Source: Tateyamaria omphalii
GTDB lineage: Bacteria > Pseudomonadota > Alphaproteobacteria > Rhodobacterales > Rhodobacteraceae
Length of the DNA stretch: 64,000 nt
NCBI RefSeq assembly: GCF_001969365.1
Contig: NZ_CP019312.1
Location: 2,790,001-2,854,000, forward strand
Direction of reading: 5' to 3'
Below are positions 1 through 64,000 of the stretch, one piece after another. Below the pieces are notes generated by a model that ran no database searches, was not told where the DNA came from, and worked only from the letters and a program-made list of their open reading frames with translations. Each line of letters begins with the position of its first letter. Position 1 is the stretch's first letter. Made by a program: the position numbers and the translations under genes.

Positions 1-145
1 CCAGCCGCGCCTCAAGCCCGCGCACATGACGGCTGATGGCGGAGTGGCTGACGCCCAGCTCTTCGGCGGCACGGGTAAAGCTTTCGTGCCGGGCGGCAGC
101 CTCGAAGGCGCGCAGGGCATTGAGCGGGGGCAGGGTGCGGGACAT
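1..145 (-). CDS. LysR-family transcriptional regulator (N-terminal fragment)
   Basis: Only the first 48 codons are inside the window; the gene runs off the left edge. The visible part is a winged helix-turn-helix: it opens [20 protein letters not shown] and continues with [20 protein letters not shown], the typical LysR DNA-binding helices with the AAxxLxxSxxAxSxxI pattern. The '[15 protein letters not shown]' opening is typical of the GcvA-like subgroup. The effector domain is not visible, so the target cannot be inferred. The start is the ATG just after the 'PPL' region; upstream sequence is non-coding. Confidence 0.85.
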
Positions 146-252
146 GCGCCGAACCGTGCAGAAAACGCACAAGTGATGTCAAGGAACTCTGTTTGTCGCG
201 CCTGCAACGCTCGGGCATAGTCACCTCATACCTCCAGAAAAACGAGGCTCCC

Positions 253-462
253 ATGCAGCTGATACGCTCCAACGCGCTTTTGCGCGCCCTCTCGACCTGT
301 GCCAAAATCCTGCGCTCATGGCGCAGATCCAAACCAACAGACGGCACCGCCCTGCCCCCGATGACCGATCACATCGCCCGCGACATCGGCCTGACACCGC
401 ATCAACGCGCGCAGATGTCCCATCGCTGGCCGTCCGAACAGAACAGGCATCCCTATCTCTGA
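253..462 (+). CDS. Small DUF1127-like protein
   Basis: A 69-residue basic protein. Its C-terminal half (MTDHIARDIGLTPHQ, about residues 37-51) matches the short DUF1127/YjiS signature 'D..L.RDIGL.R', usually found in small Arg-rich alphaproteobacterial proteins. Some members have been tied to RNA metabolism or phosphate and stress responses, but function is not assigned here. An upstream in-frame alternative start at 193 has no better ribosome-binding site, so the internal ATG that begins MQLIRSNALLR is preferred. It lies between a divergent LysR gene and an ArsR gene. No signal peptide. Confidence 0.6.
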   Translation: MQLIRSNALLRALSTCAKILRSWRRSKPTDGTALPPMTDHIARDIGLTPHQRAQMSHRWPSEQNRHPYL

Positions 463-500
463 CCGCTTCCCCTTGACCTGCAGCCTCGGTATGACGGGCC

Positions 501-833
501 ATGGCCGATCCGCTCGACACCGTCTTTTCCGCCCTCGCCGACCCGACCCGGCGGGCGATCCTGACGATGCTGCTCGAAGATGACATGGCGGTGACGGACG
601 TGGCCGAGCCGTTCGAGATGTCGCTGGCCGCCATCTCAAAGCACCTGACCATCCTAACGCGCGCCGGGTTGATCCAGCAGGAAAAGCGCGGGCGCGTGAA
701 ATGGTGCAAGCTGGACCCGGACGCGATGCGCGCGGCATCGGTCTGGATGCAGGGGTTTGGTCAGTTCGAACCCGTCAATCTCGACGCGTTCGAACGGTTC
801 CTGGCGTCCGAGCTGCCCGACCGTCAGGCGTGA
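501..833 (+). CDS. ArsR/SmtB-family transcriptional regulator
   Basis: 110 residues. A compact winged HTH with the family opening 'FSALADPTRRAILTML' (about residues 9-24), recognition helix 'MSLAAISKHLTILTRAGL' (about 40-57), and wing 'EKRGRVKWCKL'. The metal-binding ELCV(C)D motif of metalloregulators is replaced by 'VTDVAEPFEMS', so it is probably not a classical arsenic/zinc sensor. This subtype often sits with SRPBCC/AHSA1 proteins, none of which is present here. It ends convergent with the transglutaminase gene, overlapping by 10 bases. Confidence 0.85.
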   Translation: MADPLDTVFSALADPTRRAILTMLLEDDMAVTDVAEPFEMSLAAISKHLTILTRAGLIQQEKRGRVKWCKLDPDAMRAASVWMQGFGQFEPVNLDAFERFLASELPDRQA

Positions 834-1663
834 ACCGGCTGGTTCTGCGCCGCATCCAGCGCATCATAGCCTGACAGTTCGAACCGGCACGCGGCCTGAT
901 CCCAACCGCCCGCATCAAACCACACCGGCTCGCCCAACAGCTTGAAATCGGCAAAGGGCACGCCCGGCAGCGTCCAGCCCATGGAATGCGACATCGCCAC
1001 GCGCACACCCGGCTTGGGGTTCAACCCAGGGCGAATGTCACGCCGCCCCATCTTCAGGTGATGGGCAATGTCCCAATGCTGCACCTGGCCGCCCTCACGC
1101 GTGGCCACCCAGCAGTGCATGTCGGTGGTGTGATCGCGCCGCTCTTCGGGGACGAAGTAGCCGGCGACATACCCCGCCTCGACCCTCGCCGCGCGCAGAC
1201 CGGCCACCAGATAGGCGTTGATGTCCACGCAGGACCCGGTGGTCATGTCACAGAGCTGCGGCATGGCATCTGCTTCGTCATAAAAGCGGTCATCGGTGTG
1301 ACCATAGTCGAACATCGACGTCACATGCGCGACCATCGCCGCGATCCCGCCATCCGCAACGATCTCTTGCGCCTCGGCCGCAAGATCGGGATGGGCGCGG
1401 GTGTAACGGCTGTCATGGGGCGCGAACATCGCCTCCGGACAGGGGGCCGCCGCCGCGTCGAACCCGTAGCGCAACGTGATCCGGTCGGCGGTGGGGGTCA
1501 GGATCAGCGCGCCCTGCTGCAAGGCGGCACAGGTCACGCGGGCTGCATCAGCGCCCTCAACCTCGACACCCAGACGGGTCGCGGCGGGCGTGCTCAACCC
1601 CACGGGGGCGAGCAAATTGGCACTGCGGTCGACCGTGACGGTCACTTTCATTTCGATAATCAT
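824..1663 (-). CDS. Transglutaminase-like cysteine protease-fold protein
   Basis: 279 residues with a C-terminal transglutaminase-like core. The catalytic Cys is in TGSCVDINAYLVAGLR (about residue 145), the His in TDMHCWV and the Asp in VQHWDIAHH, giving a complete Cys-His-Asp triad. The N-terminal ~90 residues form the beta-rich domain common in bacterial members. Substrates of this family are mostly unknown (peptidases or amide hydrolases rather than cross-linkers). No signal peptide is evident, so probably cytoplasmic. It is a single gene convergent with the ArsR gene, and the DMT exporter gene follows in the same direction. Confidence 0.75.
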   Translation of the reverse strand: MIIEMKVTVTVDRSANLLAPVGLSTPAATRLGVEVEGADAARVTCAALQQGALILTPTADRITLRYGFDAAAAPCPEAMFAPHDSRYTRAHPDLAAEAQEIVADGGIAAMVAHVTSMFDYGHTDDRFYDEADAMPQLCDMTTGSCVDINAYLVAGLRAARVEAGYVAGYFVPEERRDHTTDMHCWVATREGGQVQHWDIAHHLKMGRRDIRPGLNPKPGVRVAMSHSMGWTLPGVPFADFKLLGEPVWFDAGGWDQAACRFELSGYDALDAAQNQPVHA

Positions 1664-1694
1664 AGAACTATGTGCACCGCAGAATGTAACAGCA

Positions 1695-2585
1695 TCATGT
1701 CACCGGCCCCTCATCCCGCAACAGCAGCGACAGGGCCACGACGGTCAGACCGACACCCACCCAGACGATCCCGGGCGGCACACCGTTGCCCAGCGCCACC
1801 TCCCACAGGATCACCCAGCTGGGGGTCAGGTAGGTATAGGCCATCACCTTGGCCGACGGCAGGCGCAGCGTCGCGAATTGCAGCAGCACAAAGGTCGCGG
1901 CAGAGGCAAAAAGCGCCACATAGATCAGCGTCACCCACACGATGCCCGGCAGATCGGCCCACGGCGTCGCCACCAGATCGCGCCACCCCCACAGGGTCAG
2001 CAGTACGGCACCCGCCACCAGCATGCCAAAGGTAAAAACGACCGCAGGCTCGCCCCGGTTCAGCTTGCGCACCATGGGCGTGTAAATGGCGTGGCTCACG
2101 CAACCAAAGAAATAGATGACCTCGCCCCGCCCCACCTCGAACGCGAGAAAGGCGGACAGGTCGGCGCGAAAGATCACCCAAAGCGCGCCCGCGGCCCCGA
2201 CGGCGAGGGCCAGCGCCATGCGCGGCGTCGTGATCTGGCGCAGGAGAAGATAGCCAAAGCCGCCCGCCATCACCGGCGTGAGGGTAAAGACGGCCGCCGC
2301 ACTCACCGGCGCAGCCGTCTTCAACCCTTCGAACATCAGCACGAAGTAGATGGCAAAAAGACCCCCCAGCACCGCATAGCGCCATGGGGCCTTCAGCGCT
2401 TGCGCCGGAACACCACCGCGCGCCACCACCGCCCCCCCGATCACCGCGGCGGCGATCCAGAAACGGGCGGCATTCAGCGCCGCGGGCGCAATCTCGTTCG
2501 CCGCCATCGCGCCCAGCGAAAACGACCCGGCCACAAGGGCCGAAAACAACAGCATCGCCGCATGGCCGCGCAAGCCCGGTGTCAC
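1695..2585 (-). CDS. DMT-superfamily (EamA) exporter
   Basis: 296 residues, about ten hydrophobic helices in two EamA repeats, with the usual second-repeat signature 'YTYLTPSWVILWEV'. Family members export amino acids or other small metabolites across the inner membrane; the substrate cannot be read from sequence. The start is taken as the GTG that overlaps the stop of the upstream LysR gene (GTGA), giving VTPGLRGHAAMLLF. This makes the two genes translationally coupled, so the regulator probably acts on this transporter or on itself. A longer in-frame extension exists but would lie inside the regulator gene. Confidence 0.85.
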   Translation of the reverse strand: MTPGLRGHAAMLLFSALVAGSFSLGAMAANEIAPAALNAARFWIAAAVIGGAVVARGGVPAQALKAPWRYAVLGGLFAIYFVLMFEGLKTAAPVSAAAVFTLTPVMAGGFGYLLLRQITTPRMALALAVGAAGALWVIFRADLSAFLAFEVGRGEVIYFFGCVSHAIYTPMVRKLNRGEPAVVFTFGMLVAGAVLLTLWGWRDLVATPWADLPGIVWVTLIYVALFASAATFVLLQFATLRLPSAKVMAYTYLTPSWVILWEVALGNGVPPGIVWVGVGLTVVALSLLLRDEGPVT

Positions 2586-3463
2586 AGCACCTGCCAGCCC
2601 TTGGACCGCTCTTTGAGGAATGTCAGAAACGCCTGCACCTTGTTGGTGCGGTGCAGATCCACATGGGTCACCAGCCACAGGGGCGCCGACCAATCCTCGC
2701 GCGGGGTCGTGATCTCGACCAGGTCGGGGTTGGCCCGCGCCTCCAGCACCGACAGAAAGCCGATCCCGGCCCCCGCCAGCACCGCCTGCTCCAGCGCCCG
2801 CACATCCGTCGAGCGAAAGGTGATGTCACTCTCGGCCACCTGGCTGCGCAACCACTTGTGAAACGGCGCTCGGTTGTCCGCGACGTCGTGGCTGACAAAC
2901 CGGTGGCCCTTGGCGGTGGCGATATCCTCGGGATGGCCATGGGCGTCGACATAGCCGCGGGTCGCATAAAGCCCCATGGACTGGCGGACAAACGGTTGGA
3001 CCACATTGTCGGGCTGGTCCGGCGCGTTGCCCGCGCGGATGGCGACATGCGCCTCACCATATTCCAGGCGAAACAATCGCTCACCGGTCAGGTAGCGCAC
3101 GATCACATCGGGATGCAGCCGCTGAAACTCGGTCAGAACGGGCGCCATGCGCGGCGCCATGTTGACGAGCGAGGTGACGACCAACTCGCCCGAGACTTCG
3201 GTGCCGCGCCCTTTGATCCGGCCCGCAAGCTGGCTGAACTGGTCGTCGGTGGCTTGGGCCACGCGAAACAGATCATCGCCCGCCTCGGTCGGGGTATAGC
3301 CGCGGGCGTGCCGCTGAAACAGCTTCACGCCCAACCGCCCCTCCAGCGCGTCGATATGGCGGATGACGGTGGCATGGTGCACGCCCAGCACGTCTGCGGC
3401 GCCGCTCACCGTGCCCATGCGGGCGACCTGATAGGCCGTCTTTATCTCGTCCCAATTGTCCAT
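2582..3463 (-). CDS. LysR-family transcriptional regulator
   Basis: 293 residues. The N-terminal wHTH (about 5-65) includes 'VSGAADVLGVHHATVIRHI', and the effector-binding domain runs from about residue 90. It is divergent from azoR across a 120-base gap and coupled by a GTGA overlap to the EamA exporter. LysR regulators commonly control the divergent gene, so azoR is the first candidate target. The intergenic gap is relatively AT-rich ('gcaaatgctaacagatgctgt') and would hold both promoters. No oddities in length or domain content. Confidence 0.85.
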   Translation of the reverse strand: MDNWDEIKTAYQVARMGTVSGAADVLGVHHATVIRHIDALEGRLGVKLFQRHARGYTPTEAGDDLFRVAQATDDQFSQLAGRIKGRGTEVSGELVVTSLVNMAPRMAPVLTEFQRLHPDVIVRYLTGERLFRLEYGEAHVAIRAGNAPDQPDNVVQPFVRQSMGLYATRGYVDAHGHPEDIATAKGHRFVSHDVADNRAPFHKWLRSQVAESDITFRSTDVRALEQAVLAGAGIGFLSVLEARANPDLVEITTPREDWSAPLWLVTHVDLHRTNKVQAFLTFLKERSKGWQVL

Positions 3464-3583
3464 CGGTCAAAAGCTCTTTGTGCAAATGCTAACAGATGCT
3501 GTTGAGTTTCAGGAATTGCGTTCGAATTTGCAAGGTACAAATCTGAGAACACGAGACATTCCGATCCCAGAGAGGACCCGACC

Positions 3584-4156
3584 ATGACCATATTGCACAT
3601 CGACAGCTCCGCCCGCACCCAAGGCTCCGTGACCCGCGACCTGAGCGCCCGGATCGTCGCCAAGCTGGGCGGCAACGTGATCCGCCGCGACCTGAGCGAG
3701 GCGCTGCCACAGATCACCGAAACCTGGGTCAACGCCAACTTCACACCGGCAGATGACCGCGACCCGGCCCAGCGCGACACGCTCGCCCTCTCGGACACGC
3801 TGGTGCAGGAACTGCAAGCCGCCGACACCATCGTGATCGGCGCCCCGGTCTACAATTTCGGCATCCCCGCCGCGCTCAAGGCGTGGATCGACCTGGTGGC
3901 GCGCGCGGGCCTGACGTTCAAGTACAGCGAGGCGGGCCCCGTCGGCCTGCTAAACGGCAAACGCGCGATCATCGCCGTCGCCACCGGCGGCACGCCCGTG
4001 GGCAGCGAGGTCGACTTTGCCACCGACTACTTGAAACACGTGCTTGGCTTCATCGGCATCCACGAGGTCGAGATCATTGCCGCCGACCGCGTCATGGCCC
4101 AGGGCGAGGAGGCGATCAATGACGCCAGGGCCGAGATCGAGAAACTGGCGGCCTAA
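3584..4156 (+). CDS. azoR: FMN-dependent NADH:quinone/azo oxidoreductase AzoR
   Basis: 190 residues, flavodoxin-like fold. The phosphate-binding loop is 'HIDSSARTQGSVTRDL' near the N-terminus, the FMN ring contact is 'GAPVYNFGIPAALKAWID' (about residues 86-103), and a late 'ATGGTPVGSEVDF' loop follows. These are hallmarks of AzoR/acyl-carrier-phosphodiesterase-like quinone reductases that make two-electron reductions of quinones, limiting thiol-reactive stress. A good ribosome-binding site (gagagga) precedes the ATG. A terminator hairpin lies just after the stop. Divergently transcribed from a LysR gene, its likely regulator. Confidence 0.9.
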   Translation: MTILHIDSSARTQGSVTRDLSARIVAKLGGNVIRRDLSEALPQITETWVNANFTPADDRDPAQRDTLALSDTLVQELQAADTIVIGAPVYNFGIPAALKAWIDLVARAGLTFKYSEAGPVGLLNGKRAIIAVATGGTPVGSEVDFATDYLKHVLGFIGIHEVEIIAADRVMAQGEEAINDARAEIEKLAA

Positions 4157-4175
4157 GCCCGGCCCCGGCAAAGGC

Positions 4176-4204
4176 AAAGCCCCCGTCCGATGGGCGGGGG
4201 CTTT
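4176..4204 (+). terminator. Terminator-like hairpin after azoR
   Basis: Perfect 10-bp stem (AAAGCCCCCG / CGGGGGCTTT) with a 9-base loop, 19 bases after the azoR stop. The downstream U-run is poor, so it may rely on the stem alone or serve both converging genes. Confidence 0.7.
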
Positions 4205-4210
4205 GATAGT

Positions 4211-4396
4211 TCAGTGGCAGTGATAGGGTTGGGAGCCCGCGTGGCAGCATTGGCCGGGGGGCGATGATTTCCGGCACCCGCCGCCATGAAAAATCGCGTC
4301 AGGCCCAGATACGGACAGCGGCTTGAGGGCGTGGACCGACGCAAGTGTCGGCGTGGCAAGGGTCAGTGCGGCAAACGTCACAACTACAAATTTCAA
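4211..4396 (-). CDS. Small secreted Cys/His-rich protein (YHCH C-terminus), TTG start
   Basis: 61 residues. Residues 1-19 form a signal peptide (LKFVVVTFAALTLATPTLA, likely cut after Ala). The mature part ends with 'GGGCRKSSPPGQCCHAG' and 'PYHCH', with Cys at 41, 50, 51 and 60 plus several His. This short C-terminal pattern recurs in small exported proteins of alphaproteobacteria and looks like a metal site; its role is unknown. The start is inferred as TTG because a clear GAAGGAA ribosome-binding site lies six bases upstream and the frame has no suitably placed ATG. It converges on azoR across the terminator. Confidence 0.6.
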   Translation of the reverse strand: MKFVVVTFAALTLATPTLASVHALKPLSVSGPDAIFHGGGCRKSSPPGQCCHAGSQPYHCH

Positions 4397-4523
4397 CAGA
4401 TTTCCTTCGTCTTTCCTTGGTCTCTGGCGCAACGCTCGAAACGTTAACGAATGGTTAACGCCACCAAACACGGCCCGGTTCCGGCTCTTGTCGAGGATTG
4501 CCAGTTGCCGGTAGCGTTCCGGC

Positions 4524-4985
4524 ATGACTGTTGTCCGCAAGCTGCCCACGCAATTGATCCTGGCGCACGCCCCCTGGGTGTTGGGCGGCGGCCTGATTGT
4601 CTGCATCGTCGCCTGTGCGGCGGCAGGTCTGGCGCTTGTGGCGGCGGGCGAAACCAGCGGGCTCCTGACCGTGTTTCTGGGGGCAGGTGTGCCGCTGGGG
4701 ATCTTTGCACTGGCAATCAAACGCGATCAGGTCATTTTCGACGCGCATTCCGGCACGGTCACCGTGCAGCGCAGGACGCTGCTGCGCTACCAAAATGCCG
4801 TGCACCCGCTGACCAACATCCGCCGGGCAGAGGTCGAGGCGTTCTCCGACACAGCCCGCCCGATCCTCATCTTCGACGATACAGCCCCCTACCCGCTGGT
4901 CGAAGCCTATGTCTCTGGCAACGGGCCACGCCGGTCTGCCGACGCGATCAACGACTGGCTGCGCGCCTATCGCCGGTCGGGCTAA
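4524..4985 (+). CDS. Two-helix membrane protein, function unknown
   Basis: 153 residues. Two hydrophobic segments (about 16-40 and 46-64) are followed by a soluble C-terminal domain of about 85 residues containing 'VIFDAHSGTVTVQRRTLL', similar in style to bacterial PH-like membrane-anchored domains. Not recognised as a named family. Its stop overlaps by 4 bases the stop of the convergent DinB gene. Single gene with its own start; the preceding AT-rich stretch (4395-4460) probably carries its promoter and that of the small secreted protein. Confidence 0.65.
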   Translation: MTVVRKLPTQLILAHAPWVLGGGLIVCIVACAAAGLALVAAGETSGLLTVFLGAGVPLGIFALAIKRDQVIFDAHSGTVTVQRRTLLRYQNAVHPLTNIRRAEVEAFSDTARPILIFDDTAPYPLVEAYVSGNGPRRSADAINDWLRAYRRSG

Positions 4986-5542
4986 CGCCCGCGCCAGATG
5001 TCATCCTCGGTCACGCCCATCTCGGCCAGGTCCGGGGCACGCAGGCGCGCCTCGGCGTCCCACGCCATATAGAATTCGTCCAGCTGCGGCGGGGCGGTTG
5101 TGGTCATGCTCAAGAGCGCATGAACCTGCCCGCGATGGTGGATCTGATGCTGGATGAGATGCAGAAACGTGCGGTCAAACCGTTCCTCCTGAACCCCGCT
5201 GTCGCGCAGCATCCGCACAATGCGCAGCGGATCGGACAGCGTCGCGTCCTCGGTCACGGCGATCAAACGGCGATCGACCTCGCGCTGTGCGGCGCGCAAG
5301 GCGGGCAACTCGGGATGCGGCACCTCGGGGTCAAAGGCCGCGGAACCGATGCACGCCCCTTCCAGCGCCGAGACGTAGAACCAGTCGACAATCAGAATGT
5401 GATTGAGCGTTGCAATGATCGACCCGAAAAAGGACGGGCGCGCCTGGGTCAACTCCTTGGCGGTCAGCCCGCCACAGGCGCGATGCAGGCGGTAATTCGA
5501 CCACGCATTGTTATAGGCTTGCGGCACAAATAATTGCGTCAT
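4982..5542 (-). CDS. DinB/YfiT-family putative metalloenzyme
   Basis: 186 residues, four-helix-bundle DinB fold. The metal-binding His triad is visible: one His in 'TLNHILIVDWFY' (about residue 45-50) and two in 'HLIQHQIHHRGQVHALL' (about 128-144). Family members are thiol-dependent transferases or hydrolases (mycothiol- or bacillithiol-type enzymes in Gram-positives); in alphaproteobacteria the substrate is unknown. The ATG beginning MTQLFVPQAYNN is chosen because it has a purine-rich ribosome-binding site (gaaagag), and longer in-frame extensions run into the cytochrome c promoter region. Confidence 0.8.
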   Translation of the reverse strand: MTQLFVPQAYNNAWSNYRLHRACGGLTAKELTQARPSFFGSIIATLNHILIVDWFYVSALEGACIGSAAFDPEVPHPELPALRAAQREVDRRLIAVTEDATLSDPLRIVRMLRDSGVQEERFDRTFLHLIQHQIHHRGQVHALLSMTTTAPPQLDEFYMAWDAEARLRAPDLAEMGVTEDDIWRGR

Positions 5543-5587
5543 GGCGGTCGTCTCTTTCCTGCCGCTGCGCGAAAAAGCACGGGGCAT

Positions 5588-5601
5588 TTGATCAAGATCA
5601 G
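5588..5601. promoter_or_regulatory. FNR/FnrL-like box upstream of cytochrome c
   Basis: TTGATcaagATCAG matches the FNR consensus TTGAT-N4-ATCAA in 9 of 10 fixed bases. It lies about 57 bases before the cytochrome c start. FnrL in Rhodobacterales activates respiratory cytochrome genes under low oxygen. Match seen; function inferred. Confidence 0.45.
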
Positions 5602-5657
5602 GTCGGCGGGGCACAGCGCTCCTTACGCTCCCCTCCGTATCAGATAGGAGACGCCCC

Positions 5658-6056
5658 GTGAAACAGCTCATCGCCACCTTAGCTCTGCTTGGCAGCATGC
5701 CCCTGACCGCCTGGGCCCAGGATGTGTCAAACGGCGCAACGCTTTACCAGCGGCACTGCGCCACCTGTCACGGGGTCAATGCGGACGGCAACGGGCCAAT
5801 GCGCCCGGCGCTCCTGCTGCAACCACCCGCCCTGAACGACCTTCAGGCCCGCAACGAGGGCACCTTTCCGATCGCACGCGTGGTATCCCGGATCGACGGG
5901 CGCGACCCGCTGGTCAGCCACGGTTCGCCCATGCCGGTCTACGGCTGGTATTTCGAAGGGGAGGATACGGCGCTCAAGGCCGAAACCGGCCAACCGATCC
6001 TGACCAGCAAGCCGATTGTGGATCTGATGGCTTATCTGCAAAGCATTCAGGAATAG
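5658..6056 (+). CDS. Periplasmic c-type cytochrome
   Basis: 132 residues. A Sec signal peptide (MKQLIATLALLGSMPLTAWA) is followed by a single-haem cytochrome c domain. The haem-binding motif is CATCH (about residues 34-38) and a plausible axial Met is in 'HGSPMPVYGW'. It carries soluble electrons in the periplasm. It is monocistronic, with an FNR-like box upstream, suggesting oxygen-responsive expression. Partner oxidase or reductase genes are not adjacent, so the specific electron-transfer chain is unknown. Confidence 0.85.
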   Translation: MKQLIATLALLGSMPLTAWAQDVSNGATLYQRHCATCHGVNADGNGPMRPALLLQPPALNDLQARNEGTFPIARVVSRIDGRDPLVSHGSPMPVYGWYFEGEDTALKAETGQPILTSKPIVDLMAYLQSIQE

Positions 6057-6125
6057 GCAGGGATACGATGATTGCACGCTTGTGCACACGCGCCAAGGAG
6101 GAACCGGGTTGACCGGGCTTAAAAT

Positions 6126-6152
6126 CTTCAAGCCTAAAACTTCAAGCTTGAA
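6126..6152. promoter_or_regulatory. Candidate MarR operator of the aromatic CoA operon
   Basis: A perfect 12-bp palindrome TTCAAGCTTGAA (6141-6152) is preceded at 15-base spacing by a half-site copy CTTCAAGCC (6126-6134). A TATAAA hexamer follows at 6154-6159, about 55 bases before the first gene. The operon encodes a MarR-family regulator, and TTCAA-TTGAA dyads are typical of MarR repressors of aromatic-CoA pathways. Which protein binds is an inference. Confidence 0.5.
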
Positions 6153-6212
6153 ATATAAACCGATTGCAGCAACTCTTGCCTGAACTCACTCACTGAGAGG
6201 AGACTGGCTTCA

Positions 6213-8507
6213 ATGCGGATTGCGTGCCTTGGCGGGGGACCTGCCGGTCTCTATTTCGCGATCTCGATGAAGTTGCGGGATCCGTCCCACGAAGTGACGG
6301 TGATCGAACGAAACCGCGCGGACGACACCTTTGGCTGGGGTGTGGTGCTGTCGGATGAAACGCTGGCCAATCTGGCCGCAAACGACCCGATCAGCGCCGC
6401 CGTCATCAAGGACAATTTCGCCTATTGGGATGACATCGCCCTGCATGTCCGGGGACAACGTATCCTGTCATCGGGCCACGGTTTTTGCGGCATCGGGCGC
6501 AAGACATTGCTGATCCTCCTTCAGGCCCGCGCCAAAGAACTCGGCGTCGACCTGCGCTTTGAAACAGAGGTCGCGAGCGCCGAAGACTACCGACACGCCT
6601 ATGATGTCGTGGTCGCCGCCGACGGGCTGAATTCAAAGACGCGGATGCTCTATGCGGACGCGTTCCAACCCGATATCGACCAGCGCCTGTGCCAGTTCGT
6701 CTGGCTGGGCACGCACCAGACATTCAACGACGCCTTCACCTTCATTTTCGAAGAAACCGAACACGGCTGGGTCTGGGCGCACGCTTACCAGTTCGACGAC
6801 AACACCGCGACCTTCATCGTGGAATGCGCGCAAGATACGTTCGACAAATGGGGCTTCGGCGACAAGAGCCAGGCCGACACCATCGCAATCTGCCAGGACA
6901 TCTTTCGCGACCACCTCGGCGGCCACGCCCTAATGACAAACGCCAACCACATCCGCGGATCGGCATGGCTGCGGTTCCCGCGCGTCCTGTGTGAACGTTG
7001 GCACCACGAAAACGTGGTTCTGCTGGGCGACGCGGCCGCGACGGCGCATTTCTCCATCGGGTCCGGCACCAAACTGGCGCTCGAAAGCGCCGTGGCGCTT
7101 GCCGACCTTCTGCATCAGGAACCGAAGCGCGAGACCGCGTTCGCACGGTATCAGGAAGAACGGCGGCTCGAGGTCCTGCGCCTGCAATCGGCGGCGCGCA
7201 ACTCACTGGAATGGTTCGAGACTGTCGAGCGGTACTTCGACCTCGACCCTGTGCAGCTGAACTATTCCATGCTCACCCGCAGCCAACGCATCAGCCACGA
7301 AAACCTGCGCGACCGCGACAAGGCATGGCTTGAAGGGGCGGAGCGGTGGTTCATGACACAGGCCGGCGCGACCCGGGATGCGCCCTTGCGCCCGCCGATG
7401 TTTGCACCCTTCCAACTGCGCGGCATGGCGCTGAAAAACCGGATCGTGGTGTCGCCCATGGCTCAATACAAGGCCGTGGATGGCTGCCCGACCGACTGGC
7501 ACCTGATCCATTACGGCGAACGGGCCAAGGGCGGGGCGGGGCTGGTCTATACCGAAATGACCTGCGTCAGCGCCGAGGGGCGGATCACCCCCGGCTGTCC
7601 AGGGCTTTATGCGCCGGAGCATGAAGCCGCCTGGGCGCGGCTGACCGCGTTTGTGCACGGCGAAACCGACGCCCGGATCTGCTGTCAGATCGGCCATTCC
7701 GGGCGCAAGGGCTCCACCCAACTGGGGTGGGAGCGTATGGATGCCCCGCTCGCGTCCGGCAACTGGGACGTGCTCAGCGCCTCTGCAATCCCGTGGAGCC
7801 CGGAAAACCCCACACCCCGCGAAATCACCCGACCCGAGATGGACACCATACGGGACGAATTCGCCGCCTCCGCCGCCATGGCGGCGCGCGCGGGCTTTGA
7901 CATGATCGAACTGCACGCCGCCCACGGCTATCTCGTGTCGTCCTTCCTGTCGCCGGTGTCCAACATCCGCACCGATGACTACGGCGGCAGCCCGGAAAAC
8001 CGGCTGCGCTGGCCGCTCGAGGTGTTTGCCGCGATGCGCAACACATGGCCGGACGACCGGCCCATGTCCGTGCGCATCTCGGCCCATGACTGGGTGGGCG
8101 ACGCCGGGCTGACGCCACAGGACGCGGTGCAGATCGCCCAAGCCTTCAAATCCGCCGGGGCCGACCTGATCGACGTGTCAGCAGGCCAGACAAGCATTGA
8201 CGCCAAACCCGTCTATGGCCGCATGTTCCAGACGCCGTTCAGCGACCGCATCCGGAACGAGGCCGGGATCAGCACCATGGCCGTCGGCAACATCTACGAG
8301 GCGGACCACGCCAATTCGATCCTGATGGCGGGCCGCGCGGATCTGGTGGCCATCGGGCGGCCGCACCTGGCCGATCCCTACTGGACCCTGCGCGAAGCGA
8401 CGCGGATCGGCGACCGGGCCGCGCCCGATTGGCCCCTGCCCTACCTGGCGGGACGCGATCAGGCCTGGCGCCTCGCCGACCGCGATGCAGAGGCGATCAG
8501 GGCATGA
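6213..8507 (+). CDS. 2-aminobenzoyl-CoA monooxygenase/reductase-like fusion (FAD monooxygenase + old yellow enzyme)
   Basis: 764 residues, two enzymes in one chain. Residues 1 to about 375 are a class A flavoprotein monooxygenase: Rossmann motif [10 protein letters not shown], '[10 protein letters not shown]' and '[16 protein letters not shown]'. Residues about 390-750 are an old-yellow-enzyme barrel: '[11 protein letters not shown]', the substrate-binding [17 protein letters not shown] (about 567-583) and '[13 protein letters not shown]'. This architecture and length are those of 2-aminobenzoyl-CoA monooxygenase/reductase of Azoarcus evansii, which hydroxylates and then reduces the ring of 2-aminobenzoyl-CoA. 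It is also annotated as salicylyl-CoA 5-hydroxylase in some genomes. First gene of an eight-gene operon that includes a matching CoA ligase. Substrate (amino- versus hydroxybenzoyl-CoA) is not proven by sequence. Confidence 0.8.
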
Positions 8508-9223
8508 GACAGGTCCTCATCACCGGCGGCGGCACAGGCATCGGGCGGGCGATCGCCCACGCCTTTGCGGATGCGGGCGATGCGGTGACGATCACGGGCC
8601 GCCGCCCAGACGTTCTAAAGGAGGCCGCCAAAAGCCGCGCCATCACCTGCCGCACCGCCGACGTCACGGACGAGGCTGCGGTCGCCGCCCTTTTTGGGAC
8701 ACCCTTTGACGTGGTCATCGCAAATGCGGGCGGCGGCGCATCGGGCAAACTGGTCAAGACCTCGCTCGCGGACTGGAACAGCACCCTCGCTGTCAACCTG
8801 ACGGGCACCTTCCTGACGTTCCGGGCGGCCCTGCCGCACATGACAACCGGCGGGCGGCTGATCGCCATCGCCTCGACCGCCGCGCTGAAGGGCAACGCAT
8901 CCGTCCCGGCCTACACCGCGGCCAAGCATGGCGTGCTGGGCCTCGTGCGTGCGGTCGCGCATGACGTGGCCACATCCGGCATCACCTGCAACGCCATCTG
9001 CCCCGGCTTCACCGACACACCGCTTGCGGATGATGCGATCACCGGACTGATGCGGCGCTTTGACGTGGACCGGGACAAGGCGACGGCCATGGTGACGTCC
9101 GGCAACCCCCAAAACCGGCTGATTGCGCCCGACGAAGTGGCGGCCACGGCGCTGTTTCTGGCCTCACCCGAAGCGGCCGCGATCAACGGCCACGCCCTGT
9201 CCCTGTCCGGAGGCGAGATATGA
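8504..9223 (+). CDS. SDR-family dehydrogenase of the aromatic CoA operon
   Basis: 239 residues, classical short-chain dehydrogenase. Cofactor motif [12 protein letters not shown], 'NAGGG', Ser in '[11 protein letters not shown]', catalytic YTAAK intact, and 'PGFTDTPL'. It probably oxidises or reduces an alicyclic hydroxyl/oxo-acyl-CoA formed after ring reduction, the beta-oxidation-like stage. Its ATG overlaps the stop of the monooxygenase gene (ATGA), and the next gene starts with the same overlap, so expression is translationally coupled. Confidence 0.8.
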
Positions 9224-9696
9224 GACCCCATCCAACCCCACCGCCCGAACCGGCTTCGAAGGAACGGCTCAGACTGTGGCTCAAGCTGCTGAAACTGTCC
9301 GGCGGGATCGAAGCCGAGTTGCGGCGACGCCTGCGGGATGCGCGTGACACGACCCTGCCGCGCTTTGACGTTATGGCAGCGCTGGCGCGCCATCCCGACG
9401 GTCTGAAGATGAGCGACCTGTCGGGCTATCTCAGAGTGTCGAACGGGAATGTCACTGGGATTGTCGACCGCCTGACACAGGACGGCCTAGCCCTGCGCGT
9501 CGCAGTGCCGGGCGACAAACGCGCACTGCTGGCCCGCTTGACCCCCAAGGGGCAGGCCGCCTTCGCCGCCCTCGCCGCCGAACACGAGGCATGGATCGAC
9601 GACCTGCTCGGCGGGCTCAGCGTCGCAGACGCGGCGCACATGAGCGCCCTCCTCGACAAAGCCCTCGATCCCGGAGCCTCCAATGACCCTGCATGA
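9220..9696 (+). CDS. MarR-family regulator in aromatic CoA operon
   Basis: 158 residues. Winged HTH with recognition region '[24 protein letters not shown]' (about residues 63-86) and wing '[18 protein letters not shown]'. MarR proteins in CoA-dependent aromatic clusters are typically repressors released by the aryl-CoA intermediate. Embedded in the operon rather than divergent, so it is likely autoregulated through the TTCAAGCTTGAA palindrome upstream of the first gene. ATGA overlap with the SDR gene, and a 14-base overlap with the next gene. Confidence 0.85.
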
Positions 9697-10486
9697 CCCC
9701 GAACATTTCCGGTGCGAGATCAGCGGCGGCATCGCCCGCATCGCCCATGATCGGCCCGAACGGAAAAACCCGTTCACTTTCGAAAGCTACGCCGCCTTGC
9801 GCGACTGGTTCCGCGCGCTGGTCTATTCTGACGACATCCACGCGGTTGTGATCCTGCCGAACGGCGGCAATTTCAGTTCGGGCGGCGATGTGCATGACAT
9901 CATCGGGCCGCTCACCCGGATGTCGATGAAAGAGCTTCTGACCTTCACCCGAATGACCGGTGATCTGGTCAAGGCCATGGTGCATTGCGGAAAGCCGATC
10001 ATCGCTGCCGTTGAAGGTGTGTGCGCCGGGGCCGGGGCGATCATGGCCATGGCCAGCGACATCCGGATCGCGGGACCGGACGCCAAGGTGGCCTTTCTCT
10101 TCAACCGCGTGGGGCTGGCGGGCTGCGACATGGGGGCCTGCGCGATGCTGCCGCGGATCATCGGCCAGGGCCGCGCCGCCGAACTGCTCTACACCGGGCG
10201 CACCCTGCGCGCCGAAGAAGGAGAGCGCTGGGGGTTCTTCAACTCCATCAGCACCACCGACGCATTGGAGGCCGACGCGCTGCGGCTCGCAGAACGGATC
10301 GTGCAGGGCCCAACCTTCGCCAATTCCATGACCAAGACCATGCTGGCACAGGAATGGAACATGAGCCTCGATCAAGCCATCGAAGCCGAAGCACAGGCAC
10401 AGGCGATCTGTATGCAGGGGCGCGACTTTACCCGCGCCTACAAGGCGTTTGTCGCCAAAAGCACGCCGATATTCGAGGGGGACTGA
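9683..10486 (+). CDS. Enoyl-CoA hydratase/isomerase family protein
   Basis: 267 residues, crotonase fold. The oxyanion-hole motif is '[13 protein letters not shown]' (about 63-75) and the second loop '[18 protein letters not shown]'. The two catalytic Glu positions of classical enoyl-CoA hydratases are replaced (Ile in GAGAIMA, Asn-Arg before VGLAGCD). An Asp is present in '[13 protein letters not shown]', as in isomerase- or hydrolase-type crotonases. It therefore probably hydrates, isomerises or hydrolyses an alicyclic CoA ester rather than crotonyl-CoA. Stop overlaps the start of the acyl-CoA dehydrogenase gene (TGATG). Confidence 0.8.
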
Positions 10487-11637
10487 TGGCCGACACGAGC
10501 TTTCTCAGCTGGCCCTTCTTCGACGCCCATCACCGCGACTGGGCCGCGCATGTCGACGCGGTGTCCGCGGGGCTTGATGTCGATCACACCGATACCGACA
10601 CCACCTGCCGAACACTGGCCGCACAGCTTGGAACGGCAGGCATCCTTGCCCCCACCTCCAGCAACGACGGCCACTTCGACGTCCGCACACTCTGCCTCGC
10701 GCGCGAAACACTGGCGCGGCACGACGGGCTGGCGGATTTCGTCTTTGCCATGCAGGGCCTGGGCACCGGGGCCATCACGCTGTTCGGCACCGACCCGCAA
10801 AAGGCCGCATGGCTGCCCAGGACGCGCGCAGGCACCGCCCTTTCGGCCTTTGCATTGACCGAACCGGGGTCCGGATCGGACGTCGCCAATGCCACGATGA
10901 CGGCAACACGGGACGGCACCGACTATATCCTCCACGGCGAAAAAACCTGGATCTCCAACGGCGGCATCGCCGATATCTACACGCTCTTTGCCCGCACGGG
11001 CGAGGCGCCGGGCGCCAAGGGGCTGTCGGCATTCCTGATCACCCCCGACCTGCCCGGCTTTGAGGTAACGGAACGGCTGACCACCATCGCCCCGCACCCG
11101 CTGGCAACATTGCGCTTCACCGAATGCCGGGTGCCCGCCACGGCCATGCTCGGCGCACCAGGCCAGGGGTTCAAGATCGCGATGTCCGTCCTCGACGTCT
11201 TCCGACCGACAGTGGCCGCAGCAGCGCTCGGGTTTGCCCGCCGCGCGCTGAACGAGGCCTTGGCGCGGGTCACGACCCGCCACGTGCAGGGCGCGCCGCT
11301 CTCTGATCTGCAGATGGTGCAGGGGCACATCGCCGACATGGCGCTCGACATCGACGCCAGCGCGCTCCTGATCTACCGCGCCGCCTGGGCCCGCGACAGC
11401 GGCGCGCCCCGCATCACGCGCGAGGCGGCAATGGCCAAGCTCTTTGCCACCGACCAGGCCCAACAGGTCATCGACAAGGCCGTGCAGCTTTTCGGGGGCG
11501 ACGGCGTGCGCGCGGGCGAAGCGGTCGAACGGCTCTACCGCGAGATTCGCGCGCTCCGCATCTACGAGGGGGCCAGCGACGTCCAGAAAGTCATCATCGC
11601 CCGCCAAACTCTGGCTATGTTCGAGGGAGACACCTGA
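10486..11637 (+). CDS. Acyl-CoA dehydrogenase of the aromatic CoA operon
   Basis: 383 residues, standard ACAD length. FAD/substrate loop '[17 protein letters not shown]', '[17 protein letters not shown]', and near the C-terminus '[20 protein letters not shown]' with the catalytic Glu in YEGAS. It would introduce a double bond into a cyclic acyl-CoA intermediate, passing electrons to ETF. Start ATG overlaps the stop of the crotonase gene by one base and its own stop overlaps the ligase start the same way. Tight coupling supports function in the same pathway. Confidence 0.85.
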
Positions 11638-13271
11638 TGCTTGGCCCATCCGCCCACACCGACAGTTTTGCCCGTAACAACCTGCCACCTCCGGACAGTT
11701 GGCCGGACATGCCGCTGGGTGGCTTCGACTACCCCGACCGCATCAATGCCGGGCACGAACTGACCGACGCGATGGTCGCGCGCGGCTTTGGCGATCACAC
11801 CGCGCTGATCGGCAACGGGCGGCAACGGACATACAAGGAACTGACGGACTGGACCAACCGGCTGGCCCACGCGCTGGTCGACGACATCGGGGTGAAACCG
11901 GGCAATCGCGTCCTGATCCGGTCCGCCAACAACCCCGCCATGGTGGCCTGTTGGCTGGCGGCAACCAAGGCCGGCGCGGTCGTCGTGAACACGATGCCCA
12001 TGCTGCGGGCGGGCGAGCTGTCGGCCTATGTGGACAAGGCGGACATCCAGTTTGCCCTCTGCGACACCCGCCTGATGGAGGAGATGGCGGCGTGTCAGGC
12101 GGCCAACCCACGGCTCAAGCGCGTTGTGGGCTTCGACGGCACCTCGAACCACGACGCCGAACTCGACCGGCTCGCACTGGAAAAACCCGTCCGCTTCGCA
12201 ACTGTCGAAACCGGGCGCGACGACGTGGCCCTCCTGGGCTTCACCTCGGGCTCGACAGGAGAGCCGAAGGCAACCATGCACTTCCACCGCGACCTCCTGA
12301 TCATCGCCGACGGCTACGCCCAAGAGGTGCTGGGCGTGGTGCCCGACGACATCTTTGTCGGCTCGCCGCCGCTGGCCTTCACCTTCGGGCTGGGCGGGCT
12401 CGCGATCTTTCCCTTGCGCTTCGGCGCAACCGCGACGCTGCTGGAACAGGCAACGCCGCCCAACATGATCGACATCATCGAAAAATACCGCGCAACCGTC
12501 TGCTTCACGGCACCCACCGCCTACCGCGTGATGCTGTCGGCGATGGAGGACGGCGCGGACCTGTCCAGCCTGCGCGCGGCCGTCTCGGCCGGGGAAACAC
12601 TGCCCAAACCCATCTATGACGCCTGGATCGAAAAAACGGGCAAGCCGATGCTGGACGGCATCGGCGCGACCGAGCTGCTGCACATCTTCATATCGAACCG
12701 CTTCGATGACCACCAACCGGCCTGCACGGGCAAGCCCGTCACCGGCTACGAGGCCAAGATCGTGGACAACGCAGGCCACGCGGTCCCCAACGGCGAGGTC
12801 GGGCGCCTTGCAGTGCGCGGGCCAACCGGCTGCCGCTATCTGAACGACGACCGGCAACAGGACTACGTGCTTGCAGGCTGGAACATCACCGGCGACAGCT
12901 TCATCCGCGACGCGGACGGATATTTCCACTTCCAGGCCCGCAACGACGACATGATCGTGTCATCAGGCTACAACATCGCCGGACCAGAAGTCGAAGCCGC
13001 GCTTCTCGCCCACGACGCCGTCGCAGAATGCGCGGTGGTCGGCGCCCCGGATGATGCGCGCGGGCATATCGTGGAGGCGCATGTGGTCCTGACGGACGGC
13101 TTCACCGCATCGGACGCGATGATCGAGGAGTTGCAGGAACACGTCAAAACCACCATCGCCCCCTACAAATACCCGCGCCGCGTTCACTTCGCGGACGCGT
13201 TGCCCAAAACCCAAACGGGCAAAATCCAGCGGTACAAGCTGACGCCCTCGCATGGCCGCCGGAACAGATGA
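11637..13271 (+). CDS. 2-aminobenzoate/benzoate-CoA ligase family
   Basis: 544 residues, ANL adenylating enzyme. P-loop 'GFTSGSTGEPKATMH' (about residue 200), 'SAGETLPKPIYDAW', 'DGIGATELLHIFIS' (A5 motif region), and C-terminal catalytic Lys in 'PKTQTGKIQRYKL'. It activates an aromatic carboxylate with ATP and CoA and provides the substrate for the fused monooxygenase. The ELLHIFISN region resembles benzoate/anthranilate-CoA ligases and is shared with the bclA product elsewhere in this window, implying paralogous ligases with different substrates. Likely cytoplasmic. Confidence 0.85.
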   Translation: MLGPSAHTDSFARNNLPPPDSWPDMPLGGFDYPDRINAGHELTDAMVARGFGDHTALIGNGRQRTYKELTDWTNRLAHALVDDIGVKPGNRVLIRSANNPAMVACWLAATKAGAVVVNTMPMLRAGELSAYVDKADIQFALCDTRLMEEMAACQAANPRLKRVVGFDGTSNHDAELDRLALEKPVRFATVETGRDDVALLGFTSGSTGEPKATMHFHRDLLIIADGYAQEVLGVVPDDIFVGSPPLAFTFGLGGLAIFPLRFGATATLLEQATPPNMIDIIEKYRATVCFTAPTAYRVMLSAMEDGADLSSLRAAVSAGETLPKPIYDAWIEKTGKPMLDGIGATELLHIFISNRFDDHQPACTGKPVTGYEAKIVDNAGHAVPNGEVGRLAVRGPTGCRYLNDDRQQDYVLAGWNITGDSFIRDADGYFHFQARNDDMIVSSGYNIAGPEVEAALLAHDAVAECAVVGAPDDARGHIVEAHVVLTDGFTASDAMIEELQEHVKTTIAPYKYPRRVHFADALPKTQTGKIQRYKLTPSHGRRNR

Positions 13272-13684
13272 TCACCGGGTTCCAGATGCAGCAAAAAGTG
13301 CTGTTCAAGCATTGCGACCCCGCGGGCATCGTCTTTTTCCCGCGGTACTACGAGATGATCAATGACTGTGTGGAAACCTTCTTCGACACCGCTTTGGGCA
13401 TGCCGTTCGAACGCTTCCATCCCCACAGGGCCGTGCCGACAGCAGCCATCGAAACCCGCTTTATCGCACCATCCCGGCACGGCGATCTGCTTGATTTCCG
13501 TCTTGTGACCGCAGCGGTCGGGCGCACCTCATGGACCTATCGCATGACCGGCGCGTGCCAAACCCAACCGCGGTTCGAGACATCGGCAACCCTGGTCCAC
13601 GTCGATGCGAACGGCACCCCCACACCCTGGCCCGACGCCCTGCGGCAGAAACTGACGGCATATGAGGCACATAATGACCCATGA
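13268..13684 (+). CDS. Hotdog-fold acyl-CoA thioesterase (4HBA-CoA thioesterase family)
   Basis: 138 residues, single hotdog domain with the family motif 'KHCDPAGIVFFPRYYEMIND' (about residues 13-32); the Asp of CDPAG is the expected catalytic residue. In CoA-dependent aromatic operons such thioesterases release CoA from dead-end aryl-CoA esters or complete a branch to the free acid. Coupled to the ligase gene by an ATGA overlap and overlapping the next gene by 11 bases. A second, separate hotdog thioesterase accompanies the box cluster. Confidence 0.8.
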   Translation: MITGFQMQQKVLFKHCDPAGIVFFPRYYEMINDCVETFFDTALGMPFERFHPHRAVPTAAIETRFIAPSRHGDLLDFRLVTAAVGRTSWTYRMTGACQTQPRFETSATLVHVDANGTPTPWPDALRQKLTAYEAHNDP

Positions 13685-14069
13685 CGTGATCCATCCCGAC
13701 GGGTGGTTGCCCGCCAAGGGCTACGCCAACGGCGTCCTGTCAAAGGACGGCACCCTGTATATCGGCGGCCAGATCGGCTGGGACGCCGACAAACAGTTCG
13801 TCAGCGACACGTTCATCGGGCAAATGCGCCAGGCACTCACCAACATCCGCACCATCGTCGAGACCGCCGGAGGCCAGGTCGGGGACATCACGCGCCTGAC
13901 CTGGTTCGTGACGGACAAGGACGAATACCTCGCCGCACAGGCAGAGGTGGGCAAAGCCTACCGCGAGGTCTTTGGCAAACACTTCCCCGCAATGTCCATG
14001 GTGGTTGTCGCCGGACTGATCGAAGACGCCGCCAAGGTCGAGATCGAGGCAACCGCCTTCATCGGCTAA
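13674..14069 (+). CDS. RidA/YjgF-family protein lacking the catalytic Arg
   Basis: 131 residues, trimeric RidA fold expected. The family block 'FPAMSMVVVAGLIEDAAKVE' aligns with the usual 'ARSxVxVARLPKD', but the Arg that binds imine/enamine carboxylates is Gly here. It therefore may not be a classical 2-iminoacid deaminase. Last gene of the operon; an enamine is expected when 2-aminobenzoyl-CoA is reduced, which makes a Rid-type protein chemically sensible. The ATG at MTHDVIHPD is chosen because GAGG lies 6 bases upstream; an alternative 12 bases earlier is possible. Confidence 0.8.
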   Translation: MTHDVIHPDGWLPAKGYANGVLSKDGTLYIGGQIGWDADKQFVSDTFIGQMRQALTNIRTIVETAGGQVGDITRLTWFVTDKDEYLAAQAEVGKAYREVFGKHFPAMSMVVVAGLIEDAAKVEIEATAFIG

Positions 14070-14116
14070 CCACCGCAGATCGCCCCGCCACGATCCTGCC
14101 GGACCCGCCGCACCCC

Positions 14117-14313
14117 TTGACTCGCACGCGGCGCTGGCATAGCTCCCCCGCAACACCCGGAAGTGCGATATCTTCCGGTCCCTTGGGACATCCCGGGATC
14201 GCCCTCCGTCAGCGCGTTGCGCCCACGGGGGCGCTCGTCGTTTGCTCCCTTGGGTCCCGAGCCGCCAACACTTAGGTGAAGGCAAACGTCAACGGTCGAA
14301 AGGATGCAGGCCC
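14117..14313 (+). promoter_or_regulatory. Promoter and structured 5' leader of ffh
   Basis: TTGACT (14117-14122) with a 17-base spacer to TAGCTC gives a plausible promoter. The following ~165 untranslated bases contain a 7-bp hairpin CCGGAAG/CTTCCGG (14157-14163 with 14172-14178) and a 6-bp GCGCCC/GGGCGC tetraloop hairpin (14219-14234). The motif CCTTGGG recurs twice. Not recognised as a named RNA; the conserved SRP-RNA tetraloop signature is absent. Confidence 0.45.
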
Positions 14314-15819
14314 ATGTTTGAAAATCTCTCCGAACGCCTCTCCGGTGTCTTCGACCGGCTGACCAAACAGGGCGCGCTGAGCGAGGACGACGTCAAAACC
14401 GCCCTGCGCGAGGTCCGCGTCGCACTGCTCGAGGCGGACGTCTCCCTCCCCGTCGCCCGCGACTTCATCAAGCGGGTGCAGGACGAGGCGACGGGCCAGG
14501 CCGTCACCAAATCCATCACCCCTGGCCAGCAGGTCGTCAAGATCGTGCACGACGCCCTCGTCGCGACCCTCAAGGGCGAAGGCGAACCCGGCGCGCTGAA
14601 GATCGACAGCCCGCCTGCCCCCATCCTCATGGTCGGCCTGCAAGGCGGCGGTAAAACCACAACCACGGCCAAACTGGCCAAACGCCTGACCGAACGCGAC
14701 GGCAAGCGCGTGCTGATGGCGTCCCTTGACGTCAACCGTCCCGCCGCGATGGAACAACTCGCCATCCTCGGCTCCCAGATCGGCGTCGACACCCTGCCCA
14801 TCGTCAAGGGCGAAAACCCCGTCCAGATCGCCAAACGGGCCAAGACGCAGGCCAGCATGGGCGGCTACGACGTCTACATGCTGGACACGGCGGGCCGCCT
14901 CTCCATCGACGAAGAGTTGATGACCCAGGTCGAACAGGTCCGCGATGTCGCCACCCCGCGCGAGACGATCCTGGTGGTCGACGGGCTGACCGGTCAGGAC
15001 GCCGTGAACACCGCGCAAAACTTCGACGACCGCATCGGCATCTCGGGCGTCGTCCTGACCCGCATGGACGGCGACGGCCGCGGCGGTGCGGCGCTCTCCA
15101 TGCGCGCCGTCACCGGCAAGCCGATCAAGTTCGTGGGCTTGGGCGAAAAGATGGACGCGCTCGAAACGTTCGAGCCCGACCGCATCGCGGGCCGCATCCT
15201 CGGCATGGGCGACATCGTCTCCCTCGTCGAAAAGGCGCAGGAAACCATCGAGGCCGAACAGGCCGAGCGCATGATGAAGCGCATGGCCAAGGGTCAGTTC
15301 AACATGAACGACCTCAGGATGCAGCTGGAACAGATGCTCAAGATGGGCGGGATGGAAGGCATGATGGGCATGATGCCCGGCATGGGGAAATTGTCGAAAC
15401 AGGTGGCCGACGCCGGGTTCGACGACAAGATCCTCAAGCAGCAGATCGCCATGATCCAGTCCATGACCAAGAAAGAGCGCGCCGCGCCCCAGATCCTGCA
15501 AGCCAGCCGCAAGAAACGCATCGCGCGCGGCTCGGGGATGGAGGTCAGCGACCTCAACAAGCTCCTGAAGATGCACCGCCAGATGTCCGACATGATGAAA
15601 AAGCTCGGCAAGGGCAAAGGCGGCATGATGAAACAGGCGATGAAGGCCATGATGGGCGGCAAAGGCGGAATGCCCGACATGGGCAACATGGACCAGGCCC
15701 AGCTTGAAGCGGCGGCCAAGCAGCTTGGCGGCAAGATGCCCGGCGGCCTGCCGGGCTTGGGTGGCGGCGGCGGCATGCCCCTGCCCCCCGGCCTCAGCGG
15801 GTTCGGCAAGAAAAAGTGA
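14314..15819 (+). CDS. ffh: Signal recognition particle GTPase Ffh
   Basis: 501 residues. N domain (1 to ~90), G domain with 'GLQGGGKTTTTAKLAK' (P-loop, ~107-122), 'DTAGRLSID', 'VVDGLTGQDAVN' and 'TRMDGDGRGGAAL'. The Met-rich M domain (from ~310) binds SRP RNA and signal sequences ('MLKMGGMEGMMGMMPGMGK'), with the RNA-binding 'RIARGSGMEVSDLNKLL'. The C-terminus has a Gly/Pro/Met-rich tail. It targets inner-membrane proteins to FtsY/SecYEG. Head of the ribosomal superoperon; followed by a GTGA overlap into the first GNAT gene. Confidence 0.97.
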   Translation: MFENLSERLSGVFDRLTKQGALSEDDVKTALREVRVALLEADVSLPVARDFIKRVQDEATGQAVTKSITPGQQVVKIVHDALVATLKGEGEPGALKIDSPPAPILMVGLQGGGKTTTTAKLAKRLTERDGKRVLMASLDVNRPAAMEQLAILGSQIGVDTLPIVKGENPVQIAKRAKTQASMGGYDVYMLDTAGRLSIDEELMTQVEQVRDVATPRETILVVDGLTGQDAVNTAQNFDDRIGISGVVLTRMDGDGRGGAALSMRAVTGKPIKFVGLGEKMDALETFEPDRIAGRILGMGDIVSLVEKAQETIEAEQAERMMKRMAKGQFNMNDLRMQLEQMLKMGGMEGMMGMMPGMGKLSKQVADAGFDDKILKQQIAMIQSMTKKERAAPQILQASRKKRIARGSGMEVSDLNKLLKMHRQMSDMMKKLGKGKGGMMKQAMKAMMGGKGGMPDMGNMDQAQLEAAAKQLGGKMPGGLPGLGGGGGMPLPPGLSGFGKKK

Positions 15820-16346
15820 CCGGGCATACCGCTCATATCCCCACGCTCGAAACCGAGCGTCTGGTGCTGCGCGCACCGGCACAGGCGGACTTCCCGGCCT
15901 TCGCCGCCTATTGCGCCTCGCCCCGCGCCACGTTCAGCTGGGGCCAGATCGGCGCCGACCGGGCCTGGTCGGAATTTGCGGCTGCGATCGGCAGCTGGCC
16001 CCTCATGGGCTTCGGCGCATGGTCCATCGAGGATCGCGCAAGCGGCACCTATTGCGGCGAGGTCCTGCTGCAACAGCCCGCCCACTTCCCCGAACCCGAA
16101 CTTGGCTGGACGCTGATGGAAGAGGCCGAAGGCAAAGGCATCGCATTCGAGGCCGCCACCGCCGCGCGCGACTGGTTCGCCGCGCACCACAGCGACAAAT
16201 CCCTCGTCAGCTACATCACCCCTGGCAACACCCGCTCCGAGGCGCTCGCCGCCCGGCTCGGCGCAGCGCACGACCCGGACGCGCCCCTGCCCGACGGCGA
16301 AACGCCCGCAGAAACGGCAGTCTACCGCCACCGGAGCGCCGCATGA
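15816..16346 (+). CDS. GNAT N-acetyltransferase, copy 1 of 6
   Basis: 176 residues, RimJ/RimL-type GNAT. Opening 'LETERLVLRAPAQADFPAFA' and acetyl-CoA region 'EAEGKGIAFEAATAARDW'. Family members acetylate N-termini of ribosomal proteins, other proteins or small molecules. The start is a GTG sharing bases with the ffh stop (GTGA). It begins a run of six paralogous genes, each coupled by ATGA or TGATG overlaps. Substrate unknown. Confidence 0.85.
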   Translation: MTGHTAHIPTLETERLVLRAPAQADFPAFAAYCASPRATFSWGQIGADRAWSEFAAAIGSWPLMGFGAWSIEDRASGTYCGEVLLQQPAHFPEPELGWTLMEEAEGKGIAFEAATAARDWFAAHHSDKSLVSYITPGNTRSEALAARLGAAHDPDAPLPDGETPAETAVYRHRSAA

Positions 16347-16855
16347 CCGCCGCCACAACCCTCACCACAGACCGCCTGATCCTGCGCCAACCGCAGGCCA
16401 GCGACCTGCCCGCCTACACGGCCTATTGCGCCAGCCCCCGCACCCATTTCGTCGGCGGCCCCTTCGACACGGTCAAAGCCTTTGACAAGTTCGCGGCCAT
16501 AGCAGGCCACTGGACCCTGCGCGGCTTCGGCCGCTACATCATGGAACAGGACGGCGCGCCCATCGGCCATGTCGGCCCCATGCAACTGGACGCGACAAAA
16601 CCGGCCGAATTCACGTGGACCCTGTGGGACGGCGCATACGAGGGGCGCGGCCTCGCCACCGAAGCGGCGTGCCGGGTCCGCGATCACCTTCTGGGTGACC
16701 TCGGCTGGCCCGAGATGATCATTCACGTCATGCCCGACAACACAGGCTCCATCGCAATCGCACAGCGCATCGGCGCGACGCTCACGGATGAACCCGCTCC
16801 GGAATGGTATGACGGCGCGCTGGTCTACCACCTGCGCGCAGAGGTGCCCGCATGA
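16343..16855 (+). CDS. GNAT N-acetyltransferase, copy 2 of 6
   Basis: 170 residues. Opening 'LTTDRLILRQPQASDLPAYT', then 'THFVGGPFD', and acetyl-CoA loop 'YEGRGLATEAACRVRDHLL'. Closest in style to RimJ/RimL protein acetyltransferases. ATG overlaps the stop of copy 1 and its own stop overlaps copy 3. The shared 'VGGP' and 'GRGLATEA' blocks indicate it arose by tandem duplication with its neighbours. Confidence 0.85.
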   Translation: MTAATTLTTDRLILRQPQASDLPAYTAYCASPRTHFVGGPFDTVKAFDKFAAIAGHWTLRGFGRYIMEQDGAPIGHVGPMQLDATKPAEFTWTLWDGAYEGRGLATEAACRVRDHLLGDLGWPEMIIHVMPDNTGSIAIAQRIGATLTDEPAPEWYDGALVYHLRAEVPA

Positions 16856-17370
16856 TCACCCTCACCGGCACGCCCACACTCACCACCGACCGGCTCACCC
16901 TGCGCGCACCGCAGCCACAGGACGCGCCGACGTTCATCGACTTCTACAAGACCGACCGCGCGCAATACGTGGGCGGCCCAAAAAACGACAAACAAGGCTG
17001 GGAATTCTTCTGCACCGAACTTGGCCACTGGGTCATGCGCGGCTACGGCATGTTCGTGGTAACCTACAAAGGCGACGACACCCCGCTCGGCATCGTCGGC
17101 CACTGGAACCCGAAAACCTGGCCGGAACAGGAAGTCGGCTGGGTGATCTTCGATCCCGCGCTCGAAGGCAAAGGCATCGCACACGAGGCCGCCAAAACCG
17201 TCATCGACTACACGTGGACTACCCTGAAATGGGACACCATCGTCAGCTATATCGCCTATCCCAACACGCGCTCCATCGCGCTGGCCGAACGGCTCGGCGC
17301 CGTCCGCGACGACACCGCCGCAACACCCGGCAAGACCTATGTCTACCGCCACCCGAGGCCCGCGGCATGA
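16852..17370 (+). CDS. GNAT N-acetyltransferase, copy 3 of 6
   Basis: 172 residues. 'LTTDRLTLRAPQPQDAPTFI', 'YVGGPKNDKQGWEFF', acetyl-CoA loop 'LEGKGIAHEAAKTVIDYTW' and C-terminal 'NTRSIALAERLGAV', all GNAT features. Its ATG is nested in the stop of copy 2 (ATGA). Sequence divergence from the other copies is high enough to suggest old duplication and distinct substrates. Confidence 0.85.
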   Translation: MITLTGTPTLTTDRLTLRAPQPQDAPTFIDFYKTDRAQYVGGPKNDKQGWEFFCTELGHWVMRGYGMFVVTYKGDDTPLGIVGHWNPKTWPEQEVGWVIFDPALEGKGIAHEAAKTVIDYTWTTLKWDTIVSYIAYPNTRSIALAERLGAVRDDTAATPGKTYVYRHPRPAA

Positions 17371-17894
17371 GTGTCACCTTCTCCGCCCCCACGATTGAGA
17401 CCGAGCGTCTGATCCTGCGCGCCCCCGCGCTCACGGATTTCGACGCACTGGCCGATTTCTACGCCTCCCCCCGCGCGGCATTCGTCGGTGGCCCACAAAG
17501 CCGCGAACTCAGCTGGCGCAGCCTCGCTCAGGAAGCGGGCCACTGGGTCCTGCGCGGGTTCGGCCGCTGGACACTCGTCGAAAAAGCCACGCAAGCACCG
17601 GTTGGCATCGTCGGCCTCTGGCACCCCGAAGGCTTCCCCGAACGCGAACTCGGCTGGGACCTCTTCAACGGCGCCACAGGTAAAGGCTACGCCACAGAAG
17701 CAGCAAAAGCCGCCCGCACCTACGCCTATGACACATTGGGCTGGACCACCCTCACCAGCCTGATCGCCGTAAACAACAACGGCTCGCGCCGCGTGGCCGA
17801 ACGTCTCGGCGCCACATATGACAGCGACTTCACCCACGACCGCTACGGCCCCATGCAGCTTTGGCGGCACCCCGGACCGGAGGCGCTGACATGA
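17367..17894 (+). CDS. GNAT N-acetyltransferase, copy 4 of 6
   Basis: 175 residues. 'IETERLILRAPALTDFDALA', 'AFVGGPQSRELSW', acetyl-CoA loop 'ATGKGYATEAAKAARTYAY' and 'NNGSRRVAERLGATYD'. ATG overlaps the previous stop by the ATGA arrangement. Complete domain; no frameshift or missing block. Confidence 0.85.
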   Translation: MSVTFSAPTIETERLILRAPALTDFDALADFYASPRAAFVGGPQSRELSWRSLAQEAGHWVLRGFGRWTLVEKATQAPVGIVGLWHPEGFPERELGWDLFNGATGKGYATEAAKAARTYAYDTLGWTTLTSLIAVNNNGSRRVAERLGATYDSDFTHDRYGPMQLWRHPGPEALT

Positions 17895-18454
17895 CCTTCC
17901 CCTGCGAAACGCCCCGCACCGGTGCCGCCTCCCTCTTCGCCATCGCACTCCAAGGCCACCTGCCGACGCTGGCAACCGACCGGCTGATCCTGCGCGCCCC
18001 GCGCGTCACCGACTTCGACACCTATGCGCAAATCGCCTGCACCCGGCGTGGCCAGCACCTCGGCGGGCCGATGACGCGCGAAGACGCCTGGCTCGACTTT
18101 TCCCAGATGACCTCGACATGGCTGCTGCACGGCCACGGTCTCTGGACCATCGGGCACGCAGGCGACATCGCGGGCTTCGTCGTGCTGGGCTATGAGCCGG
18201 GCGATCAGGAACCCGAACTGGGCTTCATGCTGACGGAAAAAGCCGAAGGGATGGGCATCGCGCGCGAGGCGGCACATGCCGCCCTCACCCACGCCTTCCA
18301 AACCCTCGGCTGGTCCACGCTCGTCTCCTATATCGACCCCGCCAACACCCGCTCGATCAAGCTGGCGCAGCGGCTCGGCGGCCTCCCCGATGGCGAGATC
18401 ACGGAAGACGGCGAAACAACCCTCATCTACCGCTACCTGCGCGAGGTGATGTGA
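17891..18454 (+). CDS. GNAT N-acetyltransferase, copy 5 of 6
   Basis: 187 residues, slightly longer at the N-terminus (MTFPCETPRTGAASLFAIAL before the domain). Core: 'LATDRLILRAPRVTDFDTYA', 'HLGGPMTREDAWLDF', acetyl-CoA loop 'AEGMGIAREAAHAALTHAF', 'NTRSIKLAQRLGG'. Start is the ATGA overlap with copy 4; a longer in-frame start inside copy 4 is less likely. Confidence 0.83.
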   Translation: MTFPCETPRTGAASLFAIALQGHLPTLATDRLILRAPRVTDFDTYAQIACTRRGQHLGGPMTREDAWLDFSQMTSTWLLHGHGLWTIGHAGDIAGFVVLGYEPGDQEPELGFMLTEKAEGMGIAREAAHAALTHAFQTLGWSTLVSYIDPANTRSIKLAQRLGGLPDGEITEDGETTLIYRYLREVM

Positions 18455-19056
18455 TGTCCCACGCCGCCATCCCCGTCATCGAAACCCAGCGCCTCGTCCT
18501 GCGCGGGCCGGAACCCGAGGACTATCCGAACTTCAAGGCGACCTTCGCCTCCTACCGCTCCCGTTTCATGGGCGGCCCGCTGAACGCCTACGAGGCATGG
18601 ATGCTCTACGCCGCAGAAATCGGGCATTGGGACATCCGCGGCTTCGGCATGTGGATGATCCACGACAAGGACACGGACGACACCTACGGCATGGCCGGCG
18701 GCTGGCAGCCCGCAGGCTGGCCCGAACGCGAAATCGCCTGGATCATCTGGCCCGACAAGTCCGGCAAGGGCTACGCGCTCGAAGCGACCCATGCCGTGCG
18801 CGCGCACTACTACGCCCAGGGGTGGGACGGCGCCGTCAGCTACCTTGACCCCATGAACCTCGACAGCATCCGGCTGGCCGAGCGTCTGGGCGCGGTCAAG
18901 GACAAGGAAGCGCCGACAATCGACGGCTCCGATGCGGTCTACCGGCACCCCTCGCCCGCTGCACTCGATGGCAGCCAACTCGCGCACGGGATCGAGATGG
19001 AAATCGGCCACTACGCCGACCCGATGTTCAAACCGAAAGGATGGGCGCTTGATTGA
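18454..19056 (+). CDS. GNAT N-acetyltransferase, copy 6 of 6
   Basis: 200 residues, the longest copy, with a ~35-residue C-terminal extension ending KPKGWALD. Core: 'IETQRLVLRGPEPEDYPNFK', 'RFMGGPLNAYEAWML', acetyl-CoA loop 'KSGKGYALEATHAVRAHYY', 'NLDSIRLAERLGAV'. It starts at ATG in the TGATG overlap with copy 5; the GTG three bases earlier is an alternative. Last of the array, followed by a 99-base gap with phased GTGCAC repeats. Confidence 0.83.
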   Translation: MSHAAIPVIETQRLVLRGPEPEDYPNFKATFASYRSRFMGGPLNAYEAWMLYAAEIGHWDIRGFGMWMIHDKDTDDTYGMAGGWQPAGWPEREIAWIIWPDKSGKGYALEATHAVRAHYYAQGWDGAVSYLDPMNLDSIRLAERLGAVKDKEAPTIDGSDAVYRHPSPAALDGSQLAHGIEMEIGHYADPMFKPKGWALD

Positions 19057-19088
19057 CCTGACCCGGATCACAGCGATGCACCAAAGCG

Positions 19089-19127
19089 GTGCACGGTCTG
19101 TGCACAGTTTGTGCACGGGGTGTGTAC
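19089..19127. repeat. Four 11-bp-phased GTGCAC repeats
   Basis: GTGCAC at 19089, 19100 and 19111 and GTGTAC at 19122, each exactly 11 bases after the previous one, so all face the same side of the helix. They lie in the gap between the GNAT array and chorismate mutase, ending 28 bases before its ATG. Likely a multimeric protein-binding site; the regulator is unknown. Confidence 0.55.
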
Positions 19128-19155
19128 GCCCGTTTTCGCCCAATGGAGCCCGCCC

Positions 19156-19455
19156 ATGACCGATACCGTCACCACCCGCGCCGCCGAGGTACTGGCCGAC
19201 CACCGCGCCAGCATCGACCGGCTCGATGCGATCCTCGTCTACACCCTGGGCGAGCGGTTCAAGCACACGCAGGCCGTGGGGAAACTCAAGGCCACACACG
19301 ACCTTCCGCCCTCCGATCCCACGCGCGAAGCCGCGCAGATCGCACGGCTCGAAGATTTGGCAAACCGGGCCGACCTGGACCCCGAATTTGCCAAGAAGTT
19401 CCTGAACTTCATCATCGCTGAGGTTATTCAGCACCATCAGAAACACCAATCGTAA
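19156..19455 (+). CDS. Chorismate mutase (AroQ type)
   Basis: 99 residues, all-helical AroQ fold. 'HRASIDRLDAILVYTLGERF' (about residues 15-34), 'TQAVGKLKATHDLPPSDPTR', 'LDPEFAKKFLNFIIAEVIQHH'. It converts chorismate to prephenate for Phe/Tyr synthesis. Placement between ffh and rpsP is a recurring alphaproteobacterial arrangement. ATG chosen at MTDTVTTRAAEV since the upstream in-frame codons are within the phased repeat array; a GGAG-containing ribosome-binding site (gagcccgccc) is only moderate. Confidence 0.85.
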   Translation: MTDTVTTRAAEVLADHRASIDRLDAILVYTLGERFKHTQAVGKLKATHDLPPSDPTREAAQIARLEDLANRADLDPEFAKKFLNFIIAEVIQHHQKHQS

Positions 19456-19503
19456 GGCGGACGCGCCGTCCGCCACCCCACTGAAACCAAAAGGAAATAC
19501 ACC

Positions 19504-19878
19504 ATGGCTATGAAAATTCGTCTCGCCCGCGGCGGCTCGAAAAAGCGTCCCTTCTACCGCATCGTGGCAGCCGACAGCCGCATGCCGCGCGATGGCCGCT
19601 ACATCGAAAAACTGGGCACCTATAACCCGCTCCTGCCCAAGGACAGCGAAGAGCGCGTGAAGATGAACATGGAACGCATCCAATACTGGCTGGGCGAGGG
19701 CGCACAGCCCACCGACCGGATCGCCCGCATGCTCGAAGCCGCAGGCGTCATGGACAAGAAAGAGCGCAACAACCCCAACAAGGGTGAGCCCGGCAAGAAA
19801 GCCCAGGAACGCGCCGAAGAAAAAGCCGCCAAAGCAGCCGCCGCTGCCGAAGCACCCGCAGAAGAATCTGCAGAATAA
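19504..19878 (+). CDS. rpsP: 30S ribosomal protein S16
   Basis: 124 residues. Conserved start [20 protein letters not shown] and '[20 protein letters not shown]' (about residues 22-41). The C-terminal ~40 residues are an alphaproteobacterial Ala/Glu/Lys-rich extension ([18 protein letters not shown]). Binds 16S rRNA early in 30S assembly. Strong AAAGGAA ribosome-binding site. Followed at 15 bases by bluB. Confidence 0.97.
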
Positions 19879-19893
19879 TCAGGGGCTTGGCGC

Positions 19894-20520
19894 GTGGACA
19901 CATTCCCGGATGAGTTTCGCGACCAGCTTTTGAACCTGATGGCGTGGCGGCGCGATGTGCGCCGCTTTCGCACCGACCCCGTGCCCGAGGCAGTGCTCAT
20001 GCGCTGCCTCGACACATTTCGGCTGGCCCCCTCCGTGGGCCTGTCCGAACCCTGGCGCATCCTCCGCGTCCAAAGCGATGCGGCCCGCAGCGCAGCGCTC
20101 GAAAACTACAAGACCGCCAACGCCGCAGCCCTCGCAGGCTATGACGGCGCGGACGCCGCCAGCTACAGCCAACTCAAACTCTCCGGCATGGCCGAAGCCC
20201 CTGAACACCTTGCGATTTTCTGCGATGACAGCACGTCCCAAGGGCGCGGCCTCGGTGCCGCCACCATGCCCGAAATGCGCCGCTACTCGGTCGTGGGCGC
20301 CATCACCCTGATGTGGCTCGCCGCCCGCGCCGAAGGCCTCGGCATGGGCTGGGTCTCCATCCTCGACCCCGCCCGGCTGCGCCGCGACCTCGACGCACCC
20401 GAAACCTGGTGCCTCGTCGCCTACATGTGCGTCGGCTGGCCCGAAGCACAGGCCGACACCCCGGAACTGGAACGTACCGGCTGGGAACACCGCCACGACC
20501 TGATCATCGACACGCGGTAA
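19894..20520 (+). CDS. bluB: 5,6-dimethylbenzimidazole synthase BluB
   Basis: 208 residues, nitroreductase-like flavin-destroying enzyme that converts FMNH2 and O2 to dimethylbenzimidazole, the lower ligand of cobalamin. Motifs: 'WRRDVRRFRTDPVP' (about 18-31), 'APSVGLSEPWRILRV', 'MPEMRRYSVVGAITLMWLAA', 'LGMGWVSILDP' and C-terminal 'VGWPE'. GTG start is preferred because it directly follows the rpsP stop; no ATG fits. Insertion of bluB in the rpsP-rimM stretch is notable. Product links to corrinoid-dependent enzymes such as BchE. Confidence 0.88.
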   Translation: MDTFPDEFRDQLLNLMAWRRDVRRFRTDPVPEAVLMRCLDTFRLAPSVGLSEPWRILRVQSDAARSAALENYKTANAAALAGYDGADAASYSQLKLSGMAEAPEHLAIFCDDSTSQGRGLGAATMPEMRRYSVVGAITLMWLAARAEGLGMGWVSILDPARLRRDLDAPETWCLVAYMCVGWPEAQADTPELERTGWEHRHDLIIDTR

Positions 20521-20803
20521 TCAGTCCTGGGCCCCACCAAACAGCGTCGTCGCCGATCTCACTCAGGCCTTGAGCAACGGCGCGCCTTGCAGCCGCCAAG
20601 ACGCGTCTGCTGCGACGACGGCGCATGCAAAAAGAACGACAGCGCGAATAGCGGCTATGCGGACTTTGCTACCTTTTGTTACGCCCGTGCCAAGGTCTGC
20701 TTCGCAAATACAGCGTCGTTGTTGCTCGTTTGGCGAATTTCAGCGATTCTGTCCAAACAAGGTCCAGCCCATTCCAGGTCCAGTTCTCAAGGAGCCAACC
20801 AAC
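20521..20803. other. Gene-poor AT-shifted intergenic region
   Basis: 283 bases with lower GC than flanking genes. No convincing coding frame or hairpin terminator seen. It contains stretches such as 'gcggctatgcggactttgc' that look like eroded remnants. An AAGGAG ribosome-binding site at its right end belongs to the next gene. Confidence 0.4.
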
Positions 20804-21169
20804 GTGGCCACTTTCATCTACGTTCACCTGATATTGGTGATCTTTGGTTTGGTTGTTACCATCTTTTGGTTTTTGAGGCTCCTTGCATCATTTTCAAGCT
20901 TGATCTTTGCGGCATATGCCACGGCGCGTGGTACCTGGGACGTTGCAACCGGCAGCACCATTTCGTTTTGGCGGGTTCTGTGCCACCCCAGAAACAGAAA
21001 TTCTAGAAATGCGCTTCTCAGAAACGCAATGTTCCTCATCGGCTCCTTCGCTACTACCATGGGCGCAGTTTTGCTGTTGGTAGAGCTCAATTCGAAGCAC
21101 TGCGTTCTCGACTTTGTTCAGACCGCTTCAGATGGAACTGTCACTTCTGTTTGCAAAACTTCCGAATGA
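20804..21169 (+). CDS. Orphan two-helix membrane protein in AT-rich island
   Basis: 121 residues from a GTG preceded by a strong AAGGAG nine bases upstream. Two hydrophobic segments (about 3-37 and 75-97) flank a short cytosolic loop with basic residues (PRNRNSRNALLRN). No known domain recognised. Base composition is clearly lower in GC, and codon use includes many T-ending codons unlike the adjacent ribosomal genes, so it is probably a recently acquired gene. A longer in-frame start at 20570 exists but lacks a ribosome-binding site. Confidence 0.55.
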   Translation: MATFIYVHLILVIFGLVVTIFWFLRLLASFSSLIFAAYATARGTWDVATGSTISFWRVLCHPRNRNSRNALLRNAMFLIGSFATTMGAVLLLVELNSKHCVLDFVQTASDGTVTSVCKTSE

Positions 21170-21474
21170 TGATTTTTAGCGGCCTCAATCTGGCAGCGGA
21201 CATTGGTGCGAAGTGCAGCATCCGGTGAGATGGCCTCAAACCCAACGTCCACAAAAGCACATCTTCCAAGCCGCTCTGCCTCACGGTGTGACAGTCACAT
21301 CACCCGACACGCTCTGCGGTGCCTCACCTCAAACACCGGCGCGCAAGACCCTGCGCCATGCAAGAGCCCCCCGGCACTTGGTCGCGCGCCCGCGCCGACA
21401 ACGAACATCCCCCCACTGGACAACCCCCCGCCACCTGTCGCAAATGCGACAACCACCGCAAGGAAATGCGCCCC
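21170..21474. other. 305-base intergenic region before the rimM unit
   Basis: No gene supported. The left third is still AT-shifted ('ggcagcggacattggtgcgaag'), resembling an eroded repeat. The right part is C-rich and carries the palindrome listed separately. Probably holds the promoter for the small protein-rimM-trmD unit. Confidence 0.4.
21436..21451. promoter_or_regulatory. Palindromic operator candidate upstream of rimM unit
   Basis: TGTCGCAAATGCGACA: perfect 7-bp arms TGTCGCA/TGCGACA around AA, centred 31 bases before the ATG of the small membrane protein. A dimeric repressor site is the simplest reading; regulator unknown. Confidence 0.45.
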
Positions 21475-21612
21475 ATGTTCGGACTGATCCGCACCGCTGT
21501 CCTGATCCTGATCGCCTTCGTGGCGGGTCTGATGTTCGAACGCAGCCAGGCGTCCGACGCCTGCACGACCCAGGGCGGCACAATGCGCGACGGAGTGTGC
21601 TGGAATGAGTGA
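21475..21612 (+). CDS. Tiny membrane-anchored protein before rimM
   Basis: 45 residues. One N-terminal hydrophobic helix ([21 protein letters not shown]) and a short periplasmic tail with two Cys (DAC...GVCWNE) that could form a disulfide. AAGGAA ribosome-binding site 9 bases upstream. It overlaps the rimM start by 8 bases, indicating translational coupling with rRNA-maturation genes. Function unknown; too short for domain assignment. Confidence 0.6.
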
Positions 21613-22111
21613 TGATCTGATCTGCGTCGGTGCGATCTCGGGCGCGTATGGCGTGCACGGCGAGGTGCGCGTGAAATCCTTCTGCGCCGATCCCGAAGAC
21701 ATCGAAACCTACAGCCCGCTTGTCTCCGAAGACGGCAAAAGGTCCTTTGCCCTCGCCCTTATCCGCCCCATGAAAAACGGCTTTGTCGCCCGCATCGCCG
21801 AGGTTGCGACCAAAGAACAGGCCGACGCGCTCAAGGGCACGCAGCTTTTTGCCCGCCGCGGCCAACTGCCCCATCTGCCCGATGACGAGTATTACTATAC
21901 CGATCTGGTCGGGCTCGACGTGTTCGACACCGGTGGCACCGCGCTTGGCCGGGTGAAATCCGTGCAGAACCACGGCGCCAGCGATCTGTTGGAAATCCAC
22001 GCCCCCGGCGCCACGACCACGGTCCTGTTGCCCTTCACCAAGGCCGCAGTGCCCACTGTCGATCTGTCCGCCCGCCGCATCGTCGCCGACCCGCCCGAAG
22101 GGCTGTTCTAG
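21605..22111 (+). CDS. rimM: 16S rRNA processing protein RimM
   Basis: 168 residues. N-terminal RimM beta-barrel '[20 protein letters not shown]' (about 4-23) and C-terminal PRC-barrel '[20 protein letters not shown]' (about 97-116). Assists 30S head maturation by binding S19. Start overlaps the small membrane protein gene; trmD follows after 4 bases, the conserved order. Confidence 0.95.
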
Positions 22112-22115
22112 GCAC

Positions 22116-22934
22116 ATGGCGCAGCCCCCCGAAGCCCAGCCCCCCAAATCTCATGGGCGCAAAGCGATCCGCCCCACGCTCAAACCGTCCTCGCTGATGG
22201 ACGAAGCGCCGGATCTGGTGGGCGTCTGGCAGGCCCGCATCATCACCCTCTTCCCCGACACGTTCCCCGGCGTGCTCGGCGCCTCGCTCACCGGCAAGGC
22301 GCTGCAGGACGGCACGTGGCAGCTGCACACCCACGACCTGCGAACGCATGGGATCGGTAAACACCGCAACGTCGATGACACGCCTGCAGGCGGCGGCGCG
22401 GGCATGGTGCTGCGCGCAGACGTGGTTGATGCCGCCCTGAGAGACGCCCAAACCCATGCCCGCGGTCGCTGGCCCATCCTGTATCTGTCCCCGCGGGGGC
22501 AACGCTTTGACCAGGCCATGGCCCGCGACCTCGCGCGCTGCGACGGGGTCACCATGCTCTGCGGCCGGTTCGAAGGGGTGGACCAGCGCGTGCTCGACCA
22601 CTGGAACATCACCGAAGTCAGCTTGGGCGACTTCGTGATGACGGGGGGCGAAATCGCAGCCCAGGCCATGCTGGATGCCACCGTCCGCCTGCTCCCCGGC
22701 GTCCTGGGCAATGCAGAGAGTGCCGTCGACGAAAGCCACTCAAACGGCCTTCTGGAACACCCGCACTACACCCGTCCCGCCACCTGGGAAGGGCGGGATA
22801 TTCCCCCGGTGCTGACATCAGGCGACCACGGCAAGGTCGCGGAATGGCGGCAAGACCAATCCGAAAACCTCACACGATCGCGCCGGCCCGACCTCTGGGC
22901 CAAACACCGCGGCAAAACCGACGGAACGGCTTGA
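22116..22934 (+). CDS. trmD: tRNA (guanine37-N1)-methyltransferase TrmD
   Basis: 272 residues. SPOUT methyltransferase with a trefoil knot: 'ITLFPDTFPGVLGASLTGKA' (from ~44), 'DDTPAGGGAGMVLRADVVD', 'LCGRFEGVDQRVLDH', 'LGDFVMTGGEIAAQAMLDA'. An unusual N-terminal extension of ~38 residues (MAQPPEAQPPKSHGRKAI...) precedes the core, seen in several Rhodobacterales. It methylates G37 next to the anticodon to prevent +1 frameshifts. Confidence 0.95.
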   Translation: MAQPPEAQPPKSHGRKAIRPTLKPSSLMDEAPDLVGVWQARIITLFPDTFPGVLGASLTGKALQDGTWQLHTHDLRTHGIGKHRNVDDTPAGGGAGMVLRADVVDAALRDAQTHARGRWPILYLSPRGQRFDQAMARDLARCDGVTMLCGRFEGVDQRVLDHWNITEVSLGDFVMTGGEIAAQAMLDATVRLLPGVLGNAESAVDESHSNGLLEHPHYTRPATWEGRDIPPVLTSGDHGKVAEWRQDQSENLTRSRRPDLWAKHRGKTDGTA

Positions 22935-22959
22935 TCCGGCAGACAACGCCGCCTATACA

Positions 22960-23169
22960 CCGCCCATTCCGACTCGGGGTCCTCCCCGACCGGACCCTTT
23001 GGCGCGTGGCACCTTCTTCGGTGATCAGACCACGCGACACTCGGGATACGAAAAGGAATGATGACCTGACCTCCGGCGGGCGCGATGGCGGACCCGGTGA
23101 AGACACGAGAGCTCTCAGGCGCGACACAACCTTCGTGGGCAAACCACGAGCATGATAGGAGACCAGGCC
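22960..23169 (+). promoter_or_regulatory. Structured 5' leader of rplS-rpmE
   Basis: The trmD-rplS gap contains a strong stem: CGCGTGG (23003-23009) with CCACGCG (23030-23036), continued inward by CACC/GGTG (23010-23013 with 23020-23023). A second hairpin TCGTGG/CCACGA sits at 23133-23149, and a GAGAGCTCTC palindrome lies between them. Autogenous control by a ribosomal protein would fit; no named RNA family was recognised. Confidence 0.5.
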
Positions 23170-23559
23170 ATGGACCTGATCGCACAGATCGAGGCGGAAC
23201 AGATTGCCGCCCTCGACAAAGACATCCCCGACTTCAAGGCGGGCGACACCATCCGCGTCGGTTACAAAGTGACCGAAGGCACCCGCACCCGCGTGCAGAA
23301 CTACGAAGGCGTCTGTATCGCACGCAACAACGGCACGGGCATCGCCGGCTCGTTCACCGTGCGCAAGATTTCCTTTGGCGAAGGCGTCGAACGGGTCTTC
23401 CCGCTCTACTCGACCAACATCGACAGCATCACCGTGGTCCGCCGCGGTCGCGTGCGTCGCGCCAAGCTTTACTACCTCCGCTCGCGCCGCGGCAAATCGG
23501 CCCGGATCGCGGAAGTCACCAACTACAAACCCAAGAAGTCCGAAGGAGCGGAAGCATGA
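23170..23559 (+). CDS. rplS: 50S ribosomal protein L19
   Basis: 129 residues. '[20 protein letters not shown]' then '[16 protein letters not shown]', '[15 protein letters not shown]', '[20 protein letters not shown]' and '[18 protein letters not shown]'. Located at the 30S-50S interface. AGGAGACC ribosome-binding site. Its stop overlaps the rpmE start (ATGA). Confidence 0.97.
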
Positions 23560-23777
23560 AAGCCGACACGCATCCCGACTACCACATCATCGACGTCAAG
23601 ATGACGGACGGCACCGTGGTGCAAATGAAATCGACCTGGGGCAAGGAAGGCGACCAACTGTCGCTCGACATCGACCCCTCGGTGCACCCGGCCTGGACCG
23701 GCGGCACATCCCGCCTGATGGACACCGGCGGCCGCGTGTCGAAGTTCAAGAACAAGTACGCGGGCCTGGGCTTCTAA
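23556..23777 (+). CDS. rpmE: 50S ribosomal protein L31
   Basis: 73 residues: '[20 protein letters not shown]', '[13 protein letters not shown]' and C-terminal '[13 protein letters not shown]'. No CxxC zinc motif, so the zinc-independent type. Translationally coupled to rplS; a strong terminator follows 25 bases after its stop, closing the unit. Confidence 0.95.
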
Positions 23778-23802
23778 ACCCTTGCCACAGCACGGAATTG
23801 CC

Positions 23803-23836
23803 AAAGGCCGCTCTTGTCAGGGCGGCCTTTTTCTTG
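23803..23836 (+). terminator. Rho-independent terminator after rpmE
   Basis: 9-bp stem AAAGGCCGC/GCGGCCTTT (23803-23811 with 23822-23830) with a 10-base loop and a following TTTCTT run. Ends the ribosomal superoperon. Confidence 0.85.
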
Positions 23837-23942
23837 TGGCACAGGTCCCGCATACGGGACGACGCGGGCGCGCATCATGTCAGCGAACGCCCGCCCAGGC
23901 CCTATCCCAGTCCGAAACCATCAATACGCCACAGCACAGTGG

Positions 23943-24506
23943 CTAGTCCTTCACCGGGACGGCATGTCCGATCAGCAGCTTGATGAACAGCAGCGGCACG
24001 AACCATTCAAAGCCCGGCGTCGGTCCCAGCGCATAGAGCGACAGGCCCAGAGCAACGGCAAAGAATGTCGTGGCAAGCGGACTGCGCAGGACGGTCGGCG
24101 CGCAAAGAACGAGGATGGCGGACAAAACCAGCCAGCCGCCGATGCTCAACGCGTAAATGCTGTCAAACCCCGGCCCCCGAAACGCCCATGCCACGATGAC
24201 AACGTGACAGACATGCAGGGCGATAAAACCCAAATGGTCGCGACGGCGCTGTTCGGGGCGGTGATACCACCGCTTGGTCGTTTCCGTCATGTTGCAGACG
24301 GCTCCGCCAATGACATCCGCCGCGACAAGCGCCCCCAGCGCGATCAGCAGCCAAGGCAGTCCAAGTGTATAAAGGTGCACGGCGACCAGCGCCCCACCGG
24401 CAAGGGTCGCGCCGAGCAACACCAGGGTCTCACCTCTGCTCATGCCTGGGCCGACAAAACGGTCCCACGATCCAAGAAGTCCGGGGCGCGGCTGGGTCAT
24501 GCGCAT
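23943..24506 (-). CDS. Polytopic membrane protein downstream of bchJ
   Basis: 187 residues with about five hydrophobic segments (near 28-46, 51-71, 93-113, 118-140 and 145-170). Conserved-looking cytosolic loop 'KRWYHRPEQRRRDHLGFI'. Not recognised as a named family. ATG beginning MRMTQPRPG is chosen for AGGAG nine bases upstream. Same direction as bchJ but separated by 161 bases, so possibly an independent unit. No link to photosynthesis can be shown from sequence. Confidence 0.65.
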   Translation of the reverse strand: MRMTQPRPGLLGSWDRFVGPGMSRGETLVLLGATLAGGALVAVHLYTLGLPWLLIALGALVAADVIGGAVCNMTETTKRWYHRPEQRRRDHLGFIALHVCHVVIVAWAFRGPGFDSIYALSIGGWLVLSAILVLCAPTVLRSPLATTFFAVALGLSLYALGPTPGFEWFVPLLFIKLLIGHAVPVKD

Positions 24507-24667
24507 ACAAAACACTCCTGTCTGAAACCCCGTTCACATGTGGACGTCCGTACACCAGCGCGCGCGCGAACGCATTGAGGCAACGCAAGACAGCGACCGG
24601 CGGTTCACTGCGCTGCATCACGCAGGCTGGGGCTCAAACCCCGACCGCGTCCGCACACACACCAACA

Positions 24668-25276
24668 TCACCCAACATGCGGCACCGCGCAGCGCAGCTC
24701 GAACCGGCACGGGCCACCCCCGTTTTGGGCCCCGCAAGCCCGCTCCTCACAGACACAACCGGGCGACACCAGCGCCTGGTAAAGACGCGCAAAAACAGCG
24801 GCATGCCAGTGGCACAGACACCCCTCGCTGTGCTCCCCCCGGATCAACGGATTGTCTTCAATCTCGAACGTCCACGCATCGGGCACCTGCAGGCGGCCCG
24901 AGCCGACAAAGGTCCAGGCGTGCTTTTCAATGGCGCGCGACAGCAGCCGCGCCGCCGGGGCGGGCGGCAAAGTGTGCAGCACCCATTGCGCGGGCCGCGG
25001 AATGCGATGGGTCAGGATATAGTTCGCGGTCTCATACCCCGCGACGGTCGCCAGGCACGGGGCCAGATCGGGTTCTTCCTTGCGCAATTGCCGGTGCAGG
25101 CGCGCGGCATCGCCTTCGGGGATCATGCAACTGCCGTCCGGTACATCGAAAATACCCGCCGCCGCCAGCATCCGGTCCCGCCGCTCCGGCCCACCGATCC
25201 GGTCCAGCAGCGGCAGCAATTGCAGAACCGCGTTCGGCCCGATCAGGCCCCCGGGGCGCTGCGCATCCTCAGACAT
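24668..25276 (-). CDS. bchJ: Bacteriochlorophyll biosynthesis protein BchJ (V4R domain)
   Basis: 202 residues. C-terminal V4R (4-vinyl reductase) domain with '[18 protein letters not shown]' and a Cys cluster '[20 protein letters not shown]' near the end. Historically called 4-vinyl protochlorophyllide reductase; later work assigns the 8-vinyl reduction to BciA/BciB, leaving BchJ as a likely tetrapyrrole-binding accessory protein. Start ATG overlaps the bchE stop by 8 bases, giving translational coupling, though GGAGG abuts the ATG and initiation may be reinitiation. Confidence 0.85.
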
Positions 25277-26906
25277 CCTCCATCTGCTGATCGCCGCCGC
25301 CACAGGCTTTGACCTGATCGGCCTCCCGCTTGCGCGCAATGGTCTGCGCCTTCACCGCCTCGCGCCGCTCCTTGGCACGCGCCGCGCGGTCGGCGCTCGC
25401 CTCCCAATCCTCCAGCTGCGCCTCGGCCACCTGCCGCGTCTCGTCAAAATGGAAATCGACGGTCTTCTTGGTCTGCGGCCCCCAATAGCCCGCCTTGCCC
25501 AGATCATAGAACGTCCTCTGGAACCCGGCCTTCAGGAACGCGTAAAGGCAGCCCAGCAGATACCGCCGCCGGAACCCCGTGCCGCGCCAAGGATAATGAA
25601 ACAGCGCCTTGCGGCTATAGAACCGGCGATAATTGTTCATCACCCCGTCCAGCAATTCGCCCCGCTCCATCGCGGCGGGTTTCATGATGGGGGTGACGAA
25701 GTTGTATTTGGAAAAGTCGTAAATCTCGACCTGGTCCTTCAATTCCTGAAACAGCGGCGTGAACGGCCACGGCGTGTACATCGACCAGTTCGCCAGATCG
25801 GGCTGCCAGTCCCACGCCATCTTGTAGGTTTCCTCCAGCGTCTCGGGTGTCTCGTTATCAAGGCCGACGATGAATTGCGCCTCCACCAGAATATCCGCTT
25901 CGCGCAAAAGCCGGATGGCCGTCTTGTTCTCGTCGACCTTGGTTTCCTTGTTGAATACGTCCAGCTTCATCTGGGCTGCCGCTTCGGTCCCCAGCGACAC
26001 ATGGACAAGGCCCGCCTTGCGGTAAAACTTCAGCAGATCCTTGTCGCGGTAGATGTCCGTCACGCGGGTATTGATGCCCCATTTCACGCGCCTGGGCAGG
26101 CCCCGGTCGATCAATTCCTGACAGAAGGCCACGAATTTCTTCTTGTTGATCGTCGGCTCCTCGTCGGCGAGGATAAAGAACCCAACGCCATGATTGTCCA
26201 CAAGGTCTTCGATCTCATCCACCACATCCTTGGGATCGCGCACGCGGTAGTCGCGCCAGAACTTCCACTGGCTGCAGAACGAACAGGTGAACGGGCAGCC
26301 GCGCGCGAGGTTCGGGATGGCAACGCGCGTGTTCAGCGGGATGTAGATGTATTTCGCCCAGTCCAGAACGGACCAGTCGGGCTTGATCTTGCTCAGGTCC
26401 TTGACCGTGCTGGCGGCTTGCGTGGCGACAATCTTGTCCCCATCGGCAAAGGCCAGGCCGCGGATCTTGTGACGGTCCGCGGGAAAGCGGCCGTCTTCGA
26501 TGGCCAGCATCAGTTCGGTACAGATCTCCTCGCCCTCGCCCCGCACGATCACGTCGATCCACGGCGCTTCGGACAGGACCTGCTTGTACATGAATGTGGC
26601 GTGGACCCCGCCCATGGCACGCACCGCATCCGGCACCACGTCCTGCGCGATTTTCAGAACATCTTCGGCGCGGTAGATCGACGGCGTGATTGCCGTGACG
26701 CCAACCACGTCGGGCTTGATGGCCTCCATCCGCTGCGCCAGATCGGCATCCGTCAATTCATCCGTCATCGCGTCGATGAAGTGGATGTCGTCAAAGCCCG
26801 CCTGCCGCAGGTGCCCCGTCAGGTAGGCGACCCAGGCCGGTGGCCAGGTTCCCGCAATCTCGGCCCCGCCGGATCGGTAGTTCGGATGTACAAACAGAAT
26901 GCGCAT
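25269..26906 (-). CDS. bchE: Anaerobic Mg-protoporphyrin IX monomethyl ester cyclase BchE
   Basis: 545 residues. N-terminal B12-binding-like Rossmann domain (1 to ~180; '[21 protein letters not shown]'), then radical SAM domain with the iron-sulfur motif CPFTCSFC (about 201-208), and a C-terminal region ending in '[13 protein letters not shown]'. It closes the isocyclic ring E without oxygen in bacteriochlorophyll synthesis, using SAM and a corrinoid. GGAGG lies six bases before the ATG. Upstream are a perfect TGT-N12-ACA (PpsR/CrtJ) palindrome and an FNR-type box. Other photosynthesis genes are absent from this window. Confidence 0.95.
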
Positions 26907-26918
26907 GTGCGGCCCTCC

Positions 26919-26940
26919 AATGTAAATCAGAGTTTACATT
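26919..26940. promoter_or_regulatory. PpsR/CrtJ-type operator of bchE
   Basis: TGTAAATCAGAGTTTACA matches TGT-N12-ACA exactly, within longer perfect arms AATGTAAA/TTTACATT. It ends 13 bases before the bchE ATG, a repressing position over the core promoter. PpsR/CrtJ represses bch/crt/puc genes in the presence of oxygen or light. Confidence 0.8.
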
Positions 26941-26956
26941 TTGGGCGTTTGCTTCA

Positions 26957-26970
26957 TTGACCTGGATCAA
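26957..26970. promoter_or_regulatory. FnrL-type box upstream of bchE
   Basis: TTGACctggATCAA, one mismatch from TTGAT-N4-ATCAA. Its centre lies 34 bases upstream of the PpsR palindrome centre. If transcription starts near 26922-26924 the box sits about 40 bases upstream, the class II activator position. It fits low-oxygen activation of an oxygen-independent cyclase. Confidence 0.65.
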
Positions 26971-27107
26971 AATGGTGCGTGTCGGGGGACGGCGCGCACG
27001 GATCGGTCTGACCGGTGGGCGCATGGGGCATGGCTCTCATCCCCGTTTGCGCGCCCGGCTCCCCAAGACGCGAGGACCGACCAGCTGGGCGCTCAACAAG
27101 GCCCAAA

Positions 27108-27183
27108 AGGTTAACAAATCGCGAACCGGCCGCTGTAACCCATTGATTTTGCAGGGTCGAAGATGCGTCCCAGCCTGGGACAC
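27108..27183. repeat. Intergenic repeat element, copy A
   Basis: Stretch beginning GGTTAAC, containing CTGTAACCCATTGATTTTGC and ending in TCCCAGCCTGGGAC, directly after the eda stop. A diverged relative lies at 55172-55236. The terminal TCCCAgccTGGGA dyad could act as a weak terminator for eda. Confidence 0.5.
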
Positions 27184-27828
27184 TTACCGCGCCAGCGCCG
27201 CCGCCTCTTTGGCCAGCGCTTCAATCCCGGCCCAATCCCCGGCCCGAACCAAATCCTTGGGCGCCACCCAGGATCCCCCCGCACAGACCACATTCGGAAG
27301 GCTCAAATAGCTGTCCGCATTCCCCATGCTGACCCCACCCGTGGGGCAGAAAGAGATCTGCGGCAGAGGTGCCCCGATGGCCTTGAGGGCGGGCGCCCCA
27401 CCCGACGCCTCGGCCGGGAAAAACTTGAGCATGTCATAGCCCCGCTCATAAAGCCCCATCGCCTCGGACGCCGTGGCAGCCCCCGGCAGCAGCGGCAAGT
27501 CCTCGGCCTCACAGGCCGCAATCAAAGCCTCCGTCGCCCCCGGCGAAACACCAAACTGCGCCCCCGCCTCCTTGGCCGCCTTCACATCATCCGGCGTCAC
27601 CAGCGTCCCGGCGCCCACAACCCCGCCAGACACCTGCGCCATCGCCGCGATCACATCCAGCGCGGCAGGCGTCCGCAAGGTCACCTCCAATGCAGGCAAC
27701 CCACCCGCCACCAAAGCCTCGGCCAGAGGCGCGGCATGGGCCACATCGTCCACCACCAGAACAGGCACGATCGGCGCCAGGTCACAGATTTCACGGGCGC
27801 GCACGGCAGCGGCTTTGGCGGTCAGCAT
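27184..27828 (-). CDS. eda: KDPG aldolase
   Basis: 214 residues, TIM barrel. Catalytic Glu in 'GLPALEVTLRTPAALDVI' and Schiff-base Lys in 'MLKFFPAEASGG' (about residue 133), plus 'FCPTGGVSMGNADSYLSLPN'. Cleaves 2-keto-3-deoxy-6-phosphogluconate to pyruvate and glyceraldehyde 3-phosphate. Three bases separate it from edd, so both share one transcript; with edd it forms the Entner-Doudoroff lower branch. Confidence 0.95.
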   Translation of the reverse strand: MLTAKAAAVRAREICDLAPIVPVLVVDDVAHAAPLAEALVAGGLPALEVTLRTPAALDVIAAMAQVSGGVVGAGTLVTPDDVKAAKEAGAQFGVSPGATEALIAACEAEDLPLLPGAATASEAMGLYERGYDMLKFFPAEASGGAPALKAIGAPLPQISFCPTGGVSMGNADSYLSLPNVVCAGGSWVAPKDLVRAGDWAGIEALAKEAAALAR

Positions 27829-27831
27829 TCT

Positions 27832-29646
27832 TCAAAAGTCTCCAAAAACGGTCGCGCCAGTATTGGCGGACCCAACAGTATTGCGGAAGGCATGGAACAT
27901 GTCGCGTCCCACCCCCCAATGATTGTCCGAAAGATCAGCGGTCGCGCGCGGGCGGTCAAGCACGCCGTCGGCCAAAACCTCAAGCTGGCCTGCGACAGCA
28001 TCGACGCGGATCACATCCCCATCCTGGACCTGCGCGATGACACCGCCATCCAGCGCCTCTGGACAGACATGGATGGCCGACGGCACCTTGCCCGACGCGC
28101 CGGACATGCGGCCATCGGTGACCAGCGCCACCTTCTGCCCGCGCCCCTGCATGATCCCCAGCAGAGGGGTCAAGCTGTGCAATTCCGGCATGCCGTTGGC
28201 CTTGGGGCCCTGAAAGCGGACCACAATGACAAAATCGCCGTCGGCAAATTCACCCGCCTTGAACGCGGCCTTCACTTGGTCCTGATCGTGGAAAACGCGG
28301 CACGGCGCCTCCACCACCCGGTGCTCGGGCGCAACGGCGGAGACCTTCATCACCCCCGTGCCCAGATTGCCGACCAGGCGGCTCAGACCACCCGTTTCCT
28401 GAAACGGGTCAGAGGCCGGGCGCACGATCTTGTCGTTCAGGCTTGTGCCCGCGCCGGGTTGCCAGGTCAGTTCACCGTCGATCAGCTTGGGTTCGTGCGT
28501 GTAGTTTTCCAGCCCCTCACCCGCGACTGTCTGTGTGTCGTCATGCAACAGACCGGCCTTCAGCAGCTCACCGATCATAAAGCCCAGACCACCCGCCGCG
28601 TGGAAATGGTTCACATCGGCCAGGCCGTTGGGATAAACGCGGGCAATCAGCGGGGTCACCTCGGACAGGTCGCAGAAATCCTCCCAATCCAGCACGATTC
28701 CGCCCGCACGCGCCATGGCGATCAAGTGGATCAGCAGGTTGGTGGACCCGCCGGTGGCGTTCAGCCCCACGATCCCGTTCACGAACGCCTTTTCATCCAA
28801 GATGTTGCACACAGGCGTGTAGTTGTTCCCGAGCGCCGACAGCGATAGCGCACGCTTGGCCCCCTCAACCGTCAGCGCATCGCGCAGTGGCGTGTTTGGA
28901 TTGACGAAGGATGAGCCGGGCAGGTGCAGGCCCATGAACTCCATCAGCATCTGGTTGGTGTTGGCCGTGCCGTAGAATGTGCAAGTGCCCGGCCCGTGAT
29001 ACGCGGCCATTTCCGAGGCGAGCAACTCCTCGCGTGTGGCTTCTCCGGCGGCGAAGCGTTGGCGGACCTTGGCCTTTTCATCATTGGACAGGCCACTGGT
29101 CATCGGCCCTGCGGGCAGGAACACCGCAGGCATGTGGCCAAAGCTCTGCGCCGCGATGATCAGGCCGGGCACGATCTTGTCGCAAACGCCCAGAAACACG
29201 GCGGCATCGAAGACATTGTGAGACAGCGCCACACCGGTCGCCATCGCAATCACATCGCGGGAAAACAGGCTCAGTTCCATGCCCGCCTCGCCCTGCGTGA
29301 CGCCATCGCACATGGCAGGCACGCCGCCCGCGACCTGTGCCGTGCCACCCGCCGCGCGCACAGCGTCGCGGATCAGCGTCGGATAGGTCTCGAACGGCTG
29401 GTGGGCCGACAGCATGTCATTATAGGCCGTCACGATCCCCAGATTGCCCACGCTCGCCTCAGCGAGCCGCGACTGATCCGGGCCAGCGGCAGCAAAGGCG
29501 TGGGCCTGCCCGCTGCACGACAGGTGCGCGCGGGCGGGGCCCTGGGATTTGGCGGCGGCCATGCGGTCAAGATAACGGCGACGGGTCGGGGCGCTGCGGT
29601 CGATGACCCGTTCAGTCACGCGCTGCAAAGTCGGGTGCAAGGGCAT
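27832..29646 (-). CDS. edd: 6-phosphogluconate dehydratase
   Basis: 604 residues, normal length. IlvD/Edd family with iron-sulfur Cys in '[17 protein letters not shown]', '[16 protein letters not shown]' and '[20 protein letters not shown]'; C-terminal '[20 protein letters not shown]'. Converts 6-phosphogluconate to KDPG. ATG at [10 protein letters not shown] with GGAGAG upstream; a longer frame extension is not supported. A LacI-type palindrome and a GC-rich palindrome precede it. Confidence 0.96.
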
Positions 29647-29689
29647 TGGGCTCTCCTTGTGCCTCGCTTCAATCAAAAGACATATAGGG

Positions 29690-29705
29690 TGTCCCCGCGG
29701 GGACA
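29690..29705. repeat. Perfect 16-bp palindrome TGTCCCCGCGGGGACA
   Basis: Fully self-complementary, 44 bases upstream of the edd ATG and just ahead of a possible -10 (CCCTATATG on the minus strand). The same 16-mer recurs inside the gene at 34968-35357, and a one-mismatch copy lies in trmD at 22485. Confidence 0.5.
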
Positions 29706-29721
29706 GTTCGGCTTTCGTGTA

Positions 29722-29735
29722 TGATAGCGCTAACG
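29722..29735. promoter_or_regulatory. LacI-family-type operator upstream of edd-eda
   Basis: TGATAGCGCTAACG contains the perfect core TAGCGCTA, matching LacI/GntR-type sugar regulator sites (ATGATAGCGCTATCAT style). It lies 76-89 bases before edd on the side facing mipZ. Likely sugar-responsive control of the Entner-Doudoroff genes; regulator gene not in window. Confidence 0.5.
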
Positions 29736-29804
29736 GAATGGCAACGCGACATCCGCGCCACGTCGCCGCAGGAAAGTTGAAACGTCCGCTTTCAAAGGGG
29801 TGCA

Positions 29805-29820
29805 ACACTACATATAGTGG
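29805..29820. promoter_or_regulatory. NrdR-box-like dyad upstream of mipZ
   Basis: ACACTACATATAGTGG resembles the NrdR box ACACwAtATaTwGTGT, with CACTA/TAGTG arms. It is single, whereas genuine NrdR targets normally carry two boxes, so it may be a coincidental promoter dyad about 40 bases before the mipZ start. Confidence 0.35.
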
Positions 29821-29860
29821 CGCAAAATTCGCAAAGCGGATGTGCGGTTAGGGGGCAGTC

Positions 29861-30670
29861 ATGGCGCATATCATCGTAGTCGGCAACGAAAAGGGCGGCG
29901 CCGGCAAATCGACCGTATCCATGCACGTGGCCACGGCCCTTGCGCGGGCTGGGAAAAAGGTCAGCGCGCTGGATCTGGACCTGCGGCAACGCACATTCGG
30001 GCGTTATGTTGAGAACCGGGCGTCGTTCCTGGCCTCCACCGAACTCGACCTGCCATCGCCCGATGTGCACGATTTGCCCGAAATTGACGCCGCCGCTCTG
30101 AAACCCGGCGAAAACGTCTATGATCACCGGCTGTCAGCGGCGGTCGCAACGCTTGAGCCAGACAACGATTTCATCCTGATCGACTGCCCCGGTTCGCATA
30201 CGCGGCTCAGCCAGGTGGCGCATTCGCTGGCCGACACGCTGATCACGCCGCTCAATGACAGTTTCGTGGATTTCGACCTGCTGGCGCGGATCGATTCCTC
30301 GGGCGACAATATTCTTGGGCCGTCCGTCTATTCCGAAATGGTCTGGAACGCGCGGCAACTCAGGGCGCAGGCGGGCCTGAAACCCATCGACTGGATCGTG
30401 CTGCGCAACCGCATGGGCGCGCAACGGATGGTCAACAAGGAAAAGATGGAGCGCGCGATCAAGATGCTCGCCCAGCGCATCGGCTTCCGCATCGCGCCCG
30501 GCTTTTCCGAACGGGTGATCTTTCGCGAACTGTTCCCGCGTGGCCTGACCCTGCTGGATCTCAAGGATATCGGGGTCAAGCAACTCAACATCTCGAACGT
30601 GGCCGCACGGCAGGAATTGCGCGATCTGATCAAGGCGCTGAACCTGCCGGGGGTCGAGGTCGACTTTTAG
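29861..30670 (+). CDS. mipZ: Division-plane positioning ATPase MipZ
   Basis: 269 residues, ParA/MinD superfamily. Deviant Walker A 'GNEKGGAGKSTVSMHVA' (about residues 8-24), 'ALDLDLRQRTFGRYVENR' and 'DFILIDCPGSHTRLSQVAHS'. MipZ dimers bind ParB-parS at the poles and inhibit FtsZ, placing division at midcell in alphaproteobacteria lacking Min proteins. Length and motifs are standard. Divergent from edd. Confidence 0.93.
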   Translation: MAHIIVVGNEKGGAGKSTVSMHVATALARAGKKVSALDLDLRQRTFGRYVENRASFLASTELDLPSPDVHDLPEIDAAALKPGENVYDHRLSAAVATLEPDNDFILIDCPGSHTRLSQVAHSLADTLITPLNDSFVDFDLLARIDSSGDNILGPSVYSEMVWNARQLRAQAGLKPIDWIVLRNRMGAQRMVNKEKMERAIKMLAQRIGFRIAPGFSERVIFRELFPRGLTLLDLKDIGVKQLNISNVAARQELRDLIKALNLPGVEVDF

Positions 30671-30723
30671 ACAGAATGCGTTAAGGTCCCGGTATTGAAA
30701 GAAATTCATTGCCGGAACCTACA

Positions 30724-31044
30724 ATGCCAGAACTCTCCTCCGATCCGTTTATCCAGATCATCCGCTTTCGCGTTGTCGAAGGACAGGCCGAACCGCTGAT
30801 GCAGGCGATCTTTGATCATCTGGATGATTGGATCAGCGGCTGCGACGGGTTTGTGTCGTCAAATTTCCACGTATCGGGCAGTGGCCTACACGTCATCAAC
30901 TACGCCCAATGGCGGGACAAGACGGCGTTTGACGGCTTCCTGCACCACCCCCGCCAACCCGAGCTTGCCGATGCAATCGCGCAGCAACGCCCCGAACGGG
31001 TCGAGGCGGACAGTTTCGCATTGGTCCGGTCGGTCACAGCCTGA
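30724..31044 (+). CDS. Antibiotic-biosynthesis-monooxygenase (ABM) domain protein
   Basis: 106 residues, single ferredoxin-like ABM fold: 'FIQIIRFRVVEGQAEPLMQA', 'ISGCDGFVSSNFHVS', 'INYAQWRDKTAFDGFLHHP'. Family covers small quinol monooxygenases and haem-degrading enzymes; no specific substrate is apparent. ATG at MPELSSDPF with a weak ribosome-binding site; a TTG 15 bases earlier is an alternative. Converges with and overlaps the MarR gene end by 11 bases. Confidence 0.75.
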   Translation: MPELSSDPFIQIIRFRVVEGQAEPLMQAIFDHLDDWISGCDGFVSSNFHVSGSGLHVINYAQWRDKTAFDGFLHHPRQPELADAIAQQRPERVEADSFALVRSVTA

Positions 31045-31471
31045 CGGCGAGCCGCTCCAGAAGCCCGCGCAGCATCGCAACCTCTTGCCCTGACATGCCA
31101 TCTGTCAGGGCGGCGTCATAGTCCGCCGCAATCGCCTTGAGGTCCTGATAGACGCGCTGCCCCGCCGATGTCAGCGTCAGGTATTCCACGCGGCGGTCCA
31201 CCTCGGCCCGTGTCCGGGTGATGTAGCGGCGTTCGGCCAGTCGCTGCACGGCACGACTGATCTTGGTCTTGTGCATCTGCGCACGGGCGCCGATGTCACT
31301 GGCCGTCATCTGCCCGTAGATGCCCAGATGAAACAGCACGCGCCACTCGTTGCGCAGCATCCCGTACTTGTCCTTGTAGACCTTCTGGAATTCCAGGCTC
31401 GACGCCTCTGCCGCCTGGTTCAGCAGGTAAGGCAGGAACTGCCGCACGTCGAAGTCTTTGGGGGCTGTCAT
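31034..31471 (-). CDS. MarR-family regulator divergent from hmgA
   Basis: 145 residues. Winged HTH: '[20 protein letters not shown]' (about 40-59), recognition '[21 protein letters not shown]', wing '[16 protein letters not shown]'. Placed divergently from hmgA with a 69-base shared promoter containing a GTTAG-N8-CTAAC dyad, so very likely the repressor of the homogentisate operon, in the manner of known HmgR/MarR systems. Effector would be homogentisate or a relative (inference). Confidence 0.83.
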
Positions 31472-31485
31472 CCGGCACGTCGCTT

Positions 31486-31503
31486 GTTAGTTACAAATCT
31501 AAC
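31486..31503. promoter_or_regulatory. Operator dyad in the MarR-hmgA divergent promoter
   Basis: GTTAG (31486-31490) and CTAAC (31499-31503) form inverted arms around TTACAAAT, in an AT-rich gap between the divergent genes. Best candidate binding site for the adjacent MarR protein. Confidence 0.55.
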
Positions 31504-31540
31504 TATTACATATGCGACCAATTCCGCAAGGGAGTTCGCC

Positions 31541-32896
31541 ATGAACCGCCAATCCGACCCCCATTCCATGATCCAGGCGCCCTCGGGCGCGGGCATCACA
31601 GAAGGGTACATGCCGGGCTTCGGCAATGATTTTGAAACCGAGGCCCTGCCGGGTGCCCTGCCCGAGGGCATGAACTCGCCGCAAAGGTGCAACTACGGCC
31701 TTTATGGCGAGCAACTGAGCGGCACGGCGTTCACAGACGTGCGGCACGAACGCACGTGGTGCTACCGCATCCGGCCCTCGGTCAAGCATTCAGGCCGATA
31801 CCAGCGCATCGACCTGCCCTACTGGCACTCCGCCCCGCATATCCCGCAGGACGTCACCAGCCTGGGCCAATACCGTTGGGATCCGGTGCCGCACACCGAT
31901 CAGGACCTGACGTGGCTCACCGGCATGCGCACCATGACCACGGCTGGCGATGTGAACACTCAGGTGGGCATGGCCAGCCACATCTACTTGGTCACCGCCT
32001 CAATGCAGGACGCCTATTTCTACTCCGCAGACAGCGAACTGCTGGTCGTCCCGCAGGAGGGGCGGCTGCGCTTTTGCACCGAACTGGGCATCATCGACGT
32101 CGCCCCGCAAGAGATCGCGATCCTGCCCCGCGGCCTCGTCTACCGCGTCGAAGTGCTGGACGGGCCCTGCCGCGGCTTTGTCTGCGAAAACTACGGCGCC
32201 AAGTTCGAACTGCCGGGCCGCGGCCCAATCGGCGCCAACTGCATGGCAAACCCCCGCGACTTCAAGGCGCCCGTCGCCGCATTCGAAGATCGCGAGGTGC
32301 CCTCAACCCTCACCATCAAGTGGTGCGGCCAGTTCCATGAGACCGCAATCGGCCATTCCCCGCTGGATGTGGTCGCCTGGCACGGCAACTATGCGCCGCT
32401 GAAATACGACCTGAAGACCTATTGCCCGGTGGGTGCAATCCTCTTCGATCACCCCGATCCGTCCATATTTACAGTGCTTACGGCCCCCTCGGGCCAGCCC
32501 GGCGTCGCCAATATCGACTTCGTTCTGTTCCGCGAACGCTGGATGGTGGCCGAAGACACGTTCCGCCCGCCGTGGTATCACAAGAACATCATGTCGGAGT
32601 TGATGGGCAATATTTACGGCCAATACGACGCGAAACCGAAAGGGTTCGTGCCGGGCGGCATGAGCCTGCACAATATGATGCTGCCGCACGGGCCGGACAA
32701 AAACGCGTTCGAGGGGGCCTCGAGTGCCGACCTCAAACCACAGAAACTCGACAACACCATGTCGTTCATGTTCGAAACCCGTTTCCCGCAGCACCTGACG
32801 CAATTCGCGGCGCAAGAGGCGCCGCTACAGGACGACTACATCGACTGCTGGACCGACATCGAAAAGAAATTTGACGGGAGCCCGGGCAAGAAATGA
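31541..32896 (+). CDS. hmgA: Homogentisate 1,2-dioxygenase
   Basis: 451 residues, standard length. '[20 protein letters not shown]' near the N-terminus, and the iron site in '[16 protein letters not shown]' (His and Glu ligands, about 345-360) plus His in '[17 protein letters not shown]'. Opens the aromatic ring of homogentisate to maleylacetoacetate in Tyr/Phe degradation. AAGGGAG ribosome-binding site. Its stop overlaps the first of three tiny membrane protein genes, then fahA. maiA is not in this cluster. Confidence 0.96.
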
Positions 32897-33069
32897 TGGA
32901 ATATCTTGGATACCTCATGGGTGCGTTCATCGTCTTCGTACTGGGCTTCATCCTCTGGGCCTGGTGGCAGAAATTCGTGAACAACCGCCCCGACCGCTAC
33001 GGCAAGGCGCCGGGACATGACCTGCGCGGGGCCGAACGCGGGCAATGGCACCGGACAGACAAGACGTGA
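32893..33069 (+). CDS. Mini membrane protein 1 of the hmg operon
   Basis: 58 residues: one hydrophobic helix (about 5-26, '[20 protein letters not shown]') and a basic soluble tail '[20 protein letters not shown]'. ATG overlaps the hmgA stop (ATGA; a second ATG follows immediately), and its own stop overlaps the next start (GTGA). Too short for family assignment; topology suggests inner-membrane anchoring with the tail in the cytoplasm. Confidence 0.6.
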
Positions 33070-33233
33070 TTGATCCCGGCCTGATCGTTCTTGTGGTCGT
33101 AGGGGGCATCTTTGCCATAGCAATATGGTCCTGGCGGACCAAGGCAGATCACAAGGCACCGCTCGACCATATAAAATCACAGCCCGGGCGTCGCCTCGAC
33201 GGGATCGACAATGTGGGCGGCGACGGATCGTGA
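33066..33233 (+). CDS. Mini membrane protein 2 of the hmg operon
   Basis: 55 residues from a GTG start in a GTGA overlap. One hydrophobic helix (about 6-24, 'LIVLVVVGGIFAIAIWSW') and a polar tail 'RTKADHKAPLDHIKSQPGRR'. No ribosome-binding site of its own is obvious, so translation depends on the upstream gene. Stop overlaps the next ATG (TGATG). Confidence 0.55.
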   Translation: MIDPGLIVLVVVGGIFAIAIWSWRTKADHKAPLDHIKSQPGRRLDGIDNVGGDGS

Positions 33234-33409
33234 TGGATTTTCTCGGCTCCGTATCCTGGCTGGGGTGGCTGCTGATCGCATTGGCGGGGGTCACCTTGTG
33301 GCAACTGCGCAGCATCGTGATGATGGCCCTGTTCGGAGACCGGTTGTCGCGCAACCGGATCACACGCGATGGGCGCGCACGGCCCAATCTCGATTCATTT
33401 GACGACTGA
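33233..33409 (+). CDS. Mini membrane protein 3 of the hmg operon
   Basis: 58 residues. Hydrophobic helix (about 7-24, 'VSWLGWLLIALAGVTLW') followed by amphipathic 'QLRSIVMMALFGDRLSRNR' and acidic end 'SFDD'. ATG overlaps the preceding stop; fahA begins 21 bases later. Together the three small genes look like a conserved membrane module inserted between hmgA and fahA. Confidence 0.6.
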   Translation: MDFLGSVSWLGWLLIALAGVTLWQLRSIVMMALFGDRLSRNRITRDGRARPNLDSFDD

Positions 33410-33430
33410 TTTCTCACGCAGGATTTGCAA

Positions 33431-34687
33431 ATGCCCCTGATCCACTCCTGGGTCACAAGCGCCAACAGCGCCGACACCGACTTTCCCCTGAACAACCTGC
33501 CCTACGGCGTCTTTTCTACTGACCAGCTCGACCCGCGCTGCGGCGTGGCCATCGGCGACATGATCCTCGACATGGGCCAGGCAGAGGCGCAAGGCATCAT
33601 CGACCTGACGGATGAACCCCTGTTCGAACTGCCCTTCTGGAACGACCTGATGGAGCAGGGGCCCGCCGTCTGGACCGCCCTGCGCAACCGGCTGACCGCG
33701 CTGCTCTCCAAAGGGTCCAAGGATCAGCACCTGATCGAACCGCTGCTTTTGCCCGTGGCCGACGCCACCCTGCACATGCCGCTGGTCGTGTCAGAATTTA
33801 CCGATTTCTACGCAGGGCGCCACCACGCGACCAATGTGGGCACCATGTTCCGCGGCCCGGAAAATGCGCTGCCGCCCAACTGGCTGCACATGCCCATCGG
33901 GTACAACGGGCGCGCCTCGTCGGTCGTCGTCTCGGGCACCGACATCCGCCGCCCCTGGGGGCAACTCAAATCCCCCGACCACGACACCCCGGCCTTCCTC
34001 CCCTCGCGCCGCTTCGATATGGAGCTTGAAATGGGGGCCATCGTCGGCATGGCCTCCGACGGACCGCTCACGGTTGATCAGGCTGACGCGGCAATCTTCG
34101 GCTACGTCCTGCTGAACGACTGGTCCGCGCGGGATATCCAGGCATGGGAATACCAACCGCTCGGCCCGTTCCAGGCCAAGGCAACGGCGACATCCATCAG
34201 CCCGTGGATCGTGACCAAGGCCGCGCTCGACCCCTTCCGCACATCCACCCCTGAACGCGAGGTCCCGCTCCTCGACCACCTCAAGGACACCGGGCCGATG
34301 CTCTACGACATCGACCTGACCGCCGCGCTCGCGCCCGAGGGCCAGACCCCAACAACCCTCACCCGCACAAACTACCGCGAAATGTACTACTCCGCCGCCC
34401 AGCAATTGGCGCATCACAGCACATCCGGCTGCCCCATGAACGTGGGCGACCTCCTGGGCTCCGGCACGATCTCGGGCCCCACGAAACCCGAACGCGGCAG
34501 CCTGCTGGAACTCAGTTGGGGCGGCAAGGACCCTCTGACACTGGACACGGGTGACACACGCACCTTCCTCGAGGACAGGGACACCGTCACACTCTCTGGA
34601 CATGCACAAGGCGATGGCTACCGCATCGGATTTGGAACCTGCGCCGGTCGCATTATGTCCGCACATGCAACCCCATACCGCCCCTAG
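33431..34687 (+). CDS. fahA: Fumarylacetoacetase
   Basis: 418 residues, eukaryote-type FAH length. N-terminal SH3-like domain, then metal/active-site blocks 'VSEFTDFYAGRHHATNVGTM' (about 121-140), 'MELEMGAIVGMASDG' (Glu ligands) and 'LLNDWSARDIQAWEYQPLGP' (Asp ligand). Hydrolyses fumarylacetoacetate to fumarate and acetoacetate, finishing homogentisate degradation. ATG at MPLIHSWVT chosen over an in-frame TTG six bases upstream. Confidence 0.95.
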   Translation: MPLIHSWVTSANSADTDFPLNNLPYGVFSTDQLDPRCGVAIGDMILDMGQAEAQGIIDLTDEPLFELPFWNDLMEQGPAVWTALRNRLTALLSKGSKDQHLIEPLLLPVADATLHMPLVVSEFTDFYAGRHHATNVGTMFRGPENALPPNWLHMPIGYNGRASSVVVSGTDIRRPWGQLKSPDHDTPAFLPSRRFDMELEMGAIVGMASDGPLTVDQADAAIFGYVLLNDWSARDIQAWEYQPLGPFQAKATATSISPWIVTKAALDPFRTSTPEREVPLLDHLKDTGPMLYDIDLTAALAPEGQTPTTLTRTNYREMYYSAAQQLAHHSTSGCPMNVGDLLGSGTISGPTKPERGSLLELSWGGKDPLTLDTGDTRTFLEDRDTVTLSGHAQGDGYRIGFGTCAGRIMSAHATPYRP

Positions 34688-34733
34688 CTTCTTCTCTTTC
34701 CAAATACGGCGGGGTCTGGGGCAGCGCCCCAGT
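34688..34733. repeat. Rhodobacterales-style intergenic hairpin repeat, copy 1
   Basis: 'tctctttccaaatacggcgg' followed by CTGGGGC-AGC-GCCCCAG (34716-34732). A related element (aaatac, GGGGGC-AGA-GCCCCC) follows hemC. Both sit directly after genes and may terminate transcription. Confidence 0.5.
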
Positions 34734-34761
34734 CCGCACGCGGCAAGGAAGGTCCACACAT

Positions 34762-34971
34762 ATGCCCAGTAAATACGGCCCCACCCGGAGCGACCTGATG
34801 TTCCGGTTCTGGTTCTCGCTGGCAGGACTTGCCATGCTGACCGGCGCGCTGATCTTTCGCGGCATGCCGCAACGGCCGGCCGGATGGGAGGCCATCGGCC
34901 TCGCCGCGATCTTCTTTGGCGGCACCTTCGCCTGGACGGTTTGGAAACTGATGCGCCGGGATCACAGCTAA
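34762..34971 (+). CDS. Small two-helix membrane protein
   Basis: 69 residues with two hydrophobic segments (about 13-33 and 42-62) and charged ends (MPSKYGPTRSD, RRDHS). AAGGAAGG ribosome-binding site upstream. Ends by overlapping the convergent RidA-like gene by 4 bases. No family recognised. Confidence 0.6.
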   Translation: MPSKYGPTRSDLMFRFWFSLAGLAMLTGALIFRGMPQRPAGWEAIGLAAIFFGGTFAWTVWKLMRRDHS

Positions 34972-35357
34972 GGCGCTGCCGCCCACACCTCGACCTCGAC
35001 GGTAAACTCGGGCCGGGTAAATCCCGACACGATCATCAACGTCGAACTTGGCAGCACATCGCGCCCTGCCAGAAACGCATCCCGCGCCGCCATATACGGG
35101 GCCATATGGCTGCGGTCGGTGACATAGGCGCTGACATGGCAGACGTCCTGCGGCCCCATGCCCGCCTCGGCCAGAATGGCCGCGATGTTGGCAAAACAGA
35201 TATCGGCCTGCGCCCGTGTCCCCGCGGGGACAGTGCCATCGCCCGACAGTCCCAACTGCCCGGACGTGCGTACCATGCGCCACCCGGCAGGCACTTCGAC
35301 CCCATGAGAGTAGCGGGCAAAAGGCGGGGCAATGGATGGCGGCGCGAGGGGTTTCAT
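34968..35357 (-). CDS. RidA/YjgF-family protein (second copy in window)
   Basis: 129 residues. RidA-like core 'VRTSGQLGLSGDGTVPAGTR', 'QADICFANIAAILAEAGMGP' and 'DVCHVSAYVTDRSHMAPYMA'. The C-terminal active-site block reads 'IVSGFTRPEFTVEVEVWA', where the canonical Arg of VARLPKD is not in place, so deaminase activity is doubtful. ATG at MKPLAPPSI follows GGAGG closely; an upstream GTG three codons earlier is possible. Contains a second copy of the 16-bp palindrome seen upstream of edd. Confidence 0.78.
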   Translation of the reverse strand: MKPLAPPSIAPPFARYSHGVEVPAGWRMVRTSGQLGLSGDGTVPAGTRAQADICFANIAAILAEAGMGPQDVCHVSAYVTDRSHMAPYMAARDAFLAGRDVLPSSTLMIVSGFTRPEFTVEVEVWAAAP

Positions 35358-35468
35358 GCCCTCCACTCTTGCGTGCAGACATGAAATTTGAAACCCTCCT
35401 TCTCACAGTGCTGGCACGGATTTTGTCTCAGGGGCCGCTGACATCCGCTTCCAAGACGGGAGAGACCT

Positions 35469-35552
35469 ATGGACACGCGACCGTTTCGCCGAGGCACCAA
35501 GGCTCAAACATGCGCTCGGCTGATGCACTCAGAAACCGGTCGGCGCGCGTGA
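35469..35552 (+). CDS. Possible 27-codon leader ORF before the amidohydrolase
   Basis: ATG with a good GGGAGAG site, encoding MDTRPFRRGTKAQTCARLMH and ending in TGA that overlaps an in-frame GTG of the amidohydrolase (GTGA). Either a coupling leader peptide or a chance frame; it decides whether the enzyme starts at 35510 (ATG) or 35549 (GTG). Confidence 0.3.
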   Translation: MDTRPFRRGTKAQTCARLMHSETGRRA

Positions 35553-36781
35553 ACGTCCTTGTCCCGCAATCGCTGGTCTCTGCCCCGAACAGTTTCGGCG
35601 GCGTGCCACATGACGATTGCCTGCACGGCATGCCTATCATCACCAACGGCAAACTGGCGGGCCTTGCCCCACCGACGGGTGCGCCGGACCGCATCGTCCT
35701 GCCGTGGCTTGTCGAGCCGCATTGCCACCTCGACAAGTGCCACACGATCAACCGGCTGGGCCAGGTCGGCGGCGATCTGCACCAGGCCATCGCGCGCCAA
35801 TACGCCGACAAGATCCATTGGGACGAGGATGACCTGCGCCACCGTGCCACCCAAGGGTTGACCGAGGCGCAGAACAACGGCTGCACCCTGATCCGCAGCC
35901 ATGTGGACTGGGCCGATGACCCGGCGCCACCGCTCGCGTGGTCCGTTCTGGTCGAACTGGCCGAGGATCACCCGGGCCTGCAGCTTGCAGCCCTCTCTGG
36001 GATCGAACTGTGGAGCTACCCCGAATTTGCCGGGACCGTCGGCGATGTCCTCTGCCTGACCGACGGTGTTGCGGGTGCCTTTGTCTACGACGACGCGCGG
36101 ACACAAGCGGGGCTGGAAGCCATCTTTGCCGCCGCACAGAAACATGACCTGATGCTCGACTTTCACGTGGACGAAGGGCTTGGCGATCTGAACGGGCTGG
36201 AAATGATAGCCGACATGGCCCTGGAAACGGGCTTTGACCGCCCGATCCTCTGCGGGCATTGCGTCAGCCTGATGGACCGCAGCCCACGTGACGTCACCCG
36301 GATCGCGGACAAACTCGCGCGGGCGGGCATCACGGTCTGCACCCTGCCTGCCACCAACCTGTACCTGCAGGGGCGGACGGATGGCACGCCGGACCGGCGC
36401 GGGATCACCCGGCTGCGCGAGCTCAATGCCGCCGGCGTGCCGATTGTTTTCGGGTCCGACAACGTGGCCGATGCGTTCTGCCCGCTGGGTGCGCACGACC
36501 CGCGCGCAGCACTGGCACTGGCCTGCGTGACCGCACATCTGGATCCGCCGCTTGGCGACTGGCTGCCCGGTATCACCACCGACGCTGCCAGGGCGTTGGG
36601 GGAAATGCCGCGCATGGTGGATGATGCGGACCTGACCGTGCTTTTGACCTGTGACGTGACACACACTGCTGACCTCGTGTCCGGACGCACGCCCCTGCGC
36701 CCTGCGACGCAGACCCTTGGCCACGGGCCAAAGGGCGCTTTTAAACCCGAGAATGGCGCGCATTCGCAAAAAAGCAGTTGA
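35510..36781 (+). CDS. Cytosine-deaminase-like metal-dependent amidohydrolase
   Basis: 423 residues. Amidohydrolase barrel with metal ligands in 'VEPHCHLDKCHT' (HxH), 'DFHVDEGLG', 'LCGHCVSLM' and 'VFGSDNVADAFCPLG', arranged as in CodA-type cytosine deaminases. Probably deaminates or hydrolyses a cyclic amine/amide (pyrimidine, creatinine or similar); the exact substrate is not clear. The start could instead be a GTG 13 codons downstream (VNVLVPQSLV). The downstream solute-binding protein may deliver its substrate (inference). Confidence 0.75.
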   Translation: MRSADALRNRSARVNVLVPQSLVSAPNSFGGVPHDDCLHGMPIITNGKLAGLAPPTGAPDRIVLPWLVEPHCHLDKCHTINRLGQVGGDLHQAIARQYADKIHWDEDDLRHRATQGLTEAQNNGCTLIRSHVDWADDPAPPLAWSVLVELAEDHPGLQLAALSGIELWSYPEFAGTVGDVLCLTDGVAGAFVYDDARTQAGLEAIFAAAQKHDLMLDFHVDEGLGDLNGLEMIADMALETGFDRPILCGHCVSLMDRSPRDVTRIADKLARAGITVCTLPATNLYLQGRTDGTPDRRGITRLRELNAAGVPIVFGSDNVADAFCPLGAHDPRAALALACVTAHLDPPLGDWLPGITTDAARALGEMPRMVDDADLTVLLTCDVTHTADLVSGRTPLRPATQTLGHGPKGAFKPENGAHSQKSS

Positions 36782-36979
36782 TTTGTGGAGTATTCAAATT
36801 CCTGCAACTTCGGATCACGGGGTTGACGCCATGCGCGTGATCGTTTGAACTCCGGGCGTCTCCCGCCACGGGGTGGCGACAAAAAAACGCAGGTCAACTG
36901 CAACACCGAAACGGTTGGGCACTCACCCCGGCCGACATGGCGTAAACACATGTTTGCGACGCCAACAGAGAGGAAGAAC

Positions 36980-38647
36980 ATGACATTCACAACACGCACC
37001 GGCAAGCCGCTGCCACAGGCCATCGTGGCCTCGGCGGCCAAGGTCGGCGACGATCTGATCAACCGCCGCGAATTCCTGGCCACGGCCAGCAGCTTCGGCG
37101 CCACCGCCGCTGTCGCCTACGGCATGCTGGGCCTGAGCGCCCCCGCCGCCAAGGCCGCAGGCCACCAGGAAGGTGGCACGCTCCGCTACCAGACCGAGGT
37201 CCGCGCACTCAAGGACCCCCGCACCTATGACTGGTCGCAGATCGCCAACTTCTCGCGCGGCTGGCTGGAATACCTCGTCACCTATGAAAACGACGGCACA
37301 TTCCAGCCCTCGCTGCTGGAAAGCTGGGAAATCAACGACGATGCCACCGTCTACACCCTGAACCTGCGCCAAGGCGTCAAGTGGAACAACGGCGACGACT
37401 TCACCGCCGAGGACGTGGCCCGCAACATCACCGGCTGGTGCGACAAGGACCTCGAGGGCAACTCGATGGCTGGTCGCTTCAACACGCTGATCGACCCCGA
37501 CACGAACCAGGCCATCGAAGGGGCCATCGAAGTGGTCGACACCCACACCGTGCGCCTGAACCTGCCCGCCTCCGACATCTCGCTGATCGCGGGCATGGCG
37601 GACTATCCGGCGGCCATCGTGCACAGCAGCTACACGGCTGACACCGCACTCAGCAATCCCATCGGCACCGGACCCTACCTGCCGGAATCGCTCGAAGTGG
37701 GCGTCAAGGGCGTGCTGGTCAAAAACACCGACCACACCTGGTGGGGCACGGACGTGTATGGCGGCCCCTACATGGACCGCATCGAATATATCGACTACGG
37801 CACCGATCCCGCCGCCTGGATGGCCGCGTCGGAAGCGGACGAAGTCGACATGAACTACTCGGTGGACGGCGACTTTGTCGACCTGATCGCCTCCATCGAC
37901 GGCATGGTGCAGAACGACATCGTGACGGCGGCCACCATCGTGATCCGGCCCAACCAGCTGGCCGAGGTTGACGGCAAGCGCCCCTATGAAGACGAACGCG
38001 TGCGCCGCGCCATCACCATGGCGGTCGACAACGAAATCCTGCTTGAGCTTGGCGTCGGTGGCCGGGGCGAAGTGGCTGAAAACCACCATGTCGCACCCTT
38101 CCACCCGGAATATGCCGAACTGCCCGCGCAGCCCCACGATCCCGCAGGCGCCAAGGCCCTGATGGACGAGGCGGGCATGGGCGATTTCGAACATGAGCTG
38201 ATCTCGATCGACGATGGCTATCGCAAGGACACCACCGACGCCGTGGCCGCGCAGCTCCGCGACGCAGGCATCAACGTCAAGCGGACGGTCCTGCCGGGCT
38301 CGACCTTCTGGAACGACTGGGCGAAGTATCCGTTCAGCTCGACCAACTGGAACCACCGCCCGCTGGGCGTCCAGATCTGGGCGCTGGCCTACCGTTCGGG
38401 CGAAGCCTGGAACGAGTTCGGTTGGGAAAGTGCCGAGTTCGACGAAAACCTGAAACAGGCGCTGGCCACAGCAGATGTCGAAGAACGCCGCAAGCTGATG
38501 GCCATCGGCCAGAAGATGATCCAGGACGCGGGCGTCACGATCCAGCCCTACTGGCGGTCGCTGACCAACCACACCAAGGAAGGTCTCGTGGGTGGTGAAC
38601 ACCACATCACCTACGAATTCCGCCCGGCGCAGGTCGCCTGGACCTGA
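36980..38647 (+). CDS. Tat-exported solute-binding protein (peptide/nickel ABC, SBP_bac_5)
   Basis: 555 residues. Tat-type signal with '[17 protein letters not shown]' (about 26-42) then an SBP_bac_5 domain: '[20 protein letters not shown]', '[15 protein letters not shown]', 'GTGPYLPES', '[12 protein letters not shown]'. Binds peptides or other solutes in the periplasm for ABC import, but no permease or ATPase gene is adjacent, so it is an orphan here. GAGGAAG ribosome-binding site. A strong terminator follows. Confidence 0.88.
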
Positions 38648-38665
38648 TCCAAACACCCATGATCG

Positions 38666-38695
38666 AAAAGGGCCGCCATTGAGCGGCCCTTTTTT
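38666..38695 (+). terminator. Rho-independent terminator after solute-binding protein
   Basis: Stem GGGCCGC/GCGGCCC (38670-38676 with 38683-38689), loop CATTGA, then six T. Flanking AAAA/TTTT extends the pairing. Confidence 0.92.
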
Positions 38696-38724
38696 ATGAA
38701 AACCACCGAAACCAGGAGGGACCA

Positions 38725-39210
38725 ATGGACCAGATGCTGATCGCCGCCCAGGCATTGACAACGGTCCTCCTGGCAGGCTGGCTGACGCTGGGCGTACGCG
38801 ACAACATCCTCCACCCAGCGGTGAATGAAACCTACACCGCCGAAGTGCTGAACATGACGCGGATGCGGGAAGACTATCCAGAAGCATTCGCCCAAGTCGC
38901 CCACCGCGCTATCACGAACCGCAGGCTGCAACAGATCGCCTTTCGCATCATCGTCGCGGTCGAGCTTGTAGCCACACTCGTGCTTTGGGCCGGTGTGATC
39001 GGACTGATCTTGGGCCTGCTTGGCACCGGCAATCCCGACACCGGCCGCGCAGTGGCCATGGCCGGTGCCATGCTCTTCACCGCAATCTGGGCGGGCTTCC
39101 TGATCGTGGGCAATCACTTCTGCTACTGGTTCTGCCACGAAGGGGCGCAGAACACGCACTACCAGATGACACTCTGGGGAATCGGCACCATGATCCTGCT
39201 GGCTCTGTGA
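38725..39210 (+). CDS. DUF2165-family integral membrane protein
   Basis: 161 residues with four predicted helices and the family end motif 'NHFCYWFCHEGAQNTHYQMT' (about 132-151). DUF2165 proteins are small inner-membrane proteins of unknown role. AGGAGG ribosome-binding site; own transcription unit after the terminator. Converges on the box cluster with 54 bases between. Confidence 0.82.
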   Translation: MDQMLIAAQALTTVLLAGWLTLGVRDNILHPAVNETYTAEVLNMTRMREDYPEAFAQVAHRAITNRRLQQIAFRIIVAVELVATLVLWAGVIGLILGLLGTGNPDTGRAVAMAGAMLFTAIWAGFLIVGNHFCYWFCHEGAQNTHYQMTLWGIGTMILLAL

Positions 39211-39264
39211 CGGGTCGGCGGGCGGGGCGTCTTTGGCGCAGCCAAACAGCGTCCGCCTGGCGGC

Positions 39265-39732
39265 TCAGAGCGTCGCCAACCGCTCCGCCGGGAAATGCAG
39301 CTGCGCCACCGCAGCCTCCAGATCCGCACGCAACAAGGCACCGACATCGGCATGTAAGCGGGCAACAAGCTCTGCGCCCGGCAGCTCCACCCGGTCGGCC
39401 TTGGCAAACCACGCCTCTTCACAGATCAGATCCTCGATCAACGGATCAATGACCGCACCGCCGCCACCGGGATAGCGGTAAAACCCCCAACCGAACCGTT
39501 TGCCCAACCGCCCCTCAGCCACCATACGGGGCAGAACTGGCGTCACATCTGCACCTTCACGCACCGCCAGCACCTTGTCCAATCCAACCAGATCCTGCGC
39601 CTCGCATGGTCCTAGGCCGTATCCCCAGTCCACCAGCGCCTCATCCAGTTCCCACGGAGTCGTGTGACGATAGAGTAAGGTCTCACACGCCCGCCAAAAT
39701 GCGTCCTGTAGCGGCACGATGGTGGCCGTCAC
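39265..39732 (-). CDS. 3-hydroxyacyl-CoA dehydrogenase C-terminal-domain protein
   Basis: 155 residues resembling only the C-terminal helical domain of 3-hydroxyacyl-CoA dehydrogenases ('DWGYGLGPCEAQDLVGLDKV' and 'GRLGKRFGWGFYRYPGGGG'). The NAD-binding Rossmann domain is absent, so it is not a complete dehydrogenase. Coupled to boxR by a 4-base overlap. May assist a separate dehydrogenase or be a stand-alone relic in the benzoyl-CoA pathway. Confidence 0.7.
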   Translation of the reverse strand: MTATIVPLQDAFWRACETLLYRHTTPWELDEALVDWGYGLGPCEAQDLVGLDKVLAVREGADVTPVLPRMVAEGRLGKRFGWGFYRYPGGGGAVIDPLIEDLICEEAWFAKADRVELPGAELVARLHADVGALLRADLEAAVAQLHFPAERLATL

Positions 39733-40619
39733 GGGCCAAGCCCCTCAAGAAACCGATACTTGGCAATGATGGCCAGCAGTTCATTCAACGAGGTCGATAC
39801 CGGCTTGGCCGCCGTATCCACCTGCGCCAACGCGCGCTCATAGGACGGCGTGCGGTTGTGCAACAACGCCTTGAGCTGGTCCATAGCCGCCGGGTTGCCC
39901 TCCATCGGGCGCAAATCCCCCTGCGCCCGCACACGGGCCATATGCTCACCGGGGCTCGTGCGCACCCAGATCGTGTGAAACCGCTCCAGCACCGTGTCAT
40001 AGACGGCGGCGTCGCTCACGATCCCACCCGCGACGGCCAGGATCAGCTTGTCATGGCGACTCACCACCCGCGCAACGGCCTCCGCCTCCAGCGCGCGATA
40101 GCCATCCTGACCATAAAGCGCCATGACCTCCGACAGCGGCATGCCCGCCTCGGCCTCGATCTCCTCGTTCAACTCGACAAAGGGCACCTTCAGCTTGTCC
40201 GCGGCCATACGGCCCAGCGTGGACTTGCCCGCACCCCGAAGACCCACCAGACAGATCCGTTGCGCCCGCAAAGCCAGCGGATTCTGCGGCGCCAAAAGCG
40301 CACGCACACGACCCTGCACCTGCGCGGGTGCCGCCTGATACAGACGCGCGACGCGGGCCACATCCCCGTCCATGGGCGGCGCCTCGGACAGCAGATCCTC
40401 GATCCGCAGGTTCAGGGCCGTCGCGACACGCTCAAGAAGGATGATCGAGATATTGCCCTCCCCCGCCTCAAGTTGGGCAAGGTAACGCGGCGACACGCCA
40501 GAACGTTCCGACAGCGCACGCCGCGGCAGGCCAAGCGCATCGCGGGCCGCGCGGACCCGTGTGGCCAGGCGTGCAATCATAGGGATTGCGCCATCAGGTA
40601 TGGGTTTCGGTGATGTCAT
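39729..40619 (-). CDS. boxR: BoxR/BzdR-type benzoyl-CoA regulator (HTH + shikimate-kinase-like domain)
   Basis: 296 residues. N-terminal Xre-type HTH 'RRALSERSGVSPRYLAQLEA' (about 35-54) and C-terminal shikimate-kinase-like domain with P-loop 'LVGLRGAGKSTLGRMAADKL' (about 123-142). This fusion defines BoxR/BzdR repressors, which bind benzoyl-CoA through the kinase-like domain and release TGCA-type operators. Last-but-one gene of the box cluster. TGCAC-type sites occur upstream of boxC and bclA. Confidence 0.92.
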   Translation of the reverse strand: MTSPKPIPDGAIPMIARLATRVRAARDALGLPRRALSERSGVSPRYLAQLEAGEGNISIILLERVATALNLRIEDLLSEAPPMDGDVARVARLYQAAPAQVQGRVRALLAPQNPLALRAQRICLVGLRGAGKSTLGRMAADKLKVPFVELNEEIEAEAGMPLSEVMALYGQDGYRALEAEAVARVVSRHDKLILAVAGGIVSDAAVYDTVLERFHTIWVRTSPGEHMARVRAQGDLRPMEGNPAAMDQLKALLHNRTPSYERALAQVDTAAKPVSTSLNELLAIIAKYRFLEGLGP

Positions 40620-40678
40620 GCGCACTTAATCTGTTCGTAACAAAAAGTTGTAGGGCGCAACCGCTCCAGTTCAACGGA

Positions 40679-41101
40679 TCACGCGCCGCGAATATGGGGG
40701 ATCAGCACATCCCGCAGCGCGGGCGGGGCAGGTTGGCTTTCAAATCTGTCGGCAATGACAAAGACGCAGGTGAATGTCCCTTCAAAGCGCAAAACCGTGT
40801 CCTGCCGCCCATCCACGCGGAAGGTCACGGACGTTTCGCCCAAGCGACTCGGCCACACGTCGCAGATCAACCGGTGGCGCGGGGTGACAGGGGCCCGAAA
40901 GTCCATGCTCATATGGACAAAGGGCGTTCCGATATTGTGGTCCAGTTCTAGCTGATACCAGCTATCGCCGCCCAGATGCGCCTCCCACCAGGCGTTGATG
41001 GCATCCAGCGCAAACCACGGCAGGCGTGCGGTATAGGCAATCTTCGCCGGGTCGCAATCGCCCCACGTGACGCGAATTTCGTGCGTGAAGGGCGTGCTCA
41101 A
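40679..41101 (-). CDS. Hotdog-fold acyl-CoA thioesterase of box cluster
   Basis: 140 residues, 4-hydroxybenzoyl-CoA thioesterase family: 'VTWGDCDPAKIAYTARLPWF' (about 10-29), Asp in CDPAK as catalytic. Probably rescues CoA from misactivated aryl-CoA esters. ATGA overlap with the flavodoxin gene upstream, so in the same transcript as boxB. Confidence 0.82.
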   Translation of the reverse strand: MSTPFTHEIRVTWGDCDPAKIAYTARLPWFALDAINAWWEAHLGGDSWYQLELDHNIGTPFVHMSMDFRAPVTPRHRLICDVWPSRLGETSVTFRVDGRQDTVLRFEGTFTCVFVIADRFESQPAPPALRDVLIPHIRGA

Positions 41102-41559
41102 GCAGCCTGATCCGCGTCCATCAGTCCCATGATCCCCTGCACCCAGGGCAGGGCGATGTCCTCGGGCATGTCAAAGCCCGACGCGTCGTGAATGCCGCGC
41201 TCGCCCACCTGTGTCGCCCCTTGGGCCTTCATCATGTCGGCCAGCTTCATGGACCCGTGGGCGAACGTCTCGGCAAAGACCATGTCGCCCAGACCGAAAA
41301 TGGCAAAACGAATGCCGTTCAGGTCCGGCTTGCCCTCAACCAAAGCCTCTTCAAACGGCAGCGCGGTCGAGGGCAGATCGCCATTGCCATATGTCGATGT
41401 CACGATGATATAGAACGTGTCCTTCTGCATCGCGGCGGGGTCCACATCGGCCAGGCTCTGGATGTCGCAGTCAAAGCCGTCGCCCAGCTCCGCCTCGATG
41501 TCTTCGCACAGCATTTCGGAATTGCCCGTCTCCGAGCCGTAGTAAATACCCACTTTCAT
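41098..41559 (-). CDS. Flavodoxin-domain protein in box cluster (MioC-like)
   Basis: 153 residues, stand-alone flavodoxin. FMN phosphate loop 'YYGSETGNSEMLCEDIEAEL' (about 5-24), 'VTSTYGNGDLPSTALPF' (about 53-69) and 'FAIFGLGDMVFAETFAHGS'. Short-chain one- or two-electron carrier. It lies between boxB and the thioesterase, where a reductase for BoxB would be expected; boxA is absent from the window. Electron donation to BoxB is an inference. Confidence 0.85.
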   Translation of the reverse strand: MKVGIYYGSETGNSEMLCEDIEAELGDGFDCDIQSLADVDPAAMQKDTFYIIVTSTYGNGDLPSTALPFEEALVEGKPDLNGIRFAIFGLGDMVFAETFAHGSMKLADMMKAQGATQVGERGIHDASGFDMPEDIALPWVQGIMGLMDADQAA

Positions 41560-41587
41560 TGATGTACCTTCCGTCAGTGACCCTGTT

Positions 41588-41773
41588 TCAATGACAGGTC
41601 GCAGCGTTGTCGCCGGAGTTATACAGCGCGCTCATCGCATCCTGCTCTTCGCGGGTGAGCATCATGTACAGCGCAAAGCACATTCCGGTGCATCCCTTGC
41701 ACTCCAGCGCGCAAAAGGCGCGCTGGGGCGGGGGCGTTTCAACAACAGTCCTTTGAACCTGCATCGCGTTCAT
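41588..41773 (-). CDS. 61-residue Cys-rich protein downstream of boxB
   Basis: Cysteines at 21, 25, 28, 32 and 60 form C-x3-C-x2-C-x3-C plus a terminal CH, suggestive of an iron-sulfur or zinc site. The middle 'FALYMMLTREEQDAMSALY' is an amphipathic helix. Starts three bases after the boxB stop; GTG at 41779 or ATG at 41764 (better-spaced GAGG) are alternatives. No family recognised; position implicates it in BoxB function. Confidence 0.65.
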   Translation of the reverse strand: MNAMQVQRTVVETPPPQRAFCALECKGCTGMCFALYMMLTREEQDAMSALYNSGDNAATCH

Positions 41774-41775
41774 CC

Positions 41776-43224
41776 TCACGCCATGTGAAGTTTTACGTAT
41801 TCAAAGTCACCTGGCTTGTTGTCGATCCCGACCTTGGGCGGGGCGATCCAACTGGCGTATTTGCCGGGCTCATAGCACGGCTTCATCAATGACTGAATAA
41901 AAGCACCATCTTCCTTGGTCGGCAACCATTCGTGCTGGCGGGCCTCCCAATCGGCGGAAGTGATGAAATCACCCTCCGGCGTGATCGGCTGGTTGGCAAA
42001 CACGCCGATCTTCCGATGGAACCCTTCATGCGGCAGCTTCAACTCGAACTGAATGCCCGTGCGCGAAATCTGCTTGTTCCAACGGCGCAGGCCACCGCTG
42101 GCGTCGCGCACATAATCATCCCGCAAACGCATGTTGATCGCGGTCAGCGCCGGCACATCCTGCGTCACGATCTTGCCGTCCACGATGCTGGCCACGGCAT
42201 AGGTGTCGCTCGTCAGCTTGTGATCGTCATCAATCCGCTGCTCCATATACCGGCCCTTGATGCCTGCGTTGAACGCATTGGCGGCGTTCGTGCTGACCTC
42301 CTGCCCAAACAGGTCAAGGCTCAGCGTATAGTGCAGGTTCAACTTCTTCTGGATCGTGGGCAGATCAATGGCCCCAAGATCGCGGATCTTCGCAATGTCA
42401 TAGGGATCGTCAATCCCGTTCTCCTGCATCGCGGCCAGCGTCGCCTGGATGGTCCGCGTCACGCCCGTCTCGCCCACAAACATGTGGTGCGCTTCTTCGG
42501 TCAGCATGAAACGACACGTCCGGCTCAGCGGGTCAAAGCCTGACTGGGCCAACGACTCGAGCTGCATCTTCCCGTCACGGTCGGTGAAATAGGTGAACAT
42601 GAAAAACGACAGCCAATCCGGCGTCTCCTCGTTGAACGCCCCCAGCATCCGTGGCGCATCCTCATTGCCCGAGGACCGAACCAGCATGTCATCCGCCTCT
42701 TCCCGCCCGTCCTTGCCGAAATATTTCTGCAGCAGATACACCATCGCCCACAGGTGCCGCCCCTCCTCGACATTCACCTGAAACAGGTTGCGCATGTCAT
42801 AAAGCGACGGCGCCGTCAGACCCAGAAACCGCTGCTGCTCGACCGACCCCGGCTCCGTATCGCCCTGGATCACGATCAACCGCTTCAGCATGTTGCGATA
42901 CTCACCCGGCACCTCCTGCCACGCAGGTTCGCCATAATGCTCGCCCATGGGAATGCGACGGTCTTCAACGGCAGGGGCCAGCAGAACGCCCCACCGATAT
43001 TCCGGCATCTTCACATAGTCGAACTTCGCCCAGCCCTTGGGATCGACGCTCACAGCGGTGCGCAAATACACCATCGATTCCTGAAAATTCTGCGGGATCA
43101 GGTCGTTCCACCAGTTGATGTACCCAGGGTGCCATTTCTCCAGCGCCTTCAGCACCTTGCGGTCCTGGCTAAGCCCCACATTATTGGGGATTTGGGTGTC
43201 ATAGCTGACGTTCATCACAGTCAT
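41776..43224 (-). CDS. boxB: Benzoyl-CoA 2,3-epoxidase subunit BoxB
   Basis: 482 residues. Di-iron oxygenase with carboxylate/His motifs 'QVNVEEGRHLWAMVYLLQKY' (about 142-161) and 'FMLTEEAHHMFVGETG' (about 233-248). Epoxidises benzoyl-CoA with O2 and electrons normally from BoxA (not present here). ATG at MTVMNVSYDTQ chosen for GGAGGAG upstream. boxC lies 51 bases upstream in the same direction. Confidence 0.96.
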   Translation of the reverse strand: MTVMNVSYDTQIPNNVGLSQDRKVLKALEKWHPGYINWWNDLIPQNFQESMVYLRTAVSVDPKGWAKFDYVKMPEYRWGVLLAPAVEDRRIPMGEHYGEPAWQEVPGEYRNMLKRLIVIQGDTEPGSVEQQRFLGLTAPSLYDMRNLFQVNVEEGRHLWAMVYLLQKYFGKDGREEADDMLVRSSGNEDAPRMLGAFNEETPDWLSFFMFTYFTDRDGKMQLESLAQSGFDPLSRTCRFMLTEEAHHMFVGETGVTRTIQATLAAMQENGIDDPYDIAKIRDLGAIDLPTIQKKLNLHYTLSLDLFGQEVSTNAANAFNAGIKGRYMEQRIDDDHKLTSDTYAVASIVDGKIVTQDVPALTAINMRLRDDYVRDASGGLRRWNKQISRTGIQFELKLPHEGFHRKIGVFANQPITPEGDFITSADWEARQHEWLPTKEDGAFIQSLMKPCYEPGKYASWIAPPKVGIDNKPGDFEYVKLHMA

Positions 43225-43275
43225 GTCTTCATCTCCTCCGTTGCCGGTGGGCACATTGCCCACCAAACGCGCGGG

Positions 43276-44934
43276 TCACACCCGCTCCATGTTGAAATCA
43301 CCGCGCACACCGGTCCCATACCGCTGCAACGCACCATCCTCGCCAACCGCATTGGGCCGGTTGAAAATCCAGTTCTGCCAGGCGGTGAGACGGCCAAAAA
43401 TGCGCGTCTCCATCGTCTCCGGCCCGGCAAAGCGCAGGTTCGCCTCCATCCCGGTCATCGCATCGGGGGAGAAGCTGGCACGCTCCTCCAGGAAAATGCG
43501 GATTTCATCCTCCCAGTCGATATCGTCCAAAATCTCGGTGACCAGCCCGGCTTCATCGGCCTCTTCCGCCTCCAACGCCTCACCGATATGCGCGCGCAGC
43601 CCCTCTGCTGCATCGGTCCCATAAAACCGCGTCTGCAACCGTGTCAGATCATTGCCCATCGGATAGGCGCCAAAATTCCCGTCGCTCAGGGTGATGGCGG
43701 CGAGGGGCCGATTGTCGCCCTCGAACGCATCCTCCATCATATACGACCGATCCACAGCCCACAGCAGCTCGGCCAGGACCCCGGCAAAGCAACTCCCATG
43801 CTCCACCAACGCCACCAGCGAGCGTGATGTCACATCGAGCCGCTTCAACACCCGCTTCCAATAGTGCCGGATCTCATTGCACAGCCAGTGCTCCGGATGC
43901 GCCAAAACCAACGCCTCATGCGCCAACACCGCCTGCGGATCACCCTGCGACCGGATCACCCAAACCCCCGCCTCCATCTCATTCAGGCGCAGATGCAAAA
44001 CCGCATCTTCCAACTCGCGCGCCAGCCGCAGGATGTAGGATCGGTCGCCCTCCGCCACCAACGCCTCAACGTCGGCGGGCGCATCCCCCTCCGGCCCTTT
44101 GATCAAAATTTCCGCCCGGCGCGCAGCGCGGTTCACAGTCACCTCCACCAGACCGTAAGACACTGACCCATGTTGCGAAATCGTCCGCTCAATCGGCCCA
44201 AACGCAATGCCCGCCGCCACATCCGCCTTGCCCGAGGCGGCTGCAAACTCCGCCGCCCGCTCTGCAACAACCTCGTCAAAGCGGGCATTCGGCACCGCCT
44301 CATCCACCAGCTTCCACTGCACAGCGCGCTTGCCCTTCACGCCCTCTTCGGTGGAACAGAACACATCCGCCCGATCCCGGCGCACCATCCGCTTGTCGGT
44401 CACGCGGGTCAGGCCCCCTGTGCCCGGCAGCACAGCCAACAAAGGCACCTCCGGCAGCGCGACCGAAGACGTCGAGTCATCCGTCAGCATGATGTGATTG
44501 CACGCCAGCGCCAGCTCATAGCCCCCACCGGCACAGGCACCCTGCACGGCGGCCACATATTTCTGCCCGCTCTCCGCCTCCGCCGCCTCATAGGCATTCC
44601 GCGTCTCATTCGTGAACTTGCAGAAGTTGACCTTGTGCGAATGCGCGGCCCCGCCCAGCATCCGAATATTGGCGCCCGCACAAAACACCCGATCCTTGGC
44701 CGACCGCATGACGACCACCTTCACCTCCGGATGCTCGAACCGCATCCGCTGGACCACATCGTTCAACTCGATATCGACGCCAAGGTCATAGGAATTCAGC
44801 TTCAGCTGATAGCCGTCGAACAGCCCGCCATCCTCGTCCACATCCATCCACAGCGTCGCCACCGGCCCGTCATAGTCCACCCGCCAATGCTTGTAGCGGC
44901 TGGGATCGGTGCGAAAGTCGATGATCTGGGTCAT
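43276..44934 (-). CDS. boxC: Benzoyl-CoA-dihydrodiol lyase BoxC
   Basis: 552 residues, double-crotonase enzyme. First domain 'KDRVFCAGANIRMLGGAAHS' (oxyanion hole, about 82-101) and 'GACAGGGYELALACNHIML'; second domain 'EHGSCFAGVLAELLWAVDRS' (about 379-398). Hydrolytically opens the epoxidised ring, releasing formate and 3,4-dehydroadipyl-CoA semialdehyde. First gene of the box transcript; BoxR-type TGCAC half-sites lie immediately upstream. Confidence 0.96.
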   Translation of the reverse strand: MTQIIDFRTDPSRYKHWRVDYDGPVATLWMDVDEDGGLFDGYQLKLNSYDLGVDIELNDVVQRMRFEHPEVKVVVMRSAKDRVFCAGANIRMLGGAAHSHKVNFCKFTNETRNAYEAAEAESGQKYVAAVQGACAGGGYELALACNHIMLTDDSTSSVALPEVPLLAVLPGTGGLTRVTDKRMVRRDRADVFCSTEEGVKGKRAVQWKLVDEAVPNARFDEVVAERAAEFAAASGKADVAAGIAFGPIERTISQHGSVSYGLVEVTVNRAARRAEILIKGPEGDAPADVEALVAEGDRSYILRLARELEDAVLHLRLNEMEAGVWVIRSQGDPQAVLAHEALVLAHPEHWLCNEIRHYWKRVLKRLDVTSRSLVALVEHGSCFAGVLAELLWAVDRSYMMEDAFEGDNRPLAAITLSDGNFGAYPMGNDLTRLQTRFYGTDAAEGLRAHIGEALEAEEADEAGLVTEILDDIDWEDEIRIFLEERASFSPDAMTGMEANLRFAGPETMETRIFGRLTAWQNWIFNRPNAVGEDGALQRYGTGVRGDFNMERV

Positions 44935-44964
44935 GAATCACATGGGCCTTGCAAGGTCGAAAGT

Positions 44965-45041
44965 GGCACTATGCTACACTGCACACGCTTCAAAATGCAC
45001 AATATGCCACCGCATACCGCGAATTAATGCACTTTACTGCG
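44965..45041. promoter_or_regulatory. BoxR operator array at the boxC promoter
   Basis: GCAC cores at 44966, 44981, 44997 and 45029 (spacings 15, 16 and 32), within GGCACT, TGCAC, TGCAC and TGCACTTTACTGCG. BzdR/BoxR proteins recognise TGCA-containing repeats. The last site overlaps the end of the hydrolase gene. Confidence 0.6.
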
Positions 45042-45843
45042 CTTCCGAGGGGGCATCCTCCAATGCCATCAACGTCCCGCAGAACGCGGCTATCGCTGGC
45101 GTCACCACCTCCGGCGCGTCCTGCTGCGGCGCATGACCGGCCCCATCGACGATCAGCGCCTCGACGGGTGAATAGGCGCGCTCTTCCACCTCACGCACCT
45201 GCGCCAGCGTGCCATAGGCATCCTCGGCCCCCTGCACGACCAGCGCGGGAATGCGCCAGTGATCAATCGCATCGCCCACATTCCAATCGGCAAAGCCCGG
45301 ATCGGTCCACGCATCGTGCCAGCCATAAAACGCCACGTCCGGGTGATCGTGATGGCGCGTGAGCCGCTCTTTCAGATCCCCATCCTCATAGGCCGTCTTC
45401 GCCGCGCGAATGGCCTCCAGCCCCTCAGGCTCGGTAAAGAAATGCGGCGCGATCAGGACCAGTCCGCGCACCCGCATGTCCGACACCGACCCGGCGTAGA
45501 TGGCCGCAATCGTCGCCCCATCCGAATGACCGAGCAGCACGGCAGACTGCACGCTCAACGCATCCAGAAGCGGCCCCAAAACATCCACCGCTTCGCGCGT
45601 CATGTAATCCAGCGGTCGCGGCAGCGGCACCGACGACGACCGCCCATACCCCGCACGCGAATAGGCCAGCACGCCCATCCCCGTCGCCTTCGACAACGCC
45701 TCCGGCCAGTCGCGCCACAGACCAACGGACCCCAGCCCCTCATGCAACATCACCAGCGTTGGCGCCTTGCCCGGTGGCGGCCCCCACCAGTCATATTCAA
45801 GCGTATGGCCCGCCAGTTCGACCTGCATCATCGGTGTCGCCAT
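45034..45843 (-). CDS. Alpha/beta hydrolase of the box cluster
   Basis: 269 residues. Nucleophile elbow 'LLGHSDGATIAAIYAG' (Ser about 102), oxyanion region 'LHEGLGSVGLWRDW' and catalytic His in 'VDGAGHAPQQDAPEVV'. Starts within the bclA stop (TGATG), so coupled to the ligase. Likely hydrolyses a pathway CoA ester, lactone or benzoate ester; the precise reaction is unknown. Confidence 0.83.
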   Translation of the reverse strand: MATPMMQVELAGHTLEYDWWGPPPGKAPTLVMLHEGLGSVGLWRDWPEALSKATGMGVLAYSRAGYGRSSSVPLPRPLDYMTREAVDVLGPLLDALSVQSAVLLGHSDGATIAAIYAGSVSDMRVRGLVLIAPHFFTEPEGLEAIRAAKTAYEDGDLKERLTRHHDHPDVAFYGWHDAWTDPGFADWNVGDAIDHWRIPALVVQGAEDAYGTLAQVREVEERAYSPVEALIVDGAGHAPQQDAPEVVTPAIAAFCGTLMALEDAPSEAQ

Positions 45844-47369
45844 CACACATCCTCCCGCAGCTTGAAGCGTTGGATCTTGCCCGTCGCCGTCTTGGGCAGG
45901 CTGTCGACGCACTCCACCCAGCGCGGATATTTCCACTTGCCCACGCGCTCCTTCACATGATCCTTCAGCATCTCTTCCAACCCCTCGGGTCGCGCGCCAT
46001 GGGGCACGACAAAGGCCTTGGGCTTTTCCAACCCATCCGCATCCCGCGCCGCGACAACGGCACATTCCAGAACGGACGCATGGGACGTGATCGCCTGCTC
46101 TACCTCGAACGGGCTGACCCAGATGCCCGACACCTTGAACATGTCATCGGTCCGCCCGCAGTAGACGAACCGTCCATCCGCGCACCGCTCATACTTGTCG
46201 CCCGTCCGCGTCCATACGCCCTCGAACGTATCGCGCGTCTTGTCCCGCCGGTTCCAATATCCGCCAGCGGCAGAGGCACCGTTGACCAGCAACTCGCCGA
46301 CCTCACCGACACCAACCTCGGCGCCCTGCTCGTCGACCAGCCGCACCTCATATCCCGGCACCGGCACGCCGGACGTGCCGTACACAACGTCCCCCGGCGC
46401 ATTGGACAGAAAGATATGCAGCATCTCGGTCGATCCGACGCCATCCAAGATCGGCACGCCCGTCAGCTTCTCCCAGCGCACACCCACATCCTCGGGCAGC
46501 GCCTCACCCGCAGAAATACACGTGCGCAAGGGCGCATCCGGCACGCCGTGGCTCTCCATATGCGCGACCATTGCGGCATAGAGCGTCGGCACCCCGCAAA
46601 AGACAGTCGGCTTTTCATCCGCAATCACCTGCACCATCGCATCCGGCGTGGGCCGCCCGCCAAAGATCGCCACAGTCGCGCCCACCGACATCGGAAACGT
46701 CATCGCATTGCCCAACCCATAGGCAAAGAAAAACTTCGCCGCCGAAAACACCACATCGTCCTCGCGCACCTGCAACACCTGCGCGCCATAGGTATCCGCC
46801 GTCGCCTTCAGCGCCGAATGCACATGATGCACCCCCTTCGGCTGCCCGGTCGAGCCCGAGGAATAGAGCCAGAACGCCGTCTCATCGTCCTTGGCCCCGA
46901 ACGGCGCAACAGGCGCCTCCGCGCGGGCCATAAACGCGTCATACCCCTCCGCGCCATCCCGCGGCTCACCAATCACAACGACCCGTCGCAAATACGGATT
47001 GCCCGCCAAAACCGGCGCCACAACATCCCACAACGCCTCAGACACAACCAACATCGTCGCCCGGCTGTCCCGCAGGATCGCATCATACACAGGCGTCGCC
47101 AGCAACGTGTTCAGCGGCACGGGGATCACCCCAGCCTTCAGCGCACCCCAAAACAGCACCGGAAACTCGATCTGATCGAGGACCAGCATCGCCACACGCT
47201 CTTCCGCCCGCACATCGGCGGCCAAAAACGCAGCCGCCGCGCGCCCCGATGCCTCGGCCAGCGCGCCATAGGTCAGGCTGCGCCCCGTCCCGACCTCGCG
47301 AAAAGCGACCCGATCGCCCCGCCCCTCGGCCACATGCCGATCCACGAAATAGGATGCCGCGTTTGCCAT
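45843..47369 (-). CDS. bclA: Benzoate-CoA ligase
   Basis: 508 residues, ANL superfamily. P-loop 'LYSSGSTGQPKGVHHVHSAL' (about 168-187), 'DGVGSTEMLHIFLSN', 'WTRTGDKYERCADGRFVYCG' and C-terminal catalytic Lys 'PKTATGKIQRFKLRE'. Activates benzoate to benzoyl-CoA for BoxB. Its upstream gap carries a BoxR-type palindrome. The TRAP transporter genes lie further upstream in the same orientation. Confidence 0.92.
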   Translation of the reverse strand: MANAASYFVDRHVAEGRGDRVAFREVGTGRSLTYGALAEASGRAAAAFLAADVRAEERVAMLVLDQIEFPVLFWGALKAGVIPVPLNTLLATPVYDAILRDSRATMLVVSEALWDVVAPVLAGNPYLRRVVVIGEPRDGAEGYDAFMARAEAPVAPFGAKDDETAFWLYSSGSTGQPKGVHHVHSALKATADTYGAQVLQVREDDVVFSAAKFFFAYGLGNAMTFPMSVGATVAIFGGRPTPDAMVQVIADEKPTVFCGVPTLYAAMVAHMESHGVPDAPLRTCISAGEALPEDVGVRWEKLTGVPILDGVGSTEMLHIFLSNAPGDVVYGTSGVPVPGYEVRLVDEQGAEVGVGEVGELLVNGASAAGGYWNRRDKTRDTFEGVWTRTGDKYERCADGRFVYCGRTDDMFKVSGIWVSPFEVEQAITSHASVLECAVVAARDADGLEKPKAFVVPHGARPEGLEEMLKDHVKERVGKWKYPRWVECVDSLPKTATGKIQRFKLREDV

Positions 47370-47450
47370 GTGTCCCCTCCCAAAGACTCAAGACCGCTGC
47401 GGTATAGTGCGCGCCACTGCCGCACCAAACAAAGGGCAGGCGCATAAATT

Positions 47451-47464
47451 GGCACTTTAGTGCA
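47451..47464. promoter_or_regulatory. BoxR-type palindrome upstream of bclA
   Basis: GGCACTTTAGTGCA: arms GCACT/AGTGC around TT, 82 bases before the bclA start. Nearly identical core to TGCACTTTACTGCG upstream of boxC, supporting one shared regulator. Further AGTGC/CACTGC half-sites lie at 47406-47420. Confidence 0.65.
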
Positions 47465-47497
47465 TCTTACAGCCCAAAGCCCGATCAACCCGACGCC

Positions 47498-48850
47498 TCA
47501 GGGGATCAAAAACAGCGTGATCGCCGGAAACGCGACCAGCAGAATCACCCGGACAATGTCCGACCCGACAAAGAACAGCACCGCCTTGTAGGTCTGGGTG
47601 ATCGGCGTCTCCCGGTCCATCGCATTGATAATAAACAAGTTCATGCCCACAGGCGGCGTGATCAGCCCCACCTCAACCACGATCAGCACCAGAATGCCAA
47701 ACCAGATCGCCACATGCTCCGGGCTCATCCCGAAATCGAGGCCCGAAATGACAGGAAAGAAAATCGGCACCGTCAGCAGGATCATCGACAGGCTGTCCAT
47801 CACGCAGCCAAACACAAGATAGAACAGCAGGATCACGCTCAGCACCAGGATGGGGGTAAACCCTTGGGACAGCACGAAATCCGCCAGCCACTGCGGCGCG
47901 CCGGACAGGGCCAGAAATCCGTTATACTGCGCCGCACCGAACACGATGAAAAAGATCATGGCCGTGGTCTTGCCCGTCCCGATCAGCGCCTCACCCAGCA
48001 CGCGCCAGCTCAGATTGCCGCCCAGCCACGCCACAAGCCCCGTGCCCGCCGCACCGATGGCGGCACCCTCGGTCGGGGTAAACCAGCCCGCGTAAATACC
48101 GCCCACCACCAGCGCGAAAATGGCCAGAACCGGCCAGGTCTCGCCCAGCGCCTTCCAGCGGTCGGGCCACGGCACAGCCTCGCGCGTGCCCGCACTGCCG
48201 GGAAACAGGCCCACATAGATCGAGATGGTCAGCACATAGCCCATCGCCGCCAGAATGCCGGGAATGAACGCCGCCAGAAACAGCTTGGCAATGTTCTGTT
48301 CGGTGATGATCGCATAGATCACCAGGATCACAGATGGCGGGATCAGGATGCCCAGCGTGCCCCCCGCGGCCAGGGTCGCGGTCGAAAACCCCCCGGAATA
48401 TCCGTATCGTTTCAGCTCCGGCAGGGCCACGCGGCCCATCGTGGCCGCCGTCGCCAGCGACGATCCACAAATCGCGCCGAACCCCGCGCAGGCGCCCACC
48501 GACGCCATCGCCACGCCGCCCTTGCGGTGGCCCAGAAAGCTCTCTGCCGCCTTGAACAGCGATGTCGACATCCCCGACAGCGTCGCAAACTGCCCCATCA
48601 AAAGGAACATCGGAATGATGGTCAGCGAGTAGTTGGAAAACGTGGTGTATGTCTCGGATTTCAGCTTGGCGAGGATCGGCGTCGCATTGCCGTTCATCGC
48701 GAAAATCCACCCCAAAAGGCCCATGAGGAACATCGCCAGACCAATGGGCGCGCGCAAAAAAATCAGGCCCAGCAGGATCGGGAAGGACCAGAACCCCAGC
48801 TCCAGCCGGGTCAGGCCCAGAAACTGGACAATCTCGCGCACCCAATCCAT
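47498..48850 (-). CDS. TRAP transporter large permease (DctM)
   Basis: 450 residues, twelve or so hydrophobic helices, DctM family: 'LRAPIGLAMFLMGLLGWIFA', 'ASVGACAGFGAICGSSLATA' (about 116-135), 'GTLGILIPPSVILVIYAIIT', 'VEVGLITPPVGMNLFIINAM'. Couples sodium-driven uptake with the DctP binding protein. Six bases separate it from the small permease gene. The adjacency to bclA suggests benzoate or related aromatic acid as substrate (inference). Confidence 0.92.
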   Translation of the reverse strand: MDWVREIVQFLGLTRLELGFWSFPILLGLIFLRAPIGLAMFLMGLLGWIFAMNGNATPILAKLKSETYTTFSNYSLTIIPMFLLMGQFATLSGMSTSLFKAAESFLGHRKGGVAMASVGACAGFGAICGSSLATAATMGRVALPELKRYGYSGGFSTATLAAGGTLGILIPPSVILVIYAIITEQNIAKLFLAAFIPGILAAMGYVLTISIYVGLFPGSAGTREAVPWPDRWKALGETWPVLAIFALVVGGIYAGWFTPTEGAAIGAAGTGLVAWLGGNLSWRVLGEALIGTGKTTAMIFFIVFGAAQYNGFLALSGAPQWLADFVLSQGFTPILVLSVILLFYLVFGCVMDSLSMILLTVPIFFPVISGLDFGMSPEHVAIWFGILVLIVVEVGLITPPVGMNLFIINAMDRETPITQTYKAVLFFVGSDIVRVILLVAFPAITLFLIP

Positions 48851-48856
48851 CTGCCG

Positions 48857-49414
48857 TTACCCTTCCGGTAAAATCTGGCGCCCGGTGGCCGCCTCGACCA
48901 CCCGGACCCAGGCGCAATAGACCGCCGTCAGCCCGGCAATCGCCGCCGCCCCCACGCTCGCGGCATAGGCCCACCAGACCGGGAATTGCAGAAACAGCGT
49001 CGTCTCGCCATTGCCGAGATAGCGCAGCATGCCTTCGTACAGGCGCAGCCCGATGAACACGATGACAGCGGCCAGTACCACCTCCCAAAACGCGCGCAGC
49101 CAGCCTAACGGGCGGCGCGGCAGGGCAGAGGTGAACACATCCACCGTCGCATGCTGGTTGTAGAACTGGCAGACTGGAAAGAACGCAAAAATGGCAAAGG
49201 CGACACCCGCCTCCGTCAACTCATACGTCCCCCGGATCTCGTCCACACCGCTGGCCAGCAGCAGCTGCCCGAACCATCCGTCGCCCAGCGCATGGCCCAG
49301 TTTCGACAGCTCACGCCCGGCAATCGACAGCGTGGTCAACAGGACCAGCCCCACCAGGACAATGCCGCCGATCACCGCCGACATCCGTGACAGCCATTTC
49401 ACCAGCCCGTACAT
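48857..49414 (-). CDS. TRAP transporter small permease (DctQ)
   Basis: 185 residues with four helices, DctQ type: 'MYGLVKWLSRMSAVIGGIVL', 'GVAFAIFAFFPVCQFYNQHA' and 'FLQFPVWWAYAASVGAAAIA'. ATG at MYGLVKW with GAGGCAGG upstream; an in-frame TTG five codons earlier is less likely. Sits between a terminator hairpin and dctM. Confidence 0.88.
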   Translation of the reverse strand: MYGLVKWLSRMSAVIGGIVLVGLVLLTTLSIAGRELSKLGHALGDGWFGQLLLASGVDEIRGTYELTEAGVAFAIFAFFPVCQFYNQHATVDVFTSALPRRPLGWLRAFWEVVLAAVIVFIGLRLYEGMLRYLGNGETTLFLQFPVWWAYAASVGAAAIAGLTAVYCAWVRVVEAATGRQILPEG

Positions 49415-49433
49415 ACCTGCCTCTTTCAATCGG

Positions 49434-49467
49434 AAAAATCGGGCCGCAGCATTCCTGCCACGGCCCG
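49434..49467 (-). terminator. Attenuating terminator between dctP and dctQM
   Basis: On the minus strand CGGGCCG...CGGCCCG (49467-49461 with 49446-49440), inner GCAG/CTGC pairing, then five U after 'GA'. Partial termination would give more binding protein than permease. Confidence 0.75.
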
Positions 49468-49489
49468 CCTTACATTTCGGTTAACCGGC

Positions 49490-50527
49490 TCAGCCTTCGT
49501 AGGCGTCCATCAGCGCGCGCGCCTCGTCGATCAGGGCCTGACCGTCGATGCCCTTGCTCTCCATATCGGCGACCCACTCGTCATAGATGGGCTGCGCGAC
49601 CGCGCGCCAGGCGTCCAGCTCGTCGCCAGACACGGTCACGATCGTGTTGCCGTTGTCCACGGCCAGCGCACGGGCCGGCCCATCGGAATCGGCCTGCGTC
49701 CCACCGGCAAAGATCGAAAACTCCAGCCCCGAATTGTCGTCAATCACCTGCTGCAGATCCGCAGGCAGGCTCTCGTACCGGTCCTTGTTCATGGCCAGCA
49801 CAAAGGTCAGGGTATACAGCGCATTGCCCTCGAACTCGGTGTGATAACCGACGAGTTCGGGGATTTTCAGCGCCGCCGTCACTTCCCACGGGATCGTCGT
49901 GCCGTCGATCACGCCTTTGCTCAGCCCCTCGGGCACCGCAGGCACGGGCATCCCCACAGGGGTCGACCCCATCTTTTCCAGCAGGTTGTTCACGGTGCGC
50001 GACCCGCCCCGGATCTTCAGGCCCGCCATATCGTCGGGCGTGTTCACTTCCTTGTTCACGTGGATCATGCCCGGCCCGTGCACCCAGGTGCCCAGAATGT
50101 GCACATCCTTGAACTCGGTGTCTTTCATATGCGTTTCAAACATCTGCCAGTATGCCGACGACATCGCGCGCGCGTCTGTCATCATAAAGGGCAGCTCGAA
50201 CACTTCGGTGCGCGGGAAGCGGCCCGGCGTATAGCCGACCACGGTCCAGACGACATCGGCGACCCCGTCCACGGCCTGGTCGATCAGTTCGGGCGGGCGC
50301 CCCCCCAGCTGCATCGACGGAAAGCGGTCAACCTTGATGCGGCCCTCTGATGCGGCCTCAACATTGTCGGCCCAGACATCCAGGACCAGCTTGGGCACAT
50401 TGGCCTGCGCAGGCAGGAACTGGTGCAGGTTCAGCGTGACCTCCTGGGCAAAAGCGGCCGTGCCGGACCCGATGGCCAGCGCCGCAGCGCCCGCCAGATT
50501 CAGAAACGATTTGCGCGTAAGTGACAT
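49490..50527 (-). CDS. TRAP transporter solute-binding protein (DctP)
   Basis: 345 residues. Signal peptide 'NLAGAAALAIGSGTAAFA' cut before QEVTLN. DctP fold: 'ELPFMMTDARAMSSAYWQMF' (about 113-132), 'HGPGMIHVNKEVNTPDDMAG', conserved Arg in 'LKIRGGSRTVNNLL' that binds carboxylates, 'GVIDGTTIPWEV'. Carboxylate ligand, possibly an aromatic acid given the neighbours. GGGAGGAAA ribosome-binding site. Confidence 0.9.
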   Translation of the reverse strand: MSLTRKSFLNLAGAAALAIGSGTAAFAQEVTLNLHQFLPAQANVPKLVLDVWADNVEAASEGRIKVDRFPSMQLGGRPPELIDQAVDGVADVVWTVVGYTPGRFPRTEVFELPFMMTDARAMSSAYWQMFETHMKDTEFKDVHILGTWVHGPGMIHVNKEVNTPDDMAGLKIRGGSRTVNNLLEKMGSTPVGMPVPAVPEGLSKGVIDGTTIPWEVTAALKIPELVGYHTEFEGNALYTLTFVLAMNKDRYESLPADLQQVIDDNSGLEFSIFAGGTQADSDGPARALAVDNGNTIVTVSGDELDAWRAVAQPIYDEWVADMESKGIDGQALIDEARALMDAYEG

Positions 50528-50653
50528 GAATTTCCTCCCTTTTCCGGTCAGGTGTCCATGGCCTGACTCGCTCTTCCAGGAAGATTGTTATGCAACGCAA
50601 CCAATGCTGTCACCCGCCTTTGTAACTATATCGCCGGTTTCCGCCCGGCCCGA

Positions 50654-53068
50654 TCAGCTGCGCGGCAGGGTCGTATCCGGGTCATAGGGGCCCGGGGCAA
50701 TCACACGCGCGGGCACCAGATCACCCAGCATATCCACTGCAAATTCAGTGCCTTGCGCCGCCACCTCCGGCAGCACAAAGGCATAGGCCAGGTTCATCCC
50801 CACCCGGTGCCCCCAATCGCCCGAGGTCACAGTGCCAACGACCTTGCCGTCCTGCATCACGGATGCACCCGGATGCGCAGGCGCCGTCGTGCTGTCGATC
50901 TCCAGCGTCACCAAGCACCGCGACGGCCCCTTGGACTGCCGCGCCTCCAGCGCCGCCTTGCCCACGAAATCCTTCTCCATCCGCACGAACCGCCCCAGCC
51001 CGGTCTCGAACGGATCGAACTCGGTGATCAGGTCGGCCTTCCAATGCAGATACCCCTTCTCCATCCGCATGGCCTCTACCGCCCGCGCCCCGAACAGGCG
51101 CAGCCCATGCGCTTCCCCGGCCGCCCGCAACGCGAGGTACGCGGCATAAAGCTGCGCATTCGGCACATGGATCTCATAGGCCAATTCGCCCGAAAAACTC
51201 ACCGACATCACGACCGCAGGCGCAATCCCCACAAAGGCCGGGCGCACCGACAACCACGGAAACGCGCCCTTCGACCAATCCCCGCGCGCCGCCGCCGACA
51301 ACACGTCTCGCGCCTTGGGGCCCGCCAGCACCAGAATGGTATGCGCCTCCGTAAGCGACTGAAACGACACATCAAACCCGTCCGCCTGCGCGCGCAACCA
51401 GTCCATGTCATGCCACTCCGACGCCGCCGCCGACCCGTACCAGACGGGCCCGCCGGGAATGTTGGCCACGGTCGCCTCAGCCTTCACACAACCATGGTCA
51501 TTCAGCAGATAGCCAAGACCCACCTTCCCCTCTTTCCGCGGCACGCGGCCACAGATCACATGGTCCAGAAAATCATGCGCATCCGGCCCCGCAATCTCGA
51601 TCCGGTTGAACCCGTTCACCTCGGCCAGACCCACGCCGCTCTGCACGGCGGCCACCTCCCCGGCGACCACATCAAACGCCTCGTCAAACCCGAACCCATG
51701 CGTGACCTCAAACTCAGGCGCAGGCTTGAAATACTCCGCCCGCTCCCACCCGTTCACGACGGTAAACTCCGCCCCCTCAGCCGCCAGAACCGGGGTCAAC
51801 GGCGTCGTCTTCATCGGCCGCCCGGCCGGGCGATGCTCATTGGGGAAATGAAACCGAAACTCGTTCTGATAATCCTCGATGGCCTTCAGCGCGGTCAGTT
51901 CGACATTGCCATGGCCGGTAAAGCGACGCGGGTCCAACACCCACGTGTCGTAACACGCCTCCCCATGCACGATCTGCTGGGCCAGCAGCCATCCGTGGCC
52001 ACCGCCCTCCCCCAGACCAGCGCGCAACCCTATGATACAAAACGCATTCCGCTTGCCCGGAATGGGCCCGACCAGCGGCGCGCCATCAATCGTATAGGTG
52101 ATCGGCCCGTTCACCACATTCTTGATCCCCACCTCCATCAGCGCGGGCATCCGGGCAAAGGCCCCCTCCAGTACATCCGTGATCCGGTCCAGATCATCCG
52201 GGCACAGATCGTTGGAAAAATCCGGCGAAATTCCGTCCATCCCCCACGTCTTGCAACCCTGCTCATAGAAGCCCAGCAGCAGCCCATTCTTCTCCTGCCG
52301 GCAGTAATAATCGCTGATCGGACAGCGCAGAAGGGGCATCCGGTGCCCGGCCTCGACAATCCCCGGAATCTCATCGGTGACGAAATACTGATGCTCCATC
52401 GACGCCACGGGATGATGTACCCCCATCATCGTGCCCACCTCATTCACCCGGTAGCCGCAGGCGTTTACGACAACCTCGCAGGCAATATCGCCCTTATTCG
52501 TATGCACAATCCAGCTGTCATCGGGCCGCTGCGTCAGCCCGGTCACATCCGTCTGGCGGTACACCTCCGCCCCGGCCTTGCGCGCGCGCCGCGCCAGCGC
52601 CTGACACAAGGACGCAGGGTCAATATCCCCGTCATTCCCGTCCCACAGGCCGCCCAGCAGATTGTCGGTCGAAATCAGCGGATGCCGCCGCGCGCACTCC
52701 TCCGCATCAATCACCTCAAATTCGACACCCATACCGCGCGCCATGGACGCAAAATGGCGATAGCCGTCCATCTGCGCTTCGGTATTGGCGAGCCGAATGC
52801 CACCATCGCCATGATTGTATTGCACGGGATAATCCGGATCGTCGCGCAACTCTTGATAGAGGTTGATGGAATGCGTCTTCAGCCCCACCATCGTCTGGGT
52901 CATGCCGAAATTCGTGACCTGCGCCGCCGAATGCCAGGTCGTGCCGCTGGTCAACTCATCGCGCTCGACCAGCACCACATCGGTCCACCCTTCCTGCGTC
53001 AGATGGTACAGGGTCGAACACCCCGCGATACCACCGCCGATCACAACGGCACGGGTCTGGGTCTTCAT
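50654..53068 (-). CDS. Dimethylglycine/sarcosine-dehydrogenase-like FAD + GcvT fusion
   Basis: 804 residues. N-terminal DAO domain: 'AVVIGGGIAGCSTLYHLTQE' (about 7-26) and 'LTSGTTWHSAAQV', where the His is the usual covalent FAD site. The C-terminal half is aminomethyltransferase-like (GcvT, from ~430; 'GVGLAEVNGFNRIEIAGPDA', 'SGELAYEIHVPNAQLYAAYL'). Oxidatively demethylates an N-methylated glycine, passing formaldehyde to tetrahydrofolate. Divergent from an MttB-family gene. ATG at MKTQTRAVV with GGAG upstream. Confidence 0.87.
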   Translation of the reverse strand: MKTQTRAVVIGGGIAGCSTLYHLTQEGWTDVVLVERDELTSGTTWHSAAQVTNFGMTQTMVGLKTHSINLYQELRDDPDYPVQYNHGDGGIRLANTEAQMDGYRHFASMARGMGVEFEVIDAEECARRHPLISTDNLLGGLWDGNDGDIDPASLCQALARRARKAGAEVYRQTDVTGLTQRPDDSWIVHTNKGDIACEVVVNACGYRVNEVGTMMGVHHPVASMEHQYFVTDEIPGIVEAGHRMPLLRCPISDYYCRQEKNGLLLGFYEQGCKTWGMDGISPDFSNDLCPDDLDRITDVLEGAFARMPALMEVGIKNVVNGPITYTIDGAPLVGPIPGKRNAFCIIGLRAGLGEGGGHGWLLAQQIVHGEACYDTWVLDPRRFTGHGNVELTALKAIEDYQNEFRFHFPNEHRPAGRPMKTTPLTPVLAAEGAEFTVVNGWERAEYFKPAPEFEVTHGFGFDEAFDVVAGEVAAVQSGVGLAEVNGFNRIEIAGPDAHDFLDHVICGRVPRKEGKVGLGYLLNDHGCVKAEATVANIPGGPVWYGSAAASEWHDMDWLRAQADGFDVSFQSLTEAHTILVLAGPKARDVLSAAARGDWSKGAFPWLSVRPAFVGIAPAVVMSVSFSGELAYEIHVPNAQLYAAYLALRAAGEAHGLRLFGARAVEAMRMEKGYLHWKADLITEFDPFETGLGRFVRMEKDFVGKAALEARQSKGPSRCLVTLEIDSTTAPAHPGASVMQDGKVVGTVTSGDWGHRVGMNLAYAFVLPEVAAQGTEFAVDMLGDLVPARVIAPGPYDPDTTLPRS

Positions 53069-53084
53069 GTCGACACTCCGGATT

Positions 53085-53164
53085 TGCATATTTTCCGGAA
53101 CAATGAAGGGCACGACACCCCGGTCAATCGCACCCTACTGTCTTCATTGTTCTGAAAATATGCA
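53085..53164. promoter_or_regulatory. Long inverted repeat in the divergent demethylase/MttB promoter
   Basis: Arms of 23-24 bases (53085-53108 and 53142-53164) match in inverted orientation apart from a two-base difference (core TTCATTGTTC...GAAAATATGCA), spaced by 33 bases. Each arm faces one of the divergent genes, implying one regulator bound twice. Confidence 0.65.
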
Positions 53165-53229
53165 TTTGCTGTCGCTGAAGTCCGCGCACCACGCTTGCGT
53201 ATGCACAAAACCTGCCAACTCTGGTCCCC

Positions 53230-54753
53230 ATGTCCGACCCGAAACCTTTGCGCAAAGGGCGCAGTGCCCGCAAAGTGGCGCGTGCCGCCGGCCCGCCACT
53301 GAACCCTGCGCCACCGGGGCAGCCGGGCGGGCTGTACCGCCCGCTGCCCGACGCAGACATTCAACACATCTACGCCGCCGCCCTGCGCCTTCTGGCCGAC
53401 CTCGGCATGGGCGAGGTGCCGGACCGCCTGCGCACAACGCTCGAAGCGGCGGGCGCACAAAGCCTTCCAAACGGGCGCGTCTCGATCCCTGCGTCACTGG
53501 TGGAAGAGGCGATAAACCAGACGCCCAAGACCTTCCCCCTGCACGCGCGCGACCCCGCCCGCACGATCGAAGTGGGCGGCAACACCGTCCACTTCGGCAC
53601 CGGCGGCGCGGCGGTGCAAACGCTCGACCGTGAAACACGGCGTTACCGCCCCTCGACCCTGCAGGACCTGCACGACTTCACCCGGCTGCAAGACACGCTC
53701 ACCAATGTCAGCTGGTTCACCCGCTGCTGCATCGCGGGCGATATGCCGGATGAGTGGCTGCTCGACATCAACACCGCCTATGCGCTCCTGCGCAACACGA
53801 CCAAACCCGTCGCAACGGCCTTTACACTCGCGGAGCACGTCGCCCCCATCGTCCACATGTTCGACATCGTGGCCGGGGGCGACGGCGCCTTTGCCAAACG
53901 CCCCTTCGTCAAGGCGCATATCAGCCCCGTCATCTCGCCCCTGCGGTTCGGGGCGGACGCGGTCGACACGGTCTATGCCTGCATAGACCACAACATCCCG
54001 CTCAGTTGCATCACGGCCGCACAGGCCGGGGCAACCGCACCCGCGACCCTTGCGGGCTTCCTCGCCCAATCGCTGGCCGAGACACTGGCGAGCCTCGTGA
54101 TGGTCCACGCCATCAAGCCGGGCCACCCGATGGTGTTCTCCAACTGGCCCCTGGTGATCGACCTGCGCACCGGCGCCTTCGCGGGTGGCGGCGGAGAGAT
54201 CGCGGTGCTGAACGCCGCCTCCGCCCAGATCATCAACCACCTTGGCCTCGTCTCTGGCGTGGCCGCCTCCATGACCGATGCCAAGGCGCTCGACGCGCAA
54301 TACGGTGCGGAAAAGGGCATCACCTCGCTTGCCGCCGCACTGGCGGGCGGCAACCTGATCTACGAAAGCTCGGGCATGACGGCCGCCCTGCTCGGCGCCA
54401 GTTTCGAAGCCTTCGTGCTCGATGACGACATGCACGCCGCCACCTACCGCATCCTGCGCGGCGTCGAGGTGTCGGACGACACGCTTGACCTTGCGGGCAT
54501 CCATGCCGCCGTTCTGGGTGAGGGTCATTTCCTCGGCGGTCCCGCCACAATCGCAGCCATGGAACGCGACTATGTCTACCCCGCCCTCGCCGACCGCGAG
54601 ACACCAAAGGTGTGGGAAGACAGCGGCGCCCTCACCGCATGGGACCGCGCCGCGCGCCGGGTGGACAACATCCTTGCCACGCATCACCCGACCTATATTG
54701 ATGACAGTGCAGACGCCGCGATCCGCGCGGCCTTCGACATCCGCTGCCCCTGA
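53230..54753 (+). CDS. MttB-family (trimethylamine methyltransferase-like) protein, non-pyrrolysine
   Basis: 507 residues, MttB superfamily (PF06253-type): 'HIYAAALRLLADLGMGEVPD', 'RPSTLQDLHDFTRLQDTL', 'VFSNWPLVIDLRTGAFAGGG', 'LGEGHFLGGPATIAAMERDY'. No in-frame UAG, so it lacks pyrrolysine; such members (MtgB-like) demethylate quaternary amines such as glycine betaine to a corrinoid protein. No corrinoid protein gene is adjacent. Divergent from a dimethylglycine-dehydrogenase-like gene, which would use the product. Confidence 0.85.
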   Translation: MSDPKPLRKGRSARKVARAAGPPLNPAPPGQPGGLYRPLPDADIQHIYAAALRLLADLGMGEVPDRLRTTLEAAGAQSLPNGRVSIPASLVEEAINQTPKTFPLHARDPARTIEVGGNTVHFGTGGAAVQTLDRETRRYRPSTLQDLHDFTRLQDTLTNVSWFTRCCIAGDMPDEWLLDINTAYALLRNTTKPVATAFTLAEHVAPIVHMFDIVAGGDGAFAKRPFVKAHISPVISPLRFGADAVDTVYACIDHNIPLSCITAAQAGATAPATLAGFLAQSLAETLASLVMVHAIKPGHPMVFSNWPLVIDLRTGAFAGGGGEIAVLNAASAQIINHLGLVSGVAASMTDAKALDAQYGAEKGITSLAAALAGGNLIYESSGMTAALLGASFEAFVLDDDMHAATYRILRGVEVSDDTLDLAGIHAAVLGEGHFLGGPATIAAMERDYVYPALADRETPKVWEDSGALTAWDRAARRVDNILATHHPTYIDDSADAAIRAAFDIRCP

Positions 54754-54762
54754 GAGGGACCA

Positions 54763-55167
54763 ATGCCCGTCACCGACACCCAAGCCATGATCTCCGGCAT
54801 GACCCCGGTCCTGCAACCGGGTACTTGGGTCTTTTGCACGATGGCCGCGCCCAAGCCGGTTGAGATGTCCTACGCCTTTGCCACGATCCGAGAGGCCGAA
54901 GGCATCACCCTGATCCTGCCCCGCGACGTGGCGCAGGCCGCAGGCCAGGACGTCTCCGTCGTCATGGCACTGATCACGCTAGAGGTCTTCTCCGACCTCG
55001 AAGGCGTCGGCCTCACCGCCGCCGTCGCCACCGCCCTGGCAGACGCAGGCATCAGCTGCAACGTCGTCGCCGCCTACCACCACGACCACATCTTTGTCGG
55101 AGAACAGGACGCAGACCGCGCCGTTTCGGTGCTGAAAGATCTGCAGAAAGCGGCCTCCAAACCCTAA
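54763..55167 (+). CDS. ACT-domain protein (DUF2241/COG3602 type)
   Basis: 134 residues with two ACT-like halves: 'PVLQPGTWVFCTMAAPKPVE' at the start and 'GLTAAVATALADAGISCNVV' (about 86-105) with 'AAYHHDHIFVGEQDADRAVS'. ACT domains bind amino acids or effectors. It follows the MttB-type gene by 9 bases, so likely co-transcribed. Role unknown. Confidence 0.83.
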   Translation: MPVTDTQAMISGMTPVLQPGTWVFCTMAAPKPVEMSYAFATIREAEGITLILPRDVAQAAGQDVSVVMALITLEVFSDLEGVGLTAAVATALADAGISCNVVAAYHHDHIFVGEQDADRAVSVLKDLQKAASKP

Positions 55168-55171
55168 CGCG

Positions 55172-55236
55172 TGGTTAATCCGCCACTGTAAGCCATTGAA
55201 TCCGCACAGCCCCGCATCTGTCCCATGCCGGAACAC
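55172..55236. repeat. Intergenic repeat element, copy B
   Basis: GGTTAAtccgcCACTGTAAG, CCATTGA, GCATCTGTCCCA in the same order as copy A at 27108-27183. Both lie directly after a coding region. Diverged but collinear over about 65 bases. Confidence 0.45.
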
Positions 55237-55260
55237 GCACGTCGAACCGTAAGGGAAAAG

Positions 55261-55288
55261 GGTGGCGTAGGGGAAACTTGAACTCCCG
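55261..55288 (-). pseudogene. Duplicated 3' fragment of tRNA-Met
   Basis: 28 bases identical at 26 positions to the acceptor/T-arm end of the tRNA-Met gene at 55373-55449, located 85 bases beyond its 3' end. No D or anticodon arm is present. Looks like an attachment-site remnant left by an integrating element. Confidence 0.6.
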
Positions 55289-55372
55289 CACTCAGCGTCG
55301 CGCCAAAGGCGATGCGCGTCAGTCGGGCCATCCGCTCCGTGAGCGGTGTCAACCAGAACAACAGGTGTATGA

Positions 55373-55449
55373 TGGTGGCGTGGGGGAGACTTGAACTCCC
55401 GACCTCTCGATTATGAGTCGAGCGCTCTAACCAGCTGAGCTACCGCGCC
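55373..55449 (-). tRNA. tRNA-Met (CAU), elongator type
   Basis: 77 bases including encoded CCA. Arms: acceptor GGCGCGG, D-arm GCTCAGCTGGTTAGAGC, anticodon stem-loop CTCGA-CTCATAA-TCGAG with CAT, T-arm GGGAG-TTCAAGT-CTCCC. The 3' acceptor strand reads CCACGCC, producing a C5-A68 mismatch where CCGCGCC is expected. tRNA-Ile2 (lysidine-modified CAU) is an alternative not excluded. Confidence 0.9.
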
Positions 55450-55496
55450 ATGGGGGCGTCAACTATGCCAGCGCCTCAGAATCGTCAAGCCGGAAA

Positions 55497-56546
55497 TCAG
55501 GACTTTGTGGAGCGCACCGTCTCGATCATCAGGGACACATTCTCCGGGTCCGCATCGGGCGTGATCCCGTGGCCCAGATTGAAGATATGCGGCCCCTTCG
55601 AAAACGCCCGCACGATCGCCCGCGTCTCCTCCACCAACGCCTGTCCGCCCGTCACCATATGGGACGAGGCCAGATTGCCCTGCACACAGCCCGCCGTCTG
55701 AATGTGGGCGGCGGCCCAATCCGGCGACACCGAATTGTCGAGCGCCACACAATCAACGCCCGTGGCCGCATGGAAACCCACATAGCCATCACCCGCCTCC
55801 CTCGGGAAGCCGATGACTGGAATGTGGGGATAGCGCGCCTTCAAAGCGCGCGTGATCTCGGCACACGGAGCGACGGCATATTTCTGGAACGCCGCACCCT
55901 TGAGCGACCCGGCCCAGCTGTCAAAGATCTTCACGACCTCCGCGCCCGCCTCGATCTGCGCGGCCAGATATTCAATCGTCGCCGCCGTGATCCGCGCCAT
56001 CAACGCATCAAATGCGTCCGGCGCCCCCTCACGCATCGCATGGGCCGGCCCCTGATCCGGCGTGCCACGGCCCGCGATCATATAGGTGGCCACGGTCCAC
56101 GGCGCACCCGCAAAGCCGATCAGCGTCGTTTCCTCGGGCAATTCCCGCCGCAAGATGCGCACGGTCTCATAGATCGGGTGCAGCGTCTCATGAATATCAT
56201 CCACGGGTTTCAACGCATCCACCCCCGCCTGATCAGTGATAGTCGACAGGCGCGGCCCCTCGCCCGTCACAAACCACAAATCCGCACCCAGCGCCTGCGG
56301 CACCAGCAGGATGTCGGCAAAAAGAATCGCAGCATCAAACCCGTAGCGGCGGATGGGCTGCAGCGTCACTTCGGCAGCAAGCTCGGGATTGTAGCACAGC
56401 GAAAGAAAGTCACCCGCCTGCGCGCGCGTCGCTTTATACTCCGGAAGATACCGCCCCGCCTGCCGCATCATCCAAATGGGGGGTGTCGGCAACACCTCGC
56501 CCGCCAAGGCCCGCAGAATTGTCTTGCCGGTTCCGCCGTCTTTCAT
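55497..56546 (-). CDS. hemE: Uroporphyrinogen III decarboxylase
   Basis: 349 residues. Signature '[20 protein letters not shown]' (about 22-41), '[20 protein letters not shown]', '[18 protein letters not shown]' and '[20 protein letters not shown]'. Makes coproporphyrinogen III for haem and bacteriochlorophyll. ATG at MKDGGTGKT; longer extension rejected as it crosses the regulatory palindrome. Divergent from hemC with a PpsR-type operator between them. Confidence 0.95.
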
Positions 56547-56590
56547 CACACACGCCCCTGTCTGAACTTTGCCGTCTGATCGTTTCCAGT

Positions 56591-56608
56591 TGTCAACATA
56601 AGTTGACA
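56591..56608. promoter_or_regulatory. PpsR/CrtJ-type operator between hemE and hemC
   Basis: TGTCAACATAAGTTGACA: TGT-N12-ACA with perfect 7-bp arms TGTCAAC/GTTGACA. Centred 45 bases from the hemE start and 27 from hemC, so it can control both. CrtJ control of hem genes is known in Rhodobacter capsulatus. Confidence 0.7.
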
Positions 56609-56626
56609 CACCTAAAAGATAAAGCC

Positions 56627-57583
56627 ATGACTGTGCGCCTACCCTCTCCCGCCGCTCCGCTCAAGATCGGAACCCGCGGCTCGCCCCTCGCCCTTGCCCA
56701 AGCCTACGAGACGCGCCAGCGTCTTGGCGCCGCCTTCGATCTGCCGGAGGAGGCGTTCGAGATTGTCGTGATCAAGGTCACGGGCGACAACCGGTCGATG
56801 ATCGACGCCGACCGCCCGCTGAAAGAGATCGGGAACAAGGGTCTCTTCACCCGCGAGATCGAAGAGGCGCTCCTGGATGGCGGTATCGACATCGCGGTGC
56901 ACTCGACCAAGGACATGCCGACGGTGCAGCCGGACGGGCTGATCCTCGATACGTTTCTGCCACGGGAAGACGTGCGCGATGCGTTCATCTCGCATAGCCT
57001 GAGCCGCATCGCTGACCTGCCCGAAGGCGCTGTGGTTGGAACGTCCTCCCTGCGTCGCCGTGCCCAGCTCTTGTTCAAACGACCCGACCTGAATGTGGTG
57101 GAGTTTCGGGGCAACGTGCAGACACGGCTGCAAAAACTGGCCGATGGCGTGGCCGACTGCACCTTTCTGGCCCATGCCGGCCTGAACCGGCTGAACATGA
57201 CAGATGTGCCTGCCAACGCGATTGACCCCGCCGACATGCTGCCTGCGATTGCGCAAGGTGCTATCGGCATCGAACGGCGCAGCGGCGATGATAACACCGC
57301 CGAATTGCTGGCCGCCATCCACGACGCGCCCACGGGCCACCGACTGGCCGCGGAACGGCAATTCCTGTTCACGCTTGATGGCTCTTGCGAAACACCCATT
57401 GCGGGGCTTGCCACCATCGACGGCGACACGTTGACGTTGACGGGCGAAGTCCTGCGGCCCGATGGGTCCGACGCGATCACCGGCACACGGCAAGGCCCTG
57501 TGGCTGACGGAGCCGCTATGGGCACCGACCTCGCACAGGATCTTTTGCAAACGGCAGGCCCCGGTTTCTTCGACTGGCACTGA
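56627..57583 (+). CDS. hemC: Porphobilinogen deaminase (hydroxymethylbilane synthase)
   Basis: 318 residues. '[20 protein letters not shown]' (about 12-31), 'VHSTKDMPT', '[13 protein letters not shown]' and the dipyrromethane-cofactor Cys in '[14 protein letters not shown]' (about 250). Polymerises four porphobilinogens to preuroporphyrinogen. Start [14 protein letters not shown] follows the palindrome by 18 bases. Own transcription unit. Confidence 0.96.
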
Positions 57584-57591
57584 CAGAGTCT

Positions 57592-57644
57592 CTTCTGACT
57601 GAAAATACCACGGGGGAGGCCAAAGGCCGGGGGCAGAGCCCCCA
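57592..57644. repeat. Rhodobacterales-style intergenic hairpin repeat, copy 2
   Basis: 'ctgactgaaaataccacgg', GGCCaaaGGCC, then GGGGGC-AGA-GCCCCC (57629-57643), directly after hemC. Same organisation as 34688-34733. Probably terminates hemC. Confidence 0.5.
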
Positions 57645-57773
57645 TGTCGGAACAGATGGCCACCCGGCCCTTCGGGGAGGATTTTTTTGAACCAGAGAAG
57701 GGTGGACCGGGGCGCGTTTGCGTCCATGGCATCGCTCTTGACCTGACCGGGTGTGGGGGCCCACGCTGCGTGT

Positions 57774-59354
57774 ATGTCTGACCCGCGCACCAGCCTGCCC
57801 ACGCATGAGGTTGAAAATCAGCCCGATCCTCTGGGCGACATCAACCTTCTGGGCTGCGATCCGGTTCTGACTGACCTGGCGCCCAAAAGGCTTTCGGAAT
57901 ATGGCGCGGCACTTGGCCTGTCCGCGACGCGGACCAGGGCGCGCGCTGCACATCGGCACAAACCGGAACTGACCGTTTTCGATGCGGGCGGGCGGCGGCT
58001 GGATGAGGTGGCGTTCCATCCTGCCTATCACGAGATGATGACGCTCAGCCAGGGCGCGGGCTATGCCGCGACCGCCTGGGATGGTGGCAGCCACGTCGAG
58101 CACGCCGCCATGGTCTATATGGCGAGCCAGGTGGAACCGGGGCATTGCTGTCCGCTGACCATGACATATGCTGGCGTGCCCGCCTTGCAGGCGGATACGC
58201 ATCTGGCCGAGACATGGATTCCCAAGTTGACGACGCGGGCCTATGACCCGCGTGTCTTGCCGGTAGAACAGAAGGCCTCTGCCACGCTTGGGATGGCGAT
58301 GACCGAAAAACAGGGCGGCTCGGACGTCCGCGCCAACACGACGCGTGCGGTGCGCGATGGGGATCACTGGCGGCTGACCGGTCACAAATGGTTCTGTTCC
58401 GCGCCGATGTCTGACGGGTTCCTGACCCTTGCGCAAACGGATCAGGGGCTGAGCTGTTTTTTGGTGCCCCGCTGGTTGGAAGGGGAGCGCAACGCCATCC
58501 ACCTGATGCGGTTGAAGGACAAGCTGGGCAACACATCCAACGCATCCGCCGAGATCGAATTTCACGGGGCACTGGCCCATCAGTTGGGCGAGGAAGGGCG
58601 CGGGGTGCAGACCATCATCGAGATGGTGCATCACACCCGGCTTGACACCGCGATGGCCCCCGCCGGGCTGATGCGCGGCGCACTTACCCACGCGGTGCAC
58701 TGGGTGCGGCACCGGCGCGCGTTTCAGAAGACGCTGATCGACCAGCCGCTGATGCAGGCCGTTTTGGCGGACTTGATCCTGGACTGGCAGGCGGCGACGC
58801 GGCTGGGCCTGCGCGTTGCTGCGGCCTTTGACGATCCGGGCGCGCGCGCCTTTGCGCGGATCGGCGTGGCCTTGGCCAAATTCCTGAACAACAAGCTGTG
58901 TCCGCGCGTCACGCTTGAGGCGATGGAGGCATTGGGCGGCATGGGATATGTGGAGGACACGCCTATGCCGATGTACTACCGCGAGGCGCCGCTCAACAGC
59001 ATTTGGGAAGGGTCGGGCAATGTGATTTGTCTGGATATTCTGCGGACACTGGCGCGCGAGCCCGAGGCTGGCGCGGCGCTGTCGGAGGCGTTGGATGCGG
59101 CGCGGGATGTGGATGCGCGGTACGACCAGGCGCTGTCGGATCACCGGGCGCGTTGGCCGACACTGCCCGATGAACGCGAGGCGCGGCTCTTTGCCGAGCG
59201 GACCGCGGTGCTGCTGGCCGGGTCGGTCCTGCTGCGGGAGGCGCCCGCGGCGGTGGCCGACGGGTTTGTGGCCACCCGGGTGCAGACGGCACCAGGTCAT
59301 ATTGCGGGATCGGTCAGCGGGCTGGACCTGCGCGGCATCCTTGCCGCATTCTAG
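57774..59354 (+). CDS. aidB: AidB-like acyl-CoA dehydrogenase
   Basis: 526 residues, longer than ordinary ACADs and with the AidB-type N-terminal segment ('HEVENQPDPLGDINLLGCDP'). FAD loop 'LGMAMTEKQGGSDVRANTTR' (about 175-194), 'GHKWFCSAPMSDGFLTLAQT', and catalytic-region 'NSIWEGSGNVICLDILRTLA'. AidB proteins protect DNA from alkylation or act on isovaleryl-CoA weakly; true substrate uncertain. ATG at MSDPRTSLPTH. Confidence 0.85.
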   Translation: MSDPRTSLPTHEVENQPDPLGDINLLGCDPVLTDLAPKRLSEYGAALGLSATRTRARAAHRHKPELTVFDAGGRRLDEVAFHPAYHEMMTLSQGAGYAATAWDGGSHVEHAAMVYMASQVEPGHCCPLTMTYAGVPALQADTHLAETWIPKLTTRAYDPRVLPVEQKASATLGMAMTEKQGGSDVRANTTRAVRDGDHWRLTGHKWFCSAPMSDGFLTLAQTDQGLSCFLVPRWLEGERNAIHLMRLKDKLGNTSNASAEIEFHGALAHQLGEEGRGVQTIIEMVHHTRLDTAMAPAGLMRGALTHAVHWVRHRRAFQKTLIDQPLMQAVLADLILDWQAATRLGLRVAAAFDDPGARAFARIGVALAKFLNNKLCPRVTLEAMEALGGMGYVEDTPMPMYYREAPLNSIWEGSGNVICLDILRTLAREPEAGAALSEALDAARDVDARYDQALSDHRARWPTLPDEREARLFAERTAVLLAGSVLLREAPAAVADGFVATRVQTAPGHIAGSVSGLDLRGILAAF

Positions 59355-59368
59355 CGCCGGATGACCGG

Positions 59369-59384
59369 GTTACCCACGGGTAAC
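59369..59384. other. 16-base palindrome between aidB and hemF
   Basis: GTTACCCACGGGTAAC, perfect 7-bp arms, followed by an AT-rich tract ending in seven T (59408-59414). Between convergent genes, so a bidirectional terminator or a protein site; neither is certain. Confidence 0.35.
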
Positions 59385-59439
59385 GCAACGCATTGTTAAT
59401 AAACATTATTTTTTGATGAAAGCAGCGTACGGTGTGCTG

Positions 59440-60333
59440 TCAGACCCATTTTGCCAGCGGCGGCAAGGACATCAGCACGGCATTGGCATCGTGCCCGGTC
59501 TCGAGCCCGAACTTGGTCCCGCGGTCATAGACCAGGTTGTATTCGGCATAGAGCCCGCGATGCACAAGCTGTGCGTCCTTGTCGGCGTCATCCCACAACT
59601 GCCCGCGGCGCTTTTCGACGAGCGGCACATAGGCGGGCAAAAACGCGCGGCCAATGTCCTGGGTTAGCGCGAAATCGGTTTCCCAGTCGCCGGTGTTGTG
59701 GTCATCCATGAAAATGCCGCCCACGCCCCGCGCGCGGTGGCGATGGGGGATGTAAAAATATTCGTCCGCCCATGCCTTGAGCCGGGGATAGTGTGCATCC
59801 CCATGCGGATCGAGATGCGCCTTTTGCTGGGCGTGGAAATGGGCCGTGTCCTCGTCATACTCGATACAGGGGTTCAGGTCTGACCCGCCGCCGAACCACC
59901 ACGCGTGCGGTGTCCAGAACATGCGGGTGTTCATGTGGACGGCGGGGCAATGCGGGTTCTGCATGTGGGCCACGAGAGAAATGCCGGAGGCCCAGAAGCG
60001 CGGATCGTCCTGCATCCCCGGAATGCCCTTGCGTGCGGCCATGGCCATCTGTGCGCGTTCGCCCAGCGTGCCGTAGACGGTGGAGACGTTCACGCCCACC
60101 TTTTCGAACACACGGCCCCCGCGCATGACACTCATCAACCCGCCGCCTGCATCGGAGCCGTCGTCGGAGGTGCGTTTGGTTTCGGTCACTTCAAAGCGTC
60201 CGGACGTGCCGTCCGACATCGGGCCCGTGGCATGGCTGTCCTCCAACCCTTCGAAGGCGGCGACGATGTCGTCGCGCAGCTGGCGGAACCACGCGGCGGC
60301 ACGGGTTTTCTGGGTGTCGAATTGTTCGGTCAT
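59440..60333 (-). CDS. hemF: Oxygen-dependent coproporphyrinogen III oxidase
   Basis: 297 residues. 'SGRFEVTETKRTSDDGSDAG', 'VHMNTRMFWTPHAWWFGGGS' (about 132-151) and 'GGIFMDDHNTGDWETDFA', all HemF hallmarks. Converts coproporphyrinogen III to protoporphyrinogen IX using O2. A TGT-N12-ACA motif lies just upstream, grouping it with hemE/hemC and bchE. Confidence 0.96.
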   Translation of the reverse strand: MTEQFDTQKTRAAAWFRQLRDDIVAAFEGLEDSHATGPMSDGTSGRFEVTETKRTSDDGSDAGGGLMSVMRGGRVFEKVGVNVSTVYGTLGERAQMAMAARKGIPGMQDDPRFWASGISLVAHMQNPHCPAVHMNTRMFWTPHAWWFGGGSDLNPCIEYDEDTAHFHAQQKAHLDPHGDAHYPRLKAWADEYFYIPHRHRARGVGGIFMDDHNTGDWETDFALTQDIGRAFLPAYVPLVEKRRGQLWDDADKDAQLVHRGLYAEYNLVYDRGTKFGLETGHDANAVLMSLPPLAKWV

Positions 60334-60340
60334 CGCGCAC

Positions 60341-60358
60341 TGTCCTGTTTGGTTGACA
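60341..60358. promoter_or_regulatory. Weaker PpsR/CrtJ-type motif upstream of hemF
   Basis: TGTCCTGTTTGGTTGACA fits TGT-N12-ACA with TGTC/GACA arms only. It starts 7 bases before the hemF ATG. Less symmetric than the bchE and hemE-hemC sites and could be chance. Confidence 0.4.
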
Positions 60359-60401
60359 CTTTTCTAACGCACCCAAGGCGCCGGGGCAAAGCGCAAAAAC
60401 G

Positions 60402-61205
60402 TCAGTGTGCAGGTGCGTCGACCGGGTCGAGCAGGCTGCGCCCGCCGTCCACTGTCATCACGTCACCGGTGACGAAACCGGACCCGTCCGAGGCGAGGAA
60501 TTGCACGGCATCCACCATCTCTGTCGGGCTAGCGATCCGGTGCAGCGGGGTGTGGTTTTCGATCTCGTCCCGCCATTCCGGGTTGTCGCCAATCGCGGAC
60601 TTGAGCGATGCGGACATGACAGAACCAAAGGCCACTGCATTCACACGAATGCGGTGCGGCGCGAGGGCGAGCGCCATGGACCGGGTCATCTGTTCAAGGC
60701 CCGCAGACGCAATGGAATAGCCCAGAAGTTCCGGCCGGGTCTGATGTGCCGCGATGGAGCTGAGGTTGACGATGGATCCGACGCAAGCCGATTCCGTGTC
60801 GTCCTTGGCCTGCTTGATCATCCGGCGCGCCACCTGTTGCGTCAGACGCAGCGCTGTCATCAGGTTCTGCTCGATCAGGGTTTCAACCGACGTATCCTCT
60901 GGATCAAGCGCATCAGTCGGCATCACCTGCCGGGATGCGTTCACGAGAATGTCCACCTGATCGAAGGCGTCGATGGTGGCGGAGACGAGGTTGGCGATGG
61001 TCAGGCGCTGGCGCAGGTCGCCCGCGAAGTAGCGGATGTTCCCCTCTTCCGCGACATCGCCCAGTTCGGCATGAAGGCGTTTTTCGTCCATGTCGGCGCA
61101 CATCACATTGGCGCCCCGGTCCGCGAAGTGCCGCGCGATGGACAGGCCGATACCGTTGGCTGCACCGGTTACAATGGCCGTCTTGCCGTTGATGGAAAAG
61201 GACAT
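60402..61205 (-). CDS. SDR-family protein with altered catalytic site
   Basis: 267 residues. Cofactor motif 'TGAANGIGLSIARHFADRGA' (about 14-33) and catalytic Ser in 'IVNLSSIAAHQ' are present, but the YxxxK motif reads YSIAS (about residue 168), so the catalytic Lys is Ser. The NNAG motif is 'VNASRQ'. Probably binds NAD(P) but may not be a dehydrogenase. Four-base gap from rsmC-like gene, same direction. Confidence 0.8.
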   Translation of the reverse strand: MSFSINGKTAIVTGAANGIGLSIARHFADRGANVMCADMDEKRLHAELGDVAEEGNIRYFAGDLRQRLTIANLVSATIDAFDQVDILVNASRQVMPTDALDPEDTSVETLIEQNLMTALRLTQQVARRMIKQAKDDTESACVGSIVNLSSIAAHQTRPELLGYSIASAGLEQMTRSMALALAPHRIRVNAVAFGSVMSASLKSAIGDNPEWRDEIENHTPLHRIASPTEMVDAVQFLASDGSGFVTGDVMTVDGGRSLLDPVDAPAH

Positions 61206-61208
61206 GGG

Positions 61209-62192
61209 TTACCTTTTTCTCTGCCTGGGCCGTTCGGCCCGCACCAGTTTGAACCGCGCATCGCCGTCCAGTTCAACCACTTTGGCGAAGTCGGACGTGA
61301 GGGCATCCTCGTAGGGCAGGTGGCGGTTGGCCACCATCCAGAGCGCGCCGTGGGGCCGCAGGATGCGCGCGGCATTGGCGATGAAGGCGCGGCCGATGGC
61401 GGGATCGGCGCTGCGCGACTTGTGAAAGGGCGGGTTCATCACGACGGCATCCACCTTTTCGGCCGGCGTCCAGGTGGTGGCATCCGCCCAATGGAACCGC
61501 GCGCGGTCGTCGGTGACGTTGTGGCGGGCGCATTGCAGGGCCATGTCGTGCGCGTCGACAAGGTGCACGGTTTGGACATCGCGGGTCAGGACATGGGCCG
61601 ACAGAAACCCCCATCCCGCCCCCAGATCGGCAACTGTGCCGACCATGGTTTCGGGCAGCGCCTCGACCAGCAGGGCCGAGGCCGGATCGACGCCGTCGGC
61701 GGAAAACACACCCGGCGCCGTCCAGAACCCGCCCGGATGCAGTTCGGGGCCGCGTGCCCAATCGCTGAAGTCGGCGCCGCCGGGGATCCAGTAGATCTTG
61801 CCATGTGCCTTGGAAATGGGGGCGCTGACCTCGGCCCGCTGGCGCAGTGCCTTGAGCATGGAATCGGCGCCGTCGGTCTTTTGTCCGTCCACGATGACGG
61901 GGCCGTCTGTCTGGGCGGTGGCCGCAGCGACAAGCGCTTGCGCTTCGGCCCGCGCGCGGGTCAGGCAGACGATGCTGGCAGTGAACCGCGTGTCCTTGGG
62001 CAATTCGGGCGACACGGTGTAGCCCATGCGTTCGAACCGGGCACACACAGTGATCAGAGGCGACACGATATGCGCGTGCGCCTTTGGCAGGGCCGACAGG
62101 TCGGCATCCTCGGCGGGGTGCAGCACGGCCACGGTGCTGTCGCCCCATGCGTCCATCGCATCGAGCGCCAAAGGCAAGCGATCACCGATCAC
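61209..62192 (-). CDS. rsmC: RsmC-like class I methyltransferase (16S rRNA G1207)
   Basis: 327 residues. N-terminal degenerate domain, then C-terminal SAM fold with 'VADLGAGWGFLSAHVLTRDV' (about 188-207) and catalytic motif 'VVMNPPFHKSRSADPAI' (about 252-268). NPPF indicates methylation of guanine/adenine exocyclic amines; RsmC methylates G1207 of 16S rRNA. One base upstream of clpS stop, same direction. Confidence 0.87.
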   Translation of the reverse strand: MIGDRLPLALDAMDAWGDSTVAVLHPAEDADLSALPKAHAHIVSPLITVCARFERMGYTVSPELPKDTRFTASIVCLTRARAEAQALVAAATAQTDGPVIVDGQKTDGADSMLKALRQRAEVSAPISKAHGKIYWIPGGADFSDWARGPELHPGGFWTAPGVFSADGVDPASALLVEALPETMVGTVADLGAGWGFLSAHVLTRDVQTVHLVDAHDMALQCARHNVTDDRARFHWADATTWTPAEKVDAVVMNPPFHKSRSADPAIGRAFIANAARILRPHGALWMVANRHLPYEDALTSDFAKVVELDGDARFKLVRAERPRQRKR

Positions 62193-62546
62193 TTACTCTT
62201 CTTTCTCCATGGTGCATTGCAGCGGGTGCTGGTGGCGGCGGGCGAAGTCCATCACCTGCGCCACCTTGGTTTCCGCAATCTCGTGGCTGAAGACACCGAC
62301 AACGGCGAGGCCCTTCTTGTGGACGGTCAGCATGATCTCGAACGCCTGGGCGTGGTTGAGACCGAAGAACCGCTCGAGCACGTGCACGACAAATTCCATC
62401 GGCGTGTAGTCGTCGTTCAGCAGCAGCACCTTGTAGAGCGGCGGGCGCTTGGTCTTGGGTTTGACATCGGTGACGACGGCGGTGTCGCCGTCATCGTCCG
62501 CAGGGCCTGCGGATGTCTGAGCCAAAATGTGCATGTCTTGGAGCAT
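62193..62546 (-). CDS. clpS: ATP-dependent Clp protease adaptor ClpS
   Basis: 117 residues. Flexible N-terminal tail then the ClpS core '[20 protein letters not shown]' (about 37-56), '[20 protein letters not shown]'. Presents N-degron substrates to ClpAP. GAGGA lies six bases before the ATG. The clpA gene itself is not in the window. Confidence 0.95.
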
Positions 62547-62660
62547 GCGCGTCCTCGTTGGATACCGGGAATCTTTTGGTGAACTTGGATCACCCTATAT
62601 AACGCCACCACGCATTTAGGAAAGAGGGCGGTGCGGGATTGTCGCGGCGTGGTGAACGAG

Positions 62661-63359
62661 ATGGGGTTTGATCCGGCCTGTATCGGCTTTGATGCCGACG
62701 ACACGCTGTGGCACAATGAGCGGGTGTTCCAGCTGACGCAGGCGCGGTTTGCAGAGCTTCTGGCGCCCCATGTGGATATGCCCGATCTGGATGCGCGGCT
62801 GTTGGCGGCGGAGCGGCGCAACATCGGACACTATGGCTTTGGCGTCAAAGGGTTCGTCCTGTCGATGATCGAGACCGCGCTGGAGGTGACCGAGAACCAA
62901 GTGCCCGGGGCAATCATCAGCGATCTGATCGCGGCAGGGCAGGAGATGCTCGCCCATCCCATTGACCTGTTGCCCCATGCCGAAGAGGCCGTTGCCGTCG
63001 CCAGGGAGCACGGGCCTGTCTTGCTGATCACGAAGGGCGATCTGCTGGATCAGGAACGCAAGCTGGCCCAGTCAGGCTTGGGCGATCTGTTTGACGGGGT
63101 CGAAATCGTGTCTGACAAGACGCCGTCGGTCTATGCCCGCATCTTTGCCGCCCATGGCGGGGCGGGCCGGGGCATGATGATCGGCAATTCCATGAAATCG
63201 GATGTGCGCCCCATGATCGACGCAGGCGGTTTTGGCGTGTTCGTGCCGCATGATCTGGTGTGGGACCTTGAGGCGGCGGACGCCCCCCACGCACACCCGC
63301 GCTACGCGGCCCTGCCCGATCTGGGCGCCTTGCCCGACTTTCTGCACGGGCAGCGATAG
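62661..63359 (+). CDS. HAD-superfamily hydrolase
   Basis: 232 residues. Motif I 'IGFDADDTLWHNERVFQLTQ' (DxDxT variant, about 8-27), motif II 'VLLITKGDLL', motif III Lys in 'SDKTPSVYARIF', motif IV 'MMIGNSMKSDVRPMIDAGGF'. A cytosolic phosphatase of unknown substrate. Start uncertain: GTG codons at 62631 and 62652 are in frame; ATG is chosen conservatively. Divergent from clpS. Confidence 0.8.
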   Translation: MGFDPACIGFDADDTLWHNERVFQLTQARFAELLAPHVDMPDLDARLLAAERRNIGHYGFGVKGFVLSMIETALEVTENQVPGAIISDLIAAGQEMLAHPIDLLPHAEEAVAVAREHGPVLLITKGDLLDQERKLAQSGLGDLFDGVEIVSDKTPSVYARIFAAHGGAGRGMMIGNSMKSDVRPMIDAGGFGVFVPHDLVWDLEAADAPHAHPRYAALPDLGALPDFLHGQR

Positions 63360-63565
63360 GCCGCCGCCACAATCCTGCCACAATGGCCCTATTGGGGCCA
63401 TGCGCAACCGCACCCCCAAGATGTTGCGTGCGGCGTCGGCGGAAAAACGGAAACATGTGCGACATCAACACTTTATCGCTCATCCGACCTGTGTTACGTT
63501 TAACCCAATTACAAAAAGGTCAGCCGAATAATCGGCGGCCAGAGGCAGACATAGGCAGGTTTACC

Positions 63566-64000
63566 GTGAAGGTTCGGCGCGCACAGCCGGCCCGGCTAGG
63601 GCTCATTCTATTTGCGATTTTGTGGATGGTGGTCATCGTGCCCGCCTCTGTCATGGCGGCGCCCTATGCCGCCTTTGTCATGGATGCCCGAACGGGCGAG
63701 GTCTTGCATTCGCGCAACGCCGACACGCGGCTTCACCCCGCATCCCTGACCAAGATGATGACGCTTTACGTGGTGTTTCAGGCCGTGGAACGCGGCGAGA
63801 TCACCATGGACACCAAGATCAAGGTGTCGAAGAAGGCGGCCGCCGAGGTGCCCTCGAAACTTGGCCTCAAGGCCGGGTCGAGCATCAAGCTGCGCTACCT
63901 TGTGCGCGCATCTGCGGTCAAGTCCGCAAACGATGCCGCCACGGCCATTGCCGAAGGGATTTCGGGATCAGAGGCCGCCTTTGCCCGCCGGATGAACCGC
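63566..64000 (+). CDS. D-alanyl-D-alanine carboxypeptidase (S11), N-terminal part
   Basis: 145 codons visible; continues past the right edge. Signal peptide or anchor 'LGLILFAILWMVVIVPASVM' (about 12-31) then penicillin-binding domain with SxxK 'HPASLTKMMTLYVVFQAVE' and SxN 'VKSANDAATAIAEGISGS'. Trims peptidoglycan pentapeptides in the periplasm. GTG start with AGGCAGG upstream; the preceding gap has a GCCGA-ATAA-TCGGC hairpin. Confidence 0.9.
   Translation, partial: MKVRRAQPARLGLILFAILWMVVIVPASVMAAPYAAFVMDARTGEVLHSRNADTRLHPASLTKMMTLYVVFQAVERGEITMDTKIKVSKKAAAEVPSKLGLKAGSSIKLRYLVRASAVKSANDAATAIAEGISGSEAAFARRMNR

Follow-up and report, generated by a model that had tools for sequence, protein, structure and literature searches.

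The closest described counterpart of the locus analyzed here is the BoxAB benzoyl-CoA 2,3-epoxidase, in which BoxA, an NADPH-using reductase component, is the reductant of BoxB (accessible part of PMC5489048). A missing boxA has been interpreted, in the accessible part of PMC10803450, as leaving the cluster incomplete and hindering degradation. In the P450cin system, as described in the available portion of PMC9687028, cindoxin is an FMN carrier that gets its electrons from a separate FAD reductase and drives the P450cin monooxygenase, and cindoxin reductase can be replaced by E. coli flavodoxin reductase. The phenylacetyl-CoA epoxidase PaaABCDE uses PaaE, a 2Fe-2S/FNR protein unlike the flavodoxin of our locus, and its PaaA subunit was weakly matched by our BoxB in a curated-model search. 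A literature search, with most subscription papers and all preprints outside its scope, returned no flavodoxin associated with BoxA, BoxB, benzoyl-CoA or benzoyl-CoA epoxidase, and the accessible parts of PMC10803450, PMC5489048, PMC9687028, PMC9765128, PMC12008989, and PMC9873259 contained no tie between a flavodoxin and BoxB.

A box cluster of Tateyamaria omphalii with a flavodoxin in the BoxA slot

The window (the whole 64,000-nucleotide stretch of DNA analyzed, from a marine bacterium) contains a real box cluster on its minus strand, including every gene that the sequence-only reading had named.

45843..47369, minus strand: bclA, benzoate-CoA ligase, 508 aa (TIGR02262, 716 bits; cut-off, 375)
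45034..45846, minus strand: alpha/beta hydrolase, 270 aa (PF00561/PF12697)
43276..44934, minus strand: boxC, 2,3-epoxybenzoyl-CoA dihydrolase, 552 aa (TIGR03222, 960 bits; cut-off, 712)
41776..43266, minus strand: boxB, diiron benzoyl-CoA 2,3-epoxidase, 496-aa ORF (TIGR03225, 895 bits; cut-off, 499)
42061..42090, minus strand: codons 393-402 of the 496-aa boxB ORF (L393, R394, R402)
41588..41764, minus strand: 58-aa cysteine-rich protein, C-x3-C-x2-C-x3-C, putative accessory (no family match)
41098..41559, minus strand: cindoxin/MioC-like flavodoxin, 153 aa, proposed to donate electrons to BoxB (PF00258, 81 bits)
40679..41101, minus strand: 4HBT thioesterase, 140 aa (PF13279/PF03061)
39729..40625, minus strand: boxR-type regulator with HTH and shikimate-kinase-like domains, 298 aa (NF006015, 357 bits; cut-off, 204)
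39265..39732, minus strand: 155-aa protein with the C-terminal domain only of 3-hydroxyacyl-CoA dehydrogenase (PF00725)

BoxB, BoxC, and the benzoate-CoA ligase, by which we recognize the box pathway, all scored above their model cut-offs and, together with BoxR, have their equivalents in the BoxAB system. Residues 20-494 of our BoxB could be aligned with the solved structure 3per, and because this alignment begins at residue 20, the true start of our protein probably lies downstream of that of the 496-aa ORF. We take the solved structures (3per, 3pf7, 3pm5, and 3q1g) to be those of the Azoarcus evansii enzyme. The flavodoxin and thioesterase genes overlap by 4 bases, an alpha/beta hydrolase is also found in the box clusters of many relatives, and some relatives (e.g., L042 and L047) carry homologues of about 686 aa at the place of the 155-aa protein.

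Whereas BoxAB includes BoxA, here BoxA is absent and the flavodoxin occupies its slot. BoxA and BoxD had been read as missing from the window, and tblastn (E 1e-3) bore this out, with no match in the window to BoxA, PaaE, an FNR-domain protein, FprA or the two aldehyde dehydrogenases used as queries for BoxD. A model search of the whole genome (8 contigs, stated to be 100% complete) likewise found no BoxA: its two matches reached 20-22 bits against a cut-off of 459, compared with 487-570 bits for the same model in BoxA-bearing relatives. BoxA above the cut-off was also found in none of 26 further genomes, 25 with a boxB-flavodoxin locus and one with a lone flavodoxin. Several genomes gave weak hits of 68-94 bits; these lay in frames of 521-1086 aa, their coverage of the model was confined to its FNR half (about 192-411), and we did not accept them as BoxA.

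Exclusion between BoxA and the flavodoxin among relatives

BoxA was present in 71 of the 80 BoxB genomes of the family. Of the 9 BoxA-less genomes, 6 had a flavodoxin no farther than 20 kb from boxB, versus none of the 71 BoxA-bearing ones (Fisher p = 2.8e-7, relatedness being ignored), and nine of the latter carried a homologue elsewhere in the genome. The corresponding counts in the class were 23/66 and 0/13. Before counting, two genomes with partial BoxB (G344 and G069) were dropped from a set of 82, and G622 was entered as BoxA-bearing because its match stops at a contig end. Flavodoxin-profile matches weaker than 1e-40 were excluded (G496; the second matches of G497, G670, and G747). Relatives have the flavodoxin in the same slot, between boxB and the thioesterase or boxR; boxB was immediately upstream in 29 of 80 flavodoxin loci and BoxA at none, and 10 of the 40 class loci inspected had the flavodoxin upstream of boxC-boxB in the reverse orientation, usually beside boxR. 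The expectation that the boxB neighborhoods of relatives keep the flavodoxin was upheld, and no genome examined had it together with a BoxA in that neighborhood. Plasmid records contained BoxB only at below 60% identity, mostly from Mycetohabitans.

Positional replacement was directly visible between L084 and L308: their DNA aligned at 74-85% on either side of a long segment behind boxB that did not align, one carrying the flavodoxin there and the other boxA, and the thioesterase bounds the swapped segment downstream. In the BoxB tree, flavodoxin-type BoxB appeared at three places within the BoxA-type clade, and L084 adjoined G316 in both part trees. Our findings suggest that bacteria exchanged the electron supply of BoxB more than once. 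BoxA status changed just 8 times on this tree, and the five independent pairs were not significant because there were too few independent evolutionary events, whether the flavodoxin was scored near boxB (same way, 1.8; against, 0; no difference, 3.2) or anywhere (2.0, 0.2, and 2.8, respectively).

BoxB residues covary with the partner gene. Lys402 was found in 84/84 BoxA-type enzymes, while L393, R394, and R402 were common to the seven flavodoxin-bearing genomes of the family, three such columns being reached in 7 of 968 draws of a clade-matched control. Residue 402 of the flavodoxin-adjacent BoxB proteins (n = 31) was R in 26 and K in 5; in the 23 class genomes whose boxB has the flavodoxin nearby, it was K in 13 and R in 9. 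The phylum sample, which included genomes outside the class, had K402 in 12/12 BoxA-adjacent loci and in 0/8 loci with neither BoxA nor flavodoxin adjacent. Recombination may lie behind part of the shared change, because the tree of the C-terminal part of BoxB unites G000, G240, G302, and G139.

Proposed electron supply of BoxB

We favor, with a probability of about 0.7, the reading that BoxB receives its electrons directly from the flavodoxin, which would take over the part of BoxA. The sequence-only reading had suggested a different electron supply in the place of BoxA, and the BoxA-less genome and the conserved flavodoxin support this, the electron transfer itself being what we infer from them. 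The closest solved relative of the flavodoxin was cindoxin (4oxx; E 3e-26, 95.5 bits), followed by MioC (62.5). The NCBIfam and PDB matches placed MioC and the FMN domains of CysJ and cytochrome P450 reductase among its relatives, although it scored well below their equivalog cut-offs. Our system would differ from that of P450cin in its terminal enzyme, a diiron epoxidase rather than a P450, and no reductase gene lies alongside the flavodoxin in this genome. The most likely chain would run from NADPH through an FAD reductase and the flavodoxin to BoxB. The FMN of the flavodoxin would be reduced by an FAD-containing NAD(P)H reductase whose gene lies elsewhere in the genome, perhaps the housekeeping Fpr; the flavodoxin would then dock on BoxB, perhaps at a surface to which residues 393-402 contribute. 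Its electrons would reach the diiron site for O2 activation and benzoyl-CoA epoxidation, and BoxC would then open the product.

An FprA-type reductase was rejected as the partner here, as the type is absent from this genome. An FprA/adrenodoxin-reductase-like gene adjoined boxB in four BoxA-less class genomes (G667, G744, G678, and G755; in G755 the matched region contains a stop), each of which also has the flavodoxin at most 20 kb from boxB. Of 51 non-box loci, 41 had the sister flavodoxin directly behind an FprA-like gene. The FprA type was found in G302 only among the seven family genomes with the flavodoxin and in none of 27 further genomes reached via flavodoxin loci. This scarcity and the lack of a reductase gene beside the flavodoxin here count against our reading, as do the BoxA-less class genomes that have no flavodoxin of this type.

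That the flavodoxin acts jointly with the 58-aa protein, which would carry an Fe-S or zinc center and relay electrons or dock between the flavodoxin and BoxB, seems doubtful to us. This protein had been read as 61 aa; because the ATG at 41764 is the start common to relatives, we give it 58 aa. Its four cysteines were invariant in all 39 aligned sequences, and wherever the gene was present (13 boxB-flavodoxin loci and four genomes) it sat between boxB and the flavodoxin, as the joint reading would have it. Against this, the gene was not found at 16 of the 29 boxB-flavodoxin loci, two of them from Tateyamaria (L069 and L089), its AlphaFold model was of low confidence (mean pLDDT, 67.6), and it belongs to no known family (no Pfam/NCBIfam match for the 63-aa ORF; no PADLOC match for the 58-aa form). 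It was present in 4 of the 80 BoxB genomes of the family, with pN/pS of 0.39-0.44 in two comparisons. Of the flavodoxin/cysteine-rich pair expected beside boxB in relatives, the flavodoxin proved conserved, whereas the cysteine-rich gene was confined to a minority; the protein is perhaps an optional, metal-binding add-on.

A general donor, either a housekeeping ferredoxin or a PaaE-type reductase, could feed BoxB while the flavodoxin serves another step or supplements the supply, which we judge unlikely. This reading draws on the 30 of 66 BoxA-less class genomes without a flavodoxin of this type, and on the FNR search of this genome, which returned PaaE and a second, 236-aa FNR-domain protein encoded at G000:C1:3047594; PaaE is encoded away from the box cluster, beside a gene that we take to be paaZ-like. 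An Fe-S motif scan of 26 loci without the flavodoxin also showed one clear reductase, a 2Fe-2S/FNR protein directly behind boxB in L193, alongside bare motif matches in L183, L187, L190, L045, and L048. It is opposed by the lack of any other redox carrier recognized by Pfam/NCBIfam in our cluster and by the way in which the flavodoxin fills the boxA slot and, across the genomes surveyed, never shares the vicinity of boxB with BoxA; to our knowledge, moreover, no other step of the box pathway requires a flavodoxin.

It is improbable that BoxB is fed from elsewhere in the genome, either by a BoxA too diverged for recognition or by a dedicated reductase of unrelated type, and that the flavodoxin is incidental: an unrelated protein would escape the model search, but the gulf between the bit scores of BoxA-bearing relatives and those obtained here, as well as the syntenic swap of flavodoxin and boxA, speaks against it. 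Decay of the cluster into a nonfunctional remnant is highly improbable, since the missing boxA and a dehydrogenase represented by one domain stand against a ligase, BoxC, BoxB, and BoxR above their cut-offs, flavodoxin pN/pS of 0.10-0.29 (four comparisons), and an architecture retained across 29 loci.

Returning to the flavodoxin as donor, we tentatively extend this reading to a BoxB that would be a partner-swappable diiron epoxidase, with BoxA repeatedly exchanged at one operon spot for a cindoxin-like flavodoxin, the ten-residue stretch around residue 402 acting as a specificity switch, and the four-cysteine protein of the Tateyamaria branch as a metal-centered bridge linking BoxB to the flavodoxin. 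Should the flavodoxin prove to be the donor, boxA-less clusters of this type would be complete and many alphaproteobacterial genomes would need re-annotation, and close BoxB relatives with different donors (e.g., L084 and G316) would offer a natural series for the residue-level redox-partner specificity of a diiron oxygenase.

Gene content of the box cluster

The minus strand of the window carries a benzoyl-CoA (box) cluster, and the gene order proposed in the sequence-only reading (bclA, hydrolase, boxC, boxB, a small Cys-rich protein, flavodoxin, thioesterase, and boxR) was confirmed there. BclA, BoxC, BoxB, and BoxR each exceeded the cut-off of a curated model, and the flavodoxin, thioesterase, and hydrolase gave clear Pfam matches.

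41098-41559, minus strand: flavodoxin (Pfam match)

BoxA, the usual reductase of the diiron epoxidase BoxB, had been described as missing from this stretch, which a search of the window bore out; extension to the 4.3-Mb genome returned only two matches of 20-22 bits, leaving BoxA missing genome-wide. BoxB itself looks normal by sequence: its residues 20-494 can be aligned with 3per, and both the EEGRH and TEEAHH stretches, taken to hold the diiron ligands, are preserved. The nearest named relatives are Tateyamaria, with flavodoxin identity of up to 97% among the best 80 of 137 matches listed.

A TRAP transporter set (DctM-DctQ-DctP; 47498-50527) immediately precedes bclA and shares its strand; homologues sit at the box clusters of several relatives (loci L045, L046, L057, and L061), which suggests benzoate uptake. 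A 155-aa stand-alone C-terminal domain of 3-hydroxyacyl-CoA dehydrogenase is encoded at 39265-39732; most Tateyamaria loci encode a protein of roughly that length, and some other relatives have proteins of ~686 aa in its place.

Distribution of boxA and the flavodoxin behind boxB

Either boxA or the flavodoxin fills the position between boxB and thioesterase/boxR in relatives. The cleanest swap pair was L084 (Pacificoceanicola onchidii) and L308 (genome G316), with DNA identity of 79-85% from bclA to the boxB end and 74-77% from the thioesterase onward. Only one large interval fails to align (0.9 versus 1.65 kb), and it contains the flavodoxin in L084 and boxA in L308; intergenic unaligned gaps were shorter (up to ~560 bases). 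In three looser pairs, the alignment also spans boxB and ends at its end.

Scanning genome contigs with the flavodoxin alignment gave 137 relatives, and the best 80 of them were taken forward. Conservation next to boxB held for the flavodoxin, directly downstream of boxB in 29 of these best 80 of 137 loci, but not for the Cys-rich protein, which was not found in 16 of the 29. These loci take in Tateyamaria, Roseicyclus, Pseudoprimorskyibacter, Pacificoceanicola, and other Rhodobacteraceae, as well as two Rhizobiaceae-group MAGs (L086, L090), SAR116 (L131, L133, L140), and an unplaced alphaproteobacterium (L126). None of the 80 loci showed a recognisable BoxA, and BoxA did not pass the cut-off genome-wide in any of 26 genomes reached via flavodoxin loci (25 boxB-flavodoxin, one lone flavodoxin).

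Within Rhodobacteraceae, BoxB exceeded the cut-off in 82 of 394 genomes, and 80 of these (two with partial BoxB were omitted) were searched for BoxA, the flavodoxin, and the Cys-rich protein. Of these, 71 carry BoxA over the cut-off and nine lack it (G000, G240, G056, G102, G139, G220, G302, G378, and G390). The flavodoxin lay within 20 kb of boxB in 6/9 BoxA-less versus 0/71 BoxA-bearing genomes; among the former, the flavodoxin of G390 sits on another contig, the contig of G102 breaks off just past boxB, and G220 has a completeness of 75%. Nine of the 71 carried a flavodoxin homologue (~49-55% identity) away from boxB.

Across Alphaproteobacteria, BoxB was found in 81 of 385 genomes, 79 of them new relative to the family sample. 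BoxA exceeded the cut-off in 12 and was lacking in 66; G622, whose match is cut off at a contig end, was therefore counted as BoxA-bearing (13 in total). BoxA-less BoxB is thus common in this class. With a profile built from 23 flavodoxins, the flavodoxin was found within 20 kb of boxB in 23/66 BoxA-less versus 0/13 BoxA-bearing genomes (p 0.007); with any genomic position counted, the figures were 36/66 versus 3/13 (p 0.04). The same profile found no flavodoxin of the cluster type in 30 of the 66 BoxA-less genomes, so the flavodoxin is one solution among others. In 10 of 40 class loci read, the flavodoxin gene lay upstream of boxC-boxB and was oriented the other way, in most cases beside boxR.

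Other genes were also seen behind boxB. A 321-aa 2Fe-2S/FNR reductase (L193:6615-7580) directly follows boxB in a genome lacking both BoxA and the flavodoxin and is a possible third electron supply; a 680-aa protein of the NADH:flavin oxidoreductase family (L194:6525-8567) comes after boxB in another locus. Genomes of family f171 (L227-L233, L236; ~6-9 Mb) gave the highest BoxB model scores of their search; no BoxA lay within 1.5 kb in eight of nine f171 loci read, and BoxA is missing genome-wide in G750.

BoxB phylogeny and residue 402

On a quick BoxB tree of 159 sequences with several weak branches, BoxA status changes eight times, and the flavodoxin-type BoxB of the family falls in three places inside the BoxA-type clade (branch support for the trio G056/G378/G390 was only 13). 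Across five independent pairs, a flavodoxin near boxB went the same way in a mean of 1.8, the opposite way in 0, and showed no difference in 3.2, a result that is consistent but not significant. The N- and C-terminal parts gave different trees, with G000, G240, G302, and G139 grouped only in that of the C-terminal part; the boxB 3' end may therefore have travelled in part with the flavodoxin, leaving these lineages not wholly independent.

Columns 393, 394, and 402 of BoxB read L, R, and R in all seven family flavodoxin genomes (six with the gene near boxB, G390 with it elsewhere). In 300 random BoxA-type sets of seven, the mean number of such columns was 0.013 and the maximum 2; three were reached in 7/968 clade-matched sets. 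No BoxA-type sequence has R402; Lys402 is present in 84/84 BoxA-type versus 23/75 BoxA-less BoxB. Residue 402 does not track the flavodoxin alone: R is found in 26 of 31 flavodoxin-adjacent BoxB, but five keep K (L079, L081, L084, L086, and L090), and among the 23 class genomes with a flavodoxin near boxB, 13 have K, 9 have R, and 1 has N. The residue is thus a better indicator of BoxA dependence than of flavodoxin use. Across a phylum sample of 22 loci (two belong to genomes also counted for the family; adjacency within 1.5 kb), K402 occurred in 12/12 BoxA-adjacent loci, R402 in both flavodoxin loci, and T or L in 8/8 loci with neither partner adjacent.

Proposed electron supply to BoxB

The best solved relative of the flavodoxin was cindoxin (E 3e-26), followed by MioC (4e-16). 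According to PMC9687028, cindoxin passes electrons from an FAD reductase to P450cin, and that reductase can be replaced by E. coli flavodoxin reductase. The flavodoxin gene is under purifying selection, as pN/pS was 0.10-0.29 in four comparisons.

An FprA-like gene abuts boxB in G667, G744, G678, and G755 (where the match holds one stop), all four also with the flavodoxin within 20 kb of boxB; the G667 protein (L198) matches adrenodoxin reductase and FprA in the PDB. Outside box clusters, 41 of 51 loci among the best 80 of 137 have the sister flavodoxin immediately after an FprA-like gene. Because FprA-like genes adjoin boxB or sister flavodoxins in this way, a chain from NADPH through an FAD reductase to the flavodoxin is the natural reading for this group. 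The FprA type was not found in the present genome, where the FNR-type proteins found were PaaE and a 236-aa protein, nor in any of 27 further genomes reached via flavodoxin loci; among the seven family flavodoxin genomes, it occurs only in G302, beside a second flavodoxin. FprA also occurs in BoxA-bearing genomes (e.g., G433, G559, G655, G588, and G680). The 51 non-box loci fall within L074-L139 (e.g., L088, L095, and L103), and their FprA-flavodoxin pairs, which often follow a TPP enzyme, an aspartate-dehydrogenase-like protein, and an aldehyde dehydrogenase, probably form an operon with its own flavodoxin chain.

The Cys-rich ORF gave no family match. Its start, the ATG at 41764, is common to relatives and therefore gives 58 residues, correcting the 61 aa assigned earlier. 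Homologues numbered 35 in the protein database, and four cysteines were invariant across 39 aligned sequences; a low-confidence predicted model places the cysteines in a loop followed by two helices. It was found in 4 of the 80 family BoxB genomes, all BoxA-less and with the gene adjoining boxB. We regard it as an accessory, possibly metal-binding.

No paper tying a flavodoxin to BoxB was found in the literature searched, which took in only a minority of subscription papers. The box arrangement with the flavodoxin is real, conserved, and recurrent, and the best reading of these comparisons is that a cindoxin-like flavodoxin would replace BoxA as the electron donor of BoxB. The flavodoxin-equipped box cluster would represent a new form of an already known pathway.
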